Positions 1 to 64,000 of a stretch of DNA of 64,000 bases are shown here, piece by piece. Source of the stretch: Mycobacterium sp. UM_WGJ (lineage in GTDB: Bacteria > Actinomycetota > Actinomycetes > Mycobacteriales > Mycobacteriaceae); the NCBI RefSeq assembly GCF_000455125.1, contig NZ_AUWR01000001.1:1-64000 (forward strand), in the 5' to 3' direction. Numbering within the stretch: position 1 is the first letter of the stretch; every line of letters begins with the position of its first letter. The position numbers and the translations under genes are program-made. A model generated the notes under the pieces. That model was not told where the DNA came from. It searched no databases and saw only the letters and a program-made list of their open reading frames with translations.

Positions 1-396
1 CGCCGCGGCGAAGTAGCGGAAGTGATCGGCGGCCAGCGGGATGTCGGCGGCCAGGGTCTCCCGCACCGGCTTGCCGTTGTCCCACACCTCGGCGACCGCC
101 AGCTCCTCGCGGTGTTGGTCGATCCGGTCGGCGATCTTGGTCAGAACGTCCGCCCGTTCGGCCGGGGACGCCTTGCCCCACGCCGGCGCGGCGGCGTGCG
201 CGGCGTCGAGCGCCAGGTCGATGTCGGCCGCCGTGGAGCGGGGGATCTCGCAGAACGGCTGACCGGTGACCGGTGTGGTGTTCTCGAAGTAGCCACCGCC
301 GACCGGCGCCACCCACTGCCCCCCGATGAAGTTCCCGTAGCGGGATTCGTAGTTCATCAGCGCGCCTGCAGAACCCGGACGTGCGAAAACGGTCAT
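1..396 (-). CDS. Aldehyde dehydrogenase, N-terminal part (3' end beyond window)
   Basis: The first 132 codons of an NAD(P)-dependent aldehyde dehydrogenase, which oxidises aldehydes to acids in the cytoplasm. The visible protein starts [20 protein letters not shown] and has the usual N-terminal signature (FIGGQWVAP, then a '[12 protein letters not shown]' segment and a helix ending AAPAWG). The catalytic Cys and Glu would lie off the window. The start is set by AAGGAG about 8 bases upstream of ATG at 396. It is divergent from the S9 peptidase gene with only about 65 bp between. The position matches Rv0458 of M. tuberculosis (from memory), next to Rv0457c. Confidence 0.9.
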
Positions 397-461
397 CGAT
401 GCTGCTCCTTAGCCGTGGGTGTTGCTCACCTCACATTACCGTCGTGGTCACAATGGCTGCT

Positions 462-2546
462 ATGTCTACCCGGCCTGCTGAGGACTTTGACGACCCGTAC
501 CTGTGGCTGGAGGACGTCACCGGCGAGCAGTCACTGGACTGGGTGCGCGCCCACAGTGATCCGACCGTCGAGGAGTTCGCCGGCGACGCCTTCGAAGCGA
601 TGCGCGCCGCCGCGCGCGAGGTGCTCGACACCGACGCGCGTATCCCCTACGTGCGACGTCGTGGCGAGTACCTCTACAACTTCTGGCGCGATGCCGCCAA
701 CCCGCGCGGGTTGTGGCGACGCACCACCTTGGACAGCTACCGCACCGACAGCCCGGAATGGGATGTGGTCATCGATCTCGACGAGCTGGCCCGCGCCGAC
801 GACGAGAACTGGGTTTGGGGCGGCGCGAACGTGATCGAACCCCACCACACCCGGGCCCTGATATCGCTGTCCCGGGGCGGATCGGACGCCGTGGTGGTGC
901 GTGAATTCGACATGGCGACAAGGGAATTCGTAGGAACGGACGGCCAGGGCTTCGAGCTTCCCGAGGCTAAGACGCGAATCGGATGGGAGGACGACGACAC
1001 CGTCCTGGTGGGCACCGATTTCGGCGCCGACTCGCTGACCGACTCCGGCTACCCGCGGATGGTGAAGCGATGGCGCCGTGGCCAGGAGCTGGCGCAGGCC
1101 GAGACGGTGTTCACCGGGTCGGCCACCGATGTGGTGGTCGCCGCGGGCCGCGACCGCACACCGGGATTCGAACGAACCCTGGTGTCGCGGGCGATCGACT
1201 TCTTCAACGACGAGGTCTATGAACTGCGCGAGGGCGAGCTGATCCGCATCGACGCGCCTACCGACGCCTCGGTGTCGGTACATCGGCAGTGGCTGCTGAT
1301 CGATCTGCGCACCGACTGGGATACCGGCACGGCGTCGTATCGGGCCGGTTCGTTGCTGGCCGCGGACTACGACGAATTCCTCGCCGGCACAGCGCAGTGC
1401 AGCGTCGTCTTCGAACCCGATGCCCACACCGCGCTGCATCACTACGCGTGGACCCGCGATCGCCTGATCCTGGTCACCTTGCACGACGTGGCCAGCCGAG
1501 TGGAAGTGGTCACGCCTCCCAACTGTGACGACCCGCTGCGCCCGGCTTCGCCGCGCTTGCGATCGTCACGCGGAGACTGGCAGCGGCGACCGGTTGCCGA
1601 GGTCCCGGCCAACACCAACACCGTGATCGCGGCCGCCGACGATACCGGCGACGAGATCTTCTTGGACTCAAGCGGGTTCGACCGCCCGTCGCGACTGTTG
1701 CACGGCCCCGTGGACGGAACGCTGACCGAGATCAAGTCTGCTCCGGCGTTTTTCGATGCCGACGGGCTCGACGTCAGCCAGTACTTCGCCACCTCGAAAG
1801 ACGGCACCGCGATTCCGTACTTCGTGGTGCGCCCGGCGAATGCGACCGGCGCGACGCTGCTGGGCGGCTATGGCGGTTTCGAGGTGGCACGCACTCCGGG
1901 TTATGACGGCGTGCTGGGCCGGCTGTGGCTGGAGCGCGGCGGTACCTACGTGCTGGCCAACATCCGGGGCGGCGGTGAGTACGGGCCGGGCTGGCACACC
2001 CAGGCGATGCGTGCCGGACGGCACCTGGTGGCCGAGGATTTCGCCGCGGTGGCAACGGATCTGGTGGACCGCGGTATCACCCGTGTCGAGCAGCTCGGCG
2101 CCGTGGGCGGCAGCAATGGTGGGCTGCTGATGGGCATCATGCTCACCGCCTACCCGCACCTGTTCGGCGCGCTGGTATGTCAGGTCCCGCTGCTGGACAT
2201 GCGCCGCTACCACCTGCTGCTCGCCGGTGCGTCCTGGGTTGCCGAGTACGGCGACCCTGACGACCCCGCCGAGTGGGAGTTCATCGGTGAATACTCGCCC
2301 TACCAGAACATTTCAGCCGATGCCGACTACCCGCCGGTGTTGATCACCACCTCCACCCGCGACGACCGGGTGCATCCCGGGCATGCCCGCAAGATGGCAG
2401 CGGCATTGCGGGACGCCGGGCATCGGGTCTGGTACTACGAGAACATCGAGGGCGGGCACGGCGGTGCGGCCGACAACGCCCAGGCGGCGTTCAAGTCGGC
2501 GCTGAGCTTTTCGTTCCTGTGGCGGATGCTGGGCGAGCAGAGCTGA
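462..2546 (+). CDS. Prolyl oligopeptidase family (S9) serine peptidase
   Basis: A 694-residue S9 peptidase with an N-terminal beta-propeller and a C-terminal alpha/beta hydrolase domain, expected to cut short peptides after proline or basic residues in the cytoplasm. The nucleophile is Ser551 in GGSNGG, the acid is Asp634 or Asp635 in TRDDRV, and the base is His666 in EGGHGG. The oxyanion-region motif LGGYGGFEV is also visible. Start chosen at ATG 462 (MSTRPAEDF); ATG 453 is equally possible, while the reading frame open from 381 covers the divergent promoter. Corresponds to Rv0457c, which I recall as 673 residues. The extra length fits an in-frame dispersed repeat at 1527-1567 coding DDPLRPASPRLRSS between two propeller strands. 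Confidence 0.92.
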   Translation: MSTRPAEDFDDPYLWLEDVTGEQSLDWVRAHSDPTVEEFAGDAFEAMRAAAREVLDTDARIPYVRRRGEYLYNFWRDAANPRGLWRRTTLDSYRTDSPEWDVVIDLDELARADDENWVWGGANVIEPHHTRALISLSRGGSDAVVVREFDMATREFVGTDGQGFELPEAKTRIGWEDDDTVLVGTDFGADSLTDSGYPRMVKRWRRGQELAQAETVFTGSATDVVVAAGRDRTPGFERTLVSRAIDFFNDEVYELREGELIRIDAPTDASVSVHRQWLLIDLRTDWDTGTASYRAGSLLAADYDEFLAGTAQCSVVFEPDAHTALHHYAWTRDRLILVTLHDVASRVEVVTPPNCDDPLRPASPRLRSSRGDWQRRPVAEVPANTNTVIAAADDTGDEIFLDSSGFDRPSRLLHGPVDGTLTEIKSAPAFFDADGLDVSQYFATSKDGTAIPYFVVRPANATGATLLGGYGGFEVARTPGYDGVLGRLWLERGGTYVLANIRGGGEYGPGWHTQAMRAGRHLVAEDFAAVATDLVDRGITRVEQLGAVGGSNGGLLMGIMLTAYPHLFGALVCQVPLLDMRRYHLLLAGASWVAEYGDPDDPAEWEFIGEYSPYQNISADADYPPVLITTSTRDDRVHPGHARKMAAALRDAGHRVWYYENIEGGHGGAADNAQAAFKSALSFSFLWRMLGEQS
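1527..1567 (-). repeat. Dispersed 41-bp repeat (family B), copy inside the S9 peptidase gene
   Basis: The reverse complement of this stretch matches intergenic stretches at 38789-38829 and 49551-49591. All share the core GATCGCAAGCGCG and the ending AGCGGGTC, with roughly 34-36 of 41 positions identical between pairs. Here the repeat is read in frame as coding sequence (DDPLRPASPRLRSS) without breaking the gene. Confidence 0.75.
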
Positions 2547-2547
2547 C

Positions 2548-3684
2548 CTACCCGTTGGCCAGCCCTTCCCGGCCCATGTTGCGGACCCAGTCAGTGCGCA
2601 ACTCCTGCGCGTAGCCGTCCTGGCGCATGCGCAGGTCGGCGTAGGCCAACATCTGCGCACAACGGACCACTCCGCACACGACCGGGGAGGCGATGACGGC
2701 CACCGCCCAGCTGACCTTGCATAGCATCACCACCGGTATCAGTCCGGTGATCCACACCAGATTGATGGCGAGAATCCTGCCGACGGCGTGTTTGCCCAGC
2801 TCGATCGAACGCCGGAACGAGTCGATCACCGCTCGCTGTTCGAGAACCAGGATGACCGGCGCCAAACTCAACAGGATCGAGATGATCGCCCATGCGATGG
2901 CGCACACCACCACGATGGGTAGCAATGCGGCGTAAAAACCCGTGAAAAACGCGCTGACCTGAACCAGCAGCCCCGCCGCCCCGATCAGGCAGTAGGCGAT
3001 GATCAGCCGGCCTACCGCATACTTGCGTTCCGTCGCCCCCCAGAACACTTCATCGAATCGGATCCTCTCGCCGCGCACTGCTTTGTCGGCGGCCTGTGCA
3101 CCCACGCTGATCAGCAGCCCATCGCCGGGAAAGAGCACCGCGCCAAACGCCGTGAGCACCACCAGGATCAGCGCGATCGCGCCGGGCCGAAGATAACCGT
3201 CACCGGCCAGCAGCAGGTCCACGATCTGCGGCGACCCCATGACCTTTCCGACCGCATACAGGATTGCAGCGAGCGCCACCACGAACCCGGTGTGTATGAC
3301 TGCCGGAACTCCGACCAGGGTCGGCCAGTTCCGCAGCACGATCTTGACCGCCCCGCGGTACAGCTCGGCAATGGTCATGGGACGAAACGGGATCGGCGGG
3401 TGGCGGTCGATGACACCGGGCCGGTTGCGCGGTAGCGCCCACCCTCGCCTCGCCAGGAATTCCTCGACGTCGGCGGGCCAGCAGGCCCGGCGCGTCCGGG
3501 TGTACCAACCCGCCCACCCGTAGCAGGCAGCCACACCCCAGCAGGGGACCCCCGGCCAGGTCAAGATCGCCAGCACGATCCACAGCCCGGCCAGCGCATG
3601 CATCGCGTGGTGGGGCCGCAGGTCGAATCGAACCCACCCAGGTTCGTTCGCCGAACCGCCACCCGTCGTTCGCACGTTGTTCAC
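2548..3684 (-). CDS. Conserved multi-pass membrane protein
   Basis: Unrecognised integral membrane protein of about 378 residues with roughly six hydrophobic segments: one near residue 35, one near 125, a pair near 165 and 225, and others near 250 and 320. A cytoplasmic-looking stretch containing 'FRPMTIAELYRGAVKIVLRNW' in two parts (PMTIAELYRG, VKIVLRNWPTLVG) resembles the start of the glycerophosphodiesterase-type or DUF7847-type membrane domain found in other mycobacterial membrane proteins. GTG at 3684 was chosen over TTG at 3711; neither has a clear Shine-Dalgarno. The stop is one base from the convergent peptidase stop. Function unknown. Confidence 0.75.
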   Translation of the reverse strand: MNNVRTTGGGSANEPGWVRFDLRPHHAMHALAGLWIVLAILTWPGVPCWGVAACYGWAGWYTRTRRACWPADVEEFLARRGWALPRNRPGVIDRHPPIPFRPMTIAELYRGAVKIVLRNWPTLVGVPAVIHTGFVVALAAILYAVGKVMGSPQIVDLLLAGDGYLRPGAIALILVVLTAFGAVLFPGDGLLISVGAQAADKAVRGERIRFDEVFWGATERKYAVGRLIIAYCLIGAAGLLVQVSAFFTGFYAALLPIVVVCAIAWAIISILLSLAPVILVLEQRAVIDSFRRSIELGKHAVGRILAINLVWITGLIPVVMLCKVSWAVAVIASPVVCGVVRCAQMLAYADLRMRQDGYAQELRTDWVRNMGREGLANG

Positions 3685-3735
3685 CAAAGCATGGCAACCG
3701 GCCAGACTCAAGTCGACCGACCGCTCGCGCGACCT

Positions 3736-4566
3736 TCAGGCCTTGCGCAGCCCGCCGGCCAACGCGATACCCACCCCCACCAGCACCAATACCGCACCAG
3801 TGGCCAGGGTCAGGTTGAGCCAGAGGTGCAGGCTCCCTTCGGCCACATCGGCAAGGGCATCGGTGATCCGGCGAATGTCGCCGGTCGCCTGGCTGAGCAC
3901 CTGGTTGAGGAGGCGTCGCGCCACTTCGACACCCGACCAGCCGACTGCGCCCACCAGCAGCGCCGAAACACCCAGGCTCGCCAAGGCCCGACCGCGGTGG
4001 CGTGCCGCGACCACCGTCAGAACCGCACACAACCCGGCCATGGCACCCAGTACAACGGTGAGCAACGGGCCCCACACCGCGAGCCGGTGCAGCCCGGCCG
4101 GGCGCATCACCTCGGTAGAGGTCGATGTCAACGGCACCGTCAACGAGGCCGGCAGCGTGACGGGGTAGTCGGCCAGCAGTTGGGCGAACGCGTCGCTGCG
4201 CAGCATCGGCATCACGTCGATCTCCCACGGGCCGGGGTCGCCGACGTTGAGCAACCAGGCATGCCCGTCCCGGTTGACCTGAACGAACTGAGCCGGAAAC
4301 GCCGGCCCCGCAGTGTATTCGCGAGCCGCCGCGCGGGCCTCTGCGGGATCGATGGGCAAGCCGCTCCCCCGGATCAGCTGCACTGTCTGGGCGCTGAGTT
4401 CAGCCGCAACCGCATCTTGGAGGGCGGGTACGGCCGCGGCCCGGGCCGCCAGTCGAGCGTAACCGTCGGCATCGATGAGGTTGTACTGCGCCCACGCGGT
4501 CGGTAGCGCCACCGCAAGGGTTGCGGTGGCCAGCAACCAGAACAGCGCCGCCGAGAAGAGCCGCAC
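3736..4566 (-). CDS. Conserved membrane protein, translationally coupled to aldehyde dehydrogenase
   Basis: 276 residues. An N-terminal hydrophobic helix (residues 5-25, possibly a signal anchor ending AWAQ) is followed by an extracytoplasmic domain of about 130 residues, then three membrane helices at about 160-187, 197-215 and 248-270. No recognised catalytic motif. The GTG start at 4566 overlaps the upstream dehydrogenase stop by one base (TAGTG), which implies coupled translation and a shared mRNA. Function unknown; the pairing suggests a role connected to an aldehyde substrate or envelope lipid, but that is inference. Confidence 0.75.
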   Translation of the reverse strand: MRLFSAALFWLLATATLAVALPTAWAQYNLIDADGYARLAARAAAVPALQDAVAAELSAQTVQLIRGSGLPIDPAEARAAAREYTAGPAFPAQFVQVNRDGHAWLLNVGDPGPWEIDVMPMLRSDAFAQLLADYPVTLPASLTVPLTSTSTEVMRPAGLHRLAVWGPLLTVVLGAMAGLCAVLTVVAARHRGRALASLGVSALLVGAVGWSGVEVARRLLNQVLSQATGDIRRITDALADVAEGSLHLWLNLTLATGAVLVLVGVGIALAGGLRKA

Positions 4567-6086
4567 TATTTCGCGGTACGGCGCGGACGGGCCAACACGA
4601 TCCGGGTGAGCAACCGGTTGGTACGAGCCAGCGTGGCCAGCGAGTTGTGGTAGTAGTTACCACCCGCGCCGACGTTGGTGCGCGGCACAACGACGGTCTC
4701 CTGCCGGCAGAACTTGCGGATGCCGTCTTCGCCGCCGAAGCGCGCCCCGATACCCGAGGTCTTCCACCCGCCCATCGGTGCCGTTGTGCACATCAGGTTG
4801 GAGATCACGTCGTTGACGTTGACCGCGCCGCAGTCCAGCTGCAGCGCAATGTCCTTCGCCCGTGCGACGTCTTTGGAGAACACCGACGCGCTCAGCCCGT
4901 ACGGGCTGTCGTTGGCGAGCCGGATCGCCTCCTGCACGCTTTTGACCTTCATGATCGGCAGGGTCGGTCCGAAGGTCTCTTCGGTCATGCAGGCCATCGA
5001 GTGGTCGACGTCGACCAGCACGGTGGGCGGGTAGAAGCTGCCGGGTCCGGTAGCGCGTTCCCCGCCGGTCAGCGCGCGCGCCCCGGCGGCCACGGCTTCC
5101 TTGACGTGCCGCTCGGTGACGGACAGTTGCTGGTCGCTGATCAGCGCCCCGAAGTGCTTGCCCTCGCCGGTGCCCACCTGCAGCGCCTCGACGTCGCGGA
5201 CCACCGCGGCGACGAACTTGTCGTAGACGGGTTCGAGCACGTACACCCGCTCGACCGATACGCAGGTCTGGCCGGCGTTGAACATCGCGCCCCAGACCGC
5301 GGCGTGCGCAGCCAGGTCGATGTCGGCGTCCTCGCAAACGATCATCGGGTCTTTTCCGCCCAGCTCGAGGCTGACCGGCACCAGCCGGCCGCCGGCCCGC
5401 TCGGCGACCTTGCGCCCGGTGGCGGTGGAGCCGGTGAACTGCACGTAGTCGGAGTTGTCGATCACCGCTTCGGCGACCTCGCGCGCACCCTGCACCACCG
5501 CGAACACATCCGGCGCCCCGGAGGCCAGCCAGCCTTTGCGAAGCAGTTCGGCGGTCAGCGGGGTCTGCTCGGACGGCTTGAGCAGCACCGCGCACCCGGC
5601 CGCCAGCGCGCCGATCGCGTCCATCAAGGCGTTGGCCACCGGGTAGTTCCACGGCGCGATGACGCCGACTACCGGCCGGGGCCGGTAGTGGATGGTGATC
5701 TTTTTGACCTTGAGCACCGGGGTCGACGCCGGCCGGGTCTCGGGGGCCACCGCCTTCTCCATCACCTTGATCACGTAGGACAGGATCATGATCAGCAGGG
5801 GGACTTCCTGGGCGGCGTCGGTGCCAGACTTGCCGGTCTCGGCGATCAGCAGCTTCTCGATCTCGTCCCGGTTGTCGCCGAGCCACAACGCGAAGCGGGC
5901 CAGCGCCTTGGCCCGGCCCTTGGCGCCGCGGCGCTCCCACTCGCGCTGTGCGGTGCGCAGCCCGGCGGCGATCGCTTCGACGTCAGCAGGGTTGGTCCAC
6001 TGCACCTCGCCGGCAGCCTGCCCGGTAGCGGGGTTGGACACGGTTCCGGTGCCGGTGAAGGCGGCGACTGAGTTGGTGGCGGTCAT
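4566..6086 (-). CDS. Aldehyde dehydrogenase (succinate-semialdehyde dehydrogenase-like)
   Basis: A complete 506-residue aldehyde dehydrogenase that oxidises an aldehyde with NAD(P)+. Visible motifs are the cofactor-binding GVIAPWNYPV and FTGSTATGRKV, the general base Glu in LELGGKDPMIV, and the catalytic Cys in FNAGQTCVSVERVYV. The FNAGQTC form and overall layout are closest to the GabD2/Rv1731 type of succinate-semialdehyde dehydrogenase as I remember it, but the physiological substrate cannot be read from the sequence. First gene of a two-gene unit with the membrane protein ending at 3736. Start ATG 6086. Confidence 0.9.
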   Translation of the reverse strand: MTATNSVAAFTGTGTVSNPATGQAAGEVQWTNPADVEAIAAGLRTAQREWERRGAKGRAKALARFALWLGDNRDEIEKLLIAETGKSGTDAAQEVPLLIMILSYVIKVMEKAVAPETRPASTPVLKVKKITIHYRPRPVVGVIAPWNYPVANALMDAIGALAAGCAVLLKPSEQTPLTAELLRKGWLASGAPDVFAVVQGAREVAEAVIDNSDYVQFTGSTATGRKVAERAGGRLVPVSLELGGKDPMIVCEDADIDLAAHAAVWGAMFNAGQTCVSVERVYVLEPVYDKFVAAVVRDVEALQVGTGEGKHFGALISDQQLSVTERHVKEAVAAGARALTGGERATGPGSFYPPTVLVDVDHSMACMTEETFGPTLPIMKVKSVQEAIRLANDSPYGLSASVFSKDVARAKDIALQLDCGAVNVNDVISNLMCTTAPMGGWKTSGIGARFGGEDGIRKFCRQETVVVPRTNVGAGGNYYHNSLATLARTNRLLTRIVLARPRRTAK

Positions 6087-6139
6087 GGCGCCATGCTAGT
6101 CCGGGTTGTGACCCGGATCGCACCGGGCCTCGACACGTG

Positions 6140-6676
6140 TCAAGTCTGACGAGCTTGTTCTTTTAAGCCCCGCAGGTACGCGGCCTGCCCCAGATGCTGA
6201 GCACAGTCATCGATGATGCTGACCAGCCGGACCCCCGCCGTCACCGGCGGATCCCAATGGGTGTCGACGACCCGAGCCAGCTCGTCTGCGGTGACGGTGT
6301 CGAGGTACCCCAGGGTCAACTGGTGCACCTCGCGGTAATAGCCGGCCAGCAGGTCTGCCGGGGCGTGGACCTTGGCGACCTCGGCGGGGCTGTGCCCGTA
6401 GCCACTGTCATCACGCGGCAGGTCCAGGCCGAACCGGTCCACCCAGCCGTCGCGGGTCCACACCTGCTCGACGCCGGCGACCTGGGCGATCTGAATGTCC
6501 TGCACCCGCGCGCTGTGCCAGAGCAGCCACGCGATGCTGTTGGCCTGCGCCGTGGGCCGATAGTCGGCCACCTCATCGGTGAGGCCGTCAGTGAGTTCGT
6601 CGGCGTGCTCGATCAGCCGGGTGAATGCGTCGCGGAGCAGCACTTGCAGAGCGGCGGTTGTATCGTTCTCCGTCAT
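6140..6676 (-). CDS. DinB/mycothiol-dependent-type metalloenzyme (DUF664-like)
   Basis: 178-residue four-helix-bundle protein of the DinB superfamily, whose members bind a metal through three histidines; several actinobacterial members use mycothiol. Candidate ligands are His54 (LLWHSARVQD), His140 (VDTHWDP) and His161 (CAQHLGQAAYLRG), with the spacing usual for the family. It follows the VOC gene by 11 bases in the same direction, so they probably share an mRNA and may act together in thiol-dependent detoxification (inference). Start ATG 6676. Confidence 0.85.
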   Translation of the reverse strand: MTENDTTAALQVLLRDAFTRLIEHADELTDGLTDEVADYRPTAQANSIAWLLWHSARVQDIQIAQVAGVEQVWTRDGWVDRFGLDLPRDDSGYGHSPAEVAKVHAPADLLAGYYREVHQLTLGYLDTVTADELARVVDTHWDPPVTAGVRLVSIIDDCAQHLGQAAYLRGLKEQARQT

Positions 6677-6687
6677 ACCGCCCGACG

Positions 6688-7077
6688 CTACGCCTGGTGG
6701 CAGACCGCCTCGACGTTGTTACCGTCCGGATCGCGGACGAAGGCGCCGAAATAGCCGGGGTGGTACTCGGGCCAGAGCCGCGGCGCATGCAGGGGTTCGG
6801 CACCCAATCGCACGGCGGTGTCGTAGAACGCCTGGACTTGGTCGCGGTCGGCGGCGCTGAATGCGAGGTGGACCTCGCGGTTGGGGCCGGAAGCGTCGCC
6901 CGCGTTGGCGTCGGCAATCCAGAAGTCGGGGGCGCAGTCGCCACTGCCGTAGCCGATGGCCACGCCGACATCCATCTTCCGGCTGTAGCCGAGCACGTCG
7001 AGCACCGCGTCGTAAAACTCCTGCGATCTGGCGTAGTCGCTGCAGTTGATGCCCACATGGTCGATCACGGAATACAT
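6688..7077 (-). CDS. VOC family (glyoxalase/bleomycin-resistance fold) protein
   Basis: 129-residue single VOC module: beta-alpha-beta-beta-beta halves starting IDHVGINCSDYARSQEFYDA and ending AFVRDPDGNNVEAVCH. Likely metal ligands are His8, a residue in VHLAFSA (His near 70) and Glu near 124. The family includes glyoxalases, dioxygenases and isomerases; the substrate is unknown. First gene of a small operon with the DinB-type gene and divergent, 37 bp away, from the amidohydrolase at 7115. Confidence 0.88.
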   Translation of the reverse strand: MYSVIDHVGINCSDYARSQEFYDAVLDVLGYSRKMDVGVAIGYGSGDCAPDFWIADANAGDASGPNREVHLAFSAADRDQVQAFYDTAVRLGAEPLHAPRLWPEYHPGYFGAFVRDPDGNNVEAVCHQA

Positions 7078-7114
7078 CCTGGCATGTGGAACCGCCGGGT
7101 CGTAGATTAACTAG

Positions 7115-8872
7115 ATGAGCCTCGACGTCGTGGTCCGCAACGGCACGATTGTCGATGGACTGGGCGGCCACCCCTACGTCGGCGACGTTGGGATTCGTGA
7201 CGGCGTCATCACCGAGATCGGCGAGGTATCCGGGGACGCGCATCGCGTGATCGATGCGACCGGACTGCTGGTCACACCGGGTTTCGTCGACCTACATACG
7301 CACTACGACGGGCAGTCCATCTGGTCGGACCGACTCAATCCTTCCTCGGCACATGGCGTGACCACCGCGCTGATGGGCAACTGCGGGGTGGGCTTCGCAC
7401 CGTGCCGGACCGAAGACCACGACGTGCTGGTGGATCTGATGGCCGGCGTCGAAGACATTCCCGGTGTGGTGATGACCGATGGGCTGCCGTGGACCTGGGA
7501 GACCTTCCCGCAGTTCATGGATGCCGTCGACAGGCGCCGTCGCGATATCGATGTCGCCGCTTTTCTGCCGCATTCACCGCTGCGGGTCTACGTGATGGGC
7601 CAGCGCGGCGTCGACCGCGAACCGGCTACGCCCGAAGATCTGGCGCAGATGCGCCGGCTGGCCCAAGAGGCCGCCGAGGCTGGCGCACTGGGTTTCTCGT
7701 CCTCACGGCTGATGACCCACCGCACTACGACCGGCACCCAGATACCCAGTTACGACGCCTCCCACGCCGAGATCCTCGCGATCAGCCGCGGCCTGGCCGA
7801 CGGCGGAGGCGGTTTGATCCAGTTCGTCCCGGATCTCCCCGAAGGCACCTACCAACCTGTGCTGCAACAGGTTTTCGATGCGGCTACCGAAGCGGGCCTG
7901 CCCGTCACGTTCAGTTTGCTGATCGGCAACGCCGGCGCACCGCTCTGGCGCGATGCCATGGCCATGGTGGAGAAGGCCAATAGATCCGGCGCCGCAATCA
8001 CCGCGCAGATATTCCCCCGCCCGATCGGGCTGATGGTCGGACTGGACCTGAGCATCCACCCCTTCGTGCTCTACCCCAGTTACCAGAAAATCGCTGATCT
8101 ACCGCTGCCGGAGCGGGTTGCTGAGATGCGCAAACCCGAAGTACGGCAACAGATTCTGTCCGACCACCCCACGATCGTCCCGACCAATCCGCTGGCCTAC
8201 TTGGCCCAATCCTGGGATTGGACGTTCCCGCTCGACGATGACCCGGACTACGAGCCAGATCCGTCGAAGAGCATTGCGGCACGAGCCAGAGCGCGCGGCG
8301 TCTCCCCGGCCGAGGAGGCATATGACCGGCTGCTCGACGACGACGGGCAGGCGATCCTGCTCGACGCGCTGGCCAATTTCGAAAATAACTCGCTGGACAC
8401 CGTCAACGCCCTGATGCGCCGCGACGACGTCGTGCTGGGCCTGGGAGACGGCGGCGCGCACTACGGAATGATCTGCGACTCCAGTTTTCCCACCTATGTG
8501 CTGACCCATTGGGCCCGGGACCGCGCGACGGGCCGACTGAGCGTCGAAGCGGCGATCCGCGAACTGACGTCCACACCGGCAAGGATCGCCGGACTCGAGG
8601 ACCGGGGCCGCATCGCGTTGGGCTACAAGGCCGATCTCAATGTCATCGACCACCAGAACCTGCGACTGCACAAGCCGGTGGTCACCTATGACCTCCCCGC
8701 CGGGGGACGTCGATTGGATCAGACCGCCGTCGGCTACGTCGCGACGATCGTCTCCGGCGAGATCATCGCCGAGAACGGCAAGCCCACCGCGGCCCGGCCC
8801 GGCAGGCTGGTGCGCGGTCGCCAGCCCGCGCCGTCCCAACCATCCGCGGAGCTCACTGGGCGTACCGTTTGA
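7115..8872 (+). CDS. N-acyl-D-amino-acid deacylase family amidohydrolase
   Basis: 585-residue metal-dependent amidohydrolase of the D-aminoacylase type, expected to hydrolyse an N-acyl or cyclic amide bond. The N-terminal beta sandwich (VVRNGTIVDGLGG) leads to the metal motif DLHTHYDGQ near residue 67, then MGNCGVGFAPC, and later GDGGAHYGMICDSSFP with metal-site residues. The C-terminal DLNVIDHQNL strand closes the sandwich. Similar to Rv2913c of M. tuberculosis from memory. The methyltransferase GTG begins 5 bases after the stop, so the two are probably one operon. ATG 7115 lies 37 bp from the divergent VOC gene. Confidence 0.88.
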   Translation: MSLDVVVRNGTIVDGLGGHPYVGDVGIRDGVITEIGEVSGDAHRVIDATGLLVTPGFVDLHTHYDGQSIWSDRLNPSSAHGVTTALMGNCGVGFAPCRTEDHDVLVDLMAGVEDIPGVVMTDGLPWTWETFPQFMDAVDRRRRDIDVAAFLPHSPLRVYVMGQRGVDREPATPEDLAQMRRLAQEAAEAGALGFSSSRLMTHRTTTGTQIPSYDASHAEILAISRGLADGGGGLIQFVPDLPEGTYQPVLQQVFDAATEAGLPVTFSLLIGNAGAPLWRDAMAMVEKANRSGAAITAQIFPRPIGLMVGLDLSIHPFVLYPSYQKIADLPLPERVAEMRKPEVRQQILSDHPTIVPTNPLAYLAQSWDWTFPLDDDPDYEPDPSKSIAARARARGVSPAEEAYDRLLDDDGQAILLDALANFENNSLDTVNALMRRDDVVLGLGDGGAHYGMICDSSFPTYVLTHWARDRATGRLSVEAAIRELTSTPARIAGLEDRGRIALGYKADLNVIDHQNLRLHKPVVTYDLPAGGRRLDQTAVGYVATIVSGEIIAENGKPTAARPGRLVRGRQPAPSQPSAELTGRTV

Positions 8873-8876
8873 CGGT

Positions 8877-9689
8877 GTGACCGAGCCTCCCGAGCCCAAA
8901 TACACCCACGGCCACCACGAATCGGTATTGCGTGCCCACCGCTCCCGTACCGCACAGAACTCCGCGGCTTATCTGGTGGGATCGCTGGCGCCGGGCTTGC
9001 AGTTACTCGACGTCGGCTGCGGGCCGGGAACCATCACCGTGGACCTGGCCGCCCTCGTCGCACCGGGCCGAGTGACCGCCATTGAGCCGGTCCCCGAGGC
9101 ACTGGATCTGGCCCGCGACTGCGCACGCGAGCGAGATCGGCACAATATCGACTTTGTGGTGGCCGACGTGCATGCATTGCAGTTCGGCGACAACAGTTTT
9201 GACGTGGTGCACGCCCATCAGGTGCTCCAGCACGTTGCCGACCCGGTGACCGCGTTGACCGAGATGCGCCGGGTGTGTAAGCCCGGCGGGGTGGTGGCCG
9301 TGCGCGACAGTGACTACGCGGCGTTCACCTGGTATCCGGCGTCGGCAGAGTTGGACGACTGGCTGCGTCTGTACCGTGACGCCGCGCGAGCCAACGGCGG
9401 CGAGCCCGACGCGGGCCGGCATCTGCTGGCCTGGGCGCACGCGGCCGGGTTCACCGACATCACCCCGACAACCAGCGCGACGTGTTACGGCACACCCGCC
9501 GAGCGGGAGCACTGGGGCGGCATGTGGGCCGACCGGATCCTGCAGTCGGCTATCGCCGAACAGCTACTCGACAGCGGTGCCGCCAATCAGGCCAAGCTGC
9601 AGGCGATTTCGCAGGCGTGGCGGGCCTGGGCCGCTCACCCCGACGGCTGGCTGGCCCTGCTGCACAGCCAGCTCCTGTGCCGGGTATGA
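8877..9689 (+). CDS. Class I SAM-dependent methyltransferase
   Basis: 270-residue methyltransferase of the UbiE/Methyltransf_11 type. Motif I is LDVGCGPG (residues 44-51), an acidic ribose-binding Glu follows in VTAIEPVPE, the aromatic or polar motif is DVVHAHQVLQHV, and a post-motif is KPGGVVAVRDSD. The start was placed at GTG 8877 because TEPPEPKYTHGHHESVLR is the normal N-terminus of this group; upstream codons in the same frame lie inside the amidohydrolase gene. Substrate unknown; position suggests operon partnership with the amidohydrolase. Confidence 0.87.
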   Translation: MTEPPEPKYTHGHHESVLRAHRSRTAQNSAAYLVGSLAPGLQLLDVGCGPGTITVDLAALVAPGRVTAIEPVPEALDLARDCARERDRHNIDFVVADVHALQFGDNSFDVVHAHQVLQHVADPVTALTEMRRVCKPGGVVAVRDSDYAAFTWYPASAELDDWLRLYRDAARANGGEPDAGRHLLAWAHAAGFTDITPTTSATCYGTPAEREHWGGMWADRILQSAIAEQLLDSGAANQAKLQAISQAWRAWAAHPDGWLALLHSQLLCRV

Positions 9690-9693
9690 CGGC

Positions 9694-10710
9694 TTAGAGC
9701 AAGCGTTTCGGCGGGGTGGATTTAGCGACCAGTTCGGCGTCACCGGTGACCGCGTCGCCCAGCACCTCATCGATGCGGGCCAACAGCTCATCGGGGATCC
9801 GCACGCCGGACGCCTTGACGTTCTCGGTGACCTGTTCCGGGCGAGACGCCCCGACCAGCGCGGCGGCGACGTTGTCGTTCTGCAGCACCCAGGCGATCGC
9901 CAACTGCGCTGTCGTCAGCTCCAGCTCCGCGGCGATCGGCGTCAACTGCTGGACCCGGGTCAACACGTCGTCGGTCATGAACCGTTTGATGAAGTTCGCG
10001 CCGCCCTTCTCGTCGGTGGCGCGCGAGCCGGCCGGCGGGGGCTGACCCGGCAGGTACTTGCCGGACAGCACGCCCTGGGCCATCGGCGACCAGACGATCT
10101 GGCTCAAGCCCAGTTCCCGGCAGGCCGGGACCACCTCGGGCTCGATGATCCGCCACAGCATCGAATACTGCGGCTGGCTGGAGATCAGCGAGATGCCCAG
10201 CTGGCGGGCGAGCCCGTGGGCCTGGCGGATCTGGTCGGCGGTCCACTCGCTGACGCCGATGTAGAGCGCCTTGCCCGCCCGCACGATGTCGGCGAAGGCC
10301 TGCATGGTCTCCTCCAGCGGGGTGAACGAGTCATACCGGTGCGCTTGGTACAGGTCGACGTAGTCGGTGCCCAGCCGGCGCAGCGACCCGTCGATGGCCT
10401 CCATCATGTGCTTGCGGGACAGGCCGGTGTCGTTTTTGCCCAGTGGAGCTTGGCCGACCGGCCAGTACACCTTGGTGAAGATCTCCAGCGATTCCCGCCG
10501 CCGCCCCTTCAGCGCCGCGCCCAGCACCTCCTCGGCGCGCCCGTTCGCGTAGACATCGGCGGTGTCGAAGGTGGTGATTCCCGCATCGAGCGCGGCGTGC
10601 ACGCACGCGGTGGCGACGTCGTTCTCGACCTGCGAACCGTGGGTGAGCCAGTTGCCGTAGGTGATCTCGGAGATCTGCAGGCCGGAGTTGCCCAGGTAGC
10701 GAAATTCCAT
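9694..10710 (-). CDS. Aldo/keto reductase (voltage-gated K+ channel beta-subunit type)
   Basis: 338-residue NADPH-dependent aldo/keto reductase with a TIM-barrel fold. The catalytic tetrad is visible: Asp and Tyr in FDTADVYANG, Lys in EIFTKVYWP and His in YQAHRYDS. The coenzyme-binding C-terminal region contains ALVGASRPEQV. Start chosen at ATG 10710 (MEFRYLGNSG), the family's usual beginning; an in-frame GTG at 10728 would add six residues. No strong Shine-Dalgarno for either. Convergent with the methyltransferase gene with 4 bases between. Confidence 0.88.
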   Translation of the reverse strand: MEFRYLGNSGLQISEITYGNWLTHGSQVENDVATACVHAALDAGITTFDTADVYANGRAEEVLGAALKGRRRESLEIFTKVYWPVGQAPLGKNDTGLSRKHMMEAIDGSLRRLGTDYVDLYQAHRYDSFTPLEETMQAFADIVRAGKALYIGVSEWTADQIRQAHGLARQLGISLISSQPQYSMLWRIIEPEVVPACRELGLSQIVWSPMAQGVLSGKYLPGQPPPAGSRATDEKGGANFIKRFMTDDVLTRVQQLTPIAAELELTTAQLAIAWVLQNDNVAAALVGASRPEQVTENVKASGVRIPDELLARIDEVLGDAVTGDAELVAKSTPPKRLL

Positions 10711-10772
10711 AAGGCCATCATGGCTCACGACACTGGGACGTGTCTCGTGCGGCGATCACTATCCTGGACGCC

Positions 10773-11159
10773 ATGGCCCGCTCCGTCGACCTCGCACGCC
10801 TGGGAGAGCTGTTGGGCGGCTATCGCTTCGCCTTCTTGGTCACCGCCGGCGACGACTACCGCGTCCGCACCACGGCGATCACCCCGACCTTCGACGGCGC
10901 CCGGCTGAACATCGGACCGGTGGGATCGCACGGCCGGGCGAACCTGTCGAGCCGCACCGCAGTCAGCCTGGTCTGGCCCGCGCGCGACGTCGGCGAATAC
11001 TCGTTGCTCGTCGACGGCCAGGCCGAGCTTCCCGAGGATCCGGCCGCCCCGGTGCTGGTGACGCCGACCAAAGCCCTGCTGCATCGGCCGGTGTTCGAAC
11101 CCGGAACCCAGCGGGCTGTCGGCACCGCCCATGACTGCGTGCAACTCAAGGCAGATTGA
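10773..11159 (+). CDS. Pyridoxamine 5'-phosphate oxidase-like FMN/F420-binding split-barrel protein (copy 1)
   Basis: 128-residue split beta-barrel protein. The fold is suggested by the alternating strands YRFAFLVTAGD, RVRTTAITPTFDGARLNIG and SRTAVSLVWPA, and by the ending HDCVQLKAD. Members bind FMN or F420 or act as haem or flavin sensors; the actual cofactor is unknown. It lies 26 bp upstream of a clear paralogue in the same direction, so the pair looks like a tandem duplication. Start ATG 10773 (MARSVDLARL). Confidence 0.8.
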   Translation: MARSVDLARLGELLGGYRFAFLVTAGDDYRVRTTAITPTFDGARLNIGPVGSHGRANLSSRTAVSLVWPARDVGEYSLLVDGQAELPEDPAAPVLVTPTKALLHRPVFEPGTQRAVGTAHDCVQLKAD

Positions 11160-11185
11160 CAGCCTGGGGGTTTAGGCTCGAATCC

Positions 11186-11587
11186 ATGAGCGCTACCGTG
11201 GATTTCGATCGACTCGCCGAGAAGCTCGCGGGCTACGACTACGCCTATCTGATCACCGTCGACGCCGAGAACCGTCCGCACCCGGTGCCGGTGATGCCGG
11301 TACTGCGGGGCGACACGGTGCACATCGGCGCGCTGGGCGGTCGGCGCAGCCGGGCGAACCTGGCGCGCACCGCGGATGTGACCGTGATGTGGCCACCGCC
11401 GGTTCCGGGCGGCTACACCGTCATCGTCGACGGCACCGCCCAGGTGTCCGATGCCGGTGAGCTGGCCAGCGTGACGATCTCGCCCAGCCGTGCCGTCCTG
11501 ATTCGAGTCGCCACGCCCGGATCACCGGGCGAGACACCCTGTTACAGCGATTGCGTCGACCTTAAAGTCAGTCCGCGGGGAGCCTGA
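11186..11587 (+). CDS. Pyridoxamine 5'-phosphate oxidase-like FMN/F420-binding split-barrel protein (copy 2)
   Basis: 133-residue paralogue of the preceding gene. Both share the sequence plan [D,L]RL.EKL.GY.[FY]A[FY]L.T, then a G.RSRANL-type helix, V.L.WP or V.MWPP, and an ending CVDLKV or CVQLKA. Copy 2 has a longer loop and a CYSDC segment near its end. Start ATG 11186 (MSATVDFDRL). Its 3' end overlaps the convergent MBL-CobU gene by 20 bases. Cofactor unknown. Confidence 0.8.
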   Translation: MSATVDFDRLAEKLAGYDYAYLITVDAENRPHPVPVMPVLRGDTVHIGALGGRRSRANLARTADVTVMWPPPVPGGYTVIVDGTAQVSDAGELASVTISPSRAVLIRVATPGSPGETPCYSDCVDLKVSPRGA

Positions 11588-12899
11588 GCGGTCGTCCGGC
11601 CACCATCAGCACGACCTCGTCGGAGGCCGCGGCGATCCGCGCGTTGAGCACTCCGAGCAGGTCGCGGAACAGCCGACCCGACGCGGTGGCCGGCACTACC
11701 CCGCTGCCCACCTCGTTGCTGACCGCCACCACCGGCGCCGGGCAGGCCTGCCAGGCCGCCACCAACTCGTTCATATCGGCGTGCACACCGTCCAGCGCGC
11801 CGCCGTCCCACCCCTGGTGCAGGTCCATCCGCGCGGTGAGCCAGGTGCCCAGGCAGTCCAGCAGCACCGCGTTGGGGGCCGACCGCAGTTCCTCGGCGAC
11901 GTCGGTGGTCTCGACGGTGCGCCAGCAGCCGGGCCGCCGCGACCGGTGTAGCCGCACCCGCTCGGCCCATTCCGGGTCACCTTCGCGCACACCGCCGGTG
12001 GCCAGGTAGGTCACCGCCGGCTCGTCGGCCAGCAGCGCCTCGGCGTGCGCCGACTTGCCGGAGCGTGCTCCGCCCAGCACCAGCGTGCGGGTGCTGCGAC
12101 CGCCTGCTGCGCCCACTCGCACCACCTCACCGTCACGCCCCGGCCGGGCGCCTGAATCTGACAGTACGGCAGTCAATTCCGGCTCGGAAGGATTGTGGTG
12201 GCTCAGGTGTACCGCGACGACATCGGTGCTGTCGGTGACGGCCCCCGACCGTCGCAGCCGCGAGATGGTCGCAGCGAACGCCGGCAGGTCGTGGTGCTCG
12301 GTGCCGTGTCCGGTGTAGGTCCCGAACGTCTCCTCCAAAAACACCGCGTCGTAGCCGGCCTCGGCCACCGCAGCGTGTGTCTCCTCGGGCAGTGGCCCGG
12401 TATCGGTGGCCCAGAAGATCCGGCCGCCAACCGATTCCAGGTCATAGAGCACTGCGTCGCTGCCGATGTCGGTGCCGTGGGCGGCGGCCAGAACTCGCAC
12501 GTCGTAGTCGCCGAGCCGGATCCGGTCACCGGGCTGCACGGTGATGAATCGCACCGGATCGTCGGGCCCCACCCAGTGCTCGCATTGTTGCAGGGCGCTG
12601 GGTGGGCCGACCACGTCCAGTGGTTCGACGGCCCCGGTCCAGTGCCTCATCAGCAGCGCAGCCGGGCCGACGTGGTCCGGGTGGCCGTGGGTGAAAAGGA
12701 TGTGGCGGACCTTCGCCAGTGAGCGCCGCAAGCGCAGCGCGGCACGCGGCGCTTCCGGGCCGCAGTCCAGCAGCAGCACGTCATCGATCAGCGCGGCGGT
12801 CTGGCCGCGCACGTGTGCCGCCGTCGCGCAGGAGGCGCAGCGGCAGAACGGGTTGGGCCAGCCGTCGGCGCTGCCGGTGCCCAGCAGCAGGACTTCCAT
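11568..12899 (-). CDS. cobU: Fusion: PhnP-like metallo-beta-lactamase domain + CobU adenosylcobinamide kinase/guanylyltransferase
   Basis: 443 residues with two enzymes in one chain. Residues 1-260 form a metallo-beta-lactamase fold with CRCASC (19-24), HGHPDH (71-76) and His141; the N-terminal GTGSADGWPNPF plus the Cys cluster resembles the phosphodiesterase PhnP. Residues 271-443 are CobU: P-loop GGARSGKS (276-283), VTYLATGG, the guanylylation-type histidine in LHRSRRPGCW, LLDCLGTWLT and SNEVGSGVVP. CobU phosphorylates adenosylcobinamide and transfers GMP to it in cobalamin assembly. Start ATG 12899 with GGGAGG 5 bases upstream; the open frame to 13022 runs into the groEL terminator. No other cob gene is nearby. 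Confidence 0.88.
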   Translation of the reverse strand: MEVLLLGTGSADGWPNPFCRCASCATAAHVRGQTAALIDDVLLLDCGPEAPRAALRLRRSLAKVRHILFTHGHPDHVGPAALLMRHWTGAVEPLDVVGPPSALQQCEHWVGPDDPVRFITVQPGDRIRLGDYDVRVLAAAHGTDIGSDAVLYDLESVGGRIFWATDTGPLPEETHAAVAEAGYDAVFLEETFGTYTGHGTEHHDLPAFAATISRLRRSGAVTDSTDVVAVHLSHHNPSEPELTAVLSDSGARPGRDGEVVRVGAAGGRSTRTLVLGGARSGKSAHAEALLADEPAVTYLATGGVREGDPEWAERVRLHRSRRPGCWRTVETTDVAEELRSAPNAVLLDCLGTWLTARMDLHQGWDGGALDGVHADMNELVAAWQACPAPVVAVSNEVGSGVVPATASGRLFRDLLGVLNARIAAASDEVVLMVAGRPLRLPAD

Positions 12900-12982
12900 G
12901 GCACCTCCCGCCGTTGACTTCGCGCCCAGGGCGCCCCACTGGCGCTTTCCCGCCGTAGCAGCAGAGTCAACGTAAACGACGA

Positions 12983-13013
12983 AGGCCCGGCCCCCCAAAG
13001 GGAGGCCGGGCCT
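12983..13013 (-). terminator. Hairpin terminator after groEL2
   Basis: A perfect 10-bp inverted repeat, AGGCCCGGCC (12983-12992) and GGCCGGGCCT (13004-13013), with an 11-base loop, begins 16 bases beyond the groEL2 stop. Read on the minus strand it is followed by TCGTCGTTTAC, only weakly U-rich. It separates groEL2 from the cobU fusion gene transcribed in the same direction. Confidence 0.7.
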
Positions 13014-13028
13014 CTCGTGCAACCAGAC

Positions 13029-14756
<1,728 letters not shown>

Positions 14757-14769
14757 TCACCGTCCCGAC

Positions 14770-14796
14770 CTAGCACTCACCGGTCGCGAGTGCCAA
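14770..14796 (-). promoter_or_regulatory. CIRCE element 1 (HrcA operator)
   Basis: CTAGCACTC, nine bases, GAGTGCCAA. This matches the CIRCE consensus (TTAGCACTC-N9-GAGTGCTAA) with a change at the outer end of each arm. It lies about 115 bp upstream of groEL2. HrcA binding at CIRCE represses groEL genes in many bacteria including mycobacteria. Confidence 0.88.
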
Positions 14797-14804
14797 CGTC
14801 ATTT

Positions 14805-14831
14805 TTAGCACTCGCCTATGGAGAGTGCAAG
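14805..14831 (-). promoter_or_regulatory. CIRCE element 2 (HrcA operator)
   Basis: TTAGCACTC, nine bases, GAGTGCAAG. The left arm is identical to the CIRCE consensus and six of nine right-arm bases match. It is tandem with element 1, with 8 bases between, and ends 4 bases before the 3' end of the neighbouring M24 gene, so the operator region is compressed against that gene. Confidence 0.85.
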
Positions 14832-14835
14832 GTTG

Positions 14836-15534
14836 CTAGAGATCGAGCAGCTGCTCATAGAAGCCGCCGAAGCCGCGGGCCCGGTTCACCAGGTGCACCT
14901 CCAGGATCCAGTGGCAGACCCGGCCGGTGGGGTCGGTCCGGCGCATCGGCTCGTCGGATCCGGGCGCGACGTAGAACCGCGCGTCGTCACCGGAGATCTT
15001 CTTGTGCGGAAACTCCCCGAGCAGGTGCCCGGCGATGGGGGCGCCGAACTCGAAGCCCTCGTCCTGGGCCAGGCCGACGACGTGTTCGAACAGCTGCGCG
15101 CCCGTGATGTCGGCGTGCGCGTCGAAGAAGGCGCGACCCGCGCTCCACACCCGTGGCAGCGCGTCACGCAGCGCGAGCTTGTCCGGATCCTCACCGAGCA
15201 CGAAGGTGCGACCGAAGTCGGCCTCCCACTCTTCGAAGATCGGCCCCAGATCCAGGTAGGCGATGTCGTCGTCGGCCATGACGCGGTCGGGCGGGTCGGC
15301 GTGAAACGGCAGCAGGCTGTTCTCCCCGGCCCGCACCACCCGCCGATGCCAGTGCCGCGTCACCCCGAACATGTCCGCGGCCAGGTCGCGGATCTCATCG
15401 GAGAGCTGCCGCTCGCCGACTCCGGGGCGGACCATGCCGCGGCGCTCGATCACGTCGAACAGTTCGACGGCCTTGTCCTGCGCGTCGCGGAGCCGCTCGA
15501 CACGGACGGATTCCGGCTCGCGCGGGGTGGACAC
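14836..15534 (-). CDS. M24 family metallopeptidase (Xaa-Pro aminopeptidase-like)
   Basis: 232-residue pita-bread-fold protein. Likely metal ligands are the Asp residues in YLDLGPIFEEWEADFG, His in GAPIAGHLLGEFPH and Glu in ILEVHLVN. Only the catalytic domain is present; the N-terminal domain of full Xaa-Pro peptidases is missing, so it may be a small aminopeptidase or a creatinase-fold hydrolase with another substrate. Start ATG 15534; divergent from the helicase gene with 55 bp between. Transcription heads toward groEL2 and ends at the CIRCE elements. Confidence 0.82.
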   Translation of the reverse strand: MSTPREPESVRVERLRDAQDKAVELFDVIERRGMVRPGVGERQLSDEIRDLAADMFGVTRHWHRRVVRAGENSLLPFHADPPDRVMADDDIAYLDLGPIFEEWEADFGRTFVLGEDPDKLALRDALPRVWSAGRAFFDAHADITGAQLFEHVVGLAQDEGFEFGAPIAGHLLGEFPHKKISGDDARFYVAPGSDEPMRRTDPTGRVCHWILEVHLVNRARGFGGFYEQLLDL

Positions 15535-15589
15535 GCCAGCGATCCTATCGGCTTGCCCTAGACTGCATCTCGATCAGATAGGAGACCGG

Positions 15590-17293
15590 GTGCGGGCTGA
15601 AGCAGCGCCCAGCACCCGGGCTTTGCGGGGCTGGCAACGCCGGGCTCTGGTGCGCTATCTGACCGCCAAGCCGCGAGATTTCCTGATGGTGGCCACCCCC
15701 GGCGCCGGTAAGACGACGTTCGCGCTGCGGATCGTCGCCGAGCTGCTCGCCGACCGCACCGTCGAGCGGATCACCATCGTGGTGCCCACCGAACATCTCA
15801 AGGTGCAGTGGGCATCGGCCGCCGCTTCCCACGGCATCGCACTGGATCCACGGTTCTCCAACTCCGACTCGCAGACCAGCTCCGAGTACCACGGCGTGGT
15901 CGTCACCTACGCACAGGTCGCCAGCCACCCCACCCGGCACCGGGTGCGTACCGAGGCCGCGAAAACCCTGGTGATCTTCGACGAGATCCACCACGGCGGC
16001 GACGCCAAAAGCTGGGGCGACGGCATCCGCGAGGCGTTCGACGATGCCACCCGCCGGCTGGCGCTGACCGGAACGCCCTTCCGCAGCGACGACAGCCCCA
16101 TTCCCTTCGTCAGCTACGAGCCCGACGGCGCCGGCCACCTGCGCTCGGTGGCCGACGACAGCTACGGCTACACCGACGCGCTGGCCGACGGCGTGGTGCG
16201 CCCGGTGGTGTTCATGGCCTATTCGGGTGAGGCCCGCTGGCGCGACAGCGCCGGTGAGGAGCACGCGGCCCGACTCGGCGAGCCGCTGACCGCCGAGCAC
16301 ACCGCCCGAGCGTGGCGAACCGCGCTGGACCCGGCCGGGGAATGGATGCCGGCGGTGATCACCGCCGCGCACACCCGGCTGCGCCAGCTGCGCGAGGGCG
16401 GCATGGCCGATGCCGGCGGCATGATCATCGCCACCGATCAGAAGGCCGCGCGCGCCTATGCGGTGCTGCTGAAACGGCACACCGGCGAGGAACCCACCGT
16501 GGTGCTCTCCGACGATCCCAGCGCGTCGGACAAGATCGCACAGTTCTCCGCGGCCACCAGCTCGTGGCTGGTGGCGGTGCGGATGGTCTCCGAGGGCGTC
16601 GACGTGCCGCGGCTGGCCGTCGGGGTCTACGCCACCAGTGCCGCCACCCCGTTGTTCTTCGCGCAGGCGATCGGCCGGTTCGTGCGGTCACGGCGGCCCG
16701 GCGAGACCGCCAGCATCTTCTTGCCGTCGGTGCCGACGCTGCTGGGCCTGGCCAGCGAGATGGAGCAGCAGCGCAACCACGTGTTGGGCAAGCCGCATCG
16801 GGAATCCGAACGCGACGAGTTCGAGGACGCGCAGCGCCGGCGCGACGAACCCTCCGAGATGGACAACAAGTTCGAGTCGTTGGGTGCCGACGCCGAGCTG
16901 GACCAGGTGATCTTCGACGGCGCCTCGTTCGGCACCGCGACCCCGGCCGGCAGCGAGGAGGAGGCCGACTACCTTGGCATCCCCGGGCTGCTGGACGCCA
17001 ACCAGATGCGCGACCTGCTGCGGCAGCGCCAGGAAGAGCAGTTGGACCGCCGGTCGAAAGTGGCCGCCGCTGGTGGGGCTCCGGCGCCGACGACCACGCA
17101 CGGCCAACTGCGGGCACTGCGTCACGAGCTCAACGCGCTGGTGTCGGCGGCCCACCATCGGCTCGGCAAGCCGCACGGCTGGATCCACAACGAGCTGCGC
17201 CGGCGCTGCGGCGGTCCCCCGGTGGCGGCCGCGACGTCGGATCAGCTGCGGGCGCGGATCGTGGCGATTCGGCAGCTCCATCGCGAGTCATAG
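15590..17293 (+). CDS. SF2 DEAD/DEAH-type helicase
   Basis: 567-residue superfamily 2 ATP-dependent helicase or translocase. Motif I is ATPGAGKTTFALR (near residue 35-47), motif II DEIHHGGD (near 130), motif III LTGTPFRSD, motif V SEGVDVPRLAVGVYAT and motif VI QAIGRFVRSRRPGE (near 358). The C-terminal 200 residues are Arg/Glu-rich with no recognised domain. GTG 15590 is preceded by AGGAGACCGG, a good Shine-Dalgarno; the open frame further upstream overlaps the divergent M24 gene. Probably acts on nucleic acid in repair or RNA metabolism; the exact role is unknown. Confidence 0.85.
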   Translation: MRAEAAPSTRALRGWQRRALVRYLTAKPRDFLMVATPGAGKTTFALRIVAELLADRTVERITIVVPTEHLKVQWASAAASHGIALDPRFSNSDSQTSSEYHGVVVTYAQVASHPTRHRVRTEAAKTLVIFDEIHHGGDAKSWGDGIREAFDDATRRLALTGTPFRSDDSPIPFVSYEPDGAGHLRSVADDSYGYTDALADGVVRPVVFMAYSGEARWRDSAGEEHAARLGEPLTAEHTARAWRTALDPAGEWMPAVITAAHTRLRQLREGGMADAGGMIIATDQKAARAYAVLLKRHTGEEPTVVLSDDPSASDKIAQFSAATSSWLVAVRMVSEGVDVPRLAVGVYATSAATPLFFAQAIGRFVRSRRPGETASIFLPSVPTLLGLASEMEQQRNHVLGKPHRESERDEFEDAQRRRDEPSEMDNKFESLGADAELDQVIFDGASFGTATPAGSEEEADYLGIPGLLDANQMRDLLRQRQEEQLDRRSKVAAAGGAPAPTTTHGQLRALRHELNALVSAAHHRLGKPHGWIHNELRRRCGGPPVAAATSDQLRARIVAIRQLHRES

Positions 17294-17326
17294 CCCGCGA
17301 CGGGTGGGGTAGCCGGCGCCGGGGAT

Positions 17327-18820
17327 TCAGCGAGTCCAGGCGCTGTGCGCAACCCAGGGCGATGCCTGCGCGGCCACCGACCACGCCCACTCCTGCGGCA
17401 CGTCGATCACCCGATAGGCCTTGACGCCCGCGGCGGTGGCCGCGATCAGGGTGGCTACTCCGGCGCGGCGCTGAAACCAGCTCTGATGCACCGTCCAGCC
17501 GACAATGCCCGCGGTTTCGATGCAGTAGCGGCGCTGCTCCCAACTGCCGGTGCGCGCCGAGAGCCAGTGCGCGTCGACGCGATGCCCCAAGGCGCGCACT
17601 CGGTCGACGGCCAGCAATGCGGCGCCCAGCGTCATCGCCCCCCAGGCCGGCCAGCACCACTGCGGCAGCGCAATGAACGCCGTCGCAATCCCCAGCCCGG
17701 CCCCGGCGGCCACCGGCAACAGCAGCGCCCGCGTCCAGCGCCGGCGAGTCGCCGCCGCGCCGTGCTTGCGCAACGGGCCGGTGACCACGAGTGGGTCGGC
17801 GACCAACCCGGTCAGGACCTCTTCGGCGGTAACCCGCGGGCAGGGCGGCAGCAGGATCGACGACTCGCCTTCCCCATTGACCCCGGTCATCGCCGCATCC
17901 AGCCGCGCGCCGCCGAACAGACGCACCAGCAGGGGGAGCCGCAGCGTTCCACCGCGCAACCGGCGCATGTCGTAGCTGTGTTCGCGCACCCGCAGCAGGC
18001 CATAGCTCAGCGCCAAGATGTCCCCGCCGGCGCCGGAACTACGGGACAACACCAGACCTCCGTAGGTCACCAGCGAGCGCAGCACCGCCAACAGCATGGA
18101 GACCACCACCAGCAGGGCGGCGATCAGCGTCAGGCTCTGCTGAACGCCGAACTGTTCAGCGGCCTGAAGCCAGGACCGGCTCACCGGCGAATCCTCCAGC
18201 GCCGCCCAGACTCCGCTCTGATAGAGCGCACCCACCGCGGCCCCGACCATCACCAGCCCAGACAGACTCAGCGGGCTGTAGCGCAACCACGACGGCCGCC
18301 ACCGCGCCAGCACCGTCGCCGGGGCCCGCACCGGTGCGGTCGCCGTTTCGCCGGTTTGCCCGGTGTGGGACAGCAACGTCGCGCGCAGCCGGGGGACCTC
18401 GCTGCTCTCGACCGCGTTCAGTTCGAAGGCGCCGTCCGCGGCGGCATGCTGACCCGTACTGACCCGCAACACCGTCAGGCCCAGCATGCGGTGCAACAGC
18501 CGGGCGTCGGTCGCCACCGAGCGAATCCGGTTGCGGGGCACCGAAAGCACCTTGCGGCGCAACAGACCGGAGCGCAGCTCGACCCGGCCGGCGTCGGGGT
18601 CGGGTTCGATGCGGTAGGTGGTGGTGAACCACCGCGTCACGCCCACCACGGCGATCACCGACACCACCGCCAGCACCCAGGGGCGGTTGTCGGTCGCTGA
18701 GCCGAACACCACCACCGCGATCAGCAGGGGCAGTTCGCGCAGCACTTCGTGCAGCGGATGCACCAGCAGCATCCGCGGGCTCAGCCGTTGCCATTGTCCA
18801 GCGCGCTGTGTGCTGTTCAT
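17327..18820 (-). CDS. Multi-pass membrane protein with bacterial PH domains (YdbT-like)
   Basis: 497-residue protein with repeated pairs of membrane helices followed by bPH2/DUF304 modules. Helices lie near 25-62, 188-255 and 365-400; PH-like segments follow each, for example TTYRIEPDPDAGRVELRSG then VPRNRIRSVATDARLLHRML in the first. YdbT of Bacillus is normally co-transcribed with the small protein YdbS. The YdbS-like partner here is at 21159-21671 on the same strand, 2.3 kb upstream, with a MarR/F420 cassette in between. Start ATG 18820. The role of the pair is poorly known; protection from antimicrobial peptides has been suggested for Bacillus. Confidence 0.83.
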   Translation of the reverse strand: MNSTQRAGQWQRLSPRMLLVHPLHEVLRELPLLIAVVVFGSATDNRPWVLAVVSVIAVVGVTRWFTTTYRIEPDPDAGRVELRSGLLRRKVLSVPRNRIRSVATDARLLHRMLGLTVLRVSTGQHAAADGAFELNAVESSEVPRLRATLLSHTGQTGETATAPVRAPATVLARWRPSWLRYSPLSLSGLVMVGAAVGALYQSGVWAALEDSPVSRSWLQAAEQFGVQQSLTLIAALLVVVSMLLAVLRSLVTYGGLVLSRSSGAGGDILALSYGLLRVREHSYDMRRLRGGTLRLPLLVRLFGGARLDAAMTGVNGEGESSILLPPCPRVTAEEVLTGLVADPLVVTGPLRKHGAAATRRRWTRALLLPVAAGAGLGIATAFIALPQWCWPAWGAMTLGAALLAVDRVRALGHRVDAHWLSARTGSWEQRRYCIETAGIVGWTVHQSWFQRRAGVATLIAATAAGVKAYRVIDVPQEWAWSVAAQASPWVAHSAWTR

Positions 18821-18943
18821 CTGCCTTCTCCGTGCCTGGGCAAAATGCGCCTGCGCGACGGCATCTCGCCGCGCCTTGCATGGAACCGTATCCGCACGCG
18901 TTGCCCAGTGACCGCCAGGCGGGAATACCGGGGCGGCGAATCG

Positions 18944-19420
18944 CTAGGAGAGCTCGCCGTCGTCGGCGGTGTCGCCTTCTGCCAAGTGGTGCAGGACTCG
19001 TTCGTTGAGGGCGGCGAGCATGTCGAGTTCCGCCGCGGTGAACAGGTCGACGAAGTTGCGGCGCACATCCTCCACGTGTCCGGGCGCCGCTTTCTCGATG
19101 GCGTCGCGGCCGGCCGGCAACAGGCAGACCATGGTGCTGCGAGCGTCGTCCGGGTTGGGTTCCCGGCTGATCAGCCCGTCTTTCTGCATGCGACGCACCT
19201 GATGGGAGAGGCGACTCTTCTCCCAGCTCAATGCTTTACACAGTGCGTGGGCAGGCATGCGGTCGTCGAGAGCCGAAAGCACCGCCAGAACTTCGTAGTC
19301 GGCCCCGGACAGGCCTGACTTCTGCAGACGCCGGTTGAGGTGGGCCTCGATCTGTTGGTGCGCGTGCACGAAGGCCCGCCAGGCGCGGTCTTCGCGCGGG
19401 TTCAGCCAGTTCGGTTCCAT
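18944..19420 (-). CDS. MarR family transcriptional regulator
   Basis: 158-residue winged-helix regulator. The DNA-binding region is HALCKALSWEKSRLSHQVRR with the wing LISREPNPDDARSTMVCLL. Start chosen at ATG 19420 (MEPNWLNPRED), which has GGAGG immediately upstream; ATG 19456 would add 12 residues. Divergent from the NADPH/F420 reductase gene; a perfect inverted repeat lies between them at 19469-19488, so it probably represses both itself and the reductase until a ligand binds (inference). Confidence 0.9.
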   Translation of the reverse strand: MEPNWLNPREDRAWRAFVHAHQQIEAHLNRRLQKSGLSGADYEVLAVLSALDDRMPAHALCKALSWEKSRLSHQVRRMQKDGLISREPNPDDARSTMVCLLPAGRDAIEKAAPGHVEDVRRNFVDLFTAAELDMLAALNERVLHHLAEGDTADDGELS

Positions 19421-19468
19421 CGGCCTCCACACCTCCTCAATTTGTTGACGTGTCATCCAAACCAGCCT

Positions 19469-19488
19469 AAGGTTGAATAGTCAACCTT
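19469..19488. promoter_or_regulatory. Probable MarR operator
   Basis: Perfect 8-bp arms AAGGTTGA and TCAACCTT separated by ATAG, in the 96-bp gap between the marR-like gene and the divergent reductase gene. The half-site TTGA...TCAA form and 20-bp length are typical of MarR dimers. Confidence 0.7.
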
Positions 19489-19516
19489 TTGAGCCTCAGT
19501 ATAGACGGGACACCTC

Positions 19517-20140
19517 ATGAGCAGCATCAGCATCATCGGCACCGGAAACATGGCCCGTGCCATCGGCACGCTGGCGGTAGCCGGCGGCAACACCGTCGAG
19601 ATCATCGGCCGTGACCAGACCAAAGCCGCCGACCTGGCCCGGACTCTCGGCGGCGGCACTACGACGGGAGACTTCGGCGCCGTACCGGCCGGGGACATCG
19701 TCATCGTGGCCCTGTTGTACGCCCACGTCGTCCCGGTAGTCGCCCAGTACGGCGATGCCCTCGCAGGCAAGGTCATCGTCGACATCAGCAACCCCTTCAA
19801 CCCCGCGGCGGACGGGTTGGCCATCCCCGAGAGCACCTCGGTCGCAGACGATGTGGCCAAAGCCGCCCCGGCCAGTGCCAGCGTGGTGAAGGCGTTCAAC
19901 ACCATCTTCGGTGTGGTGCTGGCCCAGGGCCGGCCGCTCGACGTCTTCCTCGCGGGCGACGACACGCGCGCCAAGGCGGCCGTGGCGGAGTTCATCGCCA
20001 GCCTCAAGCTGCGCCCGCTGGACGTCGGCGGGTTGAACATGGCGCACTGGCTGGAAGGAACGGGCCTGGTCATGATGGGCCTCGCCCGTCACGGAGTGGG
20101 CAACTTCGACTTCGCCCTCGGCGCCACCGCTGCCGCCTGA
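19517..20140 (+). CDS. NADPH-dependent F420 reductase-like / NAD(P)-binding Rossmann protein
   Basis: 207-residue Rossmann-fold protein. GxGxxA-type dinucleotide motif in SIIGTGNMARAIG at residues 4-16, then the NADP phosphate-binding EIIGRDQTK, and NAFNT-type central motif seen as VVKAFNTIFG. This is the COG2085 layout of F420:NADP oxidoreductases, which pass hydride between NADPH and F420. The immediate LLM-family neighbour supports an F420 context. Start ATG 19517 with no strong Shine-Dalgarno; divergent from the MarR gene. Confidence 0.82.
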   Translation: MSSISIIGTGNMARAIGTLAVAGGNTVEIIGRDQTKAADLARTLGGGTTTGDFGAVPAGDIVIVALLYAHVVPVVAQYGDALAGKVIVDISNPFNPAADGLAIPESTSVADDVAKAAPASASVVKAFNTIFGVVLAQGRPLDVFLAGDDTRAKAAVAEFIASLKLRPLDVGGLNMAHWLEGTGLVMMGLARHGVGNFDFALGATAAA

Positions 20141-20224
20141 GCCCAGCGCCACTCGTCCACGCGAGGATTGCGCCGGGTGATCCGCGCCCCCGCAATGGTT
20201 GATGGATCACCGAAAGGAATCGCG

Positions 20225-21124
20225 ATGAAACTTGGTTTTGCACTTCCCATCGTCGGGCCCGCTATCAGCAGCGCCGCTGGTCTGAGTGCGTTCTGCCGCG
20301 GACTCGAGGACCTTGGCTACGACACGCTGTGGGTCGGCGATCGCCTGGTCACCCCGGTCGCTATGCAGAGCACCTATCCCGGTAAAGAGCAGCCGTACCC
20401 ACCGCAGATGACCCGCTACCTCGATCCGGTGCTGCTGTGGACCGTCGCCGCTACGGCGACCAGTCGGATCCGGCTGAACGCCAGCACGCTCAGCACGTTC
20501 TACTACGAGCCGCCACACCTGGCCCGGCTGCTGACCACGCTGGACGTGCTCAGCGAAGGCCGCCTTGACGTGGGCGTGGGCATCGGGTGGATGAAGGACG
20601 AACACGACATCGCCCGCAGTGCGAACTGGCGCCGCCGCGGGCAGATGCTCGATGACCTGCTGGCGTTCCTGCACCGGTGGTGGACCACCACCCCGGTGTC
20701 GTGGGACAGCGAGTTCTTCTCGCTGCCGCCGGTCCATGCCGACCTGCGCCCGGTGCAAGTCGGCGGTCCGCCCATCTGGATCGGAGGGGCCAGCGAGGCC
20801 GCGATGCGACGCGTCGGCCGCAGCGGGACCGGCTGGCTCGGGGTCGAAGGACTACAGGACGAGGTCACCGACCACCTGTGGTCGATTGCGCGCCGTGCGG
20901 CCAAGGAAGCCGGCCGCGATCCGGACGCGCTGAAGACGGCCATGCGGATCAACCTCGAACCGGGCACGTCGGTTGAGACTGTTGCCGGCAAGCTCGAGCG
21001 CCTCGCCGGGTCCGGCGCTGACGAGGCGATCGTGGATGCCTTCGCCATGTTCCCCACCCTTGACCAGATGCTTGAGTTCGCCGGCCAGGTGATCGCCCGA
21101 TGGCGTGCTGGTCTGACCGCTTGA
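20225..21124 (+). CDS. LLM class F420-dependent oxidoreductase
   Basis: 299-residue luciferase-like TIM barrel. Hallmarks are MKLGFALPIVGP, the GYDTLWVGDRL strand and helix, the cofactor-contact DVGVGIGWMKDEH and the glycine-rich GGPPIWIGGASEAAMRR. Such enzymes reduce or oxidise varied substrates with F420. ATG 20225 is chosen because AAAGGAATCGCG precedes it. It follows the NADPH/F420 reductase by 84 bp in the same direction, so the pair may form a small F420 redox module. Substrate unknown. Confidence 0.88.
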   Translation: MKLGFALPIVGPAISSAAGLSAFCRGLEDLGYDTLWVGDRLVTPVAMQSTYPGKEQPYPPQMTRYLDPVLLWTVAATATSRIRLNASTLSTFYYEPPHLARLLTTLDVLSEGRLDVGVGIGWMKDEHDIARSANWRRRGQMLDDLLAFLHRWWTTTPVSWDSEFFSLPPVHADLRPVQVGGPPIWIGGASEAAMRRVGRSGTGWLGVEGLQDEVTDHLWSIARRAAKEAGRDPDALKTAMRINLEPGTSVETVAGKLERLAGSGADEAIVDAFAMFPTLDQMLEFAGQVIARWRAGLTA

Positions 21125-21158
21125 TCGTCGTAGCTACCCCGGATGCGTAGCCGACTAT

Positions 21159-21671
21159 TTAGGTGGCGTCCTCGGCACCCAGCGCAGCGATGTCGGTCAG
21201 TTGCGCCACGATCCGGTCGGCCACGGCGGCATCCAGCGCCACGATGTGCACCGCGCCCGCCGACGACGCGGTGGTCACCCGCACATTGGCCAGCCCCAGC
21301 AGACGGTCCAGCGGACCCCGGTAGGTGTCGACGGTCTGCACCCGCGAGATCGGCGCGATCCGGCGCTCCTGCACCAACCACCCGGTGCGGGTGTAGACCG
21401 CCTGGTCACTGACGTCCCACCGGTGCACTTGGTAGCGCCACAGCGGGGCGATCACCGCCGAGACCAGAAACCCCACGGCGGTGACCCCGATAGCGGCGCC
21501 GTGCAGCCAGGCCAGCCGCTCGTCGGCTATCGCCCAACCCACCTGCAGCAGCGCCAGAAACAGCCAGGGCACCGCGCCGACCAGCGCCCAGACCAACGGC
21601 GCTCGGGAGCTGGGCGGATTGGTGGGATCGACCAGGCTGATCTCCGGAGACCCGTCTGCGTGCTGCGCCAT
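21159..21671 (-). CDS. Small membrane protein with PH domain (YdbS-like)
   Basis: 170-residue protein with two membrane helices (about 28-48 and 55-80) followed by one bPH2/DUF304 domain: WDVSDQAVYTRTGWLVQERR then ISRVQTVDTYRGPLDRLLGL. It is the size and layout of Bacillus YdbS, usually next to YdbT. Its likely partner is 17327-18820, separated by the MarR/reductase/LLM cassette. Start ATG 21671 was preferred; the upstream frame enters the divergent SDR promoter. Confidence 0.83.
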   Translation of the reverse strand: MAQHADGSPEISLVDPTNPPSSRAPLVWALVGAVPWLFLALLQVGWAIADERLAWLHGAAIGVTAVGFLVSAVIAPLWRYQVHRWDVSDQAVYTRTGWLVQERRIAPISRVQTVDTYRGPLDRLLGLANVRVTTASSAGAVHIVALDAAVADRIVAQLTDIAALGAEDAT

Positions 21672-21780
21672 GTAGGAGAGGATGTCAGGACGCAGGCTGC
21701 GCCGCACCGTCGACCGTGCGACCGTGCGACCGGCGAAATTCCACCCGGCGCACGATGCGTCACCTGAGTATCGTTGTCGC

Positions 21781-22704
21781 ATGAGTAGCCGGGACCGATG
21801 GGCTGCGGAAGATGTGCCGGATCAAAACGGCCGTGTCGCGGTAATTACCGGCTCCAACACGGGAATCGGCTATCACACCGCGGAGATACTCGCCGGGCAC
21901 GGCGCGCTGGTGGTGCTGGCGGTGCGCGACCTCGAGAAGGGCAGCGCGGCGGCGAAACGGATCCGCAACGCGCACCCGCAGGCAAGCGTCGAGGTCCAAG
22001 AACTCGATCTCAGTTCGCTGGCGTCGGTCCGCGAAGCCGCCGAGGCCTTGGGCACCGCCCACCCCCGCATCGATCTGCTGATCAACAACGCCGGCGTCAT
22101 GTACACGCCCAAACAGCGCACCGTCGACGGCTTCGAGCTGCAGTTCGGCGTCAACCATCTGGGGCACTTCGCCCTGACCGGCCTGTTGCTGCCGCGGATG
22201 CTGCGGGTGAAGGGGTCCCGCGTGGTGACCGTCAGCAGTATGGCGCACCGGATCATGGCCGCGATCCACTTCGACGACCTGCAGTGGGAGCACGGCTACA
22301 ACCGGATCGCCGCCTACGGGCAGTCCAAGCTGGCCAATCTGATGTTCACCTACGAACTGCAGCGCCGCCTGGGCGCCAAACGCCGCTCGACCATCGCCGT
22401 CGCCGCGCACCCCGGCACCGCCAACACCGAACTGACCCGGCACCTGCCGCCGTTGCTACGTCCCGCGGACCGCTTGCTGACGCCCCTGGTCGTGCAAAGC
22501 GCCGCGATAGGCGCGCTGCCCACGCTGCGTGCCGCCACCGACCCCGGGGTGACCGGCGGACAGTACTTCGGTCCGAGCGGCATCGGTGAACAGCGCGGAT
22601 ATCCCAAGCTGGTGGACGCCAGCAAGCAGGCGCACGACGTCGAGTTGCAGCAGCGGTTGTGGGCGGTGTCGCAGGAGCTGACAGGAATCACCTTCCCGGT
22701 CTGA
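21781..22704 (+). CDS. Short-chain dehydrogenase/reductase (retinol dehydrogenase-like)
   Basis: 307-residue NAD(P)-dependent SDR. Cofactor motif TGSNTGIG, structural NNAGVMYTP, catalytic Ser in VTVSSMAHRI and YxxxK in AAYGQSKLAN. The extended C-terminus is typical of WW-domain-oxidoreductase/retinol dehydrogenase-like members. Corresponds to Rv0439c, which lies next to groEL2 in M. tuberculosis; here about 7 kb intervenes. moeA starts 15 bp downstream. Confidence 0.9.
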   Translation: MSSRDRWAAEDVPDQNGRVAVITGSNTGIGYHTAEILAGHGALVVLAVRDLEKGSAAAKRIRNAHPQASVEVQELDLSSLASVREAAEALGTAHPRIDLLINNAGVMYTPKQRTVDGFELQFGVNHLGHFALTGLLLPRMLRVKGSRVVTVSSMAHRIMAAIHFDDLQWEHGYNRIAAYGQSKLANLMFTYELQRRLGAKRRSTIAVAAHPGTANTELTRHLPPLLRPADRLLTPLVVQSAAIGALPTLRAATDPGVTGGQYFGPSGIGEQRGYPKLVDASKQAHDVELQQRLWAVSQELTGITFPV

Positions 22705-22718
22705 GTCAGACTGTCGGG

Positions 22719-23936
22719 ATGCGATCCGTCGAAGAGCACCAGCGGGCCGTCACCGACCTGATCCAGGCCCGACCACCGGTCACGGTCGCACTGGCCGACG
22801 CCGAGGGACTGGTACTGGCCGCGGACGTGATCGCACCGATCCCGCTGCCGGTCTTCGACAACTCCGGGATGGACGGCTACGCCGTGCTCGCCGACGACAT
22901 CGCCACGGCGACACCTGAAACGCCGGTGAGATTGCCCGTCACCGAGGACATTCCGGCCGGACGCACCGATATCCCCACGATCACCCCGGGAACCGCGCAC
23001 CGCATCATGACCGGGGCACCGATCCCCTACGGCGCCGACGGGGTGATCCCGGTCGAGGCCACCGACGGCGGCACCGACGTGGTCCAGATCAACGCCGCCA
23101 CCGCCAAGGGCCGCCACATCCGCCGGGCCGGCGGCGACGTCGCCGAGGGCGCCACCGTGCTCTGGGCGGGCCAACTCGTCAGTGCTCCGGCGGCCGGCCT
23201 GGCCTCGGCGCTGGGTCTGGCCGAGTTGACGGTGCGGCCCCGGCAGCGAGTGCTGGTGATCTCCACCGGTTCTGAACTGATCGAACCCGGCACGCCGCTG
23301 GAGCCCGGTCAGATCTATGAATCCAACGGGGTGATGCTGGCGGCCGCGGTACGTGACGCCGGCGCCGAGGTGGTGGCCGCCGTGACGGTCGCCGACGACA
23401 CCGCAGCGTTCACCGAAGTCCTCGACCGCTACGGCGTACGTGACGGGGCGGTGGATCTGGTGATCACCAGCGGCGGGGTCAGCGCGGGAGCCTACGAGGT
23501 GGTCAAGGACGTCTTCGGGCGCGACGGCGATCAGGGCGTGCACTTCGTCAAGGTGGCGATGCAGCCCGGGATGCCGCAGGGCATCGGCCGCGTCGGCGCC
23601 GCGGCCATCATCACGCTGCCGGGCAACCCGGTCAGCGCCCAAGTGTCCTTCGAGGTCTTCGTCCGGCCCGCGCTGCGCCGGGCGATGGACCTGCCCAAGC
23701 CGGATCGCCCGCGCCGCACCGCGGTACTGAGCGAGAAGCTGGTCTCGCCAGCCGGCAAGCGGCAGTTCCGGCGCGGGCTGCTCGACTACGAAACCGGGAC
23801 CGTCACCAACTACGGGCCGCCGGCCTCGCACCATCTGCGCTACCTGGCGTCGGCCAACTGCCTCCTGGACATCGCTGACGAGGTGACCGAGCTGCCGGTG
23901 GGCACCGAGGTGGAAGTCTGGGACCTGACCGGCTGA
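22719..23936 (+). CDS. moeA2: Molybdopterin molybdenumtransferase MoeA
   Basis: 405 residues, the length I recall for M. tuberculosis MoeA2 (Rv0438c). MoeA inserts molybdate into adenylylated molybdopterin. Visible motifs are PVFDNSGMDGYAV near the N-terminus, PAGRTDIPTITPGTAHRIMT, the MPT-binding core VISTGSEL with ESNG, then TSGGVSAGAYE and LPGNPVSAQVSFEVFV. Start ATG 22719 (MRSVEEHQRAV). In operon orientation with the SDR upstream; the paired 36-bp repeat lies just downstream. Confidence 0.93.
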   Translation: MRSVEEHQRAVTDLIQARPPVTVALADAEGLVLAADVIAPIPLPVFDNSGMDGYAVLADDIATATPETPVRLPVTEDIPAGRTDIPTITPGTAHRIMTGAPIPYGADGVIPVEATDGGTDVVQINAATAKGRHIRRAGGDVAEGATVLWAGQLVSAPAAGLASALGLAELTVRPRQRVLVISTGSELIEPGTPLEPGQIYESNGVMLAAAVRDAGAEVVAAVTVADDTAAFTEVLDRYGVRDGAVDLVITSGGVSAGAYEVVKDVFGRDGDQGVHFVKVAMQPGMPQGIGRVGAAAIITLPGNPVSAQVSFEVFVRPALRRAMDLPKPDRPRRTAVLSEKLVSPAGKRQFRRGLLDYETGTVTNYGPPASHHLRYLASANCLLDIADEVTELPVGTEVEVWDLTG

Positions 23937-23944
23937 TGCCCGGC

Positions 23945-24038
23945 AGGAGAGCCGAAGCTGGGACCGCCGCATAGATCCCGGCGGTTCAGCGAGGCTCGAC
24001 GAAGGAGAGCCGAAGCTGGGACCGCCGCATAGATCCCG
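23945..24038. repeat. Direct repeat and dispersed family-A repeat between moeA2 and psd
   Basis: A 36-bp unit beginning AGGAGAGCCGAAGCTGGGAC occurs twice without mismatch, at 23945-23980 and 24003-24038. The second copy, with the preceding GCGGTTCAGCGAGGCTCGAC, makes a complete 46-bp family-A element at 23981-24026. Related elements are at 37191-37236, 40690-40726 and 53949-53994. Confidence 0.9.
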
Positions 24039-24057
24039 CAGCTTCTAAGATGTCCCA

Positions 24058-24765
24058 ATGGCCAGACGCCCCCGCGCAGCAGATGATCCCGGCGGTCTTC
24101 GGCACCTGATCGAGCTGGTGCGCTCGACGGTGCCGCCGATGCACAGCGCCGGGCTGCCGTTCATCGGCAGTGCGCTGGGTGTGGCGCTGCTGGGACGCAA
24201 CCAGCGGTGGCTGCGCGGCGCCGGGTTGCTGGCCGCAGGAGCCTGCGCCGGGTTCTTCCGGCATCCGCACCGGGTGCCACCGACTCGCCCCGGTGTGGTG
24301 GTGGCCCCGGCCGACGGCATGGTCTGCCTGGTCGACTCGGCACCCCCGCCACCGGAGCTGGATCTGCCGGACACCCCGCTGCCGCGGGTCAGCATCTTCA
24401 TGTCGGTCTTCGACGCCCACGTGCAACGGGCTCCGATCGGCGGTGAGGTCATCGAGGTGGTGCACCGGGCCGGCCGGTTCGGGTCCGCGGACCGCCCAGA
24501 AGCCGCCGAGGACAACGAGCGCAACAGCGTGCGGATCCGTACCGCCGAAGGTGCCGAGGTGATCGCCGTGCAGGTCGCCGGGCTGGTCGCCCGGCGCATT
24601 CTGTGCAACGCCCGGCCCGGTGACCATCTGGCGATCGGCGATACCTACGGCCTGATCCGCTTCGGCTCGCGACTCGACGTCTACCTGCCGGTCGGAACGC
24701 GACCGCTGGTCGGCGTCGGCCAGCGCATGGTCGCCGGCGAGACCGTCCTAGCCGACCTGTCATGA
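24058..24765 (+). CDS. psd: Phosphatidylserine decarboxylase proenzyme
   Basis: 235 residues. Decarboxylates phosphatidylserine to phosphatidylethanolamine at the membrane using a pyruvoyl group made by self-cleavage. The cleavage site is the Gly203-Ser204 pair in [13 protein letters not shown], the short actinobacterial/archaeal form of the LGST motif; the upstream APADGMV and [14 protein letters not shown] blocks are family hallmarks. A hydrophobic stretch at 32-65 probably anchors it. Overlaps pssA by 4 bases (ATGA). Matches Rv0437c. Confidence 0.95.
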
Positions 24766-25664
24766 CGACTCCCGCCCAGCAGGCCCGCAGCCGGGGCACG
24801 GTGGGTCTGCACATCCTGCCCAGCTCCATGACGGTGCTGGCGATTTGCGCCGGCCTGACCTCGATCAAGTACGCGCTGGACGGCCAACCGCATCTCGCGA
24901 TGGCGCTGATCGCCGCCGCCGCCATCCTCGACGGTCTGGACGGCCGGGTGGCACGCATCCTGGACGCCGAGTCGCGGATGGGTGCCGAGATCGACTCCCT
25001 TGCTGACGCCGTCGATTTCGGGGTGGCGCCCGCGGTGGTGATCTATGTGACGCTGCTGTCGACACAGCCGGCGGGCTGGATCGTGGTGCTGCTGTATGCG
25101 GTGTGCGTGGTGCTGCGGCTGGCCCGGTTCAACACGCTGCTCGACGACGCCACCCTGCCGGCCTACACCCGGGAGTTCTTCGTCGGGATGCCCGCACCGG
25201 CCGGTGCCATCACCCTGATGGGCCTGCTGGCCGCCAAGCTGCAGTTCGGCGACGGCTGGTGGACGTCACAGTGGTTCACCTGCATCTGGGTGGTGGGCAC
25301 CTCGATGCTGCTGGTCAGCCGAATCCCGATGCGCAAGATGCACGCCGTGTCGGTGCCGCCGCACCTGGCCGCGGTCCTGCTGGCGGTGCTGGCGCTGGTG
25401 GCCGCGGCGGCTTTCCTGTTCCCCTACGTGCTGGTGCTGGTGCTGATCGGGCTGTACCTGTGCACCATCCCATTCTCGGTCCGCAGTCAGCGCTGGGTCG
25501 CCGCACACCCGGAGGCCTGGGAGGACGCGCCCCGGGAGCGCAGGGCCGCGCGGCGGGCGATTCGCCGGGCACAGCCGGGCCGTCGCCCGGGGGTGCGGCG
25601 CGGCATCCGTCGACCCAGTGGGCAGTCGATGGCCCGGTTGCGGCTACGCAAGCCTGGCCGGTAG
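24762..25664 (+). CDS. pssA: CDP-diacylglycerol-serine O-phosphatidyltransferase
   Basis: 300-residue membrane enzyme that joins CDP-diacylglycerol and serine to give phosphatidylserine, the substrate of the psd product encoded just upstream. The CDP-alcohol phosphatidyltransferase motif DGxxAR(x8)GxxxDxxxD is visible as DGRVAR...GAEIDSLAD near residues 52-75. About eight membrane helices follow, then an Arg-rich cytoplasmic tail of roughly 50 residues ([18 protein letters not shown]), longer than usual. Matches Rv0436c. Confidence 0.95.
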
Positions 25665-25673
25665 CGCCGGCGA

Positions 25674-26228
25674 CTAGCGGGCGCAGTAGCCCTGTGTCGC
25701 CGAGGACAACGCCCGCCGGTAGAACTCGTCGAGCTGTCGTGCGTCGCTGACGGTTCGGGTTGCCTCGTCGAGTTGGCCGGCGCAATCGGGTGAGTGCAGC
25801 AGCTCCCATCGGCGGCCGATCTGGGCCAGCATGATCTGGTTGAAGCCGTCGATGCGTGCCCGTGAGGCCGCCAGCTCGGGAGCGGTGGACGGGGCCTCCG
25901 CCGGGTCCAGCTTCCACTGGGCGAACCGGTAGTGCTCGGCGGCCTCGGTCGCGGCGATCTGGTCGGCGAAGATCCGCCGCACATAGTCGGGGTCGAGGTC
26001 TTTCCCGGCGGCCTCGGTCGCCAGCTTCACCAGTTGCTGGTCGACCCGGGCCGGGTCCTCGATGGCACCGCCGGTCTGCCATTTGATCGCCGCCACGTCG
26101 TCGGCGACCTGGAGCCGCTGGGCCGCCGCATCCACCAGGTCGGACAACGGGGTGGCACCCTCGGCCCGGGCCGGAGGGGCCAGCAGCAGGACCGCGCAGA
26201 GCACCACCGTCAGAGTCTGTGACCGCAT
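25674..26228 (-). CDS. Secreted chorismate mutase (AroQ gamma type)
   Basis: 184 residues, closely resembling M. tuberculosis Rv1885c (*MtCM) as I remember it. It converts chorismate to prephenate outside the cytoplasm. A signal peptide of about 22 residues ends PARA. The mature part carries DAAAQRLQVADDVAAIKW, QQLVKLATEAAGKDLDPDYV, QIAATEAAEHYRFAQWKL and the Cys pair (SPDCAGQ and QGYCAR) that forms the disulphide in *MtCM. It sits between pssA and the AAA ATPase gene, which are adjacent in M. tuberculosis, on the opposite strand. Physiological role outside the cell is uncertain. Confidence 0.92.
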   Translation of the reverse strand: MRSQTLTVVLCAVLLLAPPARAEGATPLSDLVDAAAQRLQVADDVAAIKWQTGGAIEDPARVDQQLVKLATEAAGKDLDPDYVRRIFADQIAATEAAEHYRFAQWKLDPAEAPSTAPELAASRARIDGFNQIMLAQIGRRWELLHSPDCAGQLDEATRTVSDARQLDEFYRRALSSATQGYCAR

Positions 26229-26289
26229 GGGCTCTATTTAAGCGCGTGGCAAAACCACACTGCGGCTGTCGAGCGTTTGACGGCACCAC

Positions 26290-27534
26290 CTAGTTAGGTT
26301 CCGGTGGTGCTTGGGGTTGGAAGGGTTGGTACCACCACCATTGGGCGCGTTCACCGGTGGGCCCGGGGCACGGCGCCACCGTGGGCGGGGGCCGCTTGGG
26401 TGGGCGGGCCAGCAATGCGGCACTCAGTGGTCGGTCGGTGTCATCGGTGACGGTGAGGCTGGCGGCGTCTCCGGTGATGGTGATCAGACCGCGGTGATGT
26501 AACCGGTGGTGATAAGGGCAGACCAGCACCAGGTTGTTCAGTTCGGTTTCGCCGCCGTCTTCCCAATGCCGGATGTGATGGGCGTGCAACCCTCGGGTGG
26601 CCCCACAACCGGGAACCACGCAGCAGCGGTCACGGTGCTCAAGGGCCCGGCGCAGCCGGCGGCTGATTCCGCGGGTGGTGCGGCCGGCGCCGATGACCTC
26701 ACCGGCGCGCTCGAACCACACCTCAAAGCTGGCGTCGCACAGCAGGTATCGGCGTTCCTCTTCCGACAGCAGTGGCCCCAGGTGCAGTGCCGCGACCCGG
26801 TCCTTGACGTCGAGGTGCGCTACCACCGTGGTGTGGAGTCCGTGCGGCCGGCGTGCGGACTCGACGTCCCATCCGGTCTCGACCAGACGCATGAACGCAT
26901 CCGCAGTAGTCGGCAACGGAGGCGCCTGATCTGTTGTGCGGCCCTCGTGGTCGTGTTTCCACTCGGCCATCAGGGCGTCCAGATGAGACTGCAGTGCCGC
27001 ATCGAACTTGGCCGCGTCGAGGTGATCGAGTTTGATCCGCCAGCAGCTGCCCTGCTCGTCGGTGACTTTCGTGATCGATCGCGCCGGCTCGGGCCGGTGA
27101 TCGGGTTCGGGGCGCGGCTCCAGCTTGACCGCGGTGCGTAGTTGGCTGACGGTGGCCACGGCGGCTAGCTGGGCGTAGTGCTCGTCGGAACCGTCGGCGG
27201 CCCGCCCGGCGATGACCCCGACCTGATCGAGGGAGACGCGACCGTCCCGCAGGCCCTGGACGCAGCGGGGAAACTCTTCGGCTCGATGGGCCACCGTGGC
27301 GATGGTGTGGGCATTGCCCGGTGACACCCCGGTCTTCCAGGCCAGCAGCGCAGCGACAGACCGCGCTCCGGTGGCGCCCCACAGCTGCTCGCGGTCGATC
27401 TCTGCAGTGATGTCCACGATGCGTCCATCGATCGCGTTGCGCTGACCGGTCAACTCGGCCAGCTCCTCGAAGAGCACCTCAAGACGCGCGCCCGGATGCA
27501 CTTCGGCACTGGCTGACGGCGCGATCGAGGACAT
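26290..27534 (-). CDS. DUF222 / HNH endonuclease-domain protein (13E12 family)
   Basis: 414 residues with an N-terminal DUF222 helical region (LEELAELTGQRNAIDGRI ... TGARSVAALLAWKTGVSPGNA) and a C-terminal HNH module: CCVVPGCGATRGLHAHHIRH, then ELNNLVLVCPYHHRLHH. Zn-binding Cys pairs and the catalytic His-Asn-His set are intact. The family, including the REP13E12 genes, is multi-copy in mycobacteria and often mobile or of unknown function. The C-terminus is Pro/Trp-rich. Start ATG 27534 preferred; an in-frame GTG at 27585 is possible. Interposed with the chorismate mutase gene between pssA and the ATPase. Confidence 0.9.
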   Translation of the reverse strand: MSSIAPSASAEVHPGARLEVLFEELAELTGQRNAIDGRIVDITAEIDREQLWGATGARSVAALLAWKTGVSPGNAHTIATVAHRAEEFPRCVQGLRDGRVSLDQVGVIAGRAADGSDEHYAQLAAVATVSQLRTAVKLEPRPEPDHRPEPARSITKVTDEQGSCWRIKLDHLDAAKFDAALQSHLDALMAEWKHDHEGRTTDQAPPLPTTADAFMRLVETGWDVESARRPHGLHTTVVAHLDVKDRVAALHLGPLLSEEERRYLLCDASFEVWFERAGEVIGAGRTTRGISRRLRRALEHRDRCCVVPGCGATRGLHAHHIRHWEDGGETELNNLVLVCPYHHRLHHRGLITITGDAASLTVTDDTDRPLSAALLARPPKRPPPTVAPCPGPTGERAQWWWYQPFQPQAPPEPN

Positions 27535-27614
27535 GCCATCAGCATCGCAGAGGGGTACGACACGGCCGGGCACGTCGATTGCCACGCACGAGGAAGTCCG
27601 CGTAATTTGACCGG

Positions 27615-29819
27615 GTGAGTTCCTCCGAAGAGTACGGAGAAGACCGCTGGGTCGATACCTCCCGGCACCTGACCCTGATCGCCCGGCTCAACACCTCCGC
27701 CGTCGACGCCCGCCGTGGCGTGGTACGGCTGCATCCCGAAGCCGTTGCTGCCCTGGGTATCCGGGAGTGGGACGCGGTCTCGCTGACCGGTTCTCGCACG
27801 ACGTCGGCGGTGGCGGGGCTGACGGGTCCGGATGCGCCGGCCGGTGTGGCGCTGCTCGACGATGTGACGCTGTCCAACGCCGGCTTGCGCGATGGCACAC
27901 AGGTGGTCGTGGCCGCGGCCACCGTCCACGGTGCCCGCTCGGTGACGCTGAGCGGGTCCACCCTGACCTCCCAGACGTTGTCGCCCACGACCCTGCGCCA
28001 AGCTCTGCTGGGCAAGGTGATGACGGTCGGCGACGCGGTCTCCCTGCTGCCGCGCGACCTCGGGCCCGGCACCTCCACGTCGGCGGCCACCGCCGCGCTG
28101 GCATCGGCAGTCGGTATCAGCTGGACCTCGGAGTTGTTGACGGTCACCGGCGTGGACCCGGCCGGGCCGGTCAGCGTTCAGCCCAACTCGCTGGTCACCT
28201 TCGGCAACGGCCCCGCCGCCGCGGTCACCACCGTCGCCAAACCGGCTGCCCCGGCCCGCATCGCCATCGACGAACTCAAGGGCTGCGAGGCGCAGGCCGC
28301 CAAACTCGCCGAATGGCTCAAGCTCGCGCTCGACGAACCGCAGCTGTTGAAAACCCTGCGGGCGGGAACGAATCTCGGTGTGCTGGTGTCCGGTCCCGCC
28401 GGGGTGGGCAAGACGACCCTGGTGCGGGCGGTGTGCGAGGGCCGCCGGCTGATCGAGCTGGACGGGCCCGAGATCGGGGCGCTGGCCGCCGACGAGCGGC
28501 TGGCCGCGGTGCGTTCCGCGGCGACGCAGGTGTGCGACGGCGGCGGAGTGCTGCTCATCGCTGACGTCGACACGCTGTTGCCCGAACCGTCGGAGCCGGT
28601 GGCAACGCTGATCCTTGCCGAACTGCGCAACGTCGTGGCCACCGAAGGGGTGGCGTTCATCGCTACCTCGGCGCTGCCGGACCATGTGGATCCCCGACTG
28701 CGGGCGCCGGAATTGTGCGATCGCGAGATCCGGCTAAGTCTTCCCGACGGCGCGACCCGGGCTGCGCTGCTGGCCACCTTGCTCATCTCGGTTCCCACCG
28801 CAGACCTGGCGTTGGGTGAGATCGCGGAACGCACACCGGGTTTCGTGGCCGCAGACCTTTCCGCACTGGTTCGGGAGGGGGCGCTGCGGGCGGCGTCGCG
28901 AGCCAGCGACAACGATGAGGAACCCAAGCTCACCCAGGAGGATCTGGTCGGAGCACTCAGCGTGATCCGGCCACTGTCGCGCTCGGCGGCCGCAGACGTG
29001 GTGGTCGGCTTACAAGTGGGAAACGTCACCCTCGACGACGTCGGCGACATGGTCGCCACCAAGCAGGCACTGACCGAAGCGGTGTTGTGGCCGCTGCAGC
29101 ACCCGGATACGTTCACCCGCCTCGGCGTCGACCCGCCGCACGGGGTGCTGCTCTACGGCCCACCGGGGTGCGGCAAGACCTTCGTGGTGCGCGCCCTGGC
29201 GGGCTCTGGTCGCGTCAGCGTGCACTCCGTCAAAGGCGCGGAGCTGATGGACAAGTGGGTGGGCAGCAGTGAGCGGGCGGTGCGGGATCTGTTTCAGCGC
29301 GCCCGCGATTCGGCTCCGTCACTGGTCTTCCTCGACGAGATCGACGCCCTGGCACCGCGACGCGGCCAGAGCTTCGATTCGGGGGTCACCGACCGGGTGG
29401 TGGCCGCGCTGCTCACCGAACTCGACGGCGTCACCCCGCTGCGCGACGTGGTGGTGGTCGGTGCCACCAACCGCCCCGATCTGATCGACCCGGCCCTGAC
29501 CCGGCCGGGCCGGCTGGAGAAGCTGGTGTTCGTCGAGCCGCCGGATGCCGACGCTCGCCGGCAGATCCTGCGGGTGTCCGGGAAATCCGTTCCGCTGCAT
29601 GACGACGTCGACCTCGACGCGCTGGCTGCGGACCTGGAGGGCTACAGTGCCGCGGACTGCGTGGCACTGCTACGCGAAGCCGCCCTGACCGCAATGCGGC
29701 GCAGCATCGACGCTGCCGATGTCACCGTGGCCGACGTCACCGCGGCACGCGAGAACGTCCGGCCCTCACTGGATCCCGTTCAGGTCGACGCGCTGCGCTC
29801 CTTCGCTGACAACCGCTGA
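27615..29819 (+). CDS. Two-domain AAA+ ATPase (CDC48/VAT-like)
   Basis: 734 residues. An N-terminal CDC48-type double-psi barrel (ARRGVVRLHPEAVAALGI ... AGVALLDD) precedes two AAA modules. Module 1 has Walker A SGPAGVGKTT near residue 260 and a weakened Walker B LLIADVDTLL (Asp for the usual Glu). Module 2 has Walker A YGPPGCGKTF near 515, Walker B LVFLDEIDAL, and RPGRLEKLVF arginine-finger region. Such unfoldases extract or unfold proteins. Matches Rv0435c. GTG 27615; divergent from the HNH gene. Confidence 0.93.
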   Translation: MSSSEEYGEDRWVDTSRHLTLIARLNTSAVDARRGVVRLHPEAVAALGIREWDAVSLTGSRTTSAVAGLTGPDAPAGVALLDDVTLSNAGLRDGTQVVVAAATVHGARSVTLSGSTLTSQTLSPTTLRQALLGKVMTVGDAVSLLPRDLGPGTSTSAATAALASAVGISWTSELLTVTGVDPAGPVSVQPNSLVTFGNGPAAAVTTVAKPAAPARIAIDELKGCEAQAAKLAEWLKLALDEPQLLKTLRAGTNLGVLVSGPAGVGKTTLVRAVCEGRRLIELDGPEIGALAADERLAAVRSAATQVCDGGGVLLIADVDTLLPEPSEPVATLILAELRNVVATEGVAFIATSALPDHVDPRLRAPELCDREIRLSLPDGATRAALLATLLISVPTADLALGEIAERTPGFVAADLSALVREGALRAASRASDNDEEPKLTQEDLVGALSVIRPLSRSAAADVVVGLQVGNVTLDDVGDMVATKQALTEAVLWPLQHPDTFTRLGVDPPHGVLLYGPPGCGKTFVVRALAGSGRVSVHSVKGAELMDKWVGSSERAVRDLFQRARDSAPSLVFLDEIDALAPRRGQSFDSGVTDRVVAALLTELDGVTPLRDVVVVGATNRPDLIDPALTRPGRLEKLVFVEPPDADARRQILRVSGKSVPLHDDVDLDALAADLEGYSAADCVALLREAALTAMRRSIDAADVTVADVTAARENVRPSLDPVQVDALRSFADNR

Positions 29820-29836
29820 GTTCGGAGTATCGGCAA

Positions 29837-30637
29837 TCAAGAGACCTCGACCAGCGCGGCGAGCCGGGACAGTGAGGCGGCGAGCTTGTCCGCGGTAGTG
29901 TCCCGGGCGCGGGCGAGACGGTTCGGGTCGGACAGCTCCGACCAGTCGTAGGTGTGGGTTACTCGCGTGCGCGCCGGCCCGAGCGGCTCGAGCTCCCATC
30001 GCCACAGGTGTCCCGGCGGCGCACACCCGGGGGCCGCCGGGCGCCAGGCGATGCGGCGCCCTTCCTCGAACTCCACCACGTGGTTCTCCCGGACCTTTCC
30101 CATGGTCAGCGTCATGGTGAAAACGTCTCCGACGGCATGAACCCGTTGGCCGGGTGCGGCTTCGGCCAGATTCGCGTTGCCATCCCAGCGCGGCTGCCGG
30201 GCCGGGTCGGCGATGAAGTCGAAGATCAGCTTCGCCGGCGCCGCGATCACCCTGCTGGCGCTGACCACCTTCGCCGGCAGTGGCGAGCCGACTCGATGCA
30301 AGGTGCCTTCGGGGTCGATATAGGCGAATTCCCTGATTTGGTAGTCGGTGTCGACCGGTTCGACAAACCGTCCCGGTACGCCTGACGCCGTCCATTGCGC
30401 ATAGAGCCCGTCGGCGTCGTCGACATAGAAGTACACGCTGGCGGCGGTGCGCAGTGGATCGTGTTCGGCCCATTCGGAAAGGTGCAACGAAACCGGACCG
30501 CGGTCGGCGAATCCGTAGCGGGCCGGGCCGCCATAGTGGTTGACGGTGAACCCGAGCCGACGGTAGCGGTCCAGTGCAGCGTCGAGGTCTCGCACGGAAA
30601 TGATCGGTGCGACCGAGGTGAACTCGATGTCGGCCAT
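29837..30637 (-). CDS. VOC domain fused to SRPBCC (START-like) domain
   Basis: 266 residues. Residues 1-118 are a VOC/bleomycin-resistance module (VAPIISVRDLDAALDRYRRL ... REFAYIDPEGTLHRVGS). Residues 123-266 are an SRPBCC/polyketide cyclase-like ligand-binding barrel (VVSASRVIAAPAKLIFDFIA, RQPRWDGNAN, VTHTYDWSEL). No active site can be assigned with confidence. Convergent with the ATPase gene and 60 bp from the P450 stop in the same direction. May bind or modify a hydrophobic small molecule. Confidence 0.85.
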   Translation of the reverse strand: MADIEFTSVAPIISVRDLDAALDRYRRLGFTVNHYGGPARYGFADRGPVSLHLSEWAEHDPLRTAASVYFYVDDADGLYAQWTASGVPGRFVEPVDTDYQIREFAYIDPEGTLHRVGSPLPAKVVSASRVIAAPAKLIFDFIADPARQPRWDGNANLAEAAPGQRVHAVGDVFTMTLTMGKVRENHVVEFEEGRRIAWRPAAPGCAPPGHLWRWELEPLGPARTRVTHTYDWSELSDPNRLARARDTTADKLAASLSRLAALVEVS

Positions 30638-30697
30638 AGCGTGAGCGTACGTCGAGGCAAGCTCGCTGGCCCTGCGCCACGGATTCAGCCCAGCGGG

Positions 30698-31978
30698 CTA
30701 GCCCACCGGGTCGAACTCGATGTGCAGCTCGGTCAGCCCGCGCAGCAGGAACGTGGGCTCGTAGGAGTAGCGCCGCTGGCCGGCGGGCCCGTGGTGGGCT
30801 TCGCTGACCCGGAGGTCACGCATCCGGTCCAGCATGCGGTGGATCGTGATGCGCCCTTCGACCCGGGCCAGTGGCGCACCGGCGCAGGTGTGGATGCCGC
30901 GGCCGAAGGCGATGTGTTCGCGCACGTTCTTGCGGTCCAGCCGGAACTCGTCGGGGCTGGCGAATTTGCGCGGATCCCGGTTCGCCGCACCCAGACACAG
31001 CATCAGCACGGTGCCGGCTTTGATCGGCACCCCGCCCAGCGTGGTGGTCTTACGGGCGAGACGGAAGTCGATCTTGGTGGGGCTCTGAATTCGCAGCGCC
31101 TCCTCGATGAAGGCCGGGATCAGCGCGGGGTTGTCTCGCAGCGTCTGCTGGAGCTCGGGTCGATCGCCCAGGGTTTGCACCGCCGCCCCCAGCAACTTGG
31201 TGACAGTTTCCTGACCGGCAGCGAATAGGAAGGTGGCTGGGCGAACCACCTCCAGCAGTTCCGGTGTGGAACCGTCGGGGTAGGTCGCGGCGGCCAGCGC
31301 GCTGAGAACGTCCCCACGAGGCTCCCGCCGCCGCTCGGAGAGGTAGCCGCTGAACTTCCCGTCGAGGTACTGCAGAGGATTGAGACCCACCGGTGTCCCA
31401 TCAAGGGAGCCGACATGCTGCCCCTCCTGATGCCCGGCACCCAGCGCACTGCGGAACTCCGCGCGATCCTCCTCCGGGACCCCGAGCAGATCGGTGATGG
31501 CCAGGGTTGCATACGGTTTGGCGTAGTCGAACAGGAACTCACAGCGGCCGGTACCGATGAATTCGTCGAGCTGCGTATCGGTCAGCTGCCAGATGAACTC
31601 CTCGTTCTCCTTGAGCCGCTTGGGAGTCAGCAGCCCGCTCAACAGCGAGCGGGCTCGGGTATGCGCCGGCGGATCCATCACCACGACGTGCTCGAAGATC
31701 GGGAACTCGTGCCGGTGCGCCTCGATCTGCTCGGTGATGTCGTCGCCCTCAGGCTCGAACGGCAGCGGTGGAAACGGCCCGCCGATGGCGTTCACCGCCG
31801 AGAATGAGTCGTGGTCTTTGAACGCGGCGAGCACCTCGTCGTAGCCGGTGACAGCCACGACACCGTGATGTGGCTCGGTGAACACCGGGCCCTTGGCACG
31901 CAGGTACTCGTAGTAGTCGTAGGGATCTTGGGTGACGGCCTGGTCGGAGAAGTAGTCCACCGCCGCGAGATCCACCAT
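30698..31978 (-). CDS. Cytochrome P450
   Basis: 426-residue soluble P450 monooxygenase. I-helix oxygen-activation motif AGQET (254-258), ExxR in EEALRIQ (near 293-296) and haem-binding AFGRGIHTCAG with proximal Cys365. Electrons would come from a ferredoxin encoded elsewhere. Start ATG 31978 (MVDLAAVDYFSD) is favoured by GGGAG just upstream and by the family's usual N-terminus; a frame open to 32017 runs into the promoter. Divergent from a TetR gene, its probable regulator. CYP family not assigned; substrate unknown. Confidence 0.93.
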   Translation of the reverse strand: MVDLAAVDYFSDQAVTQDPYDYYEYLRAKGPVFTEPHHGVVAVTGYDEVLAAFKDHDSFSAVNAIGGPFPPLPFEPEGDDITEQIEAHRHEFPIFEHVVVMDPPAHTRARSLLSGLLTPKRLKENEEFIWQLTDTQLDEFIGTGRCEFLFDYAKPYATLAITDLLGVPEEDRAEFRSALGAGHQEGQHVGSLDGTPVGLNPLQYLDGKFSGYLSERRREPRGDVLSALAAATYPDGSTPELLEVVRPATFLFAAGQETVTKLLGAAVQTLGDRPELQQTLRDNPALIPAFIEEALRIQSPTKIDFRLARKTTTLGGVPIKAGTVLMLCLGAANRDPRKFASPDEFRLDRKNVREHIAFGRGIHTCAGAPLARVEGRITIHRMLDRMRDLRVSEAHHGPAGQRRYSYEPTFLLRGLTELHIEFDPVG

Positions 31979-32020
31979 CTCCCGATACCCCTTTCGCGCG
32001 CGCGGCAACCTCGTCACACT

Positions 32021-32034
32021 GGTCGATCGATCAA
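32021..32034. promoter_or_regulatory. Palindromic site, possible TetR operator
   Basis: GGTCGATCGATCAA contains the overlapping self-complementary cores TCGATCGA and GATCGATC, in the 129-bp gap between the P450 and tetR genes. Location and dyad symmetry fit a TetR operator controlling both, but the symmetric core is short. Confidence 0.4.
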
Positions 32035-32107
32035 ATTGCTAGAATGCGTCATGCCTACCACGCGCGGCGCCGGACGGTCAAGCAACCGCAACCCCGGGCC
32101 GGCCTGA

Positions 32108-32704
32108 ATGGCGGCTCCACGCAAGGCCAAAACGACCGACAACGCCACCCGACGCCGCCTGATCGAGGCGACGGCGCGATTGATGCGCGACGAGGGCTAT
32201 GCCGCGGCGACGTCGCGGCGGGTCGCCGCCGAGGCCGGCGTGCGCCAAGCCCTGGTCTATTACTACTTCCCCACCATGGATGACCTGTTCGTCGAGGTGT
32301 TGAGGGCTGGCGCCGATGTCGCGCTGGAGCGGATGCGCGCCGCCCTGACCGACGACGACCCGCTGCGGACACTGTGGGAGATCAATAGCGATACCCGTAT
32401 GACCAGCTTAAACACCGAGTTCATGGCACTGGCCAACCACCGCAAGGCGATCCGGACCGAACTCAAGGCCTATGCCGAGCGAGTACGCGACATCGAGACC
32501 GCGGCCGTCACGGTGGCACTGCGCGCCAACGGCGTCGATCTGGAGGAATATCCGCCGGTCGTGATCTCGATCCTGATCGCCCAAACCGCCCGCAACCTAT
32601 GCAACGAGAGCGCGGTCGGCGTCACCCGGGGGCACGACGAAGTGCGCGCCCTGATCGAGCGCCAGTTGAGCCGGCTGGCGCCGCCGCCCGCCGCCCCCCG
32701 CTAG
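32108..32704 (+). CDS. TetR family transcriptional regulator
   Basis: 198 residues. N-terminal helix-turn-helix (RLIEATARLMRDEGYAAATS then RRVAAEAGVRQALVYYYFPT), followed by an all-helical ligand-binding domain. It is divergent from the P450 and lies 77 bp upstream of the SDR, so it probably regulates one or both. There is no Shine-Dalgarno before ATG 32108; instead an 18-codon reading frame (32051-32107) ends with TGA directly against this ATG, so translation may be coupled. Confidence 0.92.
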   Translation: MAAPRKAKTTDNATRRRLIEATARLMRDEGYAAATSRRVAAEAGVRQALVYYYFPTMDDLFVEVLRAGADVALERMRAALTDDDPLRTLWEINSDTRMTSLNTEFMALANHRKAIRTELKAYAERVRDIETAAVTVALRANGVDLEEYPPVVISILIAQTARNLCNESAVGVTRGHDEVRALIERQLSRLAPPPAAPR

Positions 32705-32781
32705 CAACCGATGGTTGACAGGCTGGCCCTTTGGTGCCAGCCTTGCTGATCTATCGACCAACAACGAGACGAGGTGCGGAC

Positions 32782-33621
32782 ATGAGTGGACGAGTAGCGG
32801 GAAAGGTCGCGCTCATCACCGGCGCGGCCCGCGGCCAGGGGCGCAGTCACGCGGTGCGACTCGCGCAGGAAGGTGCCGACATCATCGCCGTCGATGTCTG
32901 CGCTCGGATCAGCAGCAACGAGGACATCCCCGCGGCGACGCCCGACGACCTCGCCGAGACCGCCGACCTGGTCAAGGGATTGGACCGCCGCATCGTGACG
33001 GCGCAAGTCGATGTGCGTGACTTCGACGCGCTCAAGGCTGCGGTCGACGGCGGTGTCGAGCAGCTCGGGCGCCTCGATGTCATAGTGGCCAACGCCGGAA
33101 TCGGCAACGGTGGCGAGACCCTGGACAAAACCTCCGAGGCCGACTGGCAGGACATGATCGACGTCAACCTGTCCGGCGTCTGGAAGACCGTCAAAGCCGC
33201 TGTCCCGCATCTTATCTCTGGCGGCAACGGCGGTTCTATCGTGCTGACCAGCTCGGTGGGCGGCCTCAAGGCCTACCCGCACACCGGTCACTACATCGCG
33301 GCAAAACACGGCGTGGTGGGGCTGATGCGCACCTTCGCCGTCGAACTCGGCCAGCACTTCATCCGGGTCAACTCGGTGCACCCCACCAACGTGAACACGC
33401 CGCTGTTCATGAACGAGGGCACGATGAAGCTGTTCCGCCCGGACCTGGAGAACCCCGGACCGGATGACATGGCCGTCGTGGCGCAGCTCATGCACGTGCT
33501 GCCGATCGGATGGGTGGAGCCGGTGGACATCAGCAACGCCGTGCTGTTTCTGGCCTCCGACGAGGCCCGGTATGTCACCGGACTCACGCTCACCGTCGAC
33601 GCCGGCAGCTGCCTGAAGTAG
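32782..33621 (+). CDS. Mycofactocin-coupled SDR family oxidoreductase
   Basis: 279-residue SDR of the group with tightly held NAD that uses mycofactocin as external electron carrier. Markers are LITGAARGQGRSHAVRLAQE at the start, the long insertion after VDVC containing a run of acidic residues, NAGIGNGG, Ser in LTSSVGGL and YxxxK in HYIAAKHG. It ends with DAGSCLK. Substrate is probably a secondary alcohol. ATG 32782 with a GAGG upstream. Downstream of the TetR gene. Confidence 0.9.
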   Translation: MSGRVAGKVALITGAARGQGRSHAVRLAQEGADIIAVDVCARISSNEDIPAATPDDLAETADLVKGLDRRIVTAQVDVRDFDALKAAVDGGVEQLGRLDVIVANAGIGNGGETLDKTSEADWQDMIDVNLSGVWKTVKAAVPHLISGGNGGSIVLTSSVGGLKAYPHTGHYIAAKHGVVGLMRTFAVELGQHFIRVNSVHPTNVNTPLFMNEGTMKLFRPDLENPGPDDMAVVAQLMHVLPIGWVEPVDISNAVLFLASDEARYVTGLTLTVDAGSCLK

Positions 33622-33639
33622 GCCCGCAAAATATCCGTC

Positions 33640-33694
33640 GACCCTGCGTCCCGGGCGCAGCGCACTCGCACTTTCACGCCCTGGACGCAGGGTC
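33640..33694. terminator. 12-bp perfect inverted repeat between convergent genes
   Basis: GACCCTGCGTCC (33640-33651) and GGACGCAGGGTC (33683-33694) face each other across 31 bases. The element fills the gap between the SDR stop and the stop of the LON-domain gene, so it could act as a bidirectional terminator, but there is no T-run and the loop is long. It could also be a dispersed mycobacterial repeat. Confidence 0.5.
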
Positions 33695-34331
33695 AACGAG
33701 GGATGTCGAATTCGACTCGCGCGGAAACGGTTTCGATCGCCTCGTACAGCGCCGACAAGCGGTCCGACAGCGACGGCGCCGCCAGCACCGCGTAGCGGTC
33801 GGCCTCCCCCATCGGGACGCGGCAAGCCAGCGAGTACAGTCGCTGCACCGGGTCCAGCGAGCGCAGCCGGCGACCGCCCAGCAAACTGTTGCGACCCGGC
33901 ATCACCCACCGTCGCTGGGCTTGGGCCATCCGCTTGTGCAGCGTGACGATGCGATCTTCGAGCGCACCGAACTGCTTGTCCGTCAACGGTTCTGACGGCT
34001 CGTCAGGCCATACCTCGGTGATCGCCCGCGGGTACGGATCGTCGGCGAGCCATTCACGCACCCGGATCCGCTCCCCGGTCAGGCAACGCAACGCGTACCG
34101 GCCCGCCCCGAGTTCCGTGCACTGGGTGATGTTGGCCATCGCGCCGACATCGTTGCGCTGCTCACCGCCGCCCACCTCTCGGCCCCGAGCGATCAGCACC
34201 ACCCCGAACCGGGGATCACCGCTGCGCATCAAGTCGCCGACCAACACGGTGTAACGCAACTCGAAGATCCGCAGCGACAGTTCCTCGCCGGGCAGCAACA
34301 CCCATTCCAGCGGGAACATCGGCAGTTCCAT
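33693..34331 (-). CDS. LON N-terminal (substrate-binding) domain protein
   Basis: 212 residues with a Lon-type PUA-like N-terminal domain: MFPLEWVLLPGEELSLRIFE, YTVLVGDLMRSGDPRFGVVL, and GRYALRCLTGERIRV. There is no ATPase or protease part. Stand-alone LON-domain proteins may act as adaptors that recognise substrates. ATG 34331 overlaps the stop of the upstream gene (TGATG), giving tight coupling; GTG 34334 would add one residue. Matches Rv0434. Last gene of the DUF3263-virR-sodC-ligase-LON run. Confidence 0.9.
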   Translation of the reverse strand: MELPMFPLEWVLLPGEELSLRIFELRYTVLVGDLMRSGDPRFGVVLIARGREVGGGEQRNDVGAMANITQCTELGAGRYALRCLTGERIRVREWLADDPYPRAITEVWPDEPSEPLTDKQFGALEDRIVTLHKRMAQAQRRWVMPGRNSLLGGRRLRSLDPVQRLYSLACRVPMGEADRYAVLAAPSLSDRLSALYEAIETVSARVEFDIPR

Positions 34332-35518
34332 CACGAGATATCGAGCTCGCCCACCAGTGCATCGACCACGGCACGCAGATCACCGTCGTGTTCCTCGGCG
34401 ACCCGGCGCTGACGCTGGTACGAAGCGCCAGTTCGGTAGATGTCCGCGACAGCCGCCAACTCGTCGGAGCAGTGCAGGCGCGCGGCGACCGGTGCCAGCC
34501 GGTTCAGCAGCTCGTCGAGGTCCTCGGTGACCAGCCGCTCGTTGCTGTCGGCATCAAGGATGATCTCGGCGTCCAGCCCGTAGCGGGCCGCGCGCCATTT
34601 GTTCTCCTGCACGTGCCAGGGCGGCATGGTGGGCAGGGACTCATCGGCCTCCAGCCGCCGGTCCAGATCGACGATCAGGCAGTGCGTCAACGCCACCAAG
34701 GCGCCCAGCTCGCGCAGGTTGGACACTCCGTCGCAGACCCGCACCTCAATGGTGCCCAGATGTGGTGACGGCCGGATGTCCCAACGGATCTCGTTGGTGT
34801 GGTCGATGATTCCGGTCTTCTTCTGGTCGTAGACGAAACCCTCGAACTCTGCCCAAGTCTGGAACTGGAACGGCAGACCCGCCGTGGGCAACTGCTGGAA
34901 CATCATCGCGCGGTTGCTGGCGTAACCCGTGTCGTGACCGTCCCACCACGGCGATGACGCGGACAACGCCAGCAGGTGCGGATAATGCTGCAGCAGCGAC
35001 GAGATGATCGGCATCACCTTGTAGGACGAGGAAATGCCGACGTGGACGTGCACGCCCCAGATCAACATCTGCCGGCCCCACCACTGGGTGCGTTTGATCA
35101 ACTCGGCGTAGCGGGGCGCGTCGGTCAGCTTCTGCGCCGACCACTGTGCGAACGGGTGCGCGCCGGCGCCGAAGAGCTCCATCCCCCGGGCGTGCACGAT
35201 CGGCCGGGTCGTCTTCAGCGTCTGGCGCAGATCCTCGATGGCCTCGCCCGTGTTGTCGCAGATACCCGTGACGAGCTCGACGGTGTTGCGCAGCAACTCC
35301 TTGTGCACGCGCGGGTTTTCGCCAAGCTCGGACAGGACCGCGCTGGCTTCGTTGCTCAGATCACGCGTCTGGGCATCGACGAGAGCCAGCTCCCATTCCA
35401 CGCCGAGGGTGGGACGGGCGCTGCGAGCGAACTCGATTCGGGCTTCAGATCTCGGCGAAGCCCCGACCGGCGGGCTATCCGGCGCCGATGACACCACACG
35501 CAATCCGCTTTCCGGCAT
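34331..35518 (-). CDS. YbdK-type carboxylate-amine ligase (glutamate-cysteine ligase 2 family)
   Basis: 395 residues, very like Rv0433 as I recall it (376 residues). The family forms gamma-glutamyl-type amide bonds using ATP; in mycobacteria the true product is unclear because they use mycothiol, not glutathione. Markers are [12 protein letters not shown] near the N-terminus, [36 protein letters not shown] and [15 protein letters not shown] 35518 lies 44 bases inside the 3' end of sodC, and the first 20-odd residues are not obviously conserved, so a later GTG (MPESGLRVV region) may be the real start. Confidence 0.88.
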
Positions 35519-36185
35519 CTCCGGTGGTCAGCGTGGTCTGGTCCGGGCCGGGCGTGCCATTGACCTGGGTGTAGCGGTCCGCCGGGATGTTGGCGAAGTT
35601 GTCATCGTCGGCGTGGATGATGATCGAGGTTCCCTCGCCAGCCAGCAGTTCAGCTTTGGTGAACGAGTCGGTGGTGGTGACCAGCAGCCCACTGCCGTCG
35701 GAGCGCACCTGCAGCGACGTCAGGTCACCGCTCTGCGGGTGCTCGCTGTGGCCGGGCGCCTGGAAGTGGCCGCCGGCCGACAGGAAGCTGCCGGGCGCGC
35801 CGCCGGTGGGGGCCACCGACTCTGCTTCACACTTCCCGACTGCGTGGACGTGCAGGCCGTGGAAACCAGGCGACAGCACACCGCTGCTGGTGGTCCGCAC
35901 GGTCACGGTGGCGAACTCCTTACCGCCGGACTTGCTGAATTCGAACGTCGCGGTGGCGACCTGGCCGCCATCGGCGGTCGTCAGATGCGCGACGAGATTG
36001 TCCGCGCCGGCCGAACCACCCGACTCGGACTCCGTGGCCGACGGCGCCGCCGACCCGGTCCAGATGGCCGGCGTGGTGCCGGGCACGTCTGAGGGCACCT
36101 CGTTGGGGGGACTGCACGCCGCCAACAGCACGGCCGGGGTGGCGAAGACGACGGCGGCAAGAGCTCTGCGGTGACCTGTGACCAT
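35475..36185 (-). CDS. sodC: Cu/Zn superoxide dismutase lipoprotein
   Basis: 236 residues. Converts superoxide to hydrogen peroxide and oxygen at the cell surface, protecting the envelope. Signal peptide with lipobox LAAC (Cys24), a low-complexity Ser/Thr/Pro linker, then the SOD domain: copper ligands in [10 protein letters not shown] and the bridging and zinc ligands in [18 protein letters not shown], and the last His in [10 protein letters not shown]. The KC...AC cysteines give the structural disulphide. Matches Rv0432. ATG 36185; nine bases after the virR-like stop. Confidence 0.96.
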
Positions 36186-36194
36186 GCGAGGAGC

Positions 36195-36665
36195 TTAACC
36201 CGCGACCACCACGATGACGCCCGGTGGTTGCTCGGCCACGTCGGGGATGCGCGGCTCGACGACCGCTCCCAGCACCTGGGCGATCGAATGGGCCGCGTCC
36301 TGCTCACCCTCGGCGTCGCTGAAATAGACGGTGGTCTGGGTGACCTCGGGCAGTTCGAGGTTGCCGATCTCGGTCACGTTCCAGCCGGCTTCGCGCAGCC
36401 GGTCGGCGGTGTTCCCCGCCAGGCCCGCCTGTTCGGAGATGTTGAAGACCCGCACGTCGGACTTACGCGCGGGGCGTTCGGGTTTGGCCGGCGCCGAGGA
36501 CGTGGTGACGGGTTGCGCCGTCGTCGAACGGTCGGCGTCGTCGTCGGTGCTCGAGGAGCCGAGGGCTTGAAACCCGACCAGCAGGAAGACGGTGCCCAAG
36601 AACAGCAGCACCATCACCATTGCCCGGAGTGGGAGTCGAGAGGAGTCAGGAACGTGGTCGTTCAT
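36195..36665 (-). CDS. virR: VirR-like LytR_C-domain membrane protein
   Basis: 156 residues. One membrane helix (about 14-36), a Ser/Thr/Pro linker of roughly 30 residues rich in TTAQPVTTSSAPAK, then a LytR C-terminal domain (DVRVFNISEQAGLAGNTADR ... TTVYFSDAEGEQDAAHSI). It corresponds to Rv0431, called VirR, reported to control vesicle release and cell-wall permeability through peptidoglycan. ATG 36665 preferred over GTG 36674. Next to sodC, same strand, within the conserved five-gene run. Confidence 0.88.
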   Translation of the reverse strand: MNDHVPDSSRLPLRAMVMVLLFLGTVFLLVGFQALGSSSTDDDADRSTTAQPVTTSSAPAKPERPARKSDVRVFNISEQAGLAGNTADRLREAGWNVTEIGNLELPEVTQTTVYFSDAEGEQDAAHSIAQVLGAVVEPRIPDVAEQPPGVIVVVAG

Positions 36666-36730
36666 TGCGCCCACTGTATCGAGGAGCGGGCCATGACCTA
36701 TAAACGCCCGGCGATCAACGTGTCAGGCAA

Positions 36731-37039
36731 TCAGGTGATGTCGAACCCGAGCCGGCGCGCGGCACGCGCCTTCTGGCGGCTGGAGCGCAGCCGACGCAGC
36801 CGTTTGACCAGCATCGGGTCGGCGGCCAGCGCTTCGGGCCGGTCGACTAGCGCGTTGAGGACCTGGTAGTACCGAGTCGCCGACAGCGCAAAGCGTTCCT
36901 TGATGGCCTCTTCCTTGGCGCCGGCGTACTTCCACCAATCCCGTTCGAAAGACAGGATGTCGTGTTCGCGACGGCTCAGACCGTCGGTGGGTTCCGAATC
37001 GTCCCCTGAGCGATTCGCCTGCGCCATGGCGCCGTCCAT
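36731..37039 (-). CDS. DUF3263 family small protein
   Basis: 102 residues, the same length as Rv0430. A single DUF3263 region: LSRREHDILSFERDWWKYAG, then KEEAIKERFALSATRYYQVL, ending in a basic tail RRLRRLRSSRQKARAARRLG. The helix pattern looks like a DNA-binding helix-turn-helix (inference). ATG 37039 has AGGA 6 bases upstream, which fixes the start over the longer open frame. Heads the DUF3263-virR-sodC-ligase-LON run and is divergent from def. Confidence 0.88.
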   Translation of the reverse strand: MDGAMAQANRSGDDSEPTDGLSRREHDILSFERDWWKYAGAKEEAIKERFALSATRYYQVLNALVDRPEALAADPMLVKRLRRLRSSRQKARAARRLGFDIT

Positions 37040-37190
37040 ATCGATTCCTGGACCCTTCCGGAAAGTTCTCTCGCTGCAAACGTTCGGTTGTTTTCGGCGG
37101 AGTGTTCTGAGCGAATATTCAATCACGGCATGCTGTGTTGAACCGGGAGCCCGCCCCGCGCGTCGCCGTGGCCGCTGCACTCGGCCGGAG

Positions 37191-37236
37191 GCGGTCCCAG
37201 CTTCGCCTCTCCTCCGTCGAGCCTCGCTGAACCGCC
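37191..37236 (-). repeat. Dispersed 46-bp repeat (family A) upstream of def
   Basis: On the minus strand this is GCGGTTCAGCGAGGCTCGAC followed by GGAGGAGAGGCGAAGCTGGG and ACCGC. It differs from the copy at 23981-24026 at about two of 45 positions. It occupies the spacer between the DUF3263 gene and def, ending 19 bp before the def start, so it may affect def expression. Confidence 0.88.
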
Positions 37237-37254
37237 CACCTAAGATTTGCGGTC

Positions 37255-37848
37255 ATGGCCGTCCTACCCATCCGCATTGTGGGCGATCCCGTCCTGCACA
37301 CTCCGACCAGCCCGGTGCCCGTCGCCGATGACGGCTCGTTGCCGGCCGACCTCGGCGAGCTCATCACGACGATGTACGAGACCATGGACGCCGCCAACGG
37401 CGTCGGCTTGGCCGCCAATCAGATCGGCGTGGGACTGCGGGTCTTCGTCTACGACTGCGCCGACGACCGTCGCTCCACGACACGGCGCCGCGGCGTGGTG
37501 GTCAACCCGGTGCTGGAGACCTCCGAACGGCCCGAAACCATGCCCGACCCCGATGAGGACGACGAAGGCTGCCTGTCGGTGCCCGGCGAATCGTTTCCGA
37601 CCGGCCGGGCGGAGTGGGCGCGGGTCACCGGCCTGGACGCCGACGGCAACCCGGTCACGCTGGAGGGCACGGGGCTGTTCGCCCGGATGCTGCAGCACGA
37701 GACCGGCCACCTCGACGGGTTGCTCTACCTGGACATGCTGGTGGGCCGGAACGCCCGCGCCGCGAAGCGGACGGTGAAGTCCAACGGCTGGGGCGTGCCC
37801 GGCCTGTCGTGGATGCCGGGCGACGAGCCCGATCCGTTCGGTCACTGA
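37255..37848 (+). CDS. def: Peptide deformylase
   Basis: 197 residues, the same length as Rv0429c. Removes the formyl group from the N-terminal Met of new proteins. The three signature motifs are [10 protein letters not shown] (49-58), EGCLSVPGE with metal ligand Cys106, and QHETGHLDG with ligands His148, His152 and catalytic Glu149. There is an insertion after [13 protein letters not shown] typical of the mycobacterial enzyme. First gene of a rightward run def-GNAT-xthA. Confidence 0.97.
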
Positions 37849-37857
37849 CGAGCACTC

Positions 37858-38781
37858 GTGTCCCAACCGCCCGCACTCCCTGAGATCGGCGTCCGGGTGA
37901 GTCTGCGCTACCTGCGTGCCCCTGGTTCGGAGCCTCCGATGGGCGATGTGATCGGGCACCTGGTGGCAACCAGCCCGCTGGTGCAGGTCCGTTCGGCCGA
38001 TGGCGTGACCCACGAATGCCGGCATGCCGATGTGCTCTACGTGCGCCGGCTGACCGACCGGCCGGTGAAGAACTCCACGATCCGTTCCGTCGAGCATGCC
38101 GCCGCGCTGGCCTGGCCGGGCAGTGACCATCGGTGGCTGGACGGCTGGTTCCTGCGGGCGGGCCGCGGCGCCGACCTCACCACCAATTCCGCTGTGCCCC
38201 TCGACATGTTTGCCCACGCGAACACCATCCCGGCGATCATCGACTGGTACACGCGGCGTGGTCTACCACCGACGCTGGCGGTCCCCGAGCGGCTGTTGCG
38301 GCTGCCCGAGGACATCCCGACGCGGCACGAGACCCGCACCCTGGTGTGCGAGCTGAGCGCCGAGACGGCCGGGGACCAGGTGGCGCTGATCAGCGAACCC
38401 GACGCAGACTGGCTGGCGGTATTCGGCCATGACGTACCGGTGGAGGTGTTGACCGCGGTGGTCGAGGGTGAGGTGATCTTCGCGTCGATTCCCGGGATGG
38501 CGGTGGGGCGTGGTGCGGTCACCGAGGGCCCGGACGGGACGCGGTGGCTGGGGCTGACGGCGGTTCGGGTGGCCACCGACCGGATCCGGCAGGGCTACGG
38601 ACGGGCGATCTGGGGCGCATTGCAGGCCTGGGGGGTGGGTCGCGGCGCCACCCGCGGTTACGCGCAGGTGCCGAGCAACGACCCGCAGGTGTTCGGGTTC
38701 TTCGAAGCGATCGGATTCACAGGCCAGCACCGCAGCCGCTATATCGATGCCCGGCTGCAGGGCAGCGGGTCGGCGCTCTAG
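37858..38781 (+). CDS. GNAT family N-acetyltransferase
   Basis: 307 residues matching Rv0428c (302). The N-terminal half (IGVRVSLRYLRA ... HECRHADVLYVRRL) is a small barrel of unknown role; the C-terminal half carries the GNAT core, with acetyl-CoA-binding RIRQGYGRAIWGAL and the NDPQVFGFFEAIGFTGQHR segment. Likely acetylates an amine on a small molecule or protein. GTG 37858, nine bases after the def stop, so probably co-transcribed. Confidence 0.88.
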   Translation: MSQPPALPEIGVRVSLRYLRAPGSEPPMGDVIGHLVATSPLVQVRSADGVTHECRHADVLYVRRLTDRPVKNSTIRSVEHAAALAWPGSDHRWLDGWFLRAGRGADLTTNSAVPLDMFAHANTIPAIIDWYTRRGLPPTLAVPERLLRLPEDIPTRHETRTLVCELSAETAGDQVALISEPDADWLAVFGHDVPVEVLTAVVEGEVIFASIPGMAVGRGAVTEGPDGTRWLGLTAVRVATDRIRQGYGRAIWGALQAWGVGRGATRGYAQVPSNDPQVFGFFEAIGFTGQHRSRYIDARLQGSGSAL

Positions 38782-38788
38782 TTCTAGC

Positions 38789-38829
38789 GGCGATCGCAAG
38801 CGCGACGAAGTCACGCGCAGCGGGTCACC
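38789..38829 (+). repeat. Dispersed 41-bp repeat (family B) between GNAT and xthA
   Basis: Contains GGCGATCGCAAGCGCGACGA and CGCGCAGCGGGTCACC. It aligns with 49551-49591 and with the reverse complement of 1527-1567 across all 41 positions with scattered substitutions. It fills nearly all of the gap between the GNAT stop and the xthA start. Confidence 0.8.
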
Positions 38830-38851
38830 GCCATCGAACTAGGGTGGCTTC

Positions 38852-39664
38852 GTGACTGCTCTGCGACTGGCCACCTGGAACGTCAACTCCATCCGCTCTC
38901 GGGTGGACCGAGTGACTGACTGGCTGGCCCGTGCCGAGGTCGACGTACTGGCCATGCAGGAGACCAAGTGCACCGACGCGCAGTTTCCGGCGCTGCCGTT
39001 TCACGAGTTGGGCTACGAGGTTGCCCATGTCGGACTGAACCAGTGGAACGGGGTGGCGATCGCGTCGCGCGTCGGCCTGGACAACATCGAGGTCGGGTTT
39101 CCCGGCCAACCGGCATGGGCCAAGGCCGACGCCGATCCCGCCGTGGAGGCGCGCGCGCTGGGCGCCACCTGCGGTGGGGTGCGGGTCTGGAGTCTCTACG
39201 TGCCCAACGGACGCGCACTCAACGACCCGCACTACACCTACAAGCTGGATTGGCTTGCGGCGCTGCGCGATACTGCCGAAGGGTGGTTGCGTGACGATCC
39301 GTCGGCGCCCATCGCGCTGGTGGGCGACTGGAACATCGCTCCCCAGGACGACGACGTATGGAGCATGGAGTTCTTCGAGGGCGCGACACACGTCTCACCA
39401 CCGGAGCGTCTGGCCTTCCAGGCGATGGCCGACGCGCAGTTCCTCGATCTGGTGCGGCCCTTCACGCCCGGCCCGGGCGTCTACACCTATTGGGACTACA
39501 CCCAGCTGCGGTTCCCCAAGAAGCAGGGCATGCGCATCGACTTCATCCTGGGCTCCCCCGCACTGGCGACTCGCGTCGCGCACGCTGAGATCGTCCGCGA
39601 AGAACGCAAGGGCAAGTCACCGAGTGACCACGCGCCGGTGTTGGTCGAGATCCGGCGGGACTGA
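38852..39664 (+). CDS. xthA: Exodeoxyribonuclease III
   Basis: 270-residue exonuclease/endonuclease/phosphatase-fold enzyme; cuts DNA at abasic sites and trims 3' ends in base excision repair. Motifs are LATWNVNSIRSRVDRV, the metal-binding Glu in QETKC, YVPNGRALND, the catalytic Asp and Asn in VGDWNIAP, GMRIDFILGS and the closing SDHAPVLVEI. GTG 38852. Matches Rv0427c, here some 20 residues shorter than I recall for that protein. Confidence 0.95.
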   Translation: MTALRLATWNVNSIRSRVDRVTDWLARAEVDVLAMQETKCTDAQFPALPFHELGYEVAHVGLNQWNGVAIASRVGLDNIEVGFPGQPAWAKADADPAVEARALGATCGGVRVWSLYVPNGRALNDPHYTYKLDWLAALRDTAEGWLRDDPSAPIALVGDWNIAPQDDDVWSMEFFEGATHVSPPERLAFQAMADAQFLDLVRPFTPGPGVYTYWDYTQLRFPKKQGMRIDFILGSPALATRVAHAEIVREERKGKSPSDHAPVLVEIRRD

Positions 39665-39770
39665 TAAGCCGCAGTTCTATGAATTCGGTGTGGATTTCGG
39701 ACCGATCGCGAAATCGCGCATAGGATAGGCGGATTATCCAATTTGCTCATTTGAAGGGCAGGGAATTCCC

Positions 39771-40277
39771 ATGAACGCCGTCGCAGGGACGGTAAGAAAG
39801 GTGGCCGGAGCGGCGAGCCGCGCGGTCACCATGACCACTGAGGCAGCCGGGGCGATCGGCGGGGCCGCAGTCAACGGGGTAATCGGCGGTGTCACGGGGG
39901 CGGCCGGCGGCGTGCAGCGCGGGCTGCGCACCGGCAGCCACTCGACTCCCGCGGCCGCGCTGACCTTGGGCGCCCTCGGCGTGACCGGGCTGGTCGAGTG
40001 GCCGGTGTTGGTCGCGGTGGGCGGCACCGCACTGGTGCTCAAACAACTGACCAACCGGTCGGATCACAACAAGGCGTCGGCCCAGGCCTCGACTGCGTCG
40101 GTACGGCCGCTCAGGGCGGCGCCGCCGGCGAAGGCGACAAAGCCGACGAAGGCGACGAAGCCGGTGAAATCGGCGAACTCGTCGACGTCAGCGCGTCGCG
40201 CCCCACAGCCGAAGAAGACAGCGGCACGGCAGCCACGCAGCGGCGCCAGCAGCAACCGCACTCGCACCCGCCACTAG
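39771..40277 (+). CDS. Small membrane-associated protein with Lys/Pro-rich tail (Rv0426c-like)
   Basis: 168 residues. N-terminal region of Ala/Gly-rich amphipathic helix (AGAASRAVTMTTEAAGAIGG), a hydrophobic segment at about 62-95, then a basic tail with near-tandem repeats AKATKPTKATKPVK and ending ARQPRSGASSNRTRTRH, reminiscent of histone-like tails. Its position just before ctpH matches Rv0426c (147 residues as recalled). Function unknown; the tail suggests nucleic-acid or acidic-polymer contact at the membrane. ATG 39771 follows GGGCAGGGAATTCCC. Confidence 0.82.
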   Translation: MNAVAGTVRKVAGAASRAVTMTTEAAGAIGGAAVNGVIGGVTGAAGGVQRGLRTGSHSTPAAALTLGALGVTGLVEWPVLVAVGGTALVLKQLTNRSDHNKASAQASTASVRPLRAAPPAKATKPTKATKPVKSANSSTSARRAPQPKKTAARQPRSGASSNRTRTRH

Positions 40278-40288
40278 TCGGGTACCGA

Positions 40289-43200
40289 GTGAATTCAGAC
40301 TCTTCCCTGCGTGCCGTCCGCCGCTTCTGGCCGCTGCGCGCAGCGAATTTCGGTGTCCAACTGACCTCAGCGCTGATCGAAGCCTCGGTCCAGACCGCTG
40401 CCGGAGTTGCCGCGGCTGTCCTGCCGAACGGTGACGGGGGCCCGGTGCTGTCCCGGCGCTGTTTCCGCGGCGAAGGGCGGGCCTGGGTCGAGATCCGTGG
40501 CCTCGACGGCCCCGCCGGTGACGAGCTGGCGACCGCCGTCGTGGAAGCCGCGCGCGCACTGCCCGGCGTGATCTCGGTCCGCTTGAACCACCCGTTGTCG
40601 CGTCTGGTGGTCGGGCTCGACTCAACCGCCGATGACGTCGTCTCGGTGCGTGAACTGTGCCACGTGGTGGCCGACGTCGAAAGCCGGCACAGCTTCGACT
40701 CTCCTGCGTCGAGCCTCGCTAACCGCACGGCGGAATCCCGCGGTCAAGCCCCGGTGAGTCTGCCCGGCGATGGAATGACCGAGACGCTGCGCGCCTTGAC
40801 CGTCGGCGCCAACATCGCCGGCTTGGGCGCCGCGACGGTGGGCCGGTTGCTGCGCCTGCCGGGCCTGCCGCTCGGTTTGGAGGCCGGCGTCGTCCTCGTC
40901 GACTACCAGCCTCGGGTGCGCCGACTGCTGGAGGACCGCCTCGGCAAGCAGGCAACCGATGCGCTGTTGGCACTGGCCAGCGCCGGCGTGCACACCCTCA
41001 ACACCGCGCCGACCACGCTGGCGGTGGACTTGTCGGTGGAGGCGATGCGCGCCGGGGAGGAACGCGCCGCGGCCCGCGCCTGGCGCCGCCACGAGCCGGA
41101 GCTCGCCCACCACGCCGATCATCCGCCGGTGACCGTTCCGCAGCGGCCGGCGCCGCGGCCGCCGGGTCCGGTCGAGCGCCACCTGACCCGCAGCGCCTGG
41201 GCACAACTCCTGGGCGCTGGGGTGATCGGCGCCGCGACCCGCAATCCCGACCTGGCCGGCACGGCCGCCGCGGTGACCGCGCCGAAGGCCACCCGCACCG
41301 CACGCGAGTCCTTCGCCGCCACCCTGGGCCGGGGCCTGGCCGATCACCACGGCACGGTGGTGCTGCGGCCGGGCAGCCTGCGTGAACTCGACCGCGTCGA
41401 CACCGTGGTCATCGATCCTCGGGTGCTATGCGGCGAGACGTTGCGGGTGATGCAGGTGCGCGGCGCCGACGACGACGACTTGCGCGCCGCATGGGCGCAG
41501 GCCCAGGCACGCCTGACCGACGCCGACCTCAAACCGGGTTGGCACCGCATCGGACCACGCCCCGGGGTGCAGGCGTCATTCCAGCCCGCGCTATTGCCGC
41601 TGGCCGCCGCGGTGGTGACCGAGGCGCGCCGCGCCGACGTCGAGGTGTTCTCGGTGGAGGCCGACGCGCTCGGGGAGCTGCGGCCGGTCTTCGACGAGAT
41701 CCGGCCCCTGGACGGCGCCTCGGTAGACCAGGCGCTGGCCGCCGCGGTAACCGCCTACCAGGCCGACGGCCATGACGTCGCGGTGCTGTCCGCGGTAGCC
41801 GTGGAGGCGCTGGCTGCGGCCGACGTGGCGCTGGGCGTGCTGCCGGGACAAGGTGTCCCGCCGTGGTGCGCCGATGTGTTGCTGACCGACCTGGCTGCGG
41901 CCTGGCGGGTGTTGCACGCGCTGCCCGCGGCCCGCTCCGCCAGTCACCGTGGCGTGGAGATCTCCACCGGTGCCACGGCGTTGGGCTCGCTGCTACTGCT
42001 GCCCGGGGTGCGCGGTAGCGGGCCCGGGCCGGTGACCACGGGTGCGGCGGCCGGCGCGCTCTCGGGGTACTGGCTGGCGCGCCGTGCCGTGGATGCCGCG
42101 GTGCCGCGGCCGGCGGCGGTGCACGAGTGGCACGCGATGTCGGTCGACCAGGTCCGGGCGGTGTTGCCGCCGCCGGAGCTGGATGAGCCCGGCACCACCC
42201 ACCATGCGCCGGCCGCCGCCGCTGCGCTGGCGGCGGTGGATCTGGCCCGCCGCGGGGCGCAGGCAACCGCGCCGCCGCGGCTGCTGCGGCAGTTTGCCCA
42301 GGCCGTGCGCAGTGAACTGTCCGACCCGATCACGCCCGTGCTGGCGCTGGGGGCCGCGGCCAGCGCGGTGCTGGGTTCACCCGTCGACGCGGTCCTGGTC
42401 GGTTCGGTGTTGGGCGGCAACGCGATGCTCGCGGCCGCGCAGCGCCTGGTCGCGGAGCGCCGGCTCAACGTGCTGCTGAACGAGCAGGTTCCGCCGGCGC
42501 GCAGGGTCCTGCCCGACGGAAGCCACGTTGAGATTCCGGCCGAGGAACTGCGGCCCGGCGATGTGATCGAGGTGCACTCCCATGAGGTGGTGCCCGCCGA
42601 CGGCCGGTTGATCGACGCGACCGACCTGGAGGTCGACGAGTCGTCGCTGACCGGTGAGTCGCTCACGGTGGTTAAGCAGGTCGAGGCCACGCCGGGTGCC
42701 GATCTGGCCGAGCGGGAATGCATGGTCTACGCCGGTACCACCGTCGTCACCGGAACCGCGGTGGCTTTGGTGACCGCGGTGGGCGGCGACACCCACGGGA
42801 GGCGGGCCGCCGAACTGGTCGCCGGCGATCAGTCCGCGATCGGGCTGCAGCATCAGCTGAGCCTGCTGACCAGCAAGGCCTGGCGGATCAGCCTGGCCGG
42901 CGGCGCGCTGGTGACCGGGCTGGGGATGGCCCGCCGGATCGGGTTGCGGCAGGCGGTGGCCAGCGGCATCGCGGTCAGCGTCGCAGCTATTCCCGAAGGG
43001 CTTCCGCTGGTGGCCACCTTGTCACAGCAGGCGTCGGCCCGACGACTGACCAAGGCCGGTGTGCTGGTGCGGGTGCCGCGTTCGGTGGAGGCGCTCGGCC
43101 GTGTCGACGTGGTCTGCTTCGACAAGACCGGCACGCTGAGCCGCAACCGGCTGCGGGTGTCGCAGGTGCACCCTGCCACGGGTTTCACCGAGCACGACGT

Positions 43201-44815
43201 GCTGCGCTTTGCTGCCGCCGCGGCGCCGGTCCCCAACGGCACCCGGCAGGTGCACGCCACCGACACCGCCATCGTGGAGGGCGCGGCGCTGGCCGGAGTC
43301 GCCGGCGCACCGACAGGGCCGGTCGCGCACCTGCCGTTCCGCTCCGGGCGTCAGTTCTCGGCCTCGATACGGGGAACCGAGTTGACCCTCAAGGGTGCCC
43401 CAGAAGTGGTGCTGGCGTGCGCCGGGGCGGGCCCGGCGATCAAGAAGTCGGTGGCCACCTTGGCCGCCGAGGGGCTGCGCGTGATTGCGGTTGCCCGCCG
43501 CCAATTGACCCCGGCAGAACGCGCCGCCCTGAGCATCGATCCCGAACCCGAGGAGATCGCAGAGTACTGCCGCGACGGTCTGACCTTCGTGGGCCTGCTC
43601 GGTCTGTCGGACACGCCGCGCGACGAGGCCACCGAACTGCTCGCCGACCTCAAGCGCCGGCGAATCCCGGTGCGGCTCATCACCGGCGACCACCCGCTGA
43701 CCGCCACCGCGATCGCCCGGGAGCTGGGACTGGACGTCGACGACGATCAGGTGATCACAGGCGCGCAGTGGGATGCGTTGTCCCGCAAGGGCCAAGAGGT
43801 TGCGGTCGCCGAGCGCGTGGTGTTCGCCCGGATGTCTCCGGAGAACAAGGTGCAGATCGTCCAGACGCTGGAGCGCACCGGCAAGGTGTCGGCGATGGTC
43901 GGCGACGGAGCCAACGACGCCGCGGCGATCCGGGCCGCCACCGTGGGGATCGCGGTGGTCGCGCACGGCAGCGAAGCGGCCAGCACCGCCGCAGACGTAG
44001 TGCTGCTCGACGAGCGGATCGACACCCTTCTGGATGCGTTGGACGAAGGCCGCGAGCTGTGGCAGCGGGTACAGGCCGCGGTGGCGGTGCTGCTGGGCGG
44101 CAATGCCGGTGAGGTGGCCTTCGCGATCATCGGGAGCGCGCTGACCGGTCGCTCGCCGCTGAACGCACGCCAGCTGTTGCTGGTCAACATGCTGACCGAC
44201 GCGCTGCCGGCCACCGCGCTGGCGGTCAGTTCGCTCAATGAGCAGGCCGCCGCCGGCGGGCACGGTCCCGACGAACGCGCGCTGTGGCGCACGGTGGGCG
44301 TGCGCGGCGTGACGACGGCGTCGGCCGCGGTGACCGCCTGGGGTCTGGCTTCGGTCACCGGGCGCCCGCAGCGGGCCTCCACGGTGGCGTTGGTGTCGCT
44401 GGTCGCCACGCAACTGGGGCAGACTCTGCTGGATTCGCGTGATCCGCTGGTGGTGGCGACCGCTGTCGGCTCGCTGGGCATGATGGGGACGCTGATCACC
44501 ATCCCCGGTATCAGCCAGCTGCTGGGCTGCACTCCGATCGGGCCTCTGGGCTGGGCCCAGGCTCTGGGTACGGCGACGGTGGCCACCGTCGGCGCAGCCG
44601 TGGTGCCCAAACTGCTGTCGGGGGCGCGGGACGACATGGCCAAGCCGAAGGAGTTCATCGTGCCCGGGCCGCGTCAACCGGACCGCCCGCAGGAATCATC
44701 CGACGGTCACCCGGCGCCGCGGCTGCGGCTTGTGCACAATGGGGACACTGGCTCCCGCCGCGGAACGGTCGCGGCTCGATCATCCGGCGACCCGTCGCCA
44801 CCAGGAGGTTCATGA
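40289..44815 (+). CDS. ctpH: P-type cation-transporting ATPase CtpH
   Basis: 1,508 residues; CtpH (Rv0425c) is about 1,539. The first ~640 residues are an actinobacterial N-terminal extension. The P-type core follows: actuator TGES (SSLTGES near 788), the membrane PEGLP, phosphorylation site DKTGT at Asp945 (CFDKTGTLSRN), KGAPEVVL nucleotide-binding region and hinge GDGANDAAA near 1205, with C-terminal membrane helices. Proposed to move divalent cations, Ca2+ being likely, but specificity is uncertain. GTG 40289 is 11 bases after the preceding gene. A family-A repeat is embedded in frame at residues 134-146. Confidence 0.93.
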   Translation: MNSDSSLRAVRRFWPLRAANFGVQLTSALIEASVQTAAGVAAAVLPNGDGGPVLSRRCFRGEGRAWVEIRGLDGPAGDELATAVVEAARALPGVISVRLNHPLSRLVVGLDSTADDVVSVRELCHVVADVESRHSFDSPASSLANRTAESRGQAPVSLPGDGMTETLRALTVGANIAGLGAATVGRLLRLPGLPLGLEAGVVLVDYQPRVRRLLEDRLGKQATDALLALASAGVHTLNTAPTTLAVDLSVEAMRAGEERAAARAWRRHEPELAHHADHPPVTVPQRPAPRPPGPVERHLTRSAWAQLLGAGVIGAATRNPDLAGTAAAVTAPKATRTARESFAATLGRGLADHHGTVVLRPGSLRELDRVDTVVIDPRVLCGETLRVMQVRGADDDDLRAAWAQAQARLTDADLKPGWHRIGPRPGVQASFQPALLPLAAAVVTEARRADVEVFSVEADALGELRPVFDEIRPLDGASVDQALAAAVTAYQADGHDVAVLSAVAVEALAAADVALGVLPGQGVPPWCADVLLTDLAAAWRVLHALPAARSASHRGVEISTGATALGSLLLLPGVRGSGPGPVTTGAAAGALSGYWLARRAVDAAVPRPAAVHEWHAMSVDQVRAVLPPPELDEPGTTHHAPAAAAALAAVDLARRGAQATAPPRLLRQFAQAVRSELSDPITPVLALGAAASAVLGSPVDAVLVGSVLGGNAMLAAAQRLVAERRLNVLLNEQVPPARRVLPDGSHVEIPAEELRPGDVIEVHSHEVVPADGRLIDATDLEVDESSLTGESLTVVKQVEATPGADLAERECMVYAGTTVVTGTAVALVTAVGGDTHGRRAAELVAGDQSAIGLQHQLSLLTSKAWRISLAGGALVTGLGMARRIGLRQAVASGIAVSVAAIPEGLPLVATLSQQASARRLTKAGVLVRVPRSVEALGRVDVVCFDKTGTLSRNRLRVSQVHPATGFTEHDVLRFAAAAAPVPNGTRQVHATDTAIVEGAALAGVAGAPTGPVAHLPFRSGRQFSASIRGTELTLKGAPEVVLACAGAGPAIKKSVATLAAEGLRVIAVARRQLTPAERAALSIDPEPEEIAEYCRDGLTFVGLLGLSDTPRDEATELLADLKRRRIPVRLITGDHPLTATAIARELGLDVDDDQVITGAQWDALSRKGQEVAVAERVVFARMSPENKVQIVQTLERTGKVSAMVGDGANDAAAIRAATVGIAVVAHGSEAASTAADVVLLDERIDTLLDALDEGRELWQRVQAAVAVLLGGNAGEVAFAIIGSALTGRSPLNARQLLLVNMLTDALPATALAVSSLNEQAAAGGHGPDERALWRTVGVRGVTTASAAVTAWGLASVTGRPQRASTVALVSLVATQLGQTLLDSRDPLVVATAVGSLGMMGTLITIPGISQLLGCTPIGPLGWAQALGTATVATVGAAVVPKLLSGARDDMAKPKEFIVPGPRQPDRPQESSDGHPAPRLRLVHNGDTGSRRGTVAARSSGDPSPPGGS
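40690..40726 (-). repeat. Dispersed family-A repeat embedded in frame within ctpH
   Basis: CAGCTTCGACTCTCCTGCGT followed by CGAGCCTCGCTAACCGC matches the 37191-37236 element with about three substitutions and one missing base. It encodes SFDSPASSLANR (residues 135-146 of CtpH), with no break in the reading frame. Confidence 0.78.
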
Positions 44816-45087
44816 TGGCGGACAAGCCGCGGCGCAGCGCTTCCCAGCGCGAGGCAGTGGCCCACATTCGCGAGGCAGAGGGGTTCGCCGTTGAATTGCC
44901 GCTGTTCGGCAAGGTGACGGTGCCGCGGCCTGAGCAATTGGCCTACTACGGCGGGCTGGCGTTGCTGGCGGCTTTCGAGATCATCGACTGGCCGGTGGCC
45001 GTGGCGGTGGCTGCCGGCCACATTCTGGCCAGCAACCACCGCAGTGAGGTGCTCGAACAGCTCGGCGAGGCCCTAGAAGACGTCTAG
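44812..45087 (+). CDS. Small conserved protein (Rv0424c-like)
   Basis: 91 residues, the same length as Rv0424c. One hydrophobic region (about 40-72: EQLAYYGGLALLAAFEIIDW then VAVAVAAGHILAS) with an N-terminal basic and acidic segment. The ATG overlaps the ctpH stop by four bases (ATGA), so it is translated with ctpH. It may be an accessory membrane subunit of the pump; that is inference from coupling and conservation only. Confidence 0.85.
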   Translation: MMADKPRRSASQREAVAHIREAEGFAVELPLFGKVTVPRPEQLAYYGGLALLAAFEIIDWPVAVAVAAGHILASNHRSEVLEQLGEALEDV

Positions 45088-45104
45088 CCGAGGTTCAGCC
45101 TCGG
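45088..45104. terminator. Hairpin terminator between convergent genes
   Basis: CCGAGG, loop TTCAG, CCTCGG, starting one base after the stop of 44812-45087. G-T and A-T pairs can extend the stem to about eight. It also lies just past the 3' end of the small minus-strand gene (stop 45111), so it can serve both strands. Confidence 0.6.
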
Positions 45105-45110
45105 TTGACC

Positions 45111-45305
45111 TCAGTTGTTGACGGTCAGCACTCCGACGCGCCACAGGAGTGCGTACATCTGGTGCAGCGGGCCACTGAGCAGCCGAGTGGTCATGTCGAC
45201 CACCGGGTCTGAGGTAGGCGCGGCAGGACGGCGGTCCAGCTTCTTCGGCGCGCTGGTGGCGCGCGGGGCCGGAGCCGTGATGTCGGTGTAGGCGATTGCA
45301 ACCAT
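45111..45305 (-). CDS. Small protein downstream of M-box riboswitch
   Basis: 64 residues: an N-terminal segment (MVAIAYTDITAPAPRATSAP) then KKLDRRPAAPTSDPVVDMTT and a hydrophobic C-terminus PLHQMYALLWRVGVLTV. No domain recognised. An excellent Shine-Dalgarno (AGGAGG, 5 bases before ATG) marks the start. The leader carries an M-box aptamer (45541-45700), so expression should rise when Mg2+ is scarce. In M. tuberculosis M-boxes precede Rv1535, another small protein of unknown function, and PE20; whether this is an Rv1535 homologue I cannot confirm. Confidence 0.75.
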   Translation of the reverse strand: MVAIAYTDITAPAPRATSAPKKLDRRPAAPTSDPVVDMTTRLLSGPLHQMYALLWRVGVLTVNN

Positions 45306-45363
45306 GATGGCCTCCTAGTCGCGTAACGGTGCTACGCGCTCAGCTGAAGGCCGGAGTCGTGGC

Positions 45364-45444
45364 TCAGCGGGAGGCGGTATGCGACCGTTCGGATGGGGAC
45401 GGAACTGATGTCAGATATCGGCTCGGACTATCACCGGAACTCAT
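45364..45444 (-). CDS. Candidate 26-codon leader ORF between the M-box and the small gene
   Basis: ATG 45444 is preceded by GAGAGGAGGTGAGGGACGA, a strong purine-rich Shine-Dalgarno. The peptide starts MSSGDSPSRYLTSVPSP and contains three Pro and many Ser, ending at TGA 45364. It lies between the aptamer and the 64-residue gene, where a leader peptide could couple translation to the riboswitch as in Salmonella mgtA/mgtC leaders. Coding is not proven. Confidence 0.45.
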   Translation of the reverse strand: MSSGDSPSRYLTSVPSPSERSHTASR

Positions 45445-45540
45445 TCGTCCCTCACCTCCTCTCGGTCGCGGGCGCGCCGTGGTGCGCCGGTTTCACCGCA
45501 TGCTCAGGAGGGCAGCTCCGACGACTGTCGGAAGACCGCA

Positions 45541-45700
45541 CCCCTCTCGTCAGAGTTTTGACACTGCACGGCGTGTCCCAATCCGGGAAGCCACTTGGGC
45601 TCAACCCTTAAGCCGGGAGGAGCTGTCCTGACCCGGGGCGTCTTTCGACGTTCGGGGTCAGTGGCCTATGTCCGTGCAGACGCCTCACCTAACGAGGTGC
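45541..45700 (-). ncRNA. M-box (ykoK) Mg2+ riboswitch aptamer
   Basis: On the minus strand the leader reads CTCGTTAGGTGAGG, then GCACGGACATAGGCCACTGA, CGTCGAAAGACG, GGGTCAGGACAG, AAGGGTTGAGCCCAAGTGGC and finally GCCGTGCAGTGTCAAAACTC with TGACGAGAGGGG. These blocks fall in the order of the Bacillus mgtE M-box (GTTAGGTGAGG ... GTGCTAAAGCTCTACGATTGAAGGGG), including P1 closing CCTCGT with ACGAGAGG. A 6-bp hairpin TCCGAC-AGTC-GTCGGA follows at 45517-45532 and could be part of the expression platform. The rest of 45306-45891 holds only this unit's promoter, leader ORF and spacer. Confidence 0.88.
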
Positions 45701-45711
45701 TTGCACGGTCC

Positions 45712-45740
45712 ATAGTGCACCACCGACGGGGTGCGGTCAA
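45712..45740 (-). promoter_or_regulatory. Putative promoter of the M-box transcript
   Basis: On the minus strand TTGACC (-35, 45735-45740) and CACTAT (-10, 45712-45717) are separated by exactly 17 bases, placing a start near 45705, just before the aptamer's P1 at 45700. The -10 hexamer is a weak match, but the spacing and placement fit. Confidence 0.55.
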
Positions 45741-45891
45741 CTCCACCCCATTCGGGCGTGTCGATGGCCTCTGACGTGCAGCGATGGCGTCCAACCCCGT
45801 GCGCCCAAGGTGTCACACCCGTCACTTTGGTACCAGAACGAGACCCTAACGGCCCAGTTCCGCGACCGACGTTTCGCGACGGTTTGGGGGC

Positions 45892-47658
45892 TTAGTCCTT
45901 CAGATTCAGCGGCTCGACGGCATAGCGCCCCGGCGTCCGCCACGACGCGAGCGCACCGAGCAGCATCATGACCGCCGCGGCGGCAAAGACCACTGCGAGA
46001 CCCGTATGGAACGGCCCGGAGATCAGCTGCGGGAAGAAGCTGTGGCCGGTCAACGTCTCGGCATCAACGCCGGGTGCGGCCAGCGCGCCCGACGGCGCCA
46101 AGAGTTCGGCAATCGGGTTGTAGCCCAGAAACGCCGCGAAGAGGCTGCCCACCGGCGGGGTGTTGGCTATCTGATCGGCGACACCGGCCGAGACGCCCTC
46201 CTGCCGCAACCCAGCAGCCAGCGCCGCCGGCAACGTCTCGGCCAGCCCGATCACCATCAGCGAGAAGAAGATTCCGATCGACAACGAGGTGCCGGCGTTG
46301 AAGAACGTGGCCCGCACACCGGAGGCCGCCCCTCGCTGGTCGGCCGGGACACTGGACATGACCACGGCACTGTTGGGCGCGGTGAAGATTCCGCCACCCA
46401 GTCCGTTGAGGAAGACCAGCGCCGCGAACACCCGGTAGTCGAAGTTCACCGGCAGCAACACCAGACCCACGAACGTCGCCGCCATCAGCACCATGCCGCC
46501 GACCGTGAACGGACGGGCACCGCGGCGGTCCGACAACGATCCGGCCACCGGACCGGCCAACAGGAACCCGGCCGTCATGGGCAGCAGATAGATACCGGCC
46601 CACAACGGCGTCGATTCGTAGCTATAGCCGTGCAGCGGTAGCCAGATGCCCTGCAGCCAGATGATCAGCATGAACTGCATGCCGCCGCGCCCGATCGCCG
46701 ACAGCAAGCCTGCCGCGTTGGCCATACCGAACGCCGGAATCGCGAAGAGCCGAACGTCCAGCAGCGGAGCGGCAACCCGTAGCTCGATGAAACAGAACAG
46801 CACCAACAGCGCCACTCCGAGCCCGAGCGCACCCAGCACAACCGGGTTGGCCCAGCTGGTGGGCGAAGACCCATGCGGCTGAATGCTGTAGGTGATGGCG
46901 GTCAGCACCACGGTCAGGCCCAACCCAAGCGTCGCGGTGCCCGCCCAGTCCAGCTTCGCCGGCGCCCGCTCCCCGAGTTCGTGCAGTGAACGTACCGACC
47001 AGATGGTGCCCAGCACTCCGATCGGGACCCCGACCCAGAACACCGCCCGCCAGTCCCATTCCGACAGCACGCCGCCGATCAACAGGCCAACAAAGGACCC
47101 GGCGACTGCGGCCACCTGGTTGACACCCAGCGCCATGCCACGCTGATTGGCCGGGAACGCGTCGGTGAGGATCGCTGAGGACGACGCCATCAGCATCGCC
47201 CCGCCGACGCCCTGCACCACCCGCCACGCGATCAGCCACTGGGCACCGCGGCCCATGTCGAACGGGTCGATCGACAGCGCGATCGCCGCGACGGTGAACA
47301 CCACGAAGCCCAAGTTGTAGATGCGCACCCGGCCGAACATGTCGCCGAGCCGGCCGAAGAACACCACCAGCACAGCCGACACCAGCAGATAGCCCATCAA
47401 CATCCACAGCAGGTAACTGACGTTCGCCGGCTCCAGCGGATTGAGGCCGATACCCCGAAAGATCGCCGGCATCGAGATCAACACGATCGAGCCGTTGATG
47501 GTGGCGAGCAGAACACCCAGTGTGGTGTTGGACAGCGCGACCCATTTGTAGCGCGGGTGGCCACGGTCGTAGCGCAGCTGGCGGCGGGCGGTGGCAGGTC
47601 CCTCCGCGGCGCCCGGGTCCGGGACACCGGTGTTCACCTGCTCAATCTGCGCCGTCAT
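45892..47658 (-). CDS. DHA2-family drug:H+ antiporter (MFS, 14 membrane spans)
   Basis: 588 residues with about 14 hydrophobic spans. MFS signatures are motif [15 protein letters not shown], motif C-type [20 protein letters not shown], and a second-half [14 protein letters not shown]. The EmrB/QacA-type family exports drugs and other amphiphiles in exchange for protons. ATG 47658 is preceded by GGGAGAG. The promoter region holds the palindrome TTAGCTAA at 47695-47702, a possible MarR or TetR site. Divergent from the riboswitch-controlled thiC. Confidence 0.92.
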
Positions 47659-47722
47659 AACTCTCCCAGCTACTTCCACCCCAAAGCGCATATGTTAGCT
47701 AAGCAAATGATCGGTTGCCTAA

Positions 47723-49549
<1,827 letters not shown>

Positions 49550-49550
49550 T

Positions 49551-49591
49551 GGTGATCGCAAGCGCGGCGGAGCCGGGCGAAGCGGGTCGCC
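49551..49591 (+). repeat. Dispersed 41-bp repeat (family B) between thiC and thiD
   Basis: GGTGATCGCAAGCGCGGCGG then AGCCGGGCGAAGCGGGTCGC and C. It begins one base after the thiC stop and ends 14 bases before the thiD GTG, so it makes up most of the intergenic region inside the operon. Confidence 0.8.
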
Positions 49592-49605
49592 AGTCATCCA
49601 GCACA

Positions 49606-50445
49606 GTGGGTTTCCTGCCACTGGCCCCGCCGGGGGCGACGCCGGTACGGGTACTCACCGTTGCCGGTTCGGACTCCGGGGGCGGCGCGGGCATTCAGGC
49701 CGACATGCGCACGTGCGCGCTGCTGGGGGTGCACGCCTGCGTCGCGGTTACTGCTGTGACGGTGCAGAACACCGTGGGAGTCAAGAGCTTTCACGAGGTT
49801 CCCGCCGACACCGTCGCTGCCCAGATTACGGCGGTGGTGCCCGACATCGGGATTCAGGCCGCCAAGACGGGGATGCTGGCGTCGGCGCAGATCATCACCG
49901 CGGTGGCTGCGACATGGCAAGAACTCGGCCTCACGGTCCCCTTGGTGGTCGATCCGGTGTCGGCGTCCATGCACGGTGATGCACTGCTGGCGTCGTCGGC
50001 ACTGGATGCCCTGCGCGACAGCTTGTTTCCGCTCGCAACGCTGGTGACCCCGAACCTGCACGAGGTGCGACTGCTGGTCGGTATCGACGTTGTCGACGCC
50101 GCGTCCCAGCGTGCGGCCGCGCGTGCGCTGCATGCGCTGGGTCCGCGGTGGGCACTGGTCAAGGGCGGACACCTGCCCTCGGCGGAGCACAGTCCGGACC
50201 TGCTCTATGACGGCAAGGATTTTCTGGAGTTCCCCGGTCCGCGGGTGGCCACCGGCGACGACCACGGCGCCGGCGACACCCTCGCCGCGGCCTCGGCGGC
50301 CGCGCTCGCGCACGGGTTCAGCGTTCCGGACGCGGTGGCCTTCGCCAAGCGTTGGGTGACCGAGTGCCTGCGTGCCGCTTACCCGCTGGGCCAGGGGCAC
50401 GGACCGGTCTCGCCGTTGTTCCGGTTGGGCCTGGGTACCTCGTGA
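49606..50445 (+). CDS. thiD: Hydroxymethylpyrimidine/phosphomethylpyrimidine kinase ThiD
   Basis: 279 residues; phosphorylates HMP and HMP-P to HMP-PP for thiamine synthesis. Ribokinase-fold motifs are TVAGSDSGGGAGIQADMRT (substrate and N-terminal), AAKTGMLAS, VVDPVSASMHGD, LVTPNLHEVRLL and the anion-hole GDDHGAGDTLAAA with catalytic Asp. GTG 49606 gives about 14 more residues than Rv0422c as recalled; the start remains uncertain because the preceding bases are a repeat. Confidence 0.94.
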   Translation: MGFLPLAPPGATPVRVLTVAGSDSGGGAGIQADMRTCALLGVHACVAVTAVTVQNTVGVKSFHEVPADTVAAQITAVVPDIGIQAAKTGMLASAQIITAVAATWQELGLTVPLVVDPVSASMHGDALLASSALDALRDSLFPLATLVTPNLHEVRLLVGIDVVDAASQRAAARALHALGPRWALVKGGHLPSAEHSPDLLYDGKDFLEFPGPRVATGDDHGAGDTLAAASAAALAHGFSVPDAVAFAKRWVTECLRAAYPLGQGHGPVSPLFRLGLGTS

Positions 50446-51068
50446 GCCCGCACGAAATAGCGGATTTGGACGGGCTAGCGCACCGACCAGATGACACCCC
50501 CGCCGGCGTGGTGTTGCTCACGCACGGCGCCGGCGGCGACCGCGATTCCCCGATGCTGCAACGACTTTGCGACGAATGGGCACGTCGCGGTTTCCTCGCG
50601 ATCCGCTACAACCTCCCGTTCCGGCGGCGTCGCCCCAAGGGCCCTCCATCAGGGTCGGGCACCGGCGACCGGGAAGGCATCACCGAGGCGATCGAGTACG
50701 CCCGCGGCCTGGCCGACGGTCCGCTGATCGTCGGCGGGCACTCCTACGGCGGCCGGCAGACCTCGATGGTGGTGGCAGCCGGCGACGTTGCGGTCGACCT
50801 GCTGACCTTGTTTTCCTATCCGCTGCACCCGCCGGGGAAACCCGAGCGCACCCGCACCGAGCACCTGCCCCAGATCGGCGTGCCGACGGTGTTCACGCAC
50901 GGCAGTTCGGACAGCTTCGGCACCGGTGCCGAGATTCGCGCCGCGGCCGCGCTGATTCCTGCGCCGCATGAGGTCGTCGAGATCACCGGGGCCCGCCACG
51001 ATCTGGCGTCCAAGACGTTGGATGTACCGGTGCTGGCAGTCGATGCCGCGCTGCGCCTGCTGGACTGA
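50442..51068 (+). CDS. Alpha/beta hydrolase (Rv0421c-like)
   Basis: 208 residues. Alpha/beta hydrolase fold, KAT8 regulatory-subunit-3/dienelactone hydrolase-like. The oxyanion strand is VVLLTHGAGGDRDSP; the nucleophile elbow is GGHSYGGRQ, and a late His lies in GARHDLAS. GTG at 50442 overlaps the thiD stop by three bases (GTGA), so it is co-translated with thiD. Any link to thiamine is unproven; Rv0421c lies in the same place in M. tuberculosis. Confidence 0.88.
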   Translation: MSPHEIADLDGLAHRPDDTPAGVVLLTHGAGGDRDSPMLQRLCDEWARRGFLAIRYNLPFRRRRPKGPPSGSGTGDREGITEAIEYARGLADGPLIVGGHSYGGRQTSMVVAAGDVAVDLLTLFSYPLHPPGKPERTRTEHLPQIGVPTVFTHGSSDSFGTGAEIRAAAALIPAPHEVVEITGARHDLASKTLDVPVLAVDAALRLLD

Positions 51069-51077
51069 AACCGTGGA

Positions 51078-52079
51078 TCAGGGCAGGGCGACGACGCTGG
51101 CCGCGTAACTCAGACCTGACCCGTAGCCCAGCAGCAGGGCCAGCTGACCGGACTTGGCCGCCCCCGCCGACAACAACTGCTCCATCGCCAGCGGGATAGA
51201 CGCCGCGGAGGTGTTTCCGCTGTTCTCGATGTCATTGGCGATGACGACGTCGGAGCGCAGCTCAAGGCTCTTGGCGATCAGCGCGTTGATCCGGCTGTTG
51301 GCCTGGTGCGGAATGAACACGTCGATGTCATGGGCGTCCAACCCGGCCGCCGCGATGGCGCGTTTCCCTATGCCGCTCATTTCGTAAGCCGCCCAACGGA
51401 ATACCGCACTACCGTCCATGCGCAGGAAGGGACGCTGGCCGTCCGGATGTTCGGTGTAGCTGATCCAGTCGATGTCTTGGCGGATCGCGTCACTGTTCGA
51501 ACCGTCACTGCCCCAGACCGTCGAGCCTATGCCGTGCGTGGGCGTCTCACCGACCACCACGGCACCGGCCCCGTCTCCGAAGATGAAGCAGTTCGAGCGG
51601 TCGGTCATGTCGATCGTCGGGGAGAGCACCTCTGAACCGATCACCAACGCGGTGTTGACTGTTCTGCCACGGAGCAGATCGGCCGCCACCGATAGGGCAT
51701 AACCGAATCCCGCGCACCCGGTGGCCACATCGAACGCCGGCACCCCCGCCGCCCCGAGCCCCACCGCGACGGTGGGCGCACACGACGGCGTCTGACGGAA
51801 GTTGGTACTGGTCGCCACGATGACCGCATCGACGTCGGCCCCGTCGATCCCGGCCTGCTCCAACGCGTTGCGACCAGCCTCGACGGCCAGACCCGCCACG
51901 GTGTCGGTAGCGTCGGCGAATCGGCGGGTCTTGATCCCGGTGCGCGAATAGATCCATTCGTCCGAGGAGTCGATACGCCGGCAGATCTCGTCGTTGGTGA
52001 CCACGCGCGCCGGGCGCGCGGCGCCGACGCCGAGCAGCCCCACGGGACGAGTTGTGCCGGAATGGCGGATCTCGCTCAA
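51078..52079 (-). CDS. fabH: 3-oxoacyl-ACP synthase III (FabH)
   Basis: 333 residues, very similar to mycobacterial FabH (Rv0533c, 335 residues). It condenses acyl-CoA with malonyl-AcpM and links FAS-I to FAS-II in mycolic acid synthesis. Triad Cys122 ([10 protein letters not shown]), His258 (IPHQANSR) and Asn289 ([10 protein letters not shown]) is intact. Other hallmarks: [15 protein letters not shown] and [16 protein letters not shown] 52079. In M. tuberculosis fabH lies elsewhere, so this is either a relocation or a paralogue. It converges on the thiD-hydrolase operon. Confidence 0.9.
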
Positions 52080-52169
52080 GTAGACGTCTCTCCCTGGTTG
52101 GTCAACGGCTGGCCGAAGCGTCTAACCCTAGCGGTGTCCCGGCGCCCCCACGCCGCCTCGGGCCGCCAC

Positions 52170-52349
52170 TCAGCGGTCGTAGCCATCCTCGTCTGCGGGC
52201 ACTCCCTGGTGCTGCTCGAGGACATCAGCGATGTTGGCGTTGTCGATAGTGGAGATTTCGGGGCCCGGGGTCTCGTTGTCGGTTTCCCCGACCGGGACCG
52301 CCTGCTCGGCCAGGTCCGCGTCGTTGGCTTCGACATCACGGCTGGTCAT
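52170..52349 (-). CDS. 59-residue conserved-type acidic small protein
   Basis: A short gene too small for routine ORF calling. It begins MTSRDVEANDADLAEQAVPV and ends DVLEQHQGVPADEDGYDR. The sequence is acidic, with no membrane segment. ATG 52349 has GGGAGG six bases upstream, and the codon usage (C or G at third positions) looks coding. It sits 90 bp upstream of fabH in the same direction and is divergent from the monooxygenase gene. No function known. Confidence 0.75.
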   Translation of the reverse strand: MTSRDVEANDADLAEQAVPVGETDNETPGPEISTIDNANIADVLEQHQGVPADEDGYDR

Positions 52350-52456
52350 GACGGTCCTCCCGAGGTCGTGAACGGTCTTGACCTCTCATTGTCTCCCATC
52401 CTCAGGGCCGTGCGGGAGCTTCGCTGGTTACCGGTGGGTCAGGTACCTTAATTTTC

Positions 52457-53941
52457 ATGAGTATGGAGCAGTTCGACGTCGTCATCGTGGGTGCGGGCTT
52501 CGGTGGCATGGGCGCAGCCATCGAGCTGAAGAAGCTCGGCTACGACGACATCGTGCTGCTCGAGCGGGAGGACGATCTAGGCGGAACGTGGCACGTCAAT
52601 CACTACCCCGGTCTGGCCGTCGACATCCCGTCGACCACTTACGCGTACTGGTTCGAGCCGAATCCGTACTGGTCGCGGATGTTCGCACCCGGCGAGGAGA
52701 TCAAACGCTACGCCGAGCACGTCGCCGACAAGTACGACGTGCGCCGCCACATGCGGTTCAACACCACGGTCGCCGGTGCCCACTGGGATGAGGACGCCGA
52801 GCGCTGGCTGGTGGCCCTGGCAGATGGGACGACGCTGAGCGCCCGATTCCTGATTACCGCGACCGGTTTCCTGTCCCAGCCGCGCAACCCGGACATCGCC
52901 GGGATCGACAGCTTCGCCGGCAAGGTGGTGCACACCGCCGCCTGGGACCACGACTACGACTTCACCGGTCGTCGGGTCGGGCAGATCGGCACCGGCGCAA
53001 CCGCGGTGCAGCTGATTCCGGAGTTGGCCAAGACCGTCGCCGACCTGACCGTGTTTCAGCGCACCGCGATCTGGGTGGCGCCCAAGATCGACTTCCGGAT
53101 CCCGGCCTTGCTGCGGAAACTGTTCGCCCGGGTTCCGTTCACCCAGCGGGTGATGCGCTTCATCAGCGACTACCTGCTGGAGTTCATGACGGTGACCGCG
53201 ATATTGAATTACCCCGCATTCCGGCGGCTGTCGATCGCCGGGATGGACGCATGCAAAATGCTCCGGTTCGCCCAGATCCGCGACAAGGAACTGCGGGCCA
53301 AGCTGACCCCGACCTACGACATCGGATGTAAGCGGCCCAGCTGGTCGAATGACTACTACCGCAGCTTCACCAAGCCGCATGTGCACCTGGAGACCACCGG
53401 CATCGAGCGGATCGAACCGGATGGCATCGTCACCGTCGACGGCCGTAAGACCGTCATCGACACCCTGGTGCTGGCTACCGGGTATGACCTGTGGGAGGCC
53501 AACTTCCCGGCGATCGAGATCGTCGGGCGGGACGGGCGCAACCTGGGTAAGTGGTGGCGGGAGACCCGGTTCCAGGCCTACCAGGGCCTGTCGATCCCGC
53601 ATTTCCCGAATTTCCTGAGCCTGGCCAGCCCGTACGGGTTCTCCGGCCTGTCGTTCTTCAACACCATGGAATACCAGATGCGGCACATGGGCCGGCTGTT
53701 CGGCGAGATGCGGCGGCGCAACGCGACGACGTTCGAGGTCACCGAGGCCGCTAACACCCGGTTCCTGGGCGCCATGACCAAACGGCTGGACCACACGGTG
53801 TTCTACGCCGGGGACTGCGCTACGTCGCGGTCTTACTACTACGACCCCAGCGGCGAAGCGACGCTGCTGCGGCCCACCACGGTGCGCAATGCGGTTCGCG
53901 ACGGCTCGCATTTCCCGCTGGACGACTACGAAATCGCCTGA
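52457..53941 (+). CDS. Flavin-containing / Baeyer-Villiger-type monooxygenase
   Basis: 494 residues, in the group of EthA, MymA and Rv0892. FAD-binding motif VIVGAGFGGMGAAIELKKLG at the N-terminus, the fingerprint-like FAGKVVHTAAWDHDYDF, NADPH-binding GTGATAVQLIPELAK and ATGYDLWEANFP in the third domain. Inserts oxygen next to a carbonyl or oxidises S and N using NADPH and O2. ATG 52457. Converges on the double TetR gene; a family-A repeat lies between their stops. Confidence 0.92.
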   Translation: MSMEQFDVVIVGAGFGGMGAAIELKKLGYDDIVLLEREDDLGGTWHVNHYPGLAVDIPSTTYAYWFEPNPYWSRMFAPGEEIKRYAEHVADKYDVRRHMRFNTTVAGAHWDEDAERWLVALADGTTLSARFLITATGFLSQPRNPDIAGIDSFAGKVVHTAAWDHDYDFTGRRVGQIGTGATAVQLIPELAKTVADLTVFQRTAIWVAPKIDFRIPALLRKLFARVPFTQRVMRFISDYLLEFMTVTAILNYPAFRRLSIAGMDACKMLRFAQIRDKELRAKLTPTYDIGCKRPSWSNDYYRSFTKPHVHLETTGIERIEPDGIVTVDGRKTVIDTLVLATGYDLWEANFPAIEIVGRDGRNLGKWWRETRFQAYQGLSIPHFPNFLSLASPYGFSGLSFFNTMEYQMRHMGRLFGEMRRRNATTFEVTEAANTRFLGAMTKRLDHTVFYAGDCATSRSYYYDPSGEATLLRPTTVRNAVRDGSHFPLDDYEIA

Positions 53942-53948
53942 TAACCCA

Positions 53949-54020
53949 GCGGTTCAGCGAGCCTCGACGCAGGAGAGGCGAAGCTGGAACCGCCTGACAA
54001 CCCAGCGGTTCAGCAAGCCT
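53949..54020 (+). repeat. Family-A repeat and partial second copy after the monooxygenase gene
   Basis: The full element runs GCGGTTCAGCGAGCCTCGAC, GCAGGAGAGGCGAAGCTGGA, ACCGCC (53949-53994). A partial unit with CCCAGCGGTTCAGCAAGCCT follows at about 54001-54020 and is cut off by the 3' end of the double-TetR gene at 54023. It sits between two convergent stops. Confidence 0.85.
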
Positions 54021-54022
54021 CC

Positions 54023-55315
54023 TCAGTTCTCGTCCACGCCGGCGAAGACGATGGACTCCATCAGCCGGCGTATGCAGGCCTGGGCGTAGCCCGGGCCTCC
54101 GGCCAGGAACCCCTGGCCGGGAATCTCGCCGCCTCGGGCAACCCGCCCCAGGTCGTCGACCAGCGCCGCCAAGGCGTGCACCAAGAACTTCGCGTGCATC
54201 ACGTCCAGATCCGGCCTGATCGCCATCAGCGGACGGGCCCAGGTTTCGATGAACGCGCGTTCGGAATCGCGCAGCAGCTCACGCTCCGCCGGCGCCAGGT
54301 TCACCCGCTCGGTGTCATAGACCGACGCCAACTCGGGATTGGCGAACACCGTAGCCACGTACGCCTCGATCAACCGGCGCAGCGCCTCTTCCGGCTCGGC
54401 GAAGACACCGGCGATAGCCGCCATCTCCCCGGCTATCCGGTCCACGGCACGCTGCAGCCCGGTCGTCAGGATGTCGCTCTTGCTGGAGAAGTAGCGGTAG
54501 ACGCCGGAGGCTGGGACGCCGACGGCATCCGCGATCTCGGTGACGCCGGTCTCGGCATACCCCTGCTTGCCGAACAACAGGACCGCCGCGTTCAACAGTG
54601 CCTCGTAAGGCCCGGCGTCCGGGGTGAAGATCCGCCACACCGAGGGTCGATTGACGCCGATGTCGTCGGCTCCGGGCAGCTGCGCAGCGACCACTGATCG
54701 TGACGCCGCGATGAGCAACGGCTTGATCTCGTCATCCGGCAGCTGCAGCCGGTGTCCGTTAATGCTGCCGGCGACACTGACCAATGCCACCGTCAGAGTC
54801 CACTGCTCCAGCGAGTTCAGTTCCGGGCGCATGACACTGATCGGCCGTTTCAGGCGTGCACCCACGGTGTGCATCTGCATCATGAGCTTGGCCTGGTCCT
54901 CAGACTGCAGATAGCGAGCCTGCCACCGGAACAGCCCGCTGCCTTCGCGGTTGAGGATCGAGGACGTGATGAGCCCGTCGACAGCCTGGTCCAGCACAGC
55001 CGGCGCGTTGTCCTGCATGTCGGCGTCGGAGAACTCGTCGACGAACGCTGTGCAGTCCACCAACTGCTGGCCGAGCGAGCCGACGACAACCGAGAACATC
55101 TCGTACTTGCTGGGATAGTGCCGGTACAGCGCCGGCGCGGAAATCCCGACCTTGGAAGCGATCGCCTCCATGCTGGTCGCGTGGTAGCCCTGTGCACTGA
55201 AGGTTTCCGCGGCAGCGCGTGTTATCTGCGCCTTGCGGTCCTTGGGGCGCCGCTTTATGCGGGCACCAACAGTGCGTCCAACAGGGTCGTTCGTGGCACC
55301 AAGCGAGGTCACCAC
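54023..55315 (-). CDS. Tandem TetR-TetR fusion regulator
   Basis: 430 residues containing two complete TetR N-terminal helix-turn-helix domains. The first is ITRAAAETFSAQGYHATSM then EAIASKVGISAPALYRHYPS (about 25-80). The second is LLNAAVLLFGKQGYAETGV then TEIADAVGVPASGVYRYFSS (about 235-290). Each is followed by a helical ligand-binding part. A single chain may bind a pair of half-sites as a pseudo-dimer. GTG 55315 or 55312 are both possible. Adjacent to the monooxygenase, a likely target. Confidence 0.88.
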   Translation of the reverse strand: MVTSLGATNDPVGRTVGARIKRRPKDRKAQITRAAAETFSAQGYHATSMEAIASKVGISAPALYRHYPSKYEMFSVVVGSLGQQLVDCTAFVDEFSDADMQDNAPAVLDQAVDGLITSSILNREGSGLFRWQARYLQSEDQAKLMMQMHTVGARLKRPISVMRPELNSLEQWTLTVALVSVAGSINGHRLQLPDDEIKPLLIAASRSVVAAQLPGADDIGVNRPSVWRIFTPDAGPYEALLNAAVLLFGKQGYAETGVTEIADAVGVPASGVYRYFSSKSDILTTGLQRAVDRIAGEMAAIAGVFAEPEEALRRLIEAYVATVFANPELASVYDTERVNLAPAERELLRDSERAFIETWARPLMAIRPDLDVMHAKFLVHALAALVDDLGRVARGGEIPGQGFLAGGPGYAQACIRRLMESIVFAGVDEN

Positions 55316-55407
55316 CCCCGATCAACTCAGGCCAGCTCTGTCACGTGCACAGCATTACTAACACAGCTGGGTAAACGGGCCGTTGCGGATTCAATATAGA
55401 GCCCGCC

Positions 55408-55439
55408 CGTACTTGTACGGATGTCCGCCTAATGCGGAA
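55408..55439. promoter_or_regulatory. Two adjacent inverted repeats between the TetR and LpqL-like genes
   Basis: CCGTAC-TT-GTACGG at 55408-55421 and TCCGC-CTAAT-GCGGA at 55425-55439. They lie just after the LpqL-like stop and upstream of the double TetR. The first could be a regulator operator; the second could be part of the peptidase terminator. No T-run is present. Confidence 0.4.
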
Positions 55440-56897
55440 CTATGGCCCCAGCGGAGCCCGGTGTCGCTTGTCGCGCGCTGGGACTCCATTGGGACCGCCG
55501 ATGGACTGCGCATAGTTTGCCACTGCGAACGCCACCGCCGCACCGGTTAGCGCCAAAGCGCGCTGATTGATTTTCTCGACCGTGTCACCGGGGCCGCGGT
55601 AGTTGGGGTCGAACGCCGCGCCGGGCTTGCCGCCCCACAGTCGGGCCTGAGCGGTGGTCTTGAGCTGGGAAGCACCGCTAGTGATGCCCCCGATAGGCAC
55701 CCCTGCCACCACGAACGGGCTGTAGTCGGTGTCGCTGCTGAGCGGCATATCGGCGGGCCGCACGCCCACCAGGTTGAGGTAACCGGCCAGGGTGCGCTCG
55801 ATACCGCCTGATCCGACCGGCACGTCAGCGGGGGTGATGTCGCGGCTCGGCAGCGCGGACTGATCTCCGTCATAGGTGAAGAAGCCGGGGTTGGGAGAGG
55901 CGAGCATGTCGAAGTTCAGGTACAGGGCGATGTCGTTGAGCTGCTCGCGGTCTAGCCCGAAGACGTAGTCGCTGGAACCGCCGAGTTGTTGCTCCTCGGC
56001 ACCCCAGAAAGCGAACCGGACCGCGTTGGTCACCGCCGGCTCCGGACCGAGCTGCAGTGCGGTCTCCAACACCGCCGCCACCCCCGAGCCGTTGTCGTTG
56101 ATCCCCGGGCTGCCGAGTGCACTGTCGAGGTGCGCGCCCACCATCACGACGTCATGCGGCGAACCGCTTTTCGTCTGCGCCAAAACATTCCGAGACGTGA
56201 CCTTCTCGGTGTGGCCGTCCAGGACCAGCCGCACCGTTCCGGTCGCGCGACGCAACGCGTGGTCGCCGTCGCGTCCGGCCACCGCTACCGGCATGGTGAG
56301 TTGGTCGTAGTACTCCGGAGGGAACAGTCCGGCCGGCGCTCCGGTGCGGCTCGGCAGGCTCACCACGACCAGCGCGGCGGCGCCACGCTGGGCGGCCACG
56401 TTCTGCTTGACCACCACCGAGCACCCGGCGTCGCTGACCACCGCGATCCCCCCACGGGGCACCTTCGGCGGGTAGTCGGCCGCCGCGCAACCCGACGACC
56501 GCGTCGGGCGGACCACCGGACCACTGATCCCGCCGGCCGGTGTGCGCACCAGCAGCGAGGCCTGATCGACCGGGTAACCAACCCCGGCGACGGTCAGCGT
56601 GGGTTTACCGGCCGAGATGGTGTCCAACCGGATGAGTTCGGGCGTCACCACCTCGAAACCCTTGTCGCGCAGGGCATTGGCCACATAATCGGCACTGGCG
56701 TCGTACCCCGGCGTGCCGTCAGCCCGATTCCGTTGGTGTGTGTCGGCGATCTCCTGCAGTCGTTGCAGATGCGTCAGCATCCCCGCGACGGTGACCTGGC
56801 CCGCCAGCCGATTCGACAGCGGCGGCTGCACGGGCTCCGGCGAGCAGCCCGCCAGTACGCCGACAGCGACCAGCAGGGCTCCCGCCGGACGGATCAT
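55440..56897 (-). CDS. M28-family lipoprotein aminopeptidase paralogue, missing one zinc ligand
   Basis: 485 residues. Lipobox VLAGC (Cys18), a PA domain, then an M28 domain: GAHLDSALGSPGINDNGSGV (His and Asp), FWGAEEQQLGGS (Glu pair), LNFDMLASPN (Asp) and, where LpqL and other M28 peptidases have His, DPNYRGPGDT with Arg. The loss of that zinc ligand suggests altered or no catalysis. ATG 56897 overlaps the LpqL stop by four bases (ATGA), so it is coupled to it. In M. tuberculosis lpqM occupies this side of lpqL. Confidence 0.88.
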   Translation of the reverse strand: MIRPAGALLVAVGVLAGCSPEPVQPPLSNRLAGQVTVAGMLTHLQRLQEIADTHQRNRADGTPGYDASADYVANALRDKGFEVVTPELIRLDTISAGKPTLTVAGVGYPVDQASLLVRTPAGGISGPVVRPTRSSGCAAADYPPKVPRGGIAVVSDAGCSVVVKQNVAAQRGAAALVVVSLPSRTGAPAGLFPPEYYDQLTMPVAVAGRDGDHALRRATGTVRLVLDGHTEKVTSRNVLAQTKSGSPHDVVMVGAHLDSALGSPGINDNGSGVAAVLETALQLGPEPAVTNAVRFAFWGAEEQQLGGSSDYVFGLDREQLNDIALYLNFDMLASPNPGFFTYDGDQSALPSRDITPADVPVGSGGIERTLAGYLNLVGVRPADMPLSSDTDYSPFVVAGVPIGGITSGASQLKTTAQARLWGGKPGAAFDPNYRGPGDTVEKINQRALALTGAAVAFAVANYAQSIGGPNGVPARDKRHRAPLGP

Positions 56898-58402
56898 GGC
56901 TGGGTGAGGATGTGGCGGGTGCGATCGTCGCGCACCGGGACCCCGTTGCGGCCGCTGAGATCCTGGGCGTACAGCCCGACGGAATAGGGCACTCCGCCGC
57001 CGTTGATGGCCAGTTCGTCGCGGTCGATGTTCTCGATGGTGTCGCCCTTTTGGTGATAGTTCGGGTCGAAGGGCTCATCGGCGGCGCCGCCCCACAGCTT
57101 GGCCTCCTCGGGCGACTTCTTCACCTCCGCACCGGAGAACAACCCGCCGGAGGGGATACCGGCCTGGGTGAATCCGTCGTAGTCGGAGCGGCCGTCGAAC
57201 GAGGTGTCGCGCGGCTCCTTGCCGGCCGACTTGAGGTAGGCGACCATGGTCCGCTCGATGCCGGCCGAACCTTCCGGCACCACCGGCTGGCCGCGCTTGT
57301 CCGCCGGCAGCGACTGGTCGCCGTCGTAGGTGAAATAGCCGGGATTCGGCGAACCCAGCATGTCGAAGTTCAGATACAGCGCGATGTTCTTGAGTTGCTC
57401 CTCGTCCAGCGACTCGACGTACTTCCGCGAGCCGATCAGGCCGAGCTCTTCGGCGCCCCAGAAACCGAACCGCACTGCATTGCGCACCTCGGGCGAATCT
57501 CCCAACTGCAAAGCGGTTTCCAGCACCGCGGCGACGCCGGAGCCGTTGTCGTTGATGCCGGGGCCCTCCGGAACGCTGTCCAGGTGGGCTCCGAGCATGA
57601 CCACGTTCTCCGTTGACCCGCTCTTGGTCTGCGCAATCACATTGCGGGACGGGATGTCGTCGGTGTGCGCTTCGAGCTTGACCGTCATCGCCCCGCGTCC
57701 GTCGCGCAGCATCGCGCCGTCAGCCTTGGTCACGCTCACCACCGGAACCTTGACCTCGGTCTGCTCACCGAGGGTGCCGCCCATCTTCGGTTCGTCGACG
57801 CTGTCGGCCACCACCATCGCCACCGCGCCCAGCTCGACGGCGACGGCCATCTTCTCCTTGAACGGGCAGGTGCCGCGGTCTACCAGTACGACGGCGCCTT
57901 TGACCGTCAGCCCCTCGTAGTCTTCGGCGCTGCAGCCGGGGCTGTCGTCAGCCGGTGCCGCGACCAGCGGACCGGTGACCCCCTCGGGCGGTGTCCCGAG
58001 GCTGTACATCAGCGCGCGGGCTTCGACTGTTTTGTCGCCGAGGTGCACCGAGCCGGGCTCGGATTTGAACACTCGCGCGGTGAACTCCGGGGTCTGGACG
58101 TCGAAGCCGTGATCACGCAAGGTGCTGGCCACGTACTCGACGCTGGCGTCGTAGCCCGGGGTGCCGATGGCACGGGTGCCGTTGTTGGCGTCGGCGATGT
58201 CCTGCAGCTTCTGCAGGTGCGCCATCATGGCGTCGACCGTGACCTTGTCGCGCAGGCTACTGGCGAACTCAGCGGCCGCGGCGGGATCTGCTCCCTGCTC
58301 GGTGTTTTCCGGCGTGCGGCTGCAGCCGGCGCTGAACAGCGCACCGACCAACACGGCGCCGAGGGCAGGGATCAACTTCGACTTGTAGTCCACCGACCCC
58401 AC
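56894..58402 (-). CDS. lpqL: LpqL lipoprotein aminopeptidase (M28)
   Basis: 502 residues, close to Rv0418 (500). Lipobox FSAGC (Cys27), PA domain, and an M28 domain with all expected ligands: GAHLDSVPEGPGINDNGSGV, FWGAEELGLIGS, LNFDMLGSPN and NYHQKGDT (final His). Expected to be an extracellular zinc aminopeptidase releasing N-terminal residues from peptides. The start is GTG 58402 and is uncertain because several in-frame GTG codons follow. Co-transcribed with the downstream paralogue. Confidence 0.92.
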   Translation of the reverse strand: MGSVDYKSKLIPALGAVLVGALFSAGCSRTPENTEQGADPAAAAEFASSLRDKVTVDAMMAHLQKLQDIADANNGTRAIGTPGYDASVEYVASTLRDHGFDVQTPEFTARVFKSEPGSVHLGDKTVEARALMYSLGTPPEGVTGPLVAAPADDSPGCSAEDYEGLTVKGAVVLVDRGTCPFKEKMAVAVELGAVAMVVADSVDEPKMGGTLGEQTEVKVPVVSVTKADGAMLRDGRGAMTVKLEAHTDDIPSRNVIAQTKSGSTENVVMLGAHLDSVPEGPGINDNGSGVAAVLETALQLGDSPEVRNAVRFGFWGAEELGLIGSRKYVESLDEEQLKNIALYLNFDMLGSPNPGYFTYDGDQSLPADKRGQPVVPEGSAGIERTMVAYLKSAGKEPRDTSFDGRSDYDGFTQAGIPSGGLFSGAEVKKSPEEAKLWGGAADEPFDPNYHQKGDTIENIDRDELAINGGGVPYSVGLYAQDLSGRNGVPVRDDRTRHILTQP

Positions 58403-58429
58403 GTTAGTGGGTAGGAAGCTGATGCGAAG

Positions 58430-59188
58430 TCAGGCCCGGCCGCCGCAACGCACGACGAGCAGCTCGGCGACCGCGGCCATACCGGCGGCGTTGGGGTGAA
58501 AGGGCCATGGCCGCCACGGCAGCGGCAGGCCCGCTCCCACCGTCCAGGCTCGCGCCGACCAGGGATGGTGCTCCCGGCTGGCATCGCCGGCGCGGATGAG
58601 CTCACAGCCGGTGGCGGCGGCCGCCGCGGCGGTGTGGCGCTCCAAACCGTGGGCGACGTGGCGGGCCAGCGTCACGACGTCCTCGGGCAACCGCCCGGCG
58701 CTGACCCCGGCCGGTGGCAGCAGAGTCAGGTAGTCGACGAAGAACACCCGAGCCTGCGGTGCGCGGCTCCGCACGGCCGCGCCGACGGCCCGCAGCGCCG
58801 CTTCGACCTCGCCCAGCGCCTGCTTGCGCTGCCCAGGGTCCAACAGCGCGGCCACGGCGGGCAGCCGCTGGAAGATCCCGGGCAGCGTCGCGGCCATCAA
58901 CAGCGGCACGTAGCCGACATCGTTGCCGCCGATGGTGACGGTCACCAGGGACTCCGAACCGTCCAGCGCGTCGATCTGGGGTGGCGCACCGTGTTGGCGC
59001 TCCTTGAGCAGATGGGCAGTCGTGGCGCCGGAGAACGTGACGTCAACCAGATCGAGGTTCAGCCTGCGGGCGACCAGGTGCGGGTAGTTGCGTGCTGAGC
59101 GGCCCGACGCCCGCGGCGCGCCGGCGGCACGAGGCCGGATTCCGGGTCCGGCCGCCATCGAACTCCCTAAGGCGACATAGCGATTCAT
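58430..59188 (-). CDS. SGNH/GDSL-like hydrolase
   Basis: 252 residues with SGNH blocks: I RYVALGSSMAAGPG (nucleophile Ser near 10), II the FSGATT region (oxyanion Gly), III VTIGGNDVGY (Asn), and V PFHPNAAGM (catalytic His). There is no signal peptide. Family members are lipases and esterases. ATG 59188 with GGCGGAGAG upstream. Lies upstream of lpqL in the same direction with 28 bp between, so may be part of that unit. Confidence 0.88.
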   Translation of the reverse strand: MNRYVALGSSMAAGPGIRPRAAGAPRASGRSARNYPHLVARRLNLDLVDVTFSGATTAHLLKERQHGAPPQIDALDGSESLVTVTIGGNDVGYVPLLMAATLPGIFQRLPAVAALLDPGQRKQALGEVEAALRAVGAAVRSRAPQARVFFVDYLTLLPPAGVSAGRLPEDVVTLARHVAHGLERHTAAAAAATGCELIRAGDASREHHPWSARAWTVGAGLPLPWRPWPFHPNAAGMAAVAELLVVRCGGRA

Positions 59189-59267
59189 CGACGTTGCTCT
59201 CCGCCGAGCGGGAATCCGGCGAAGCGACATGGCGCCGACGCATCGCGGCGTTCACCCTCGGCGGGCA

Positions 59268-60215
<948 letters not shown>

Positions 60216-60219
<4 letters not shown>

Positions 60220-61232
60220 TGCTGTACTCCAACCGGAAGTAGTTCGGACACAACCTGTTCGGCGGTCCATGGTGCCAGCAGGAACCCGTTGCGGCCATGC
60301 CCGGCAGCGACATAGGTCCGGTCGTCGAGACGATGCACCAGCGGCAGGTTGTCCGGCGTCATCGGCCGCAGGCCCGCGGCGCATTCGGCCAGCTCATACT
60401 CCCCCAGCGCCGGAACCAGCGCGCAGGCGTCGTCGAGCAGGTCACGCACCCCGGAGACCGCCGGCGCGGTGTCTCGGCCGTGCTCGTACTGGGTAGCCCC
60501 CACCACCACACCATCGGGACGCGGCACCAGATAGACCGCGCGACCGTGCACCCGCGCTCGGATCACCCGCTGCGGTGGCGGCAGGCAGCCTTTGCGCCAG
60601 CGCAGCCGCAACACCTCGCCCTTGACCGGGCGGATCGCCAGGCCGGGCCACAGCGCGGGGGCGTCGATGCCGTTGGCGATCACCACCGCATCGTCGGTGG
60701 CCACTTCGGCGAGGTCTCCCACCGGTGGGGCCCAACTGACGCCCAGGTCCTCGCACGAGTCGACCAGGGCGGTGACCACCGCGCGGTTGTCCACCGCCAA
60801 CTCGGTGGGGGCCCGGAAACCGTGCCGAATGGTGCCGGCCAGCAGCGGTTCGATGTCACGGGCGGCGGATTCCCAGATCACCGGGTGGCCCTGCGCGGAC
60901 AGCCAGTCGGCGACAGTGCGCAAGTCTGCGACGTCGGCGCGGTCGGCGGCCACCACCAGCGATTCGCGCGCGGTGACAACCTGGGCCGGCAGCCCGTCGA
61001 GGAAGTCGTGCCACAGCTCCAGCGAGCGCAATCCCAGCCGCAGCTGCCGGTCCTCGCCCGGCCACCCCTCACTGTGCGGGGCCAGCATGCCACCTGCCAC
61101 CCAGGAGGCGCCGTATTCGGTGGTGCGGTGCACCCGCACCGACCAGCCGGCCCGGGCGGCCTGCCGAGCCACCGACAGCCCGATGACACCGCCGCCGATC
61201 ACGGCCAGCGAACCGAGCGAGGGTCCGGGCAT
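60216..61232 (-). CDS. thiO: Glycine oxidase ThiO
   Basis: 338 residues (Rv0415, 340). FAD amine oxidase producing the iminoacetate used in thiazole formation. FAD motif VIGGGVIGLSVARQAARAG at the N-terminus, substrate region ASWVAGGMLAP, and LRPMTPDNLP then GHGRNGFLLAP near the end. ATG 61232. No TPP riboswitch can be seen in the 61-bp gap to the divergent thiE. Confidence 0.94.
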
Positions 61233-61293
61233 GTGCTGCTCCCTTCCACCTGCTCGCGTGTCAACACACCAAGCTAGCCGCTAGCGTCGCGGT

Positions 61294-61995
61294 GTGCACA
61301 AACCCTCCGGCCGACCCCCCAGCCCGCCCTCCGACCGTCGCGCCCGACTCGCGGATGCCCGGCTCTACCTGTGCACCGATGCCCGCCGGGAACGCGGTGA
61401 CCTGGCCGAGTTCGCCGATGCCGCGCTGGCCGGTGGCGTCGACATCATCCAACTGCGCGACAAGGGTTCGGCGGGCGAGCAGCGGTTCGGCCCGCTGGAG
61501 GCCCGCGGCGAACTGGCGGCGCTGGAGATCCTGGCTGACGCCGCGCGACAGCACGGGGCCCTGCTGGCGGTCAATGACCGCGCCGACATCGCCCGTGCCG
61601 CCGGTGCCGACATGCTGCATCTGGGCCAAGACGACCTGCCGCTGCCGGCGGCGCGCGAGGTCATCGGGCCGCAGATGCTGATCGGCCGGTCGTGCCATGA
61701 CCGCGATCAGGTCAGCACGGCCCTGTCCGAGCCGGTCGACTACTTCTGCACTGGGCCGTGCTGGCCCACGCCGACCAAGCCGGGCCGATCGGCCCCGGGG
61801 CTGGAGCTGGTGCGGTTCGCCGCCGACGCGGGCCAGGCCAAGCCGTGGTTCGCCATCGGCGGTATCGACCTCGAGCGGCTGCCGCAGGTGGTGGCGGCCG
61901 GCGCCAGCCGGGTGGTGGTGGTGCGCGCGATCACCGCTGCCGAGGACCCCCGGGCCGCGGCGGCGGCACTGCGGGCCGGGCTGACCGGGGCGTAG
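61294..61995 (+). CDS. thiE: Thiamine-phosphate synthase ThiE
   Basis: 233 residues (Rv0414c, 222). Joins HMP-PP and thiazole phosphate. Motifs are [25 protein letters not shown], the Asn-Asp in [29 protein letters not shown] and the phosphate-binding [14 protein letters not shown] 61294; GTG 61292 is out of frame. Divergent from thiO, convergent with mutT3. Confidence 0.95.
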
Positions 61996-62008
61996 CGGGC
62001 GGCCGGTC

Positions 62009-62482
62009 TCAGCCGGGCAGTTCCAGCCCGCGCAACAAATCCCAGCTGGCGGCGAAACCCGGATGCAACGGCAGCCCGGCGACGTCATGTTCGTCGACCC
62101 ACCGCAGTTCGGTGCTCTCTCCATTGGGCACCACCGGCAGCAACTCGTCGGCGTCGGCGACGACGGTGGTGTAGGTCCAGCTGGTGCCACTGGCCGACGC
62201 GGTCACCACCGCCGCCCGCACGATGATCCGCTCGGCGGGCAGGCCGGCCTCCTCCTGCGCCTCCCGGATCGCGGCCTCTTCAGCGGTCTCGTGGCTGTCG
62301 CGAGCGCCGCCGGGCAGCGCCCAGGTGCCGCCCTGATGGCTCCACCAGGCGCGGTGTTGCAGCAGCACGGTGCGGGCACCATTGGGCCGGGGAGCCCGCA
62401 GAAGCAGCCCCGCCGCACCGTGCCGGCCCCAGAAGCGGACGCCGGTATCGGAGATCGCCCACCCATCGCCGTCACCACGCAC
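62009..62482 (-). CDS. mutT3: NUDIX hydrolase MutT3
   Basis: 157 residues. The NUDIX box (GX5EX7REXXEEXG) is intact at about 59-81, in the ALPGGARDSHE through REAQEEAG region. MutT-type enzymes hydrolyse oxidised nucleotides such as 8-oxo-dGTP; other NDP-X substrates are possible. GTG 62482 is the first start in frame. The M. tuberculosis protein (Rv0413) is longer as recalled, so the N-terminus may be shorter here or begin upstream of a sequence I cannot resolve. Confidence 0.88.
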   Translation of the reverse strand: MRGDGDGWAISDTGVRFWGRHGAAGLLLRAPRPNGARTVLLQHRAWWSHQGGTWALPGGARDSHETAEEAAIREAQEEAGLPAERIIVRAAVVTASASGTSWTYTTVVADADELLPVVPNGESTELRWVDEHDVAGLPLHPGFAASWDLLRGLELPG

Positions 62483-62647
62483 GCTTGGAAGCGTATCGGG
62501 GCGGGCAAGGTCTCGGTTCTGGCGAGATCACGCGACGTTTTCGACAACAACCGGCCCGAGAGTCCGCGCAGACACCGCCCACGCTCTTAGAATCCCTTTA
62601 TTATCGTTGGTGCCGCGATCAGCCGCAGGGATGGAGCCTGAACAGAC

Positions 62648-63967
62648 GTGACCGTTGAGTTGGCGCACCCGTCAACCGAGCCAGCGGGGTTACGGTCGCC
62701 GACCGAACCGGCCAGACCCCGATGGTGGTTCTTCACCACCACCCCCGGCCGCATTCTGGCCATCGGACTCATCCTCGCCGCCCTCGGCGGCCTCAGCGCC
62801 TTCGCCACCGCCACCACGATCAACAACCGGCAGAACACCCTGACCACGGTGCTCGACCACACCGAGCCGTTGGCGTATGCCGCCGGGCAGCTCTACACCA
62901 CCCTGTCGGTCGCCGACGCCGCGGCAGCCACCGCATTCATCGCCCAGGGCGAACCGCGGGCGGTGCGGGAACGCTACGAACAGGCCATCACCGCCGCCGC
63001 GGTGGCAGTGACCAGGGCCTCCGGCGGTCTGGACGACGAGCCACTGCTGCAACTGCTGGGCCGAATCAATGCGCAGCTGGCCGTCTACACCGGTCTGATC
63101 GAGACGGCCCGGACCAATAACCGCTCGGGTGATCCAGTCGGCTCGTCGTACCTGTCGGAAGCCTCCGAGCTGATGCAGCACACCATCCTTCCCGACGCCC
63201 AGCGCCTCTACCAGGCGACTTCGGCGACCGTGGACGTGCAGACCACGGCGTCGACGCGGGTTCCGGCACCGGTGATTTTGGTGGTCGCGACCACCGTGCT
63301 GTTCGGCGCGTTCGCGCACCGCTGGCTGGCCCGACACACCCGGCGCCGGATCAACCCCGGTCTGGTCGCCGGTGGCCTCGCGATTCTGTTGATGGTCATC
63401 TGGGTCGGAACGGTGCTGGTGATCTCCACCGCGGGCAGCCGCACCGCCAAGGACACCGGCGCCGAGTCGCTCAAAGAGATCACCAATCTGGCGATCACCG
63501 CGCAGCAGGCCCGTGCCGACGAGACCCTGTCGCTGATCCGGCGCGGCGACGAGGAGACCCGCAAGCAGACCTTCTACCAGCGCATCGACACCATGCAGGA
63601 GCAGCTGCAGGAGTATCTGGAGCGCGGCGACGCGGTGGACAAGGCCGACCTGGCCAACGCCGGGCAGCTGCTGGCCCGCTGGCGGCAGGCCAATGATCGG
63701 ATGAACGCGTACATCAGCGTCGGCAACTACCGGGCCGCCACCCAGGTCGCGCTGGGAGGCAGCGGCGACGACTCGACGCCGGCGTTCGACCAGCTCGATG
63801 CGGCCCTGGACAAGGCGCTGCAGCACAGTCGCAATCAGCTGCGCGGCGATGTCCTCAACGCCCGCCGGGTACTGTCGGTGGCCCCGGTGGGCGGCGCGGT
63901 ACTGAGCATGGGTGCCGCGATCGCGGTCGCGCTGGGCTTGTGGCCTCGACTGAACGAGTACAGATGA
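62648..63967 (+). CDS. Two-helix sensor-like membrane protein (Rv0412c-like)
   Basis: 439 residues, identical in length to Rv0412c. Membrane helices at about 34-56, 206-225 and 240-262 enclose an extracellular helical domain; a further domain at 270-410 is all-helical (LKEITNLAITAQQARADETL ... ALDKALQHSRNQLRGDV) with another helix at the C-terminus. It resembles the sensor part of a chemoreceptor or four-helix-bundle protein with no HAMP or kinase part. In M. tuberculosis it lies beside glnH and pknG and probably senses amino-acid signals for PknG. GTG 62648. Overlaps the next gene by four bases. Confidence 0.9.
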   Translation: MTVELAHPSTEPAGLRSPTEPARPRWWFFTTTPGRILAIGLILAALGGLSAFATATTINNRQNTLTTVLDHTEPLAYAAGQLYTTLSVADAAAATAFIAQGEPRAVRERYEQAITAAAVAVTRASGGLDDEPLLQLLGRINAQLAVYTGLIETARTNNRSGDPVGSSYLSEASELMQHTILPDAQRLYQATSATVDVQTTASTRVPAPVILVVATTVLFGAFAHRWLARHTRRRINPGLVAGGLAILLMVIWVGTVLVISTAGSRTAKDTGAESLKEITNLAITAQQARADETLSLIRRGDEETRKQTFYQRIDTMQEQLQEYLERGDAVDKADLANAGQLLARWRQANDRMNAYISVGNYRAATQVALGGSGDDSTPAFDQLDAALDKALQHSRNQLRGDVLNARRVLSVAPVGGAVLSMGAAIAVALGLWPRLNEYR

Positions 63968-64000
63968 TGATCCAACGTCGGCCCCGGTTGCTGCTGTGCG
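63964..64000 (+). CDS. glnH: Start of next gene, probably glnH-like lipoprotein (5' end only)
   Basis: Twelve codons visible, MMIQRRPRLLLC, starting within the stop of the previous gene (ATGA). The sequence looks like the start of a signal peptide. By conserved order it should be glnH, a solute-binding lipoprotein acting with the Rv0412c-like protein and PknG. The identity rests on position only. Confidence 0.5.
   Translation, partial: MMIQRRPRLLLC

What the first reader, a model, noticed from the sequence alone, without database searches (positions are those of the whole stretch)
45306..45740. M-box Mg2+ riboswitch with its own promoter controlling a small unknown protein
The longest apparent gene desert holds, on the minus strand, all conserved blocks of the ykoK/M-box aptamer in order, a promoter-like pair exactly 17 bases apart, and a 64-codon gene with a perfect AGGAGG. 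The target is neither a Mg2+ transporter nor PE20. This suggests an uncharacterised Mg2+-starvation small protein.
Basis: partly seen in the sequence, partly recalled or inferred. Interest (0 to 1): 0.72.

Follow-up and report, generated by a model that had tools for sequence, protein, structure and literature searches.

The report
Magnesium riboswitch controlling mycobacterial Rv1535 protein

Summary
The M-box is real: RF00380, 154.9 bits (cut-off 44), window 45703-45535, minus strand. A promoter pair like the one described recurs in 57 of 57 compared leaders. The 64-codon target is not an unknown protein: it is Rv1535 (NCBIfam Mbox_reg_Rv1535, 80.2 bits, cut-off 62). So this is a new member of a known kind.

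Beyond that: the Rv1535 domain also occurs without an M-box, divergent from an Rv0424-like gene at the end of a ctpH-like P-type ATPase. I saw this Rv0424 pairing in 27 of 27 sampled Mycobacterium loci, and within 220 nt in 22 of 24 genomes of five other genera. In the window's clade the M-box copy itself sits at that locus. This suggests that Rv1535 is a magnesium-controlled paralogue of an Rv0424/CtpH-linked small protein. Against it, the Rv0424 pair persists without a close ctpH, and the published switch was not reproduced by folding for this copy.

The parts
45712..45740 (-). promoter: TTGACC (45740-45735), 17 nt, CACTAT (45717-45712), TG directly before the -10
   Evidence: sequence; a pair of this kind with N17-18 in 57 of 57 M-box leaders
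45535..45703 (-). M-box (ykoK leader) Mg2+ aptamer
   Evidence: RF00380, 154.9 bits, positions 1-169 of 169
45452..45541 (-). uORF1, GTG start in SD1 at the aptamer end, 29 codons; its last two codons are the AGGAGG of SD2, stop TGA directly after
   Evidence: read; same frame as ORF 45452-45604; counterpart of uORF1 of PMC12810186; conservation not tested here
45506..45512 (-). CCCTCCT, candidate anti-Shine-Dalgarno (aSD) that can pair with the SD1 flank or with the uORF2 start region
   Evidence: folds; switching not supported for the window itself
45364..45444 (-). uORF2, 26 aa MSSGDSPSRYLTSVPSPSERSHTASR, SD2 AGGAGG 45460-45455; proline at position 7
   Evidence: counterpart in 57 of 57 leaders, proline 7 in 56; first 9 codons show coding conservation 0.061/0.060/0.209, codons 10-26 do not
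45111..45305 (-). Rv1535 homologue, 64 aa, SD AGGAGG 45316-45311
   Evidence: NF040652 80.2 bits (cut-off 62) and NF040653 66.3 bits (cut-off 33)
44812..45087 (+). Rv0424c-like small protein gene (name recalled), overlaps the ATPase stop by 4 nt; convergent with Rv1535, 23 nt between the two ORFs
   Evidence: neighbour of Rv1535_dom genes
39998..44815 (+). CtpH-like P-type ATPase (name recalled)
   Evidence: Pfam E1-E2_ATPase 141.3 bits, Cation_ATPase_C 55.6 bits

Best explanation
The locus is an rv1535-type M-box module. A promoter makes a leader that begins with a Mg2+ aptamer. When Mg2+ is ample the aptamer closes, its outer stem hides SD1, the pyrimidine-rich aSD is free to mask the uORF2 start, and transcription ends early, most likely through Rho because no intrinsic terminator-like site is present. 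When Mg2+ is scarce SD1 captures the aSD, uORF2 is translated, and RNA polymerase reads on into Rv1535. Shown here: aptamer, promoter pair, uORF2, identity of Rv1535, no terminator-like site. Inferred from the M. tuberculosis work: off-switch direction, Rho, translational control. For the protein I commit to this: Rv1535 is the Mg2+-starvation-induced paralogue of an older small protein that works with the Rv0424-type membrane protein of CtpH-like P-type ATPases, and it probably modulates that membrane complex from the cytoplasmic side. The stated confidence is for the module; for the protein part it is about 0.3.
For: Aptamer. Named family. uORF2 in 57 of 57 leaders. Promoter pair in 57 of 57. 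No terminator-like site in 45080-45900. SD1 release opens the uORF2 start region in 45 of 57 leaders. Published mechanism for the M. tuberculosis pe20 leader, proposed there for rv1535 too: PMC12810186. Protein link: M-box-free Rv1535_dom divergent from Rv0424 in 27 of 27 sampled loci, Rv0424 beside it in 5 of 5 more, and within 220 nt in 22 of 24 genomes of other genera; coding pattern 0.32/0.153/0.462; presence concordant with Rv0424 in 144 of 148 genomes; the window clade carries the M-box copy at this locus in 12 of 12 loci examined.
Against: For the window the computed opening on SD1 release is absent: start region 0.53 to 0.49, shuffled SD1 0.51, SD2 alone 0.50 to 0.36. Its nearest relatives L065 and L066 do not beat shuffled SD1 either, and 10 of 57 leaders go down. 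PMC12810186 reports that Rho depletion changed rv1535 termination only marginally. The protein link rests on gene position. The co-occurrence is not corrected for phylogeny and mostly reflects one inherited locus. In 12 of the 27 loci no ATPase lies in the fetched flanks, in one only a fragment, and in one it is about 4.5 kb away; of those 12 genomes only 2 have a long match at 53% identity or more, the range of adjacent ctpH genes. 54 of 56 named M-box copies have no Rv0424 in their flanks. Rv1535 has no transmembrane segment by hydropathy (best 19-residue mean 0.96).
Confidence: 0.85

Rival explanations
1. uORF2 is the only functionally regulated product and Rv1535 is a passenger read through at low level.
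For: With the M. tuberculosis pe20 leader in M. smegmatis, uORF2-lacZ is more than 10-fold above pe20-lacZ (PMC12810186). uORF2 is in 57 of 57 leaders, and its first nine codons are strongly conserved.
Against: The Rv1535 domain is under clear protein-level selection (0.166/0.061/0.376) with its own Shine-Dalgarno, and the module M-box-uORF2-Rv1535 stays together at different places in the genome.
Confidence: 0.2
2. Rv1535 and its paralogues work with Rv0424 alone, or with CtpI-type ATPases, and CtpH is only a neighbour.
For: Rv0424 is beside the M-box-free copy in 27 of 27 sampled loci, an ATPase in the flanks in 14 plus one fragment. The pair persists in genomes with no close ctpH. The two start codons lie about 60 nt apart in most of the 27.
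Against: Rv0424 itself follows CtpH-like ATPases in two paralogous places: 7 of the 12 genomes have a second Rv0424 just downstream of another CtpH-like ATPase. In other genera 23 of 24 fetched loci hold both an ATPase and an Rv0424 match.
Confidence: 0.3
3. The domain in the ctpH 3' end is not a gene but the mirror of a conserved ATPase tail.
For: Where ctpH is adjacent the copy usually overlaps the ATPase ORF antisense, and GC-rich antisense frames are often open.
Against: The second codon position is the most conserved and the third the most variable in the domain's own frame. A stop follows the domain at once in 17 of 18 loci of other genera shown. The domain persists where no ATPase is near. 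The same protein exists as stand-alone Rv1535.
Confidence: 0.05
4. The aptamer answers mainly to another divalent metal such as Mn2+.
For: PMC12810186 cites work suggesting that the rv1535 aptamer associates with other divalent cations, and it defines a Mn2+-type M-box class.
Against: It also cites Mg2+-dependent control by the pe20 leader, and PMC7755994 reports Mg2+-dependent reporters for both M. tuberculosis leaders (passages).
Confidence: 0.1

Closest known systems
M. tuberculosis rv1535 M-box leader (Rfam RF00380; PMC3207917, passages; PMC12810186, parts 1-4 of 6)
   Same: aptamer, uORF1, uORF2 with proline 7, Rv1535 downstream, no intrinsic terminator
   Different: Rv1535 here is 64 aa (59 aa in L065/L066, 71-86 aa in the other 54 named M-box copies); it lies between an MFS gene/thiC and Rv0424-ctpH instead of before a T-box/ileS; computed SD switching not seen
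M. tuberculosis pe20 M-box with Rv1805A
   Same: same leader logic
   Different: controls PE/PPE genes; the window genome has two such M-boxes elsewhere (L002 before a PE gene, L003 before a PPE gene)
Bacillus subtilis ykoK (mgtE) M-box
   Same: aptamer
   Different: intrinsic terminator and transporter target there (PMC12810186); neither here
Small-protein partners of P-type ATPases (MgtS/MgtR, sarcolipin; recalled, not compared)
   Same: small protein genetically tied to a P-type ATPase and, for MgtS/MgtR, to Mg2+ starvation
   Different: no transmembrane segment in Rv1535; no interaction shown

Membership tests
M-box riboswitch (RF00380) | covariance model score over gathering, full length | tested here: met
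   154.9 bits against 44, 1-169 of 169
M-box riboswitch (RF00380) | upstream of and on the same strand as the regulated gene | tested here: met
   229 nt from aptamer end to the Rv1535 ATG
M-box riboswitch (RF00380) | binds Mg2+ and changes expression | not testable with these tools
   needs probing or a reporter
Rv1535 family (NF040652) | score over curated cut-off | tested here: met
   80.2 against 62 bits
rv1535-type M-box class of PMC12810186 | conserved uORF2 with proline 7 | tested here: met
   MSSGDSPSR... at 45444
rv1535-type M-box class of PMC12810186 | followed by T-box/ileS or transferases | tested here: not met
   the next genes are Rv0424-like and CtpH-like, on the other strand; no T-box over gathering in the window
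Translational expression platform | SD1 release opens the uORF2 start region | tested here: inconclusive
   45 of 57 leaders up, 10 down; window 0.53 to 0.49
Rho-dependent leader termination | no intrinsic terminator; Rho dependence | tested here: inconclusive
   no terminator-like site; Rho dependence needs an experiment
pe20-type or mgtE-type M-box | PE/PPE gene or metal transporter downstream | tested here: not met
   downstream gene is Rv1535
Transmembrane P-type ATPase regulator (MgtS/sarcolipin kind) | single transmembrane helix | tested here: not met
   maximum 19-residue hydropathy 0.96

The most novel reading that the evidence does not exclude
Rv1535 descends from a small-protein gene that lies divergent from Rv0424 and often antisense in the 3' end of ctpH, seen here in Mycobacterium and five other genera of its family. 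Duplication placed one copy under an M-box and uORF2, so that mycobacteria can adjust an Rv0424/CtpH-type ATPase complex when Mg2+ runs out. In the window's clade the M-box copy has taken over the ctpH locus itself, where no nested copy was seen.
Probability: 0.3. Interest if true: 0.7.

Novelty: new member of a known kind. Interest (0 to 1): 0.45.

Why it matters
The function of Rv1535, induced by Mg2+ starvation in M. tuberculosis (PMC7755994, passages), is unknown (PMC12810186). The family's conserved place beside Rv0424 and CtpH-like ATPases gives a first concrete, testable lead. It also suggests how a riboswitch can capture a duplicated small gene. I found no paper linking Rv1535 with Rv0424 or CtpH: no paper of the library holds two of the three names, other searches were made, and PMC12810186 mentions neither ctpH nor thiC. 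Papers outside that library were not searched.

Tried and rejected
Rejected: the target is a new protein (one search names it). Rejected: the weak domain copies are chance or antisense artefacts. Dropped: a T-box/ileS neighbour test. The ORF that I used as ileS was not ileS, so its 'ileS' column is void; Rfam found no T-box over gathering in 10 M-box loci (9 named ones and L204). No solved structure matched the family profile. Structure prediction was accepted but had not finished in any call that asked for it (82, 84, 86, 88, 89, 91-97, 99, 100, 103). The motif script found nothing because its pattern was wrong; one search repeats it with a corrected one. The motif script did not match the copies of other genera; their positions come from the HMM hits. 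One search uses 47 of 57 uORF2s (those of 26 codons). The 27 Mycobacterium loci are a sample of the weaker M-box-free hits listed, a list that the tool cut. I paired M-box and domain hits by eye (about 55) and base no count on it. PMC12357739 assigns thiamine genes to Rv0423c-Rv0425c in a way that disagrees with my recall; not used.

Full report
Observation. The minus strand at 45740-45111 holds a promoter, a complete M-box and a 64-codon ORF. The Rfam match is full length, 154.9 bits against a gathering score of 44. The pair TTGACC-N17-CACTAT escapes a strict consensus scan, but a TTGACC with a similar -10 at N17-18 is present at the same place in all 57 M-box leaders that I compared: the window and the 56 of 80 named loci whose Rv1535 relative has an M-box upstream.

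Identity of the target. The ORF scores 80.2 bits with the curated equivalog model NF040652 (Mbox_reg_Rv1535; cut-off 62) and 66.3 bits with NF040653 (Rv1535_dom; cut-off 33). It is Rv1535, not an unknown protein. Pfam gave no match. The family has a short N-terminal motif, a variable linker and a conserved C-terminal domain of about 31 residues. It has no transmembrane segment by hydropathy.

Between aptamer and Rv1535 lies uORF2 (45444-45364) with AGGAGG at 45460-45455. A counterpart 83-99 nt after the aptamer end is present in 57 of 57 leaders: 53 read MSSxxSPxR (three of them with a GTG start), three begin MRS and one has a two-codon insertion; proline 7 is present in 56. Its first nine codons vary mainly at the third position (0.061/0.060/0.209, n=47 of 57), while codons 10-26 do not show that pattern (0.228/0.281/0.186). 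uORF1 (45541-45452) ends with the AGGAGG of uORF2. This is the architecture described for the M. tuberculosis rv1535 and pe20 leaders in PMC12810186 (parts 1-4 of 6 read). There, for pe20, uORF2 is the main regulated ORF, control is translational and early termination is Rho-dependent; the same is proposed for rv1535, although Rho depletion affected rv1535 only marginally.

Mechanism test. I computed how open the uORF2 start region (SD2 to ATG) is with the outer aptamer stem closed and with SD1 free. Over 57 leaders the mean rises from 0.36 to 0.46 (0.43 with shuffled SD1), with 45 up and 10 down; real SD1 beats the shuffled mean in 42 of 57. On SD2 alone, 44 go up and 3 down. The leaders are related, so these are not 57 independent tests. 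For the window the start region goes from 0.53 to 0.49 (shuffled 0.51) and SD2 alone from 0.50 to 0.36; L065 and L066, its nearest named relatives, do not beat shuffled SD1. The published switch is therefore supported for the group and not for this copy. No terminator-like hairpin is present.

Other M-boxes of the genome. The genome has three. The other two precede a PE gene (L002) and a PPE gene (L003).

Where the protein family comes from. At E 0.001 or better Rv1535_dom is found in 94 of 148 Mycobacterium genomes (82 over the cut-off) and M-boxes in 76 of 148. Domain genes also exist without an M-box. I fetched 40 such loci; none has an M-box by my own model. Of these, 27 (L151-L177, a sample of the weaker hits) all lie divergent from a 91-residue Rv0424c-like gene, with 79-94 nt between domain and Rv0424 match. 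Six (L145-L150) lie convergent with a second CtpH-like ATPase, as does the paralogue in the window's genome (L005). Seven (L178-L184) have neither nearby; the copies of L179 and L183, and of five named loci, lie near a glmS-like gene (name by motif, recalled). Where ctpH is adjacent to Rv0424 the copy mostly overlaps its 3' end antisense. The frame is coding: divergence 0.32/0.153/0.462 at codon positions 1/2/3 (n=27). Five further Mycobacterium loci, from genomes without an M-box hit, agree. In a family-wide search, 35 of 201 genomes and 6 of 31 genera have the domain. All 24 genomes of the five other genera were then looked at: 22 have a divergent Rv0424 within 220 nt, in all five genera; L244 has it 1533 nt away, and L250 has none and only part of an ATPase at the edge.

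Co-occurrence. Across 148 genomes, 92 have both domain and Rv0424, 2 the domain only, 2 Rv0424 only, 52 neither. This is not corrected for descent, and often the two are one locus. Six genomes have an M-box but no domain, and 24 have the domain but no M-box, so the domain follows Rv0424 more closely than it follows the M-box.

The window's clade. An MFS gene is inserted in 9 of the 12. The other 54 of 56 named M-box copies have no Rv0424, ThiC or CtpH-like match in their fetched flanks of up to 7 kb.

Evidence against the link. Of the 27 loci, 12 have no ATPase in the flanks, one a fragment, one an ATPase about 4.5 kb away. Of those 12 genomes only G087 and G109 have a long match at 53% identity or more, the range (53-63%) of the ATPases found in the 27 loci, and in four (G026, G045, G108, G116) the best is 46-49% over part of the protein. 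So the pair with Rv0424 can outlive a close ctpH. For it: 7 of these 12 genomes carry a second Rv0424 just downstream of another CtpH-like ATPase, which ties Rv0424 to this kind of ATPase. PMC2396618 (passages) lists M. tuberculosis Rv0424c as a 10 kDa one-helix protein found in the membrane fraction when overexpressed. PMC4119724 (passages) lists CtpH with the human SERCA pump as its closest human counterpart. The names Rv0424c and CtpH for the window genes are recalled from gene order and were not tested against an M. tuberculosis record.

Verdict. The lead on the protein family is new as far as my searches show, and it is positional only.

Noticed in passing
window 47807-47911 (+): TPP riboswitch before thiC, 53.4 bits, just under the gathering score of 54.3; the long thiC ORF start at 47774 is therefore probably too far upstream.
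   Followed up: partly
window 45892-47691 (-): MFS efflux-type gene inserted between thiC and the M-box module in 9 of 12 clade loci; absent in L065/L204 and L066.
   Followed up: partly
L002 1501-1673 (-), L003 172-357 (+): The two M-boxes before PE/PPE genes of the same genome have TTG-started uORF2 counterparts, read by eye from the sequence printed; the L003 one lacks proline 7.
   Followed up: partly
window 45417-45367 (uORF2 codons 10-26) and relatives: Third codon positions are the least variable there (0.186), unlike codons 1-9; an overlapping element may be present.
   Followed up: no
L151-L177: In most of these loci the start codons of Rv0424 and the small gene lie about 60 nt apart, back to back, with a similar spacer: a possible shared divergent promoter.
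   Followed up: partly
G000:C22 (L005, L186): A second CtpH-like ATPase with a convergent Rv1535_dom gene; its match to the window ATPase contains one in-frame TGA.
   Followed up: no
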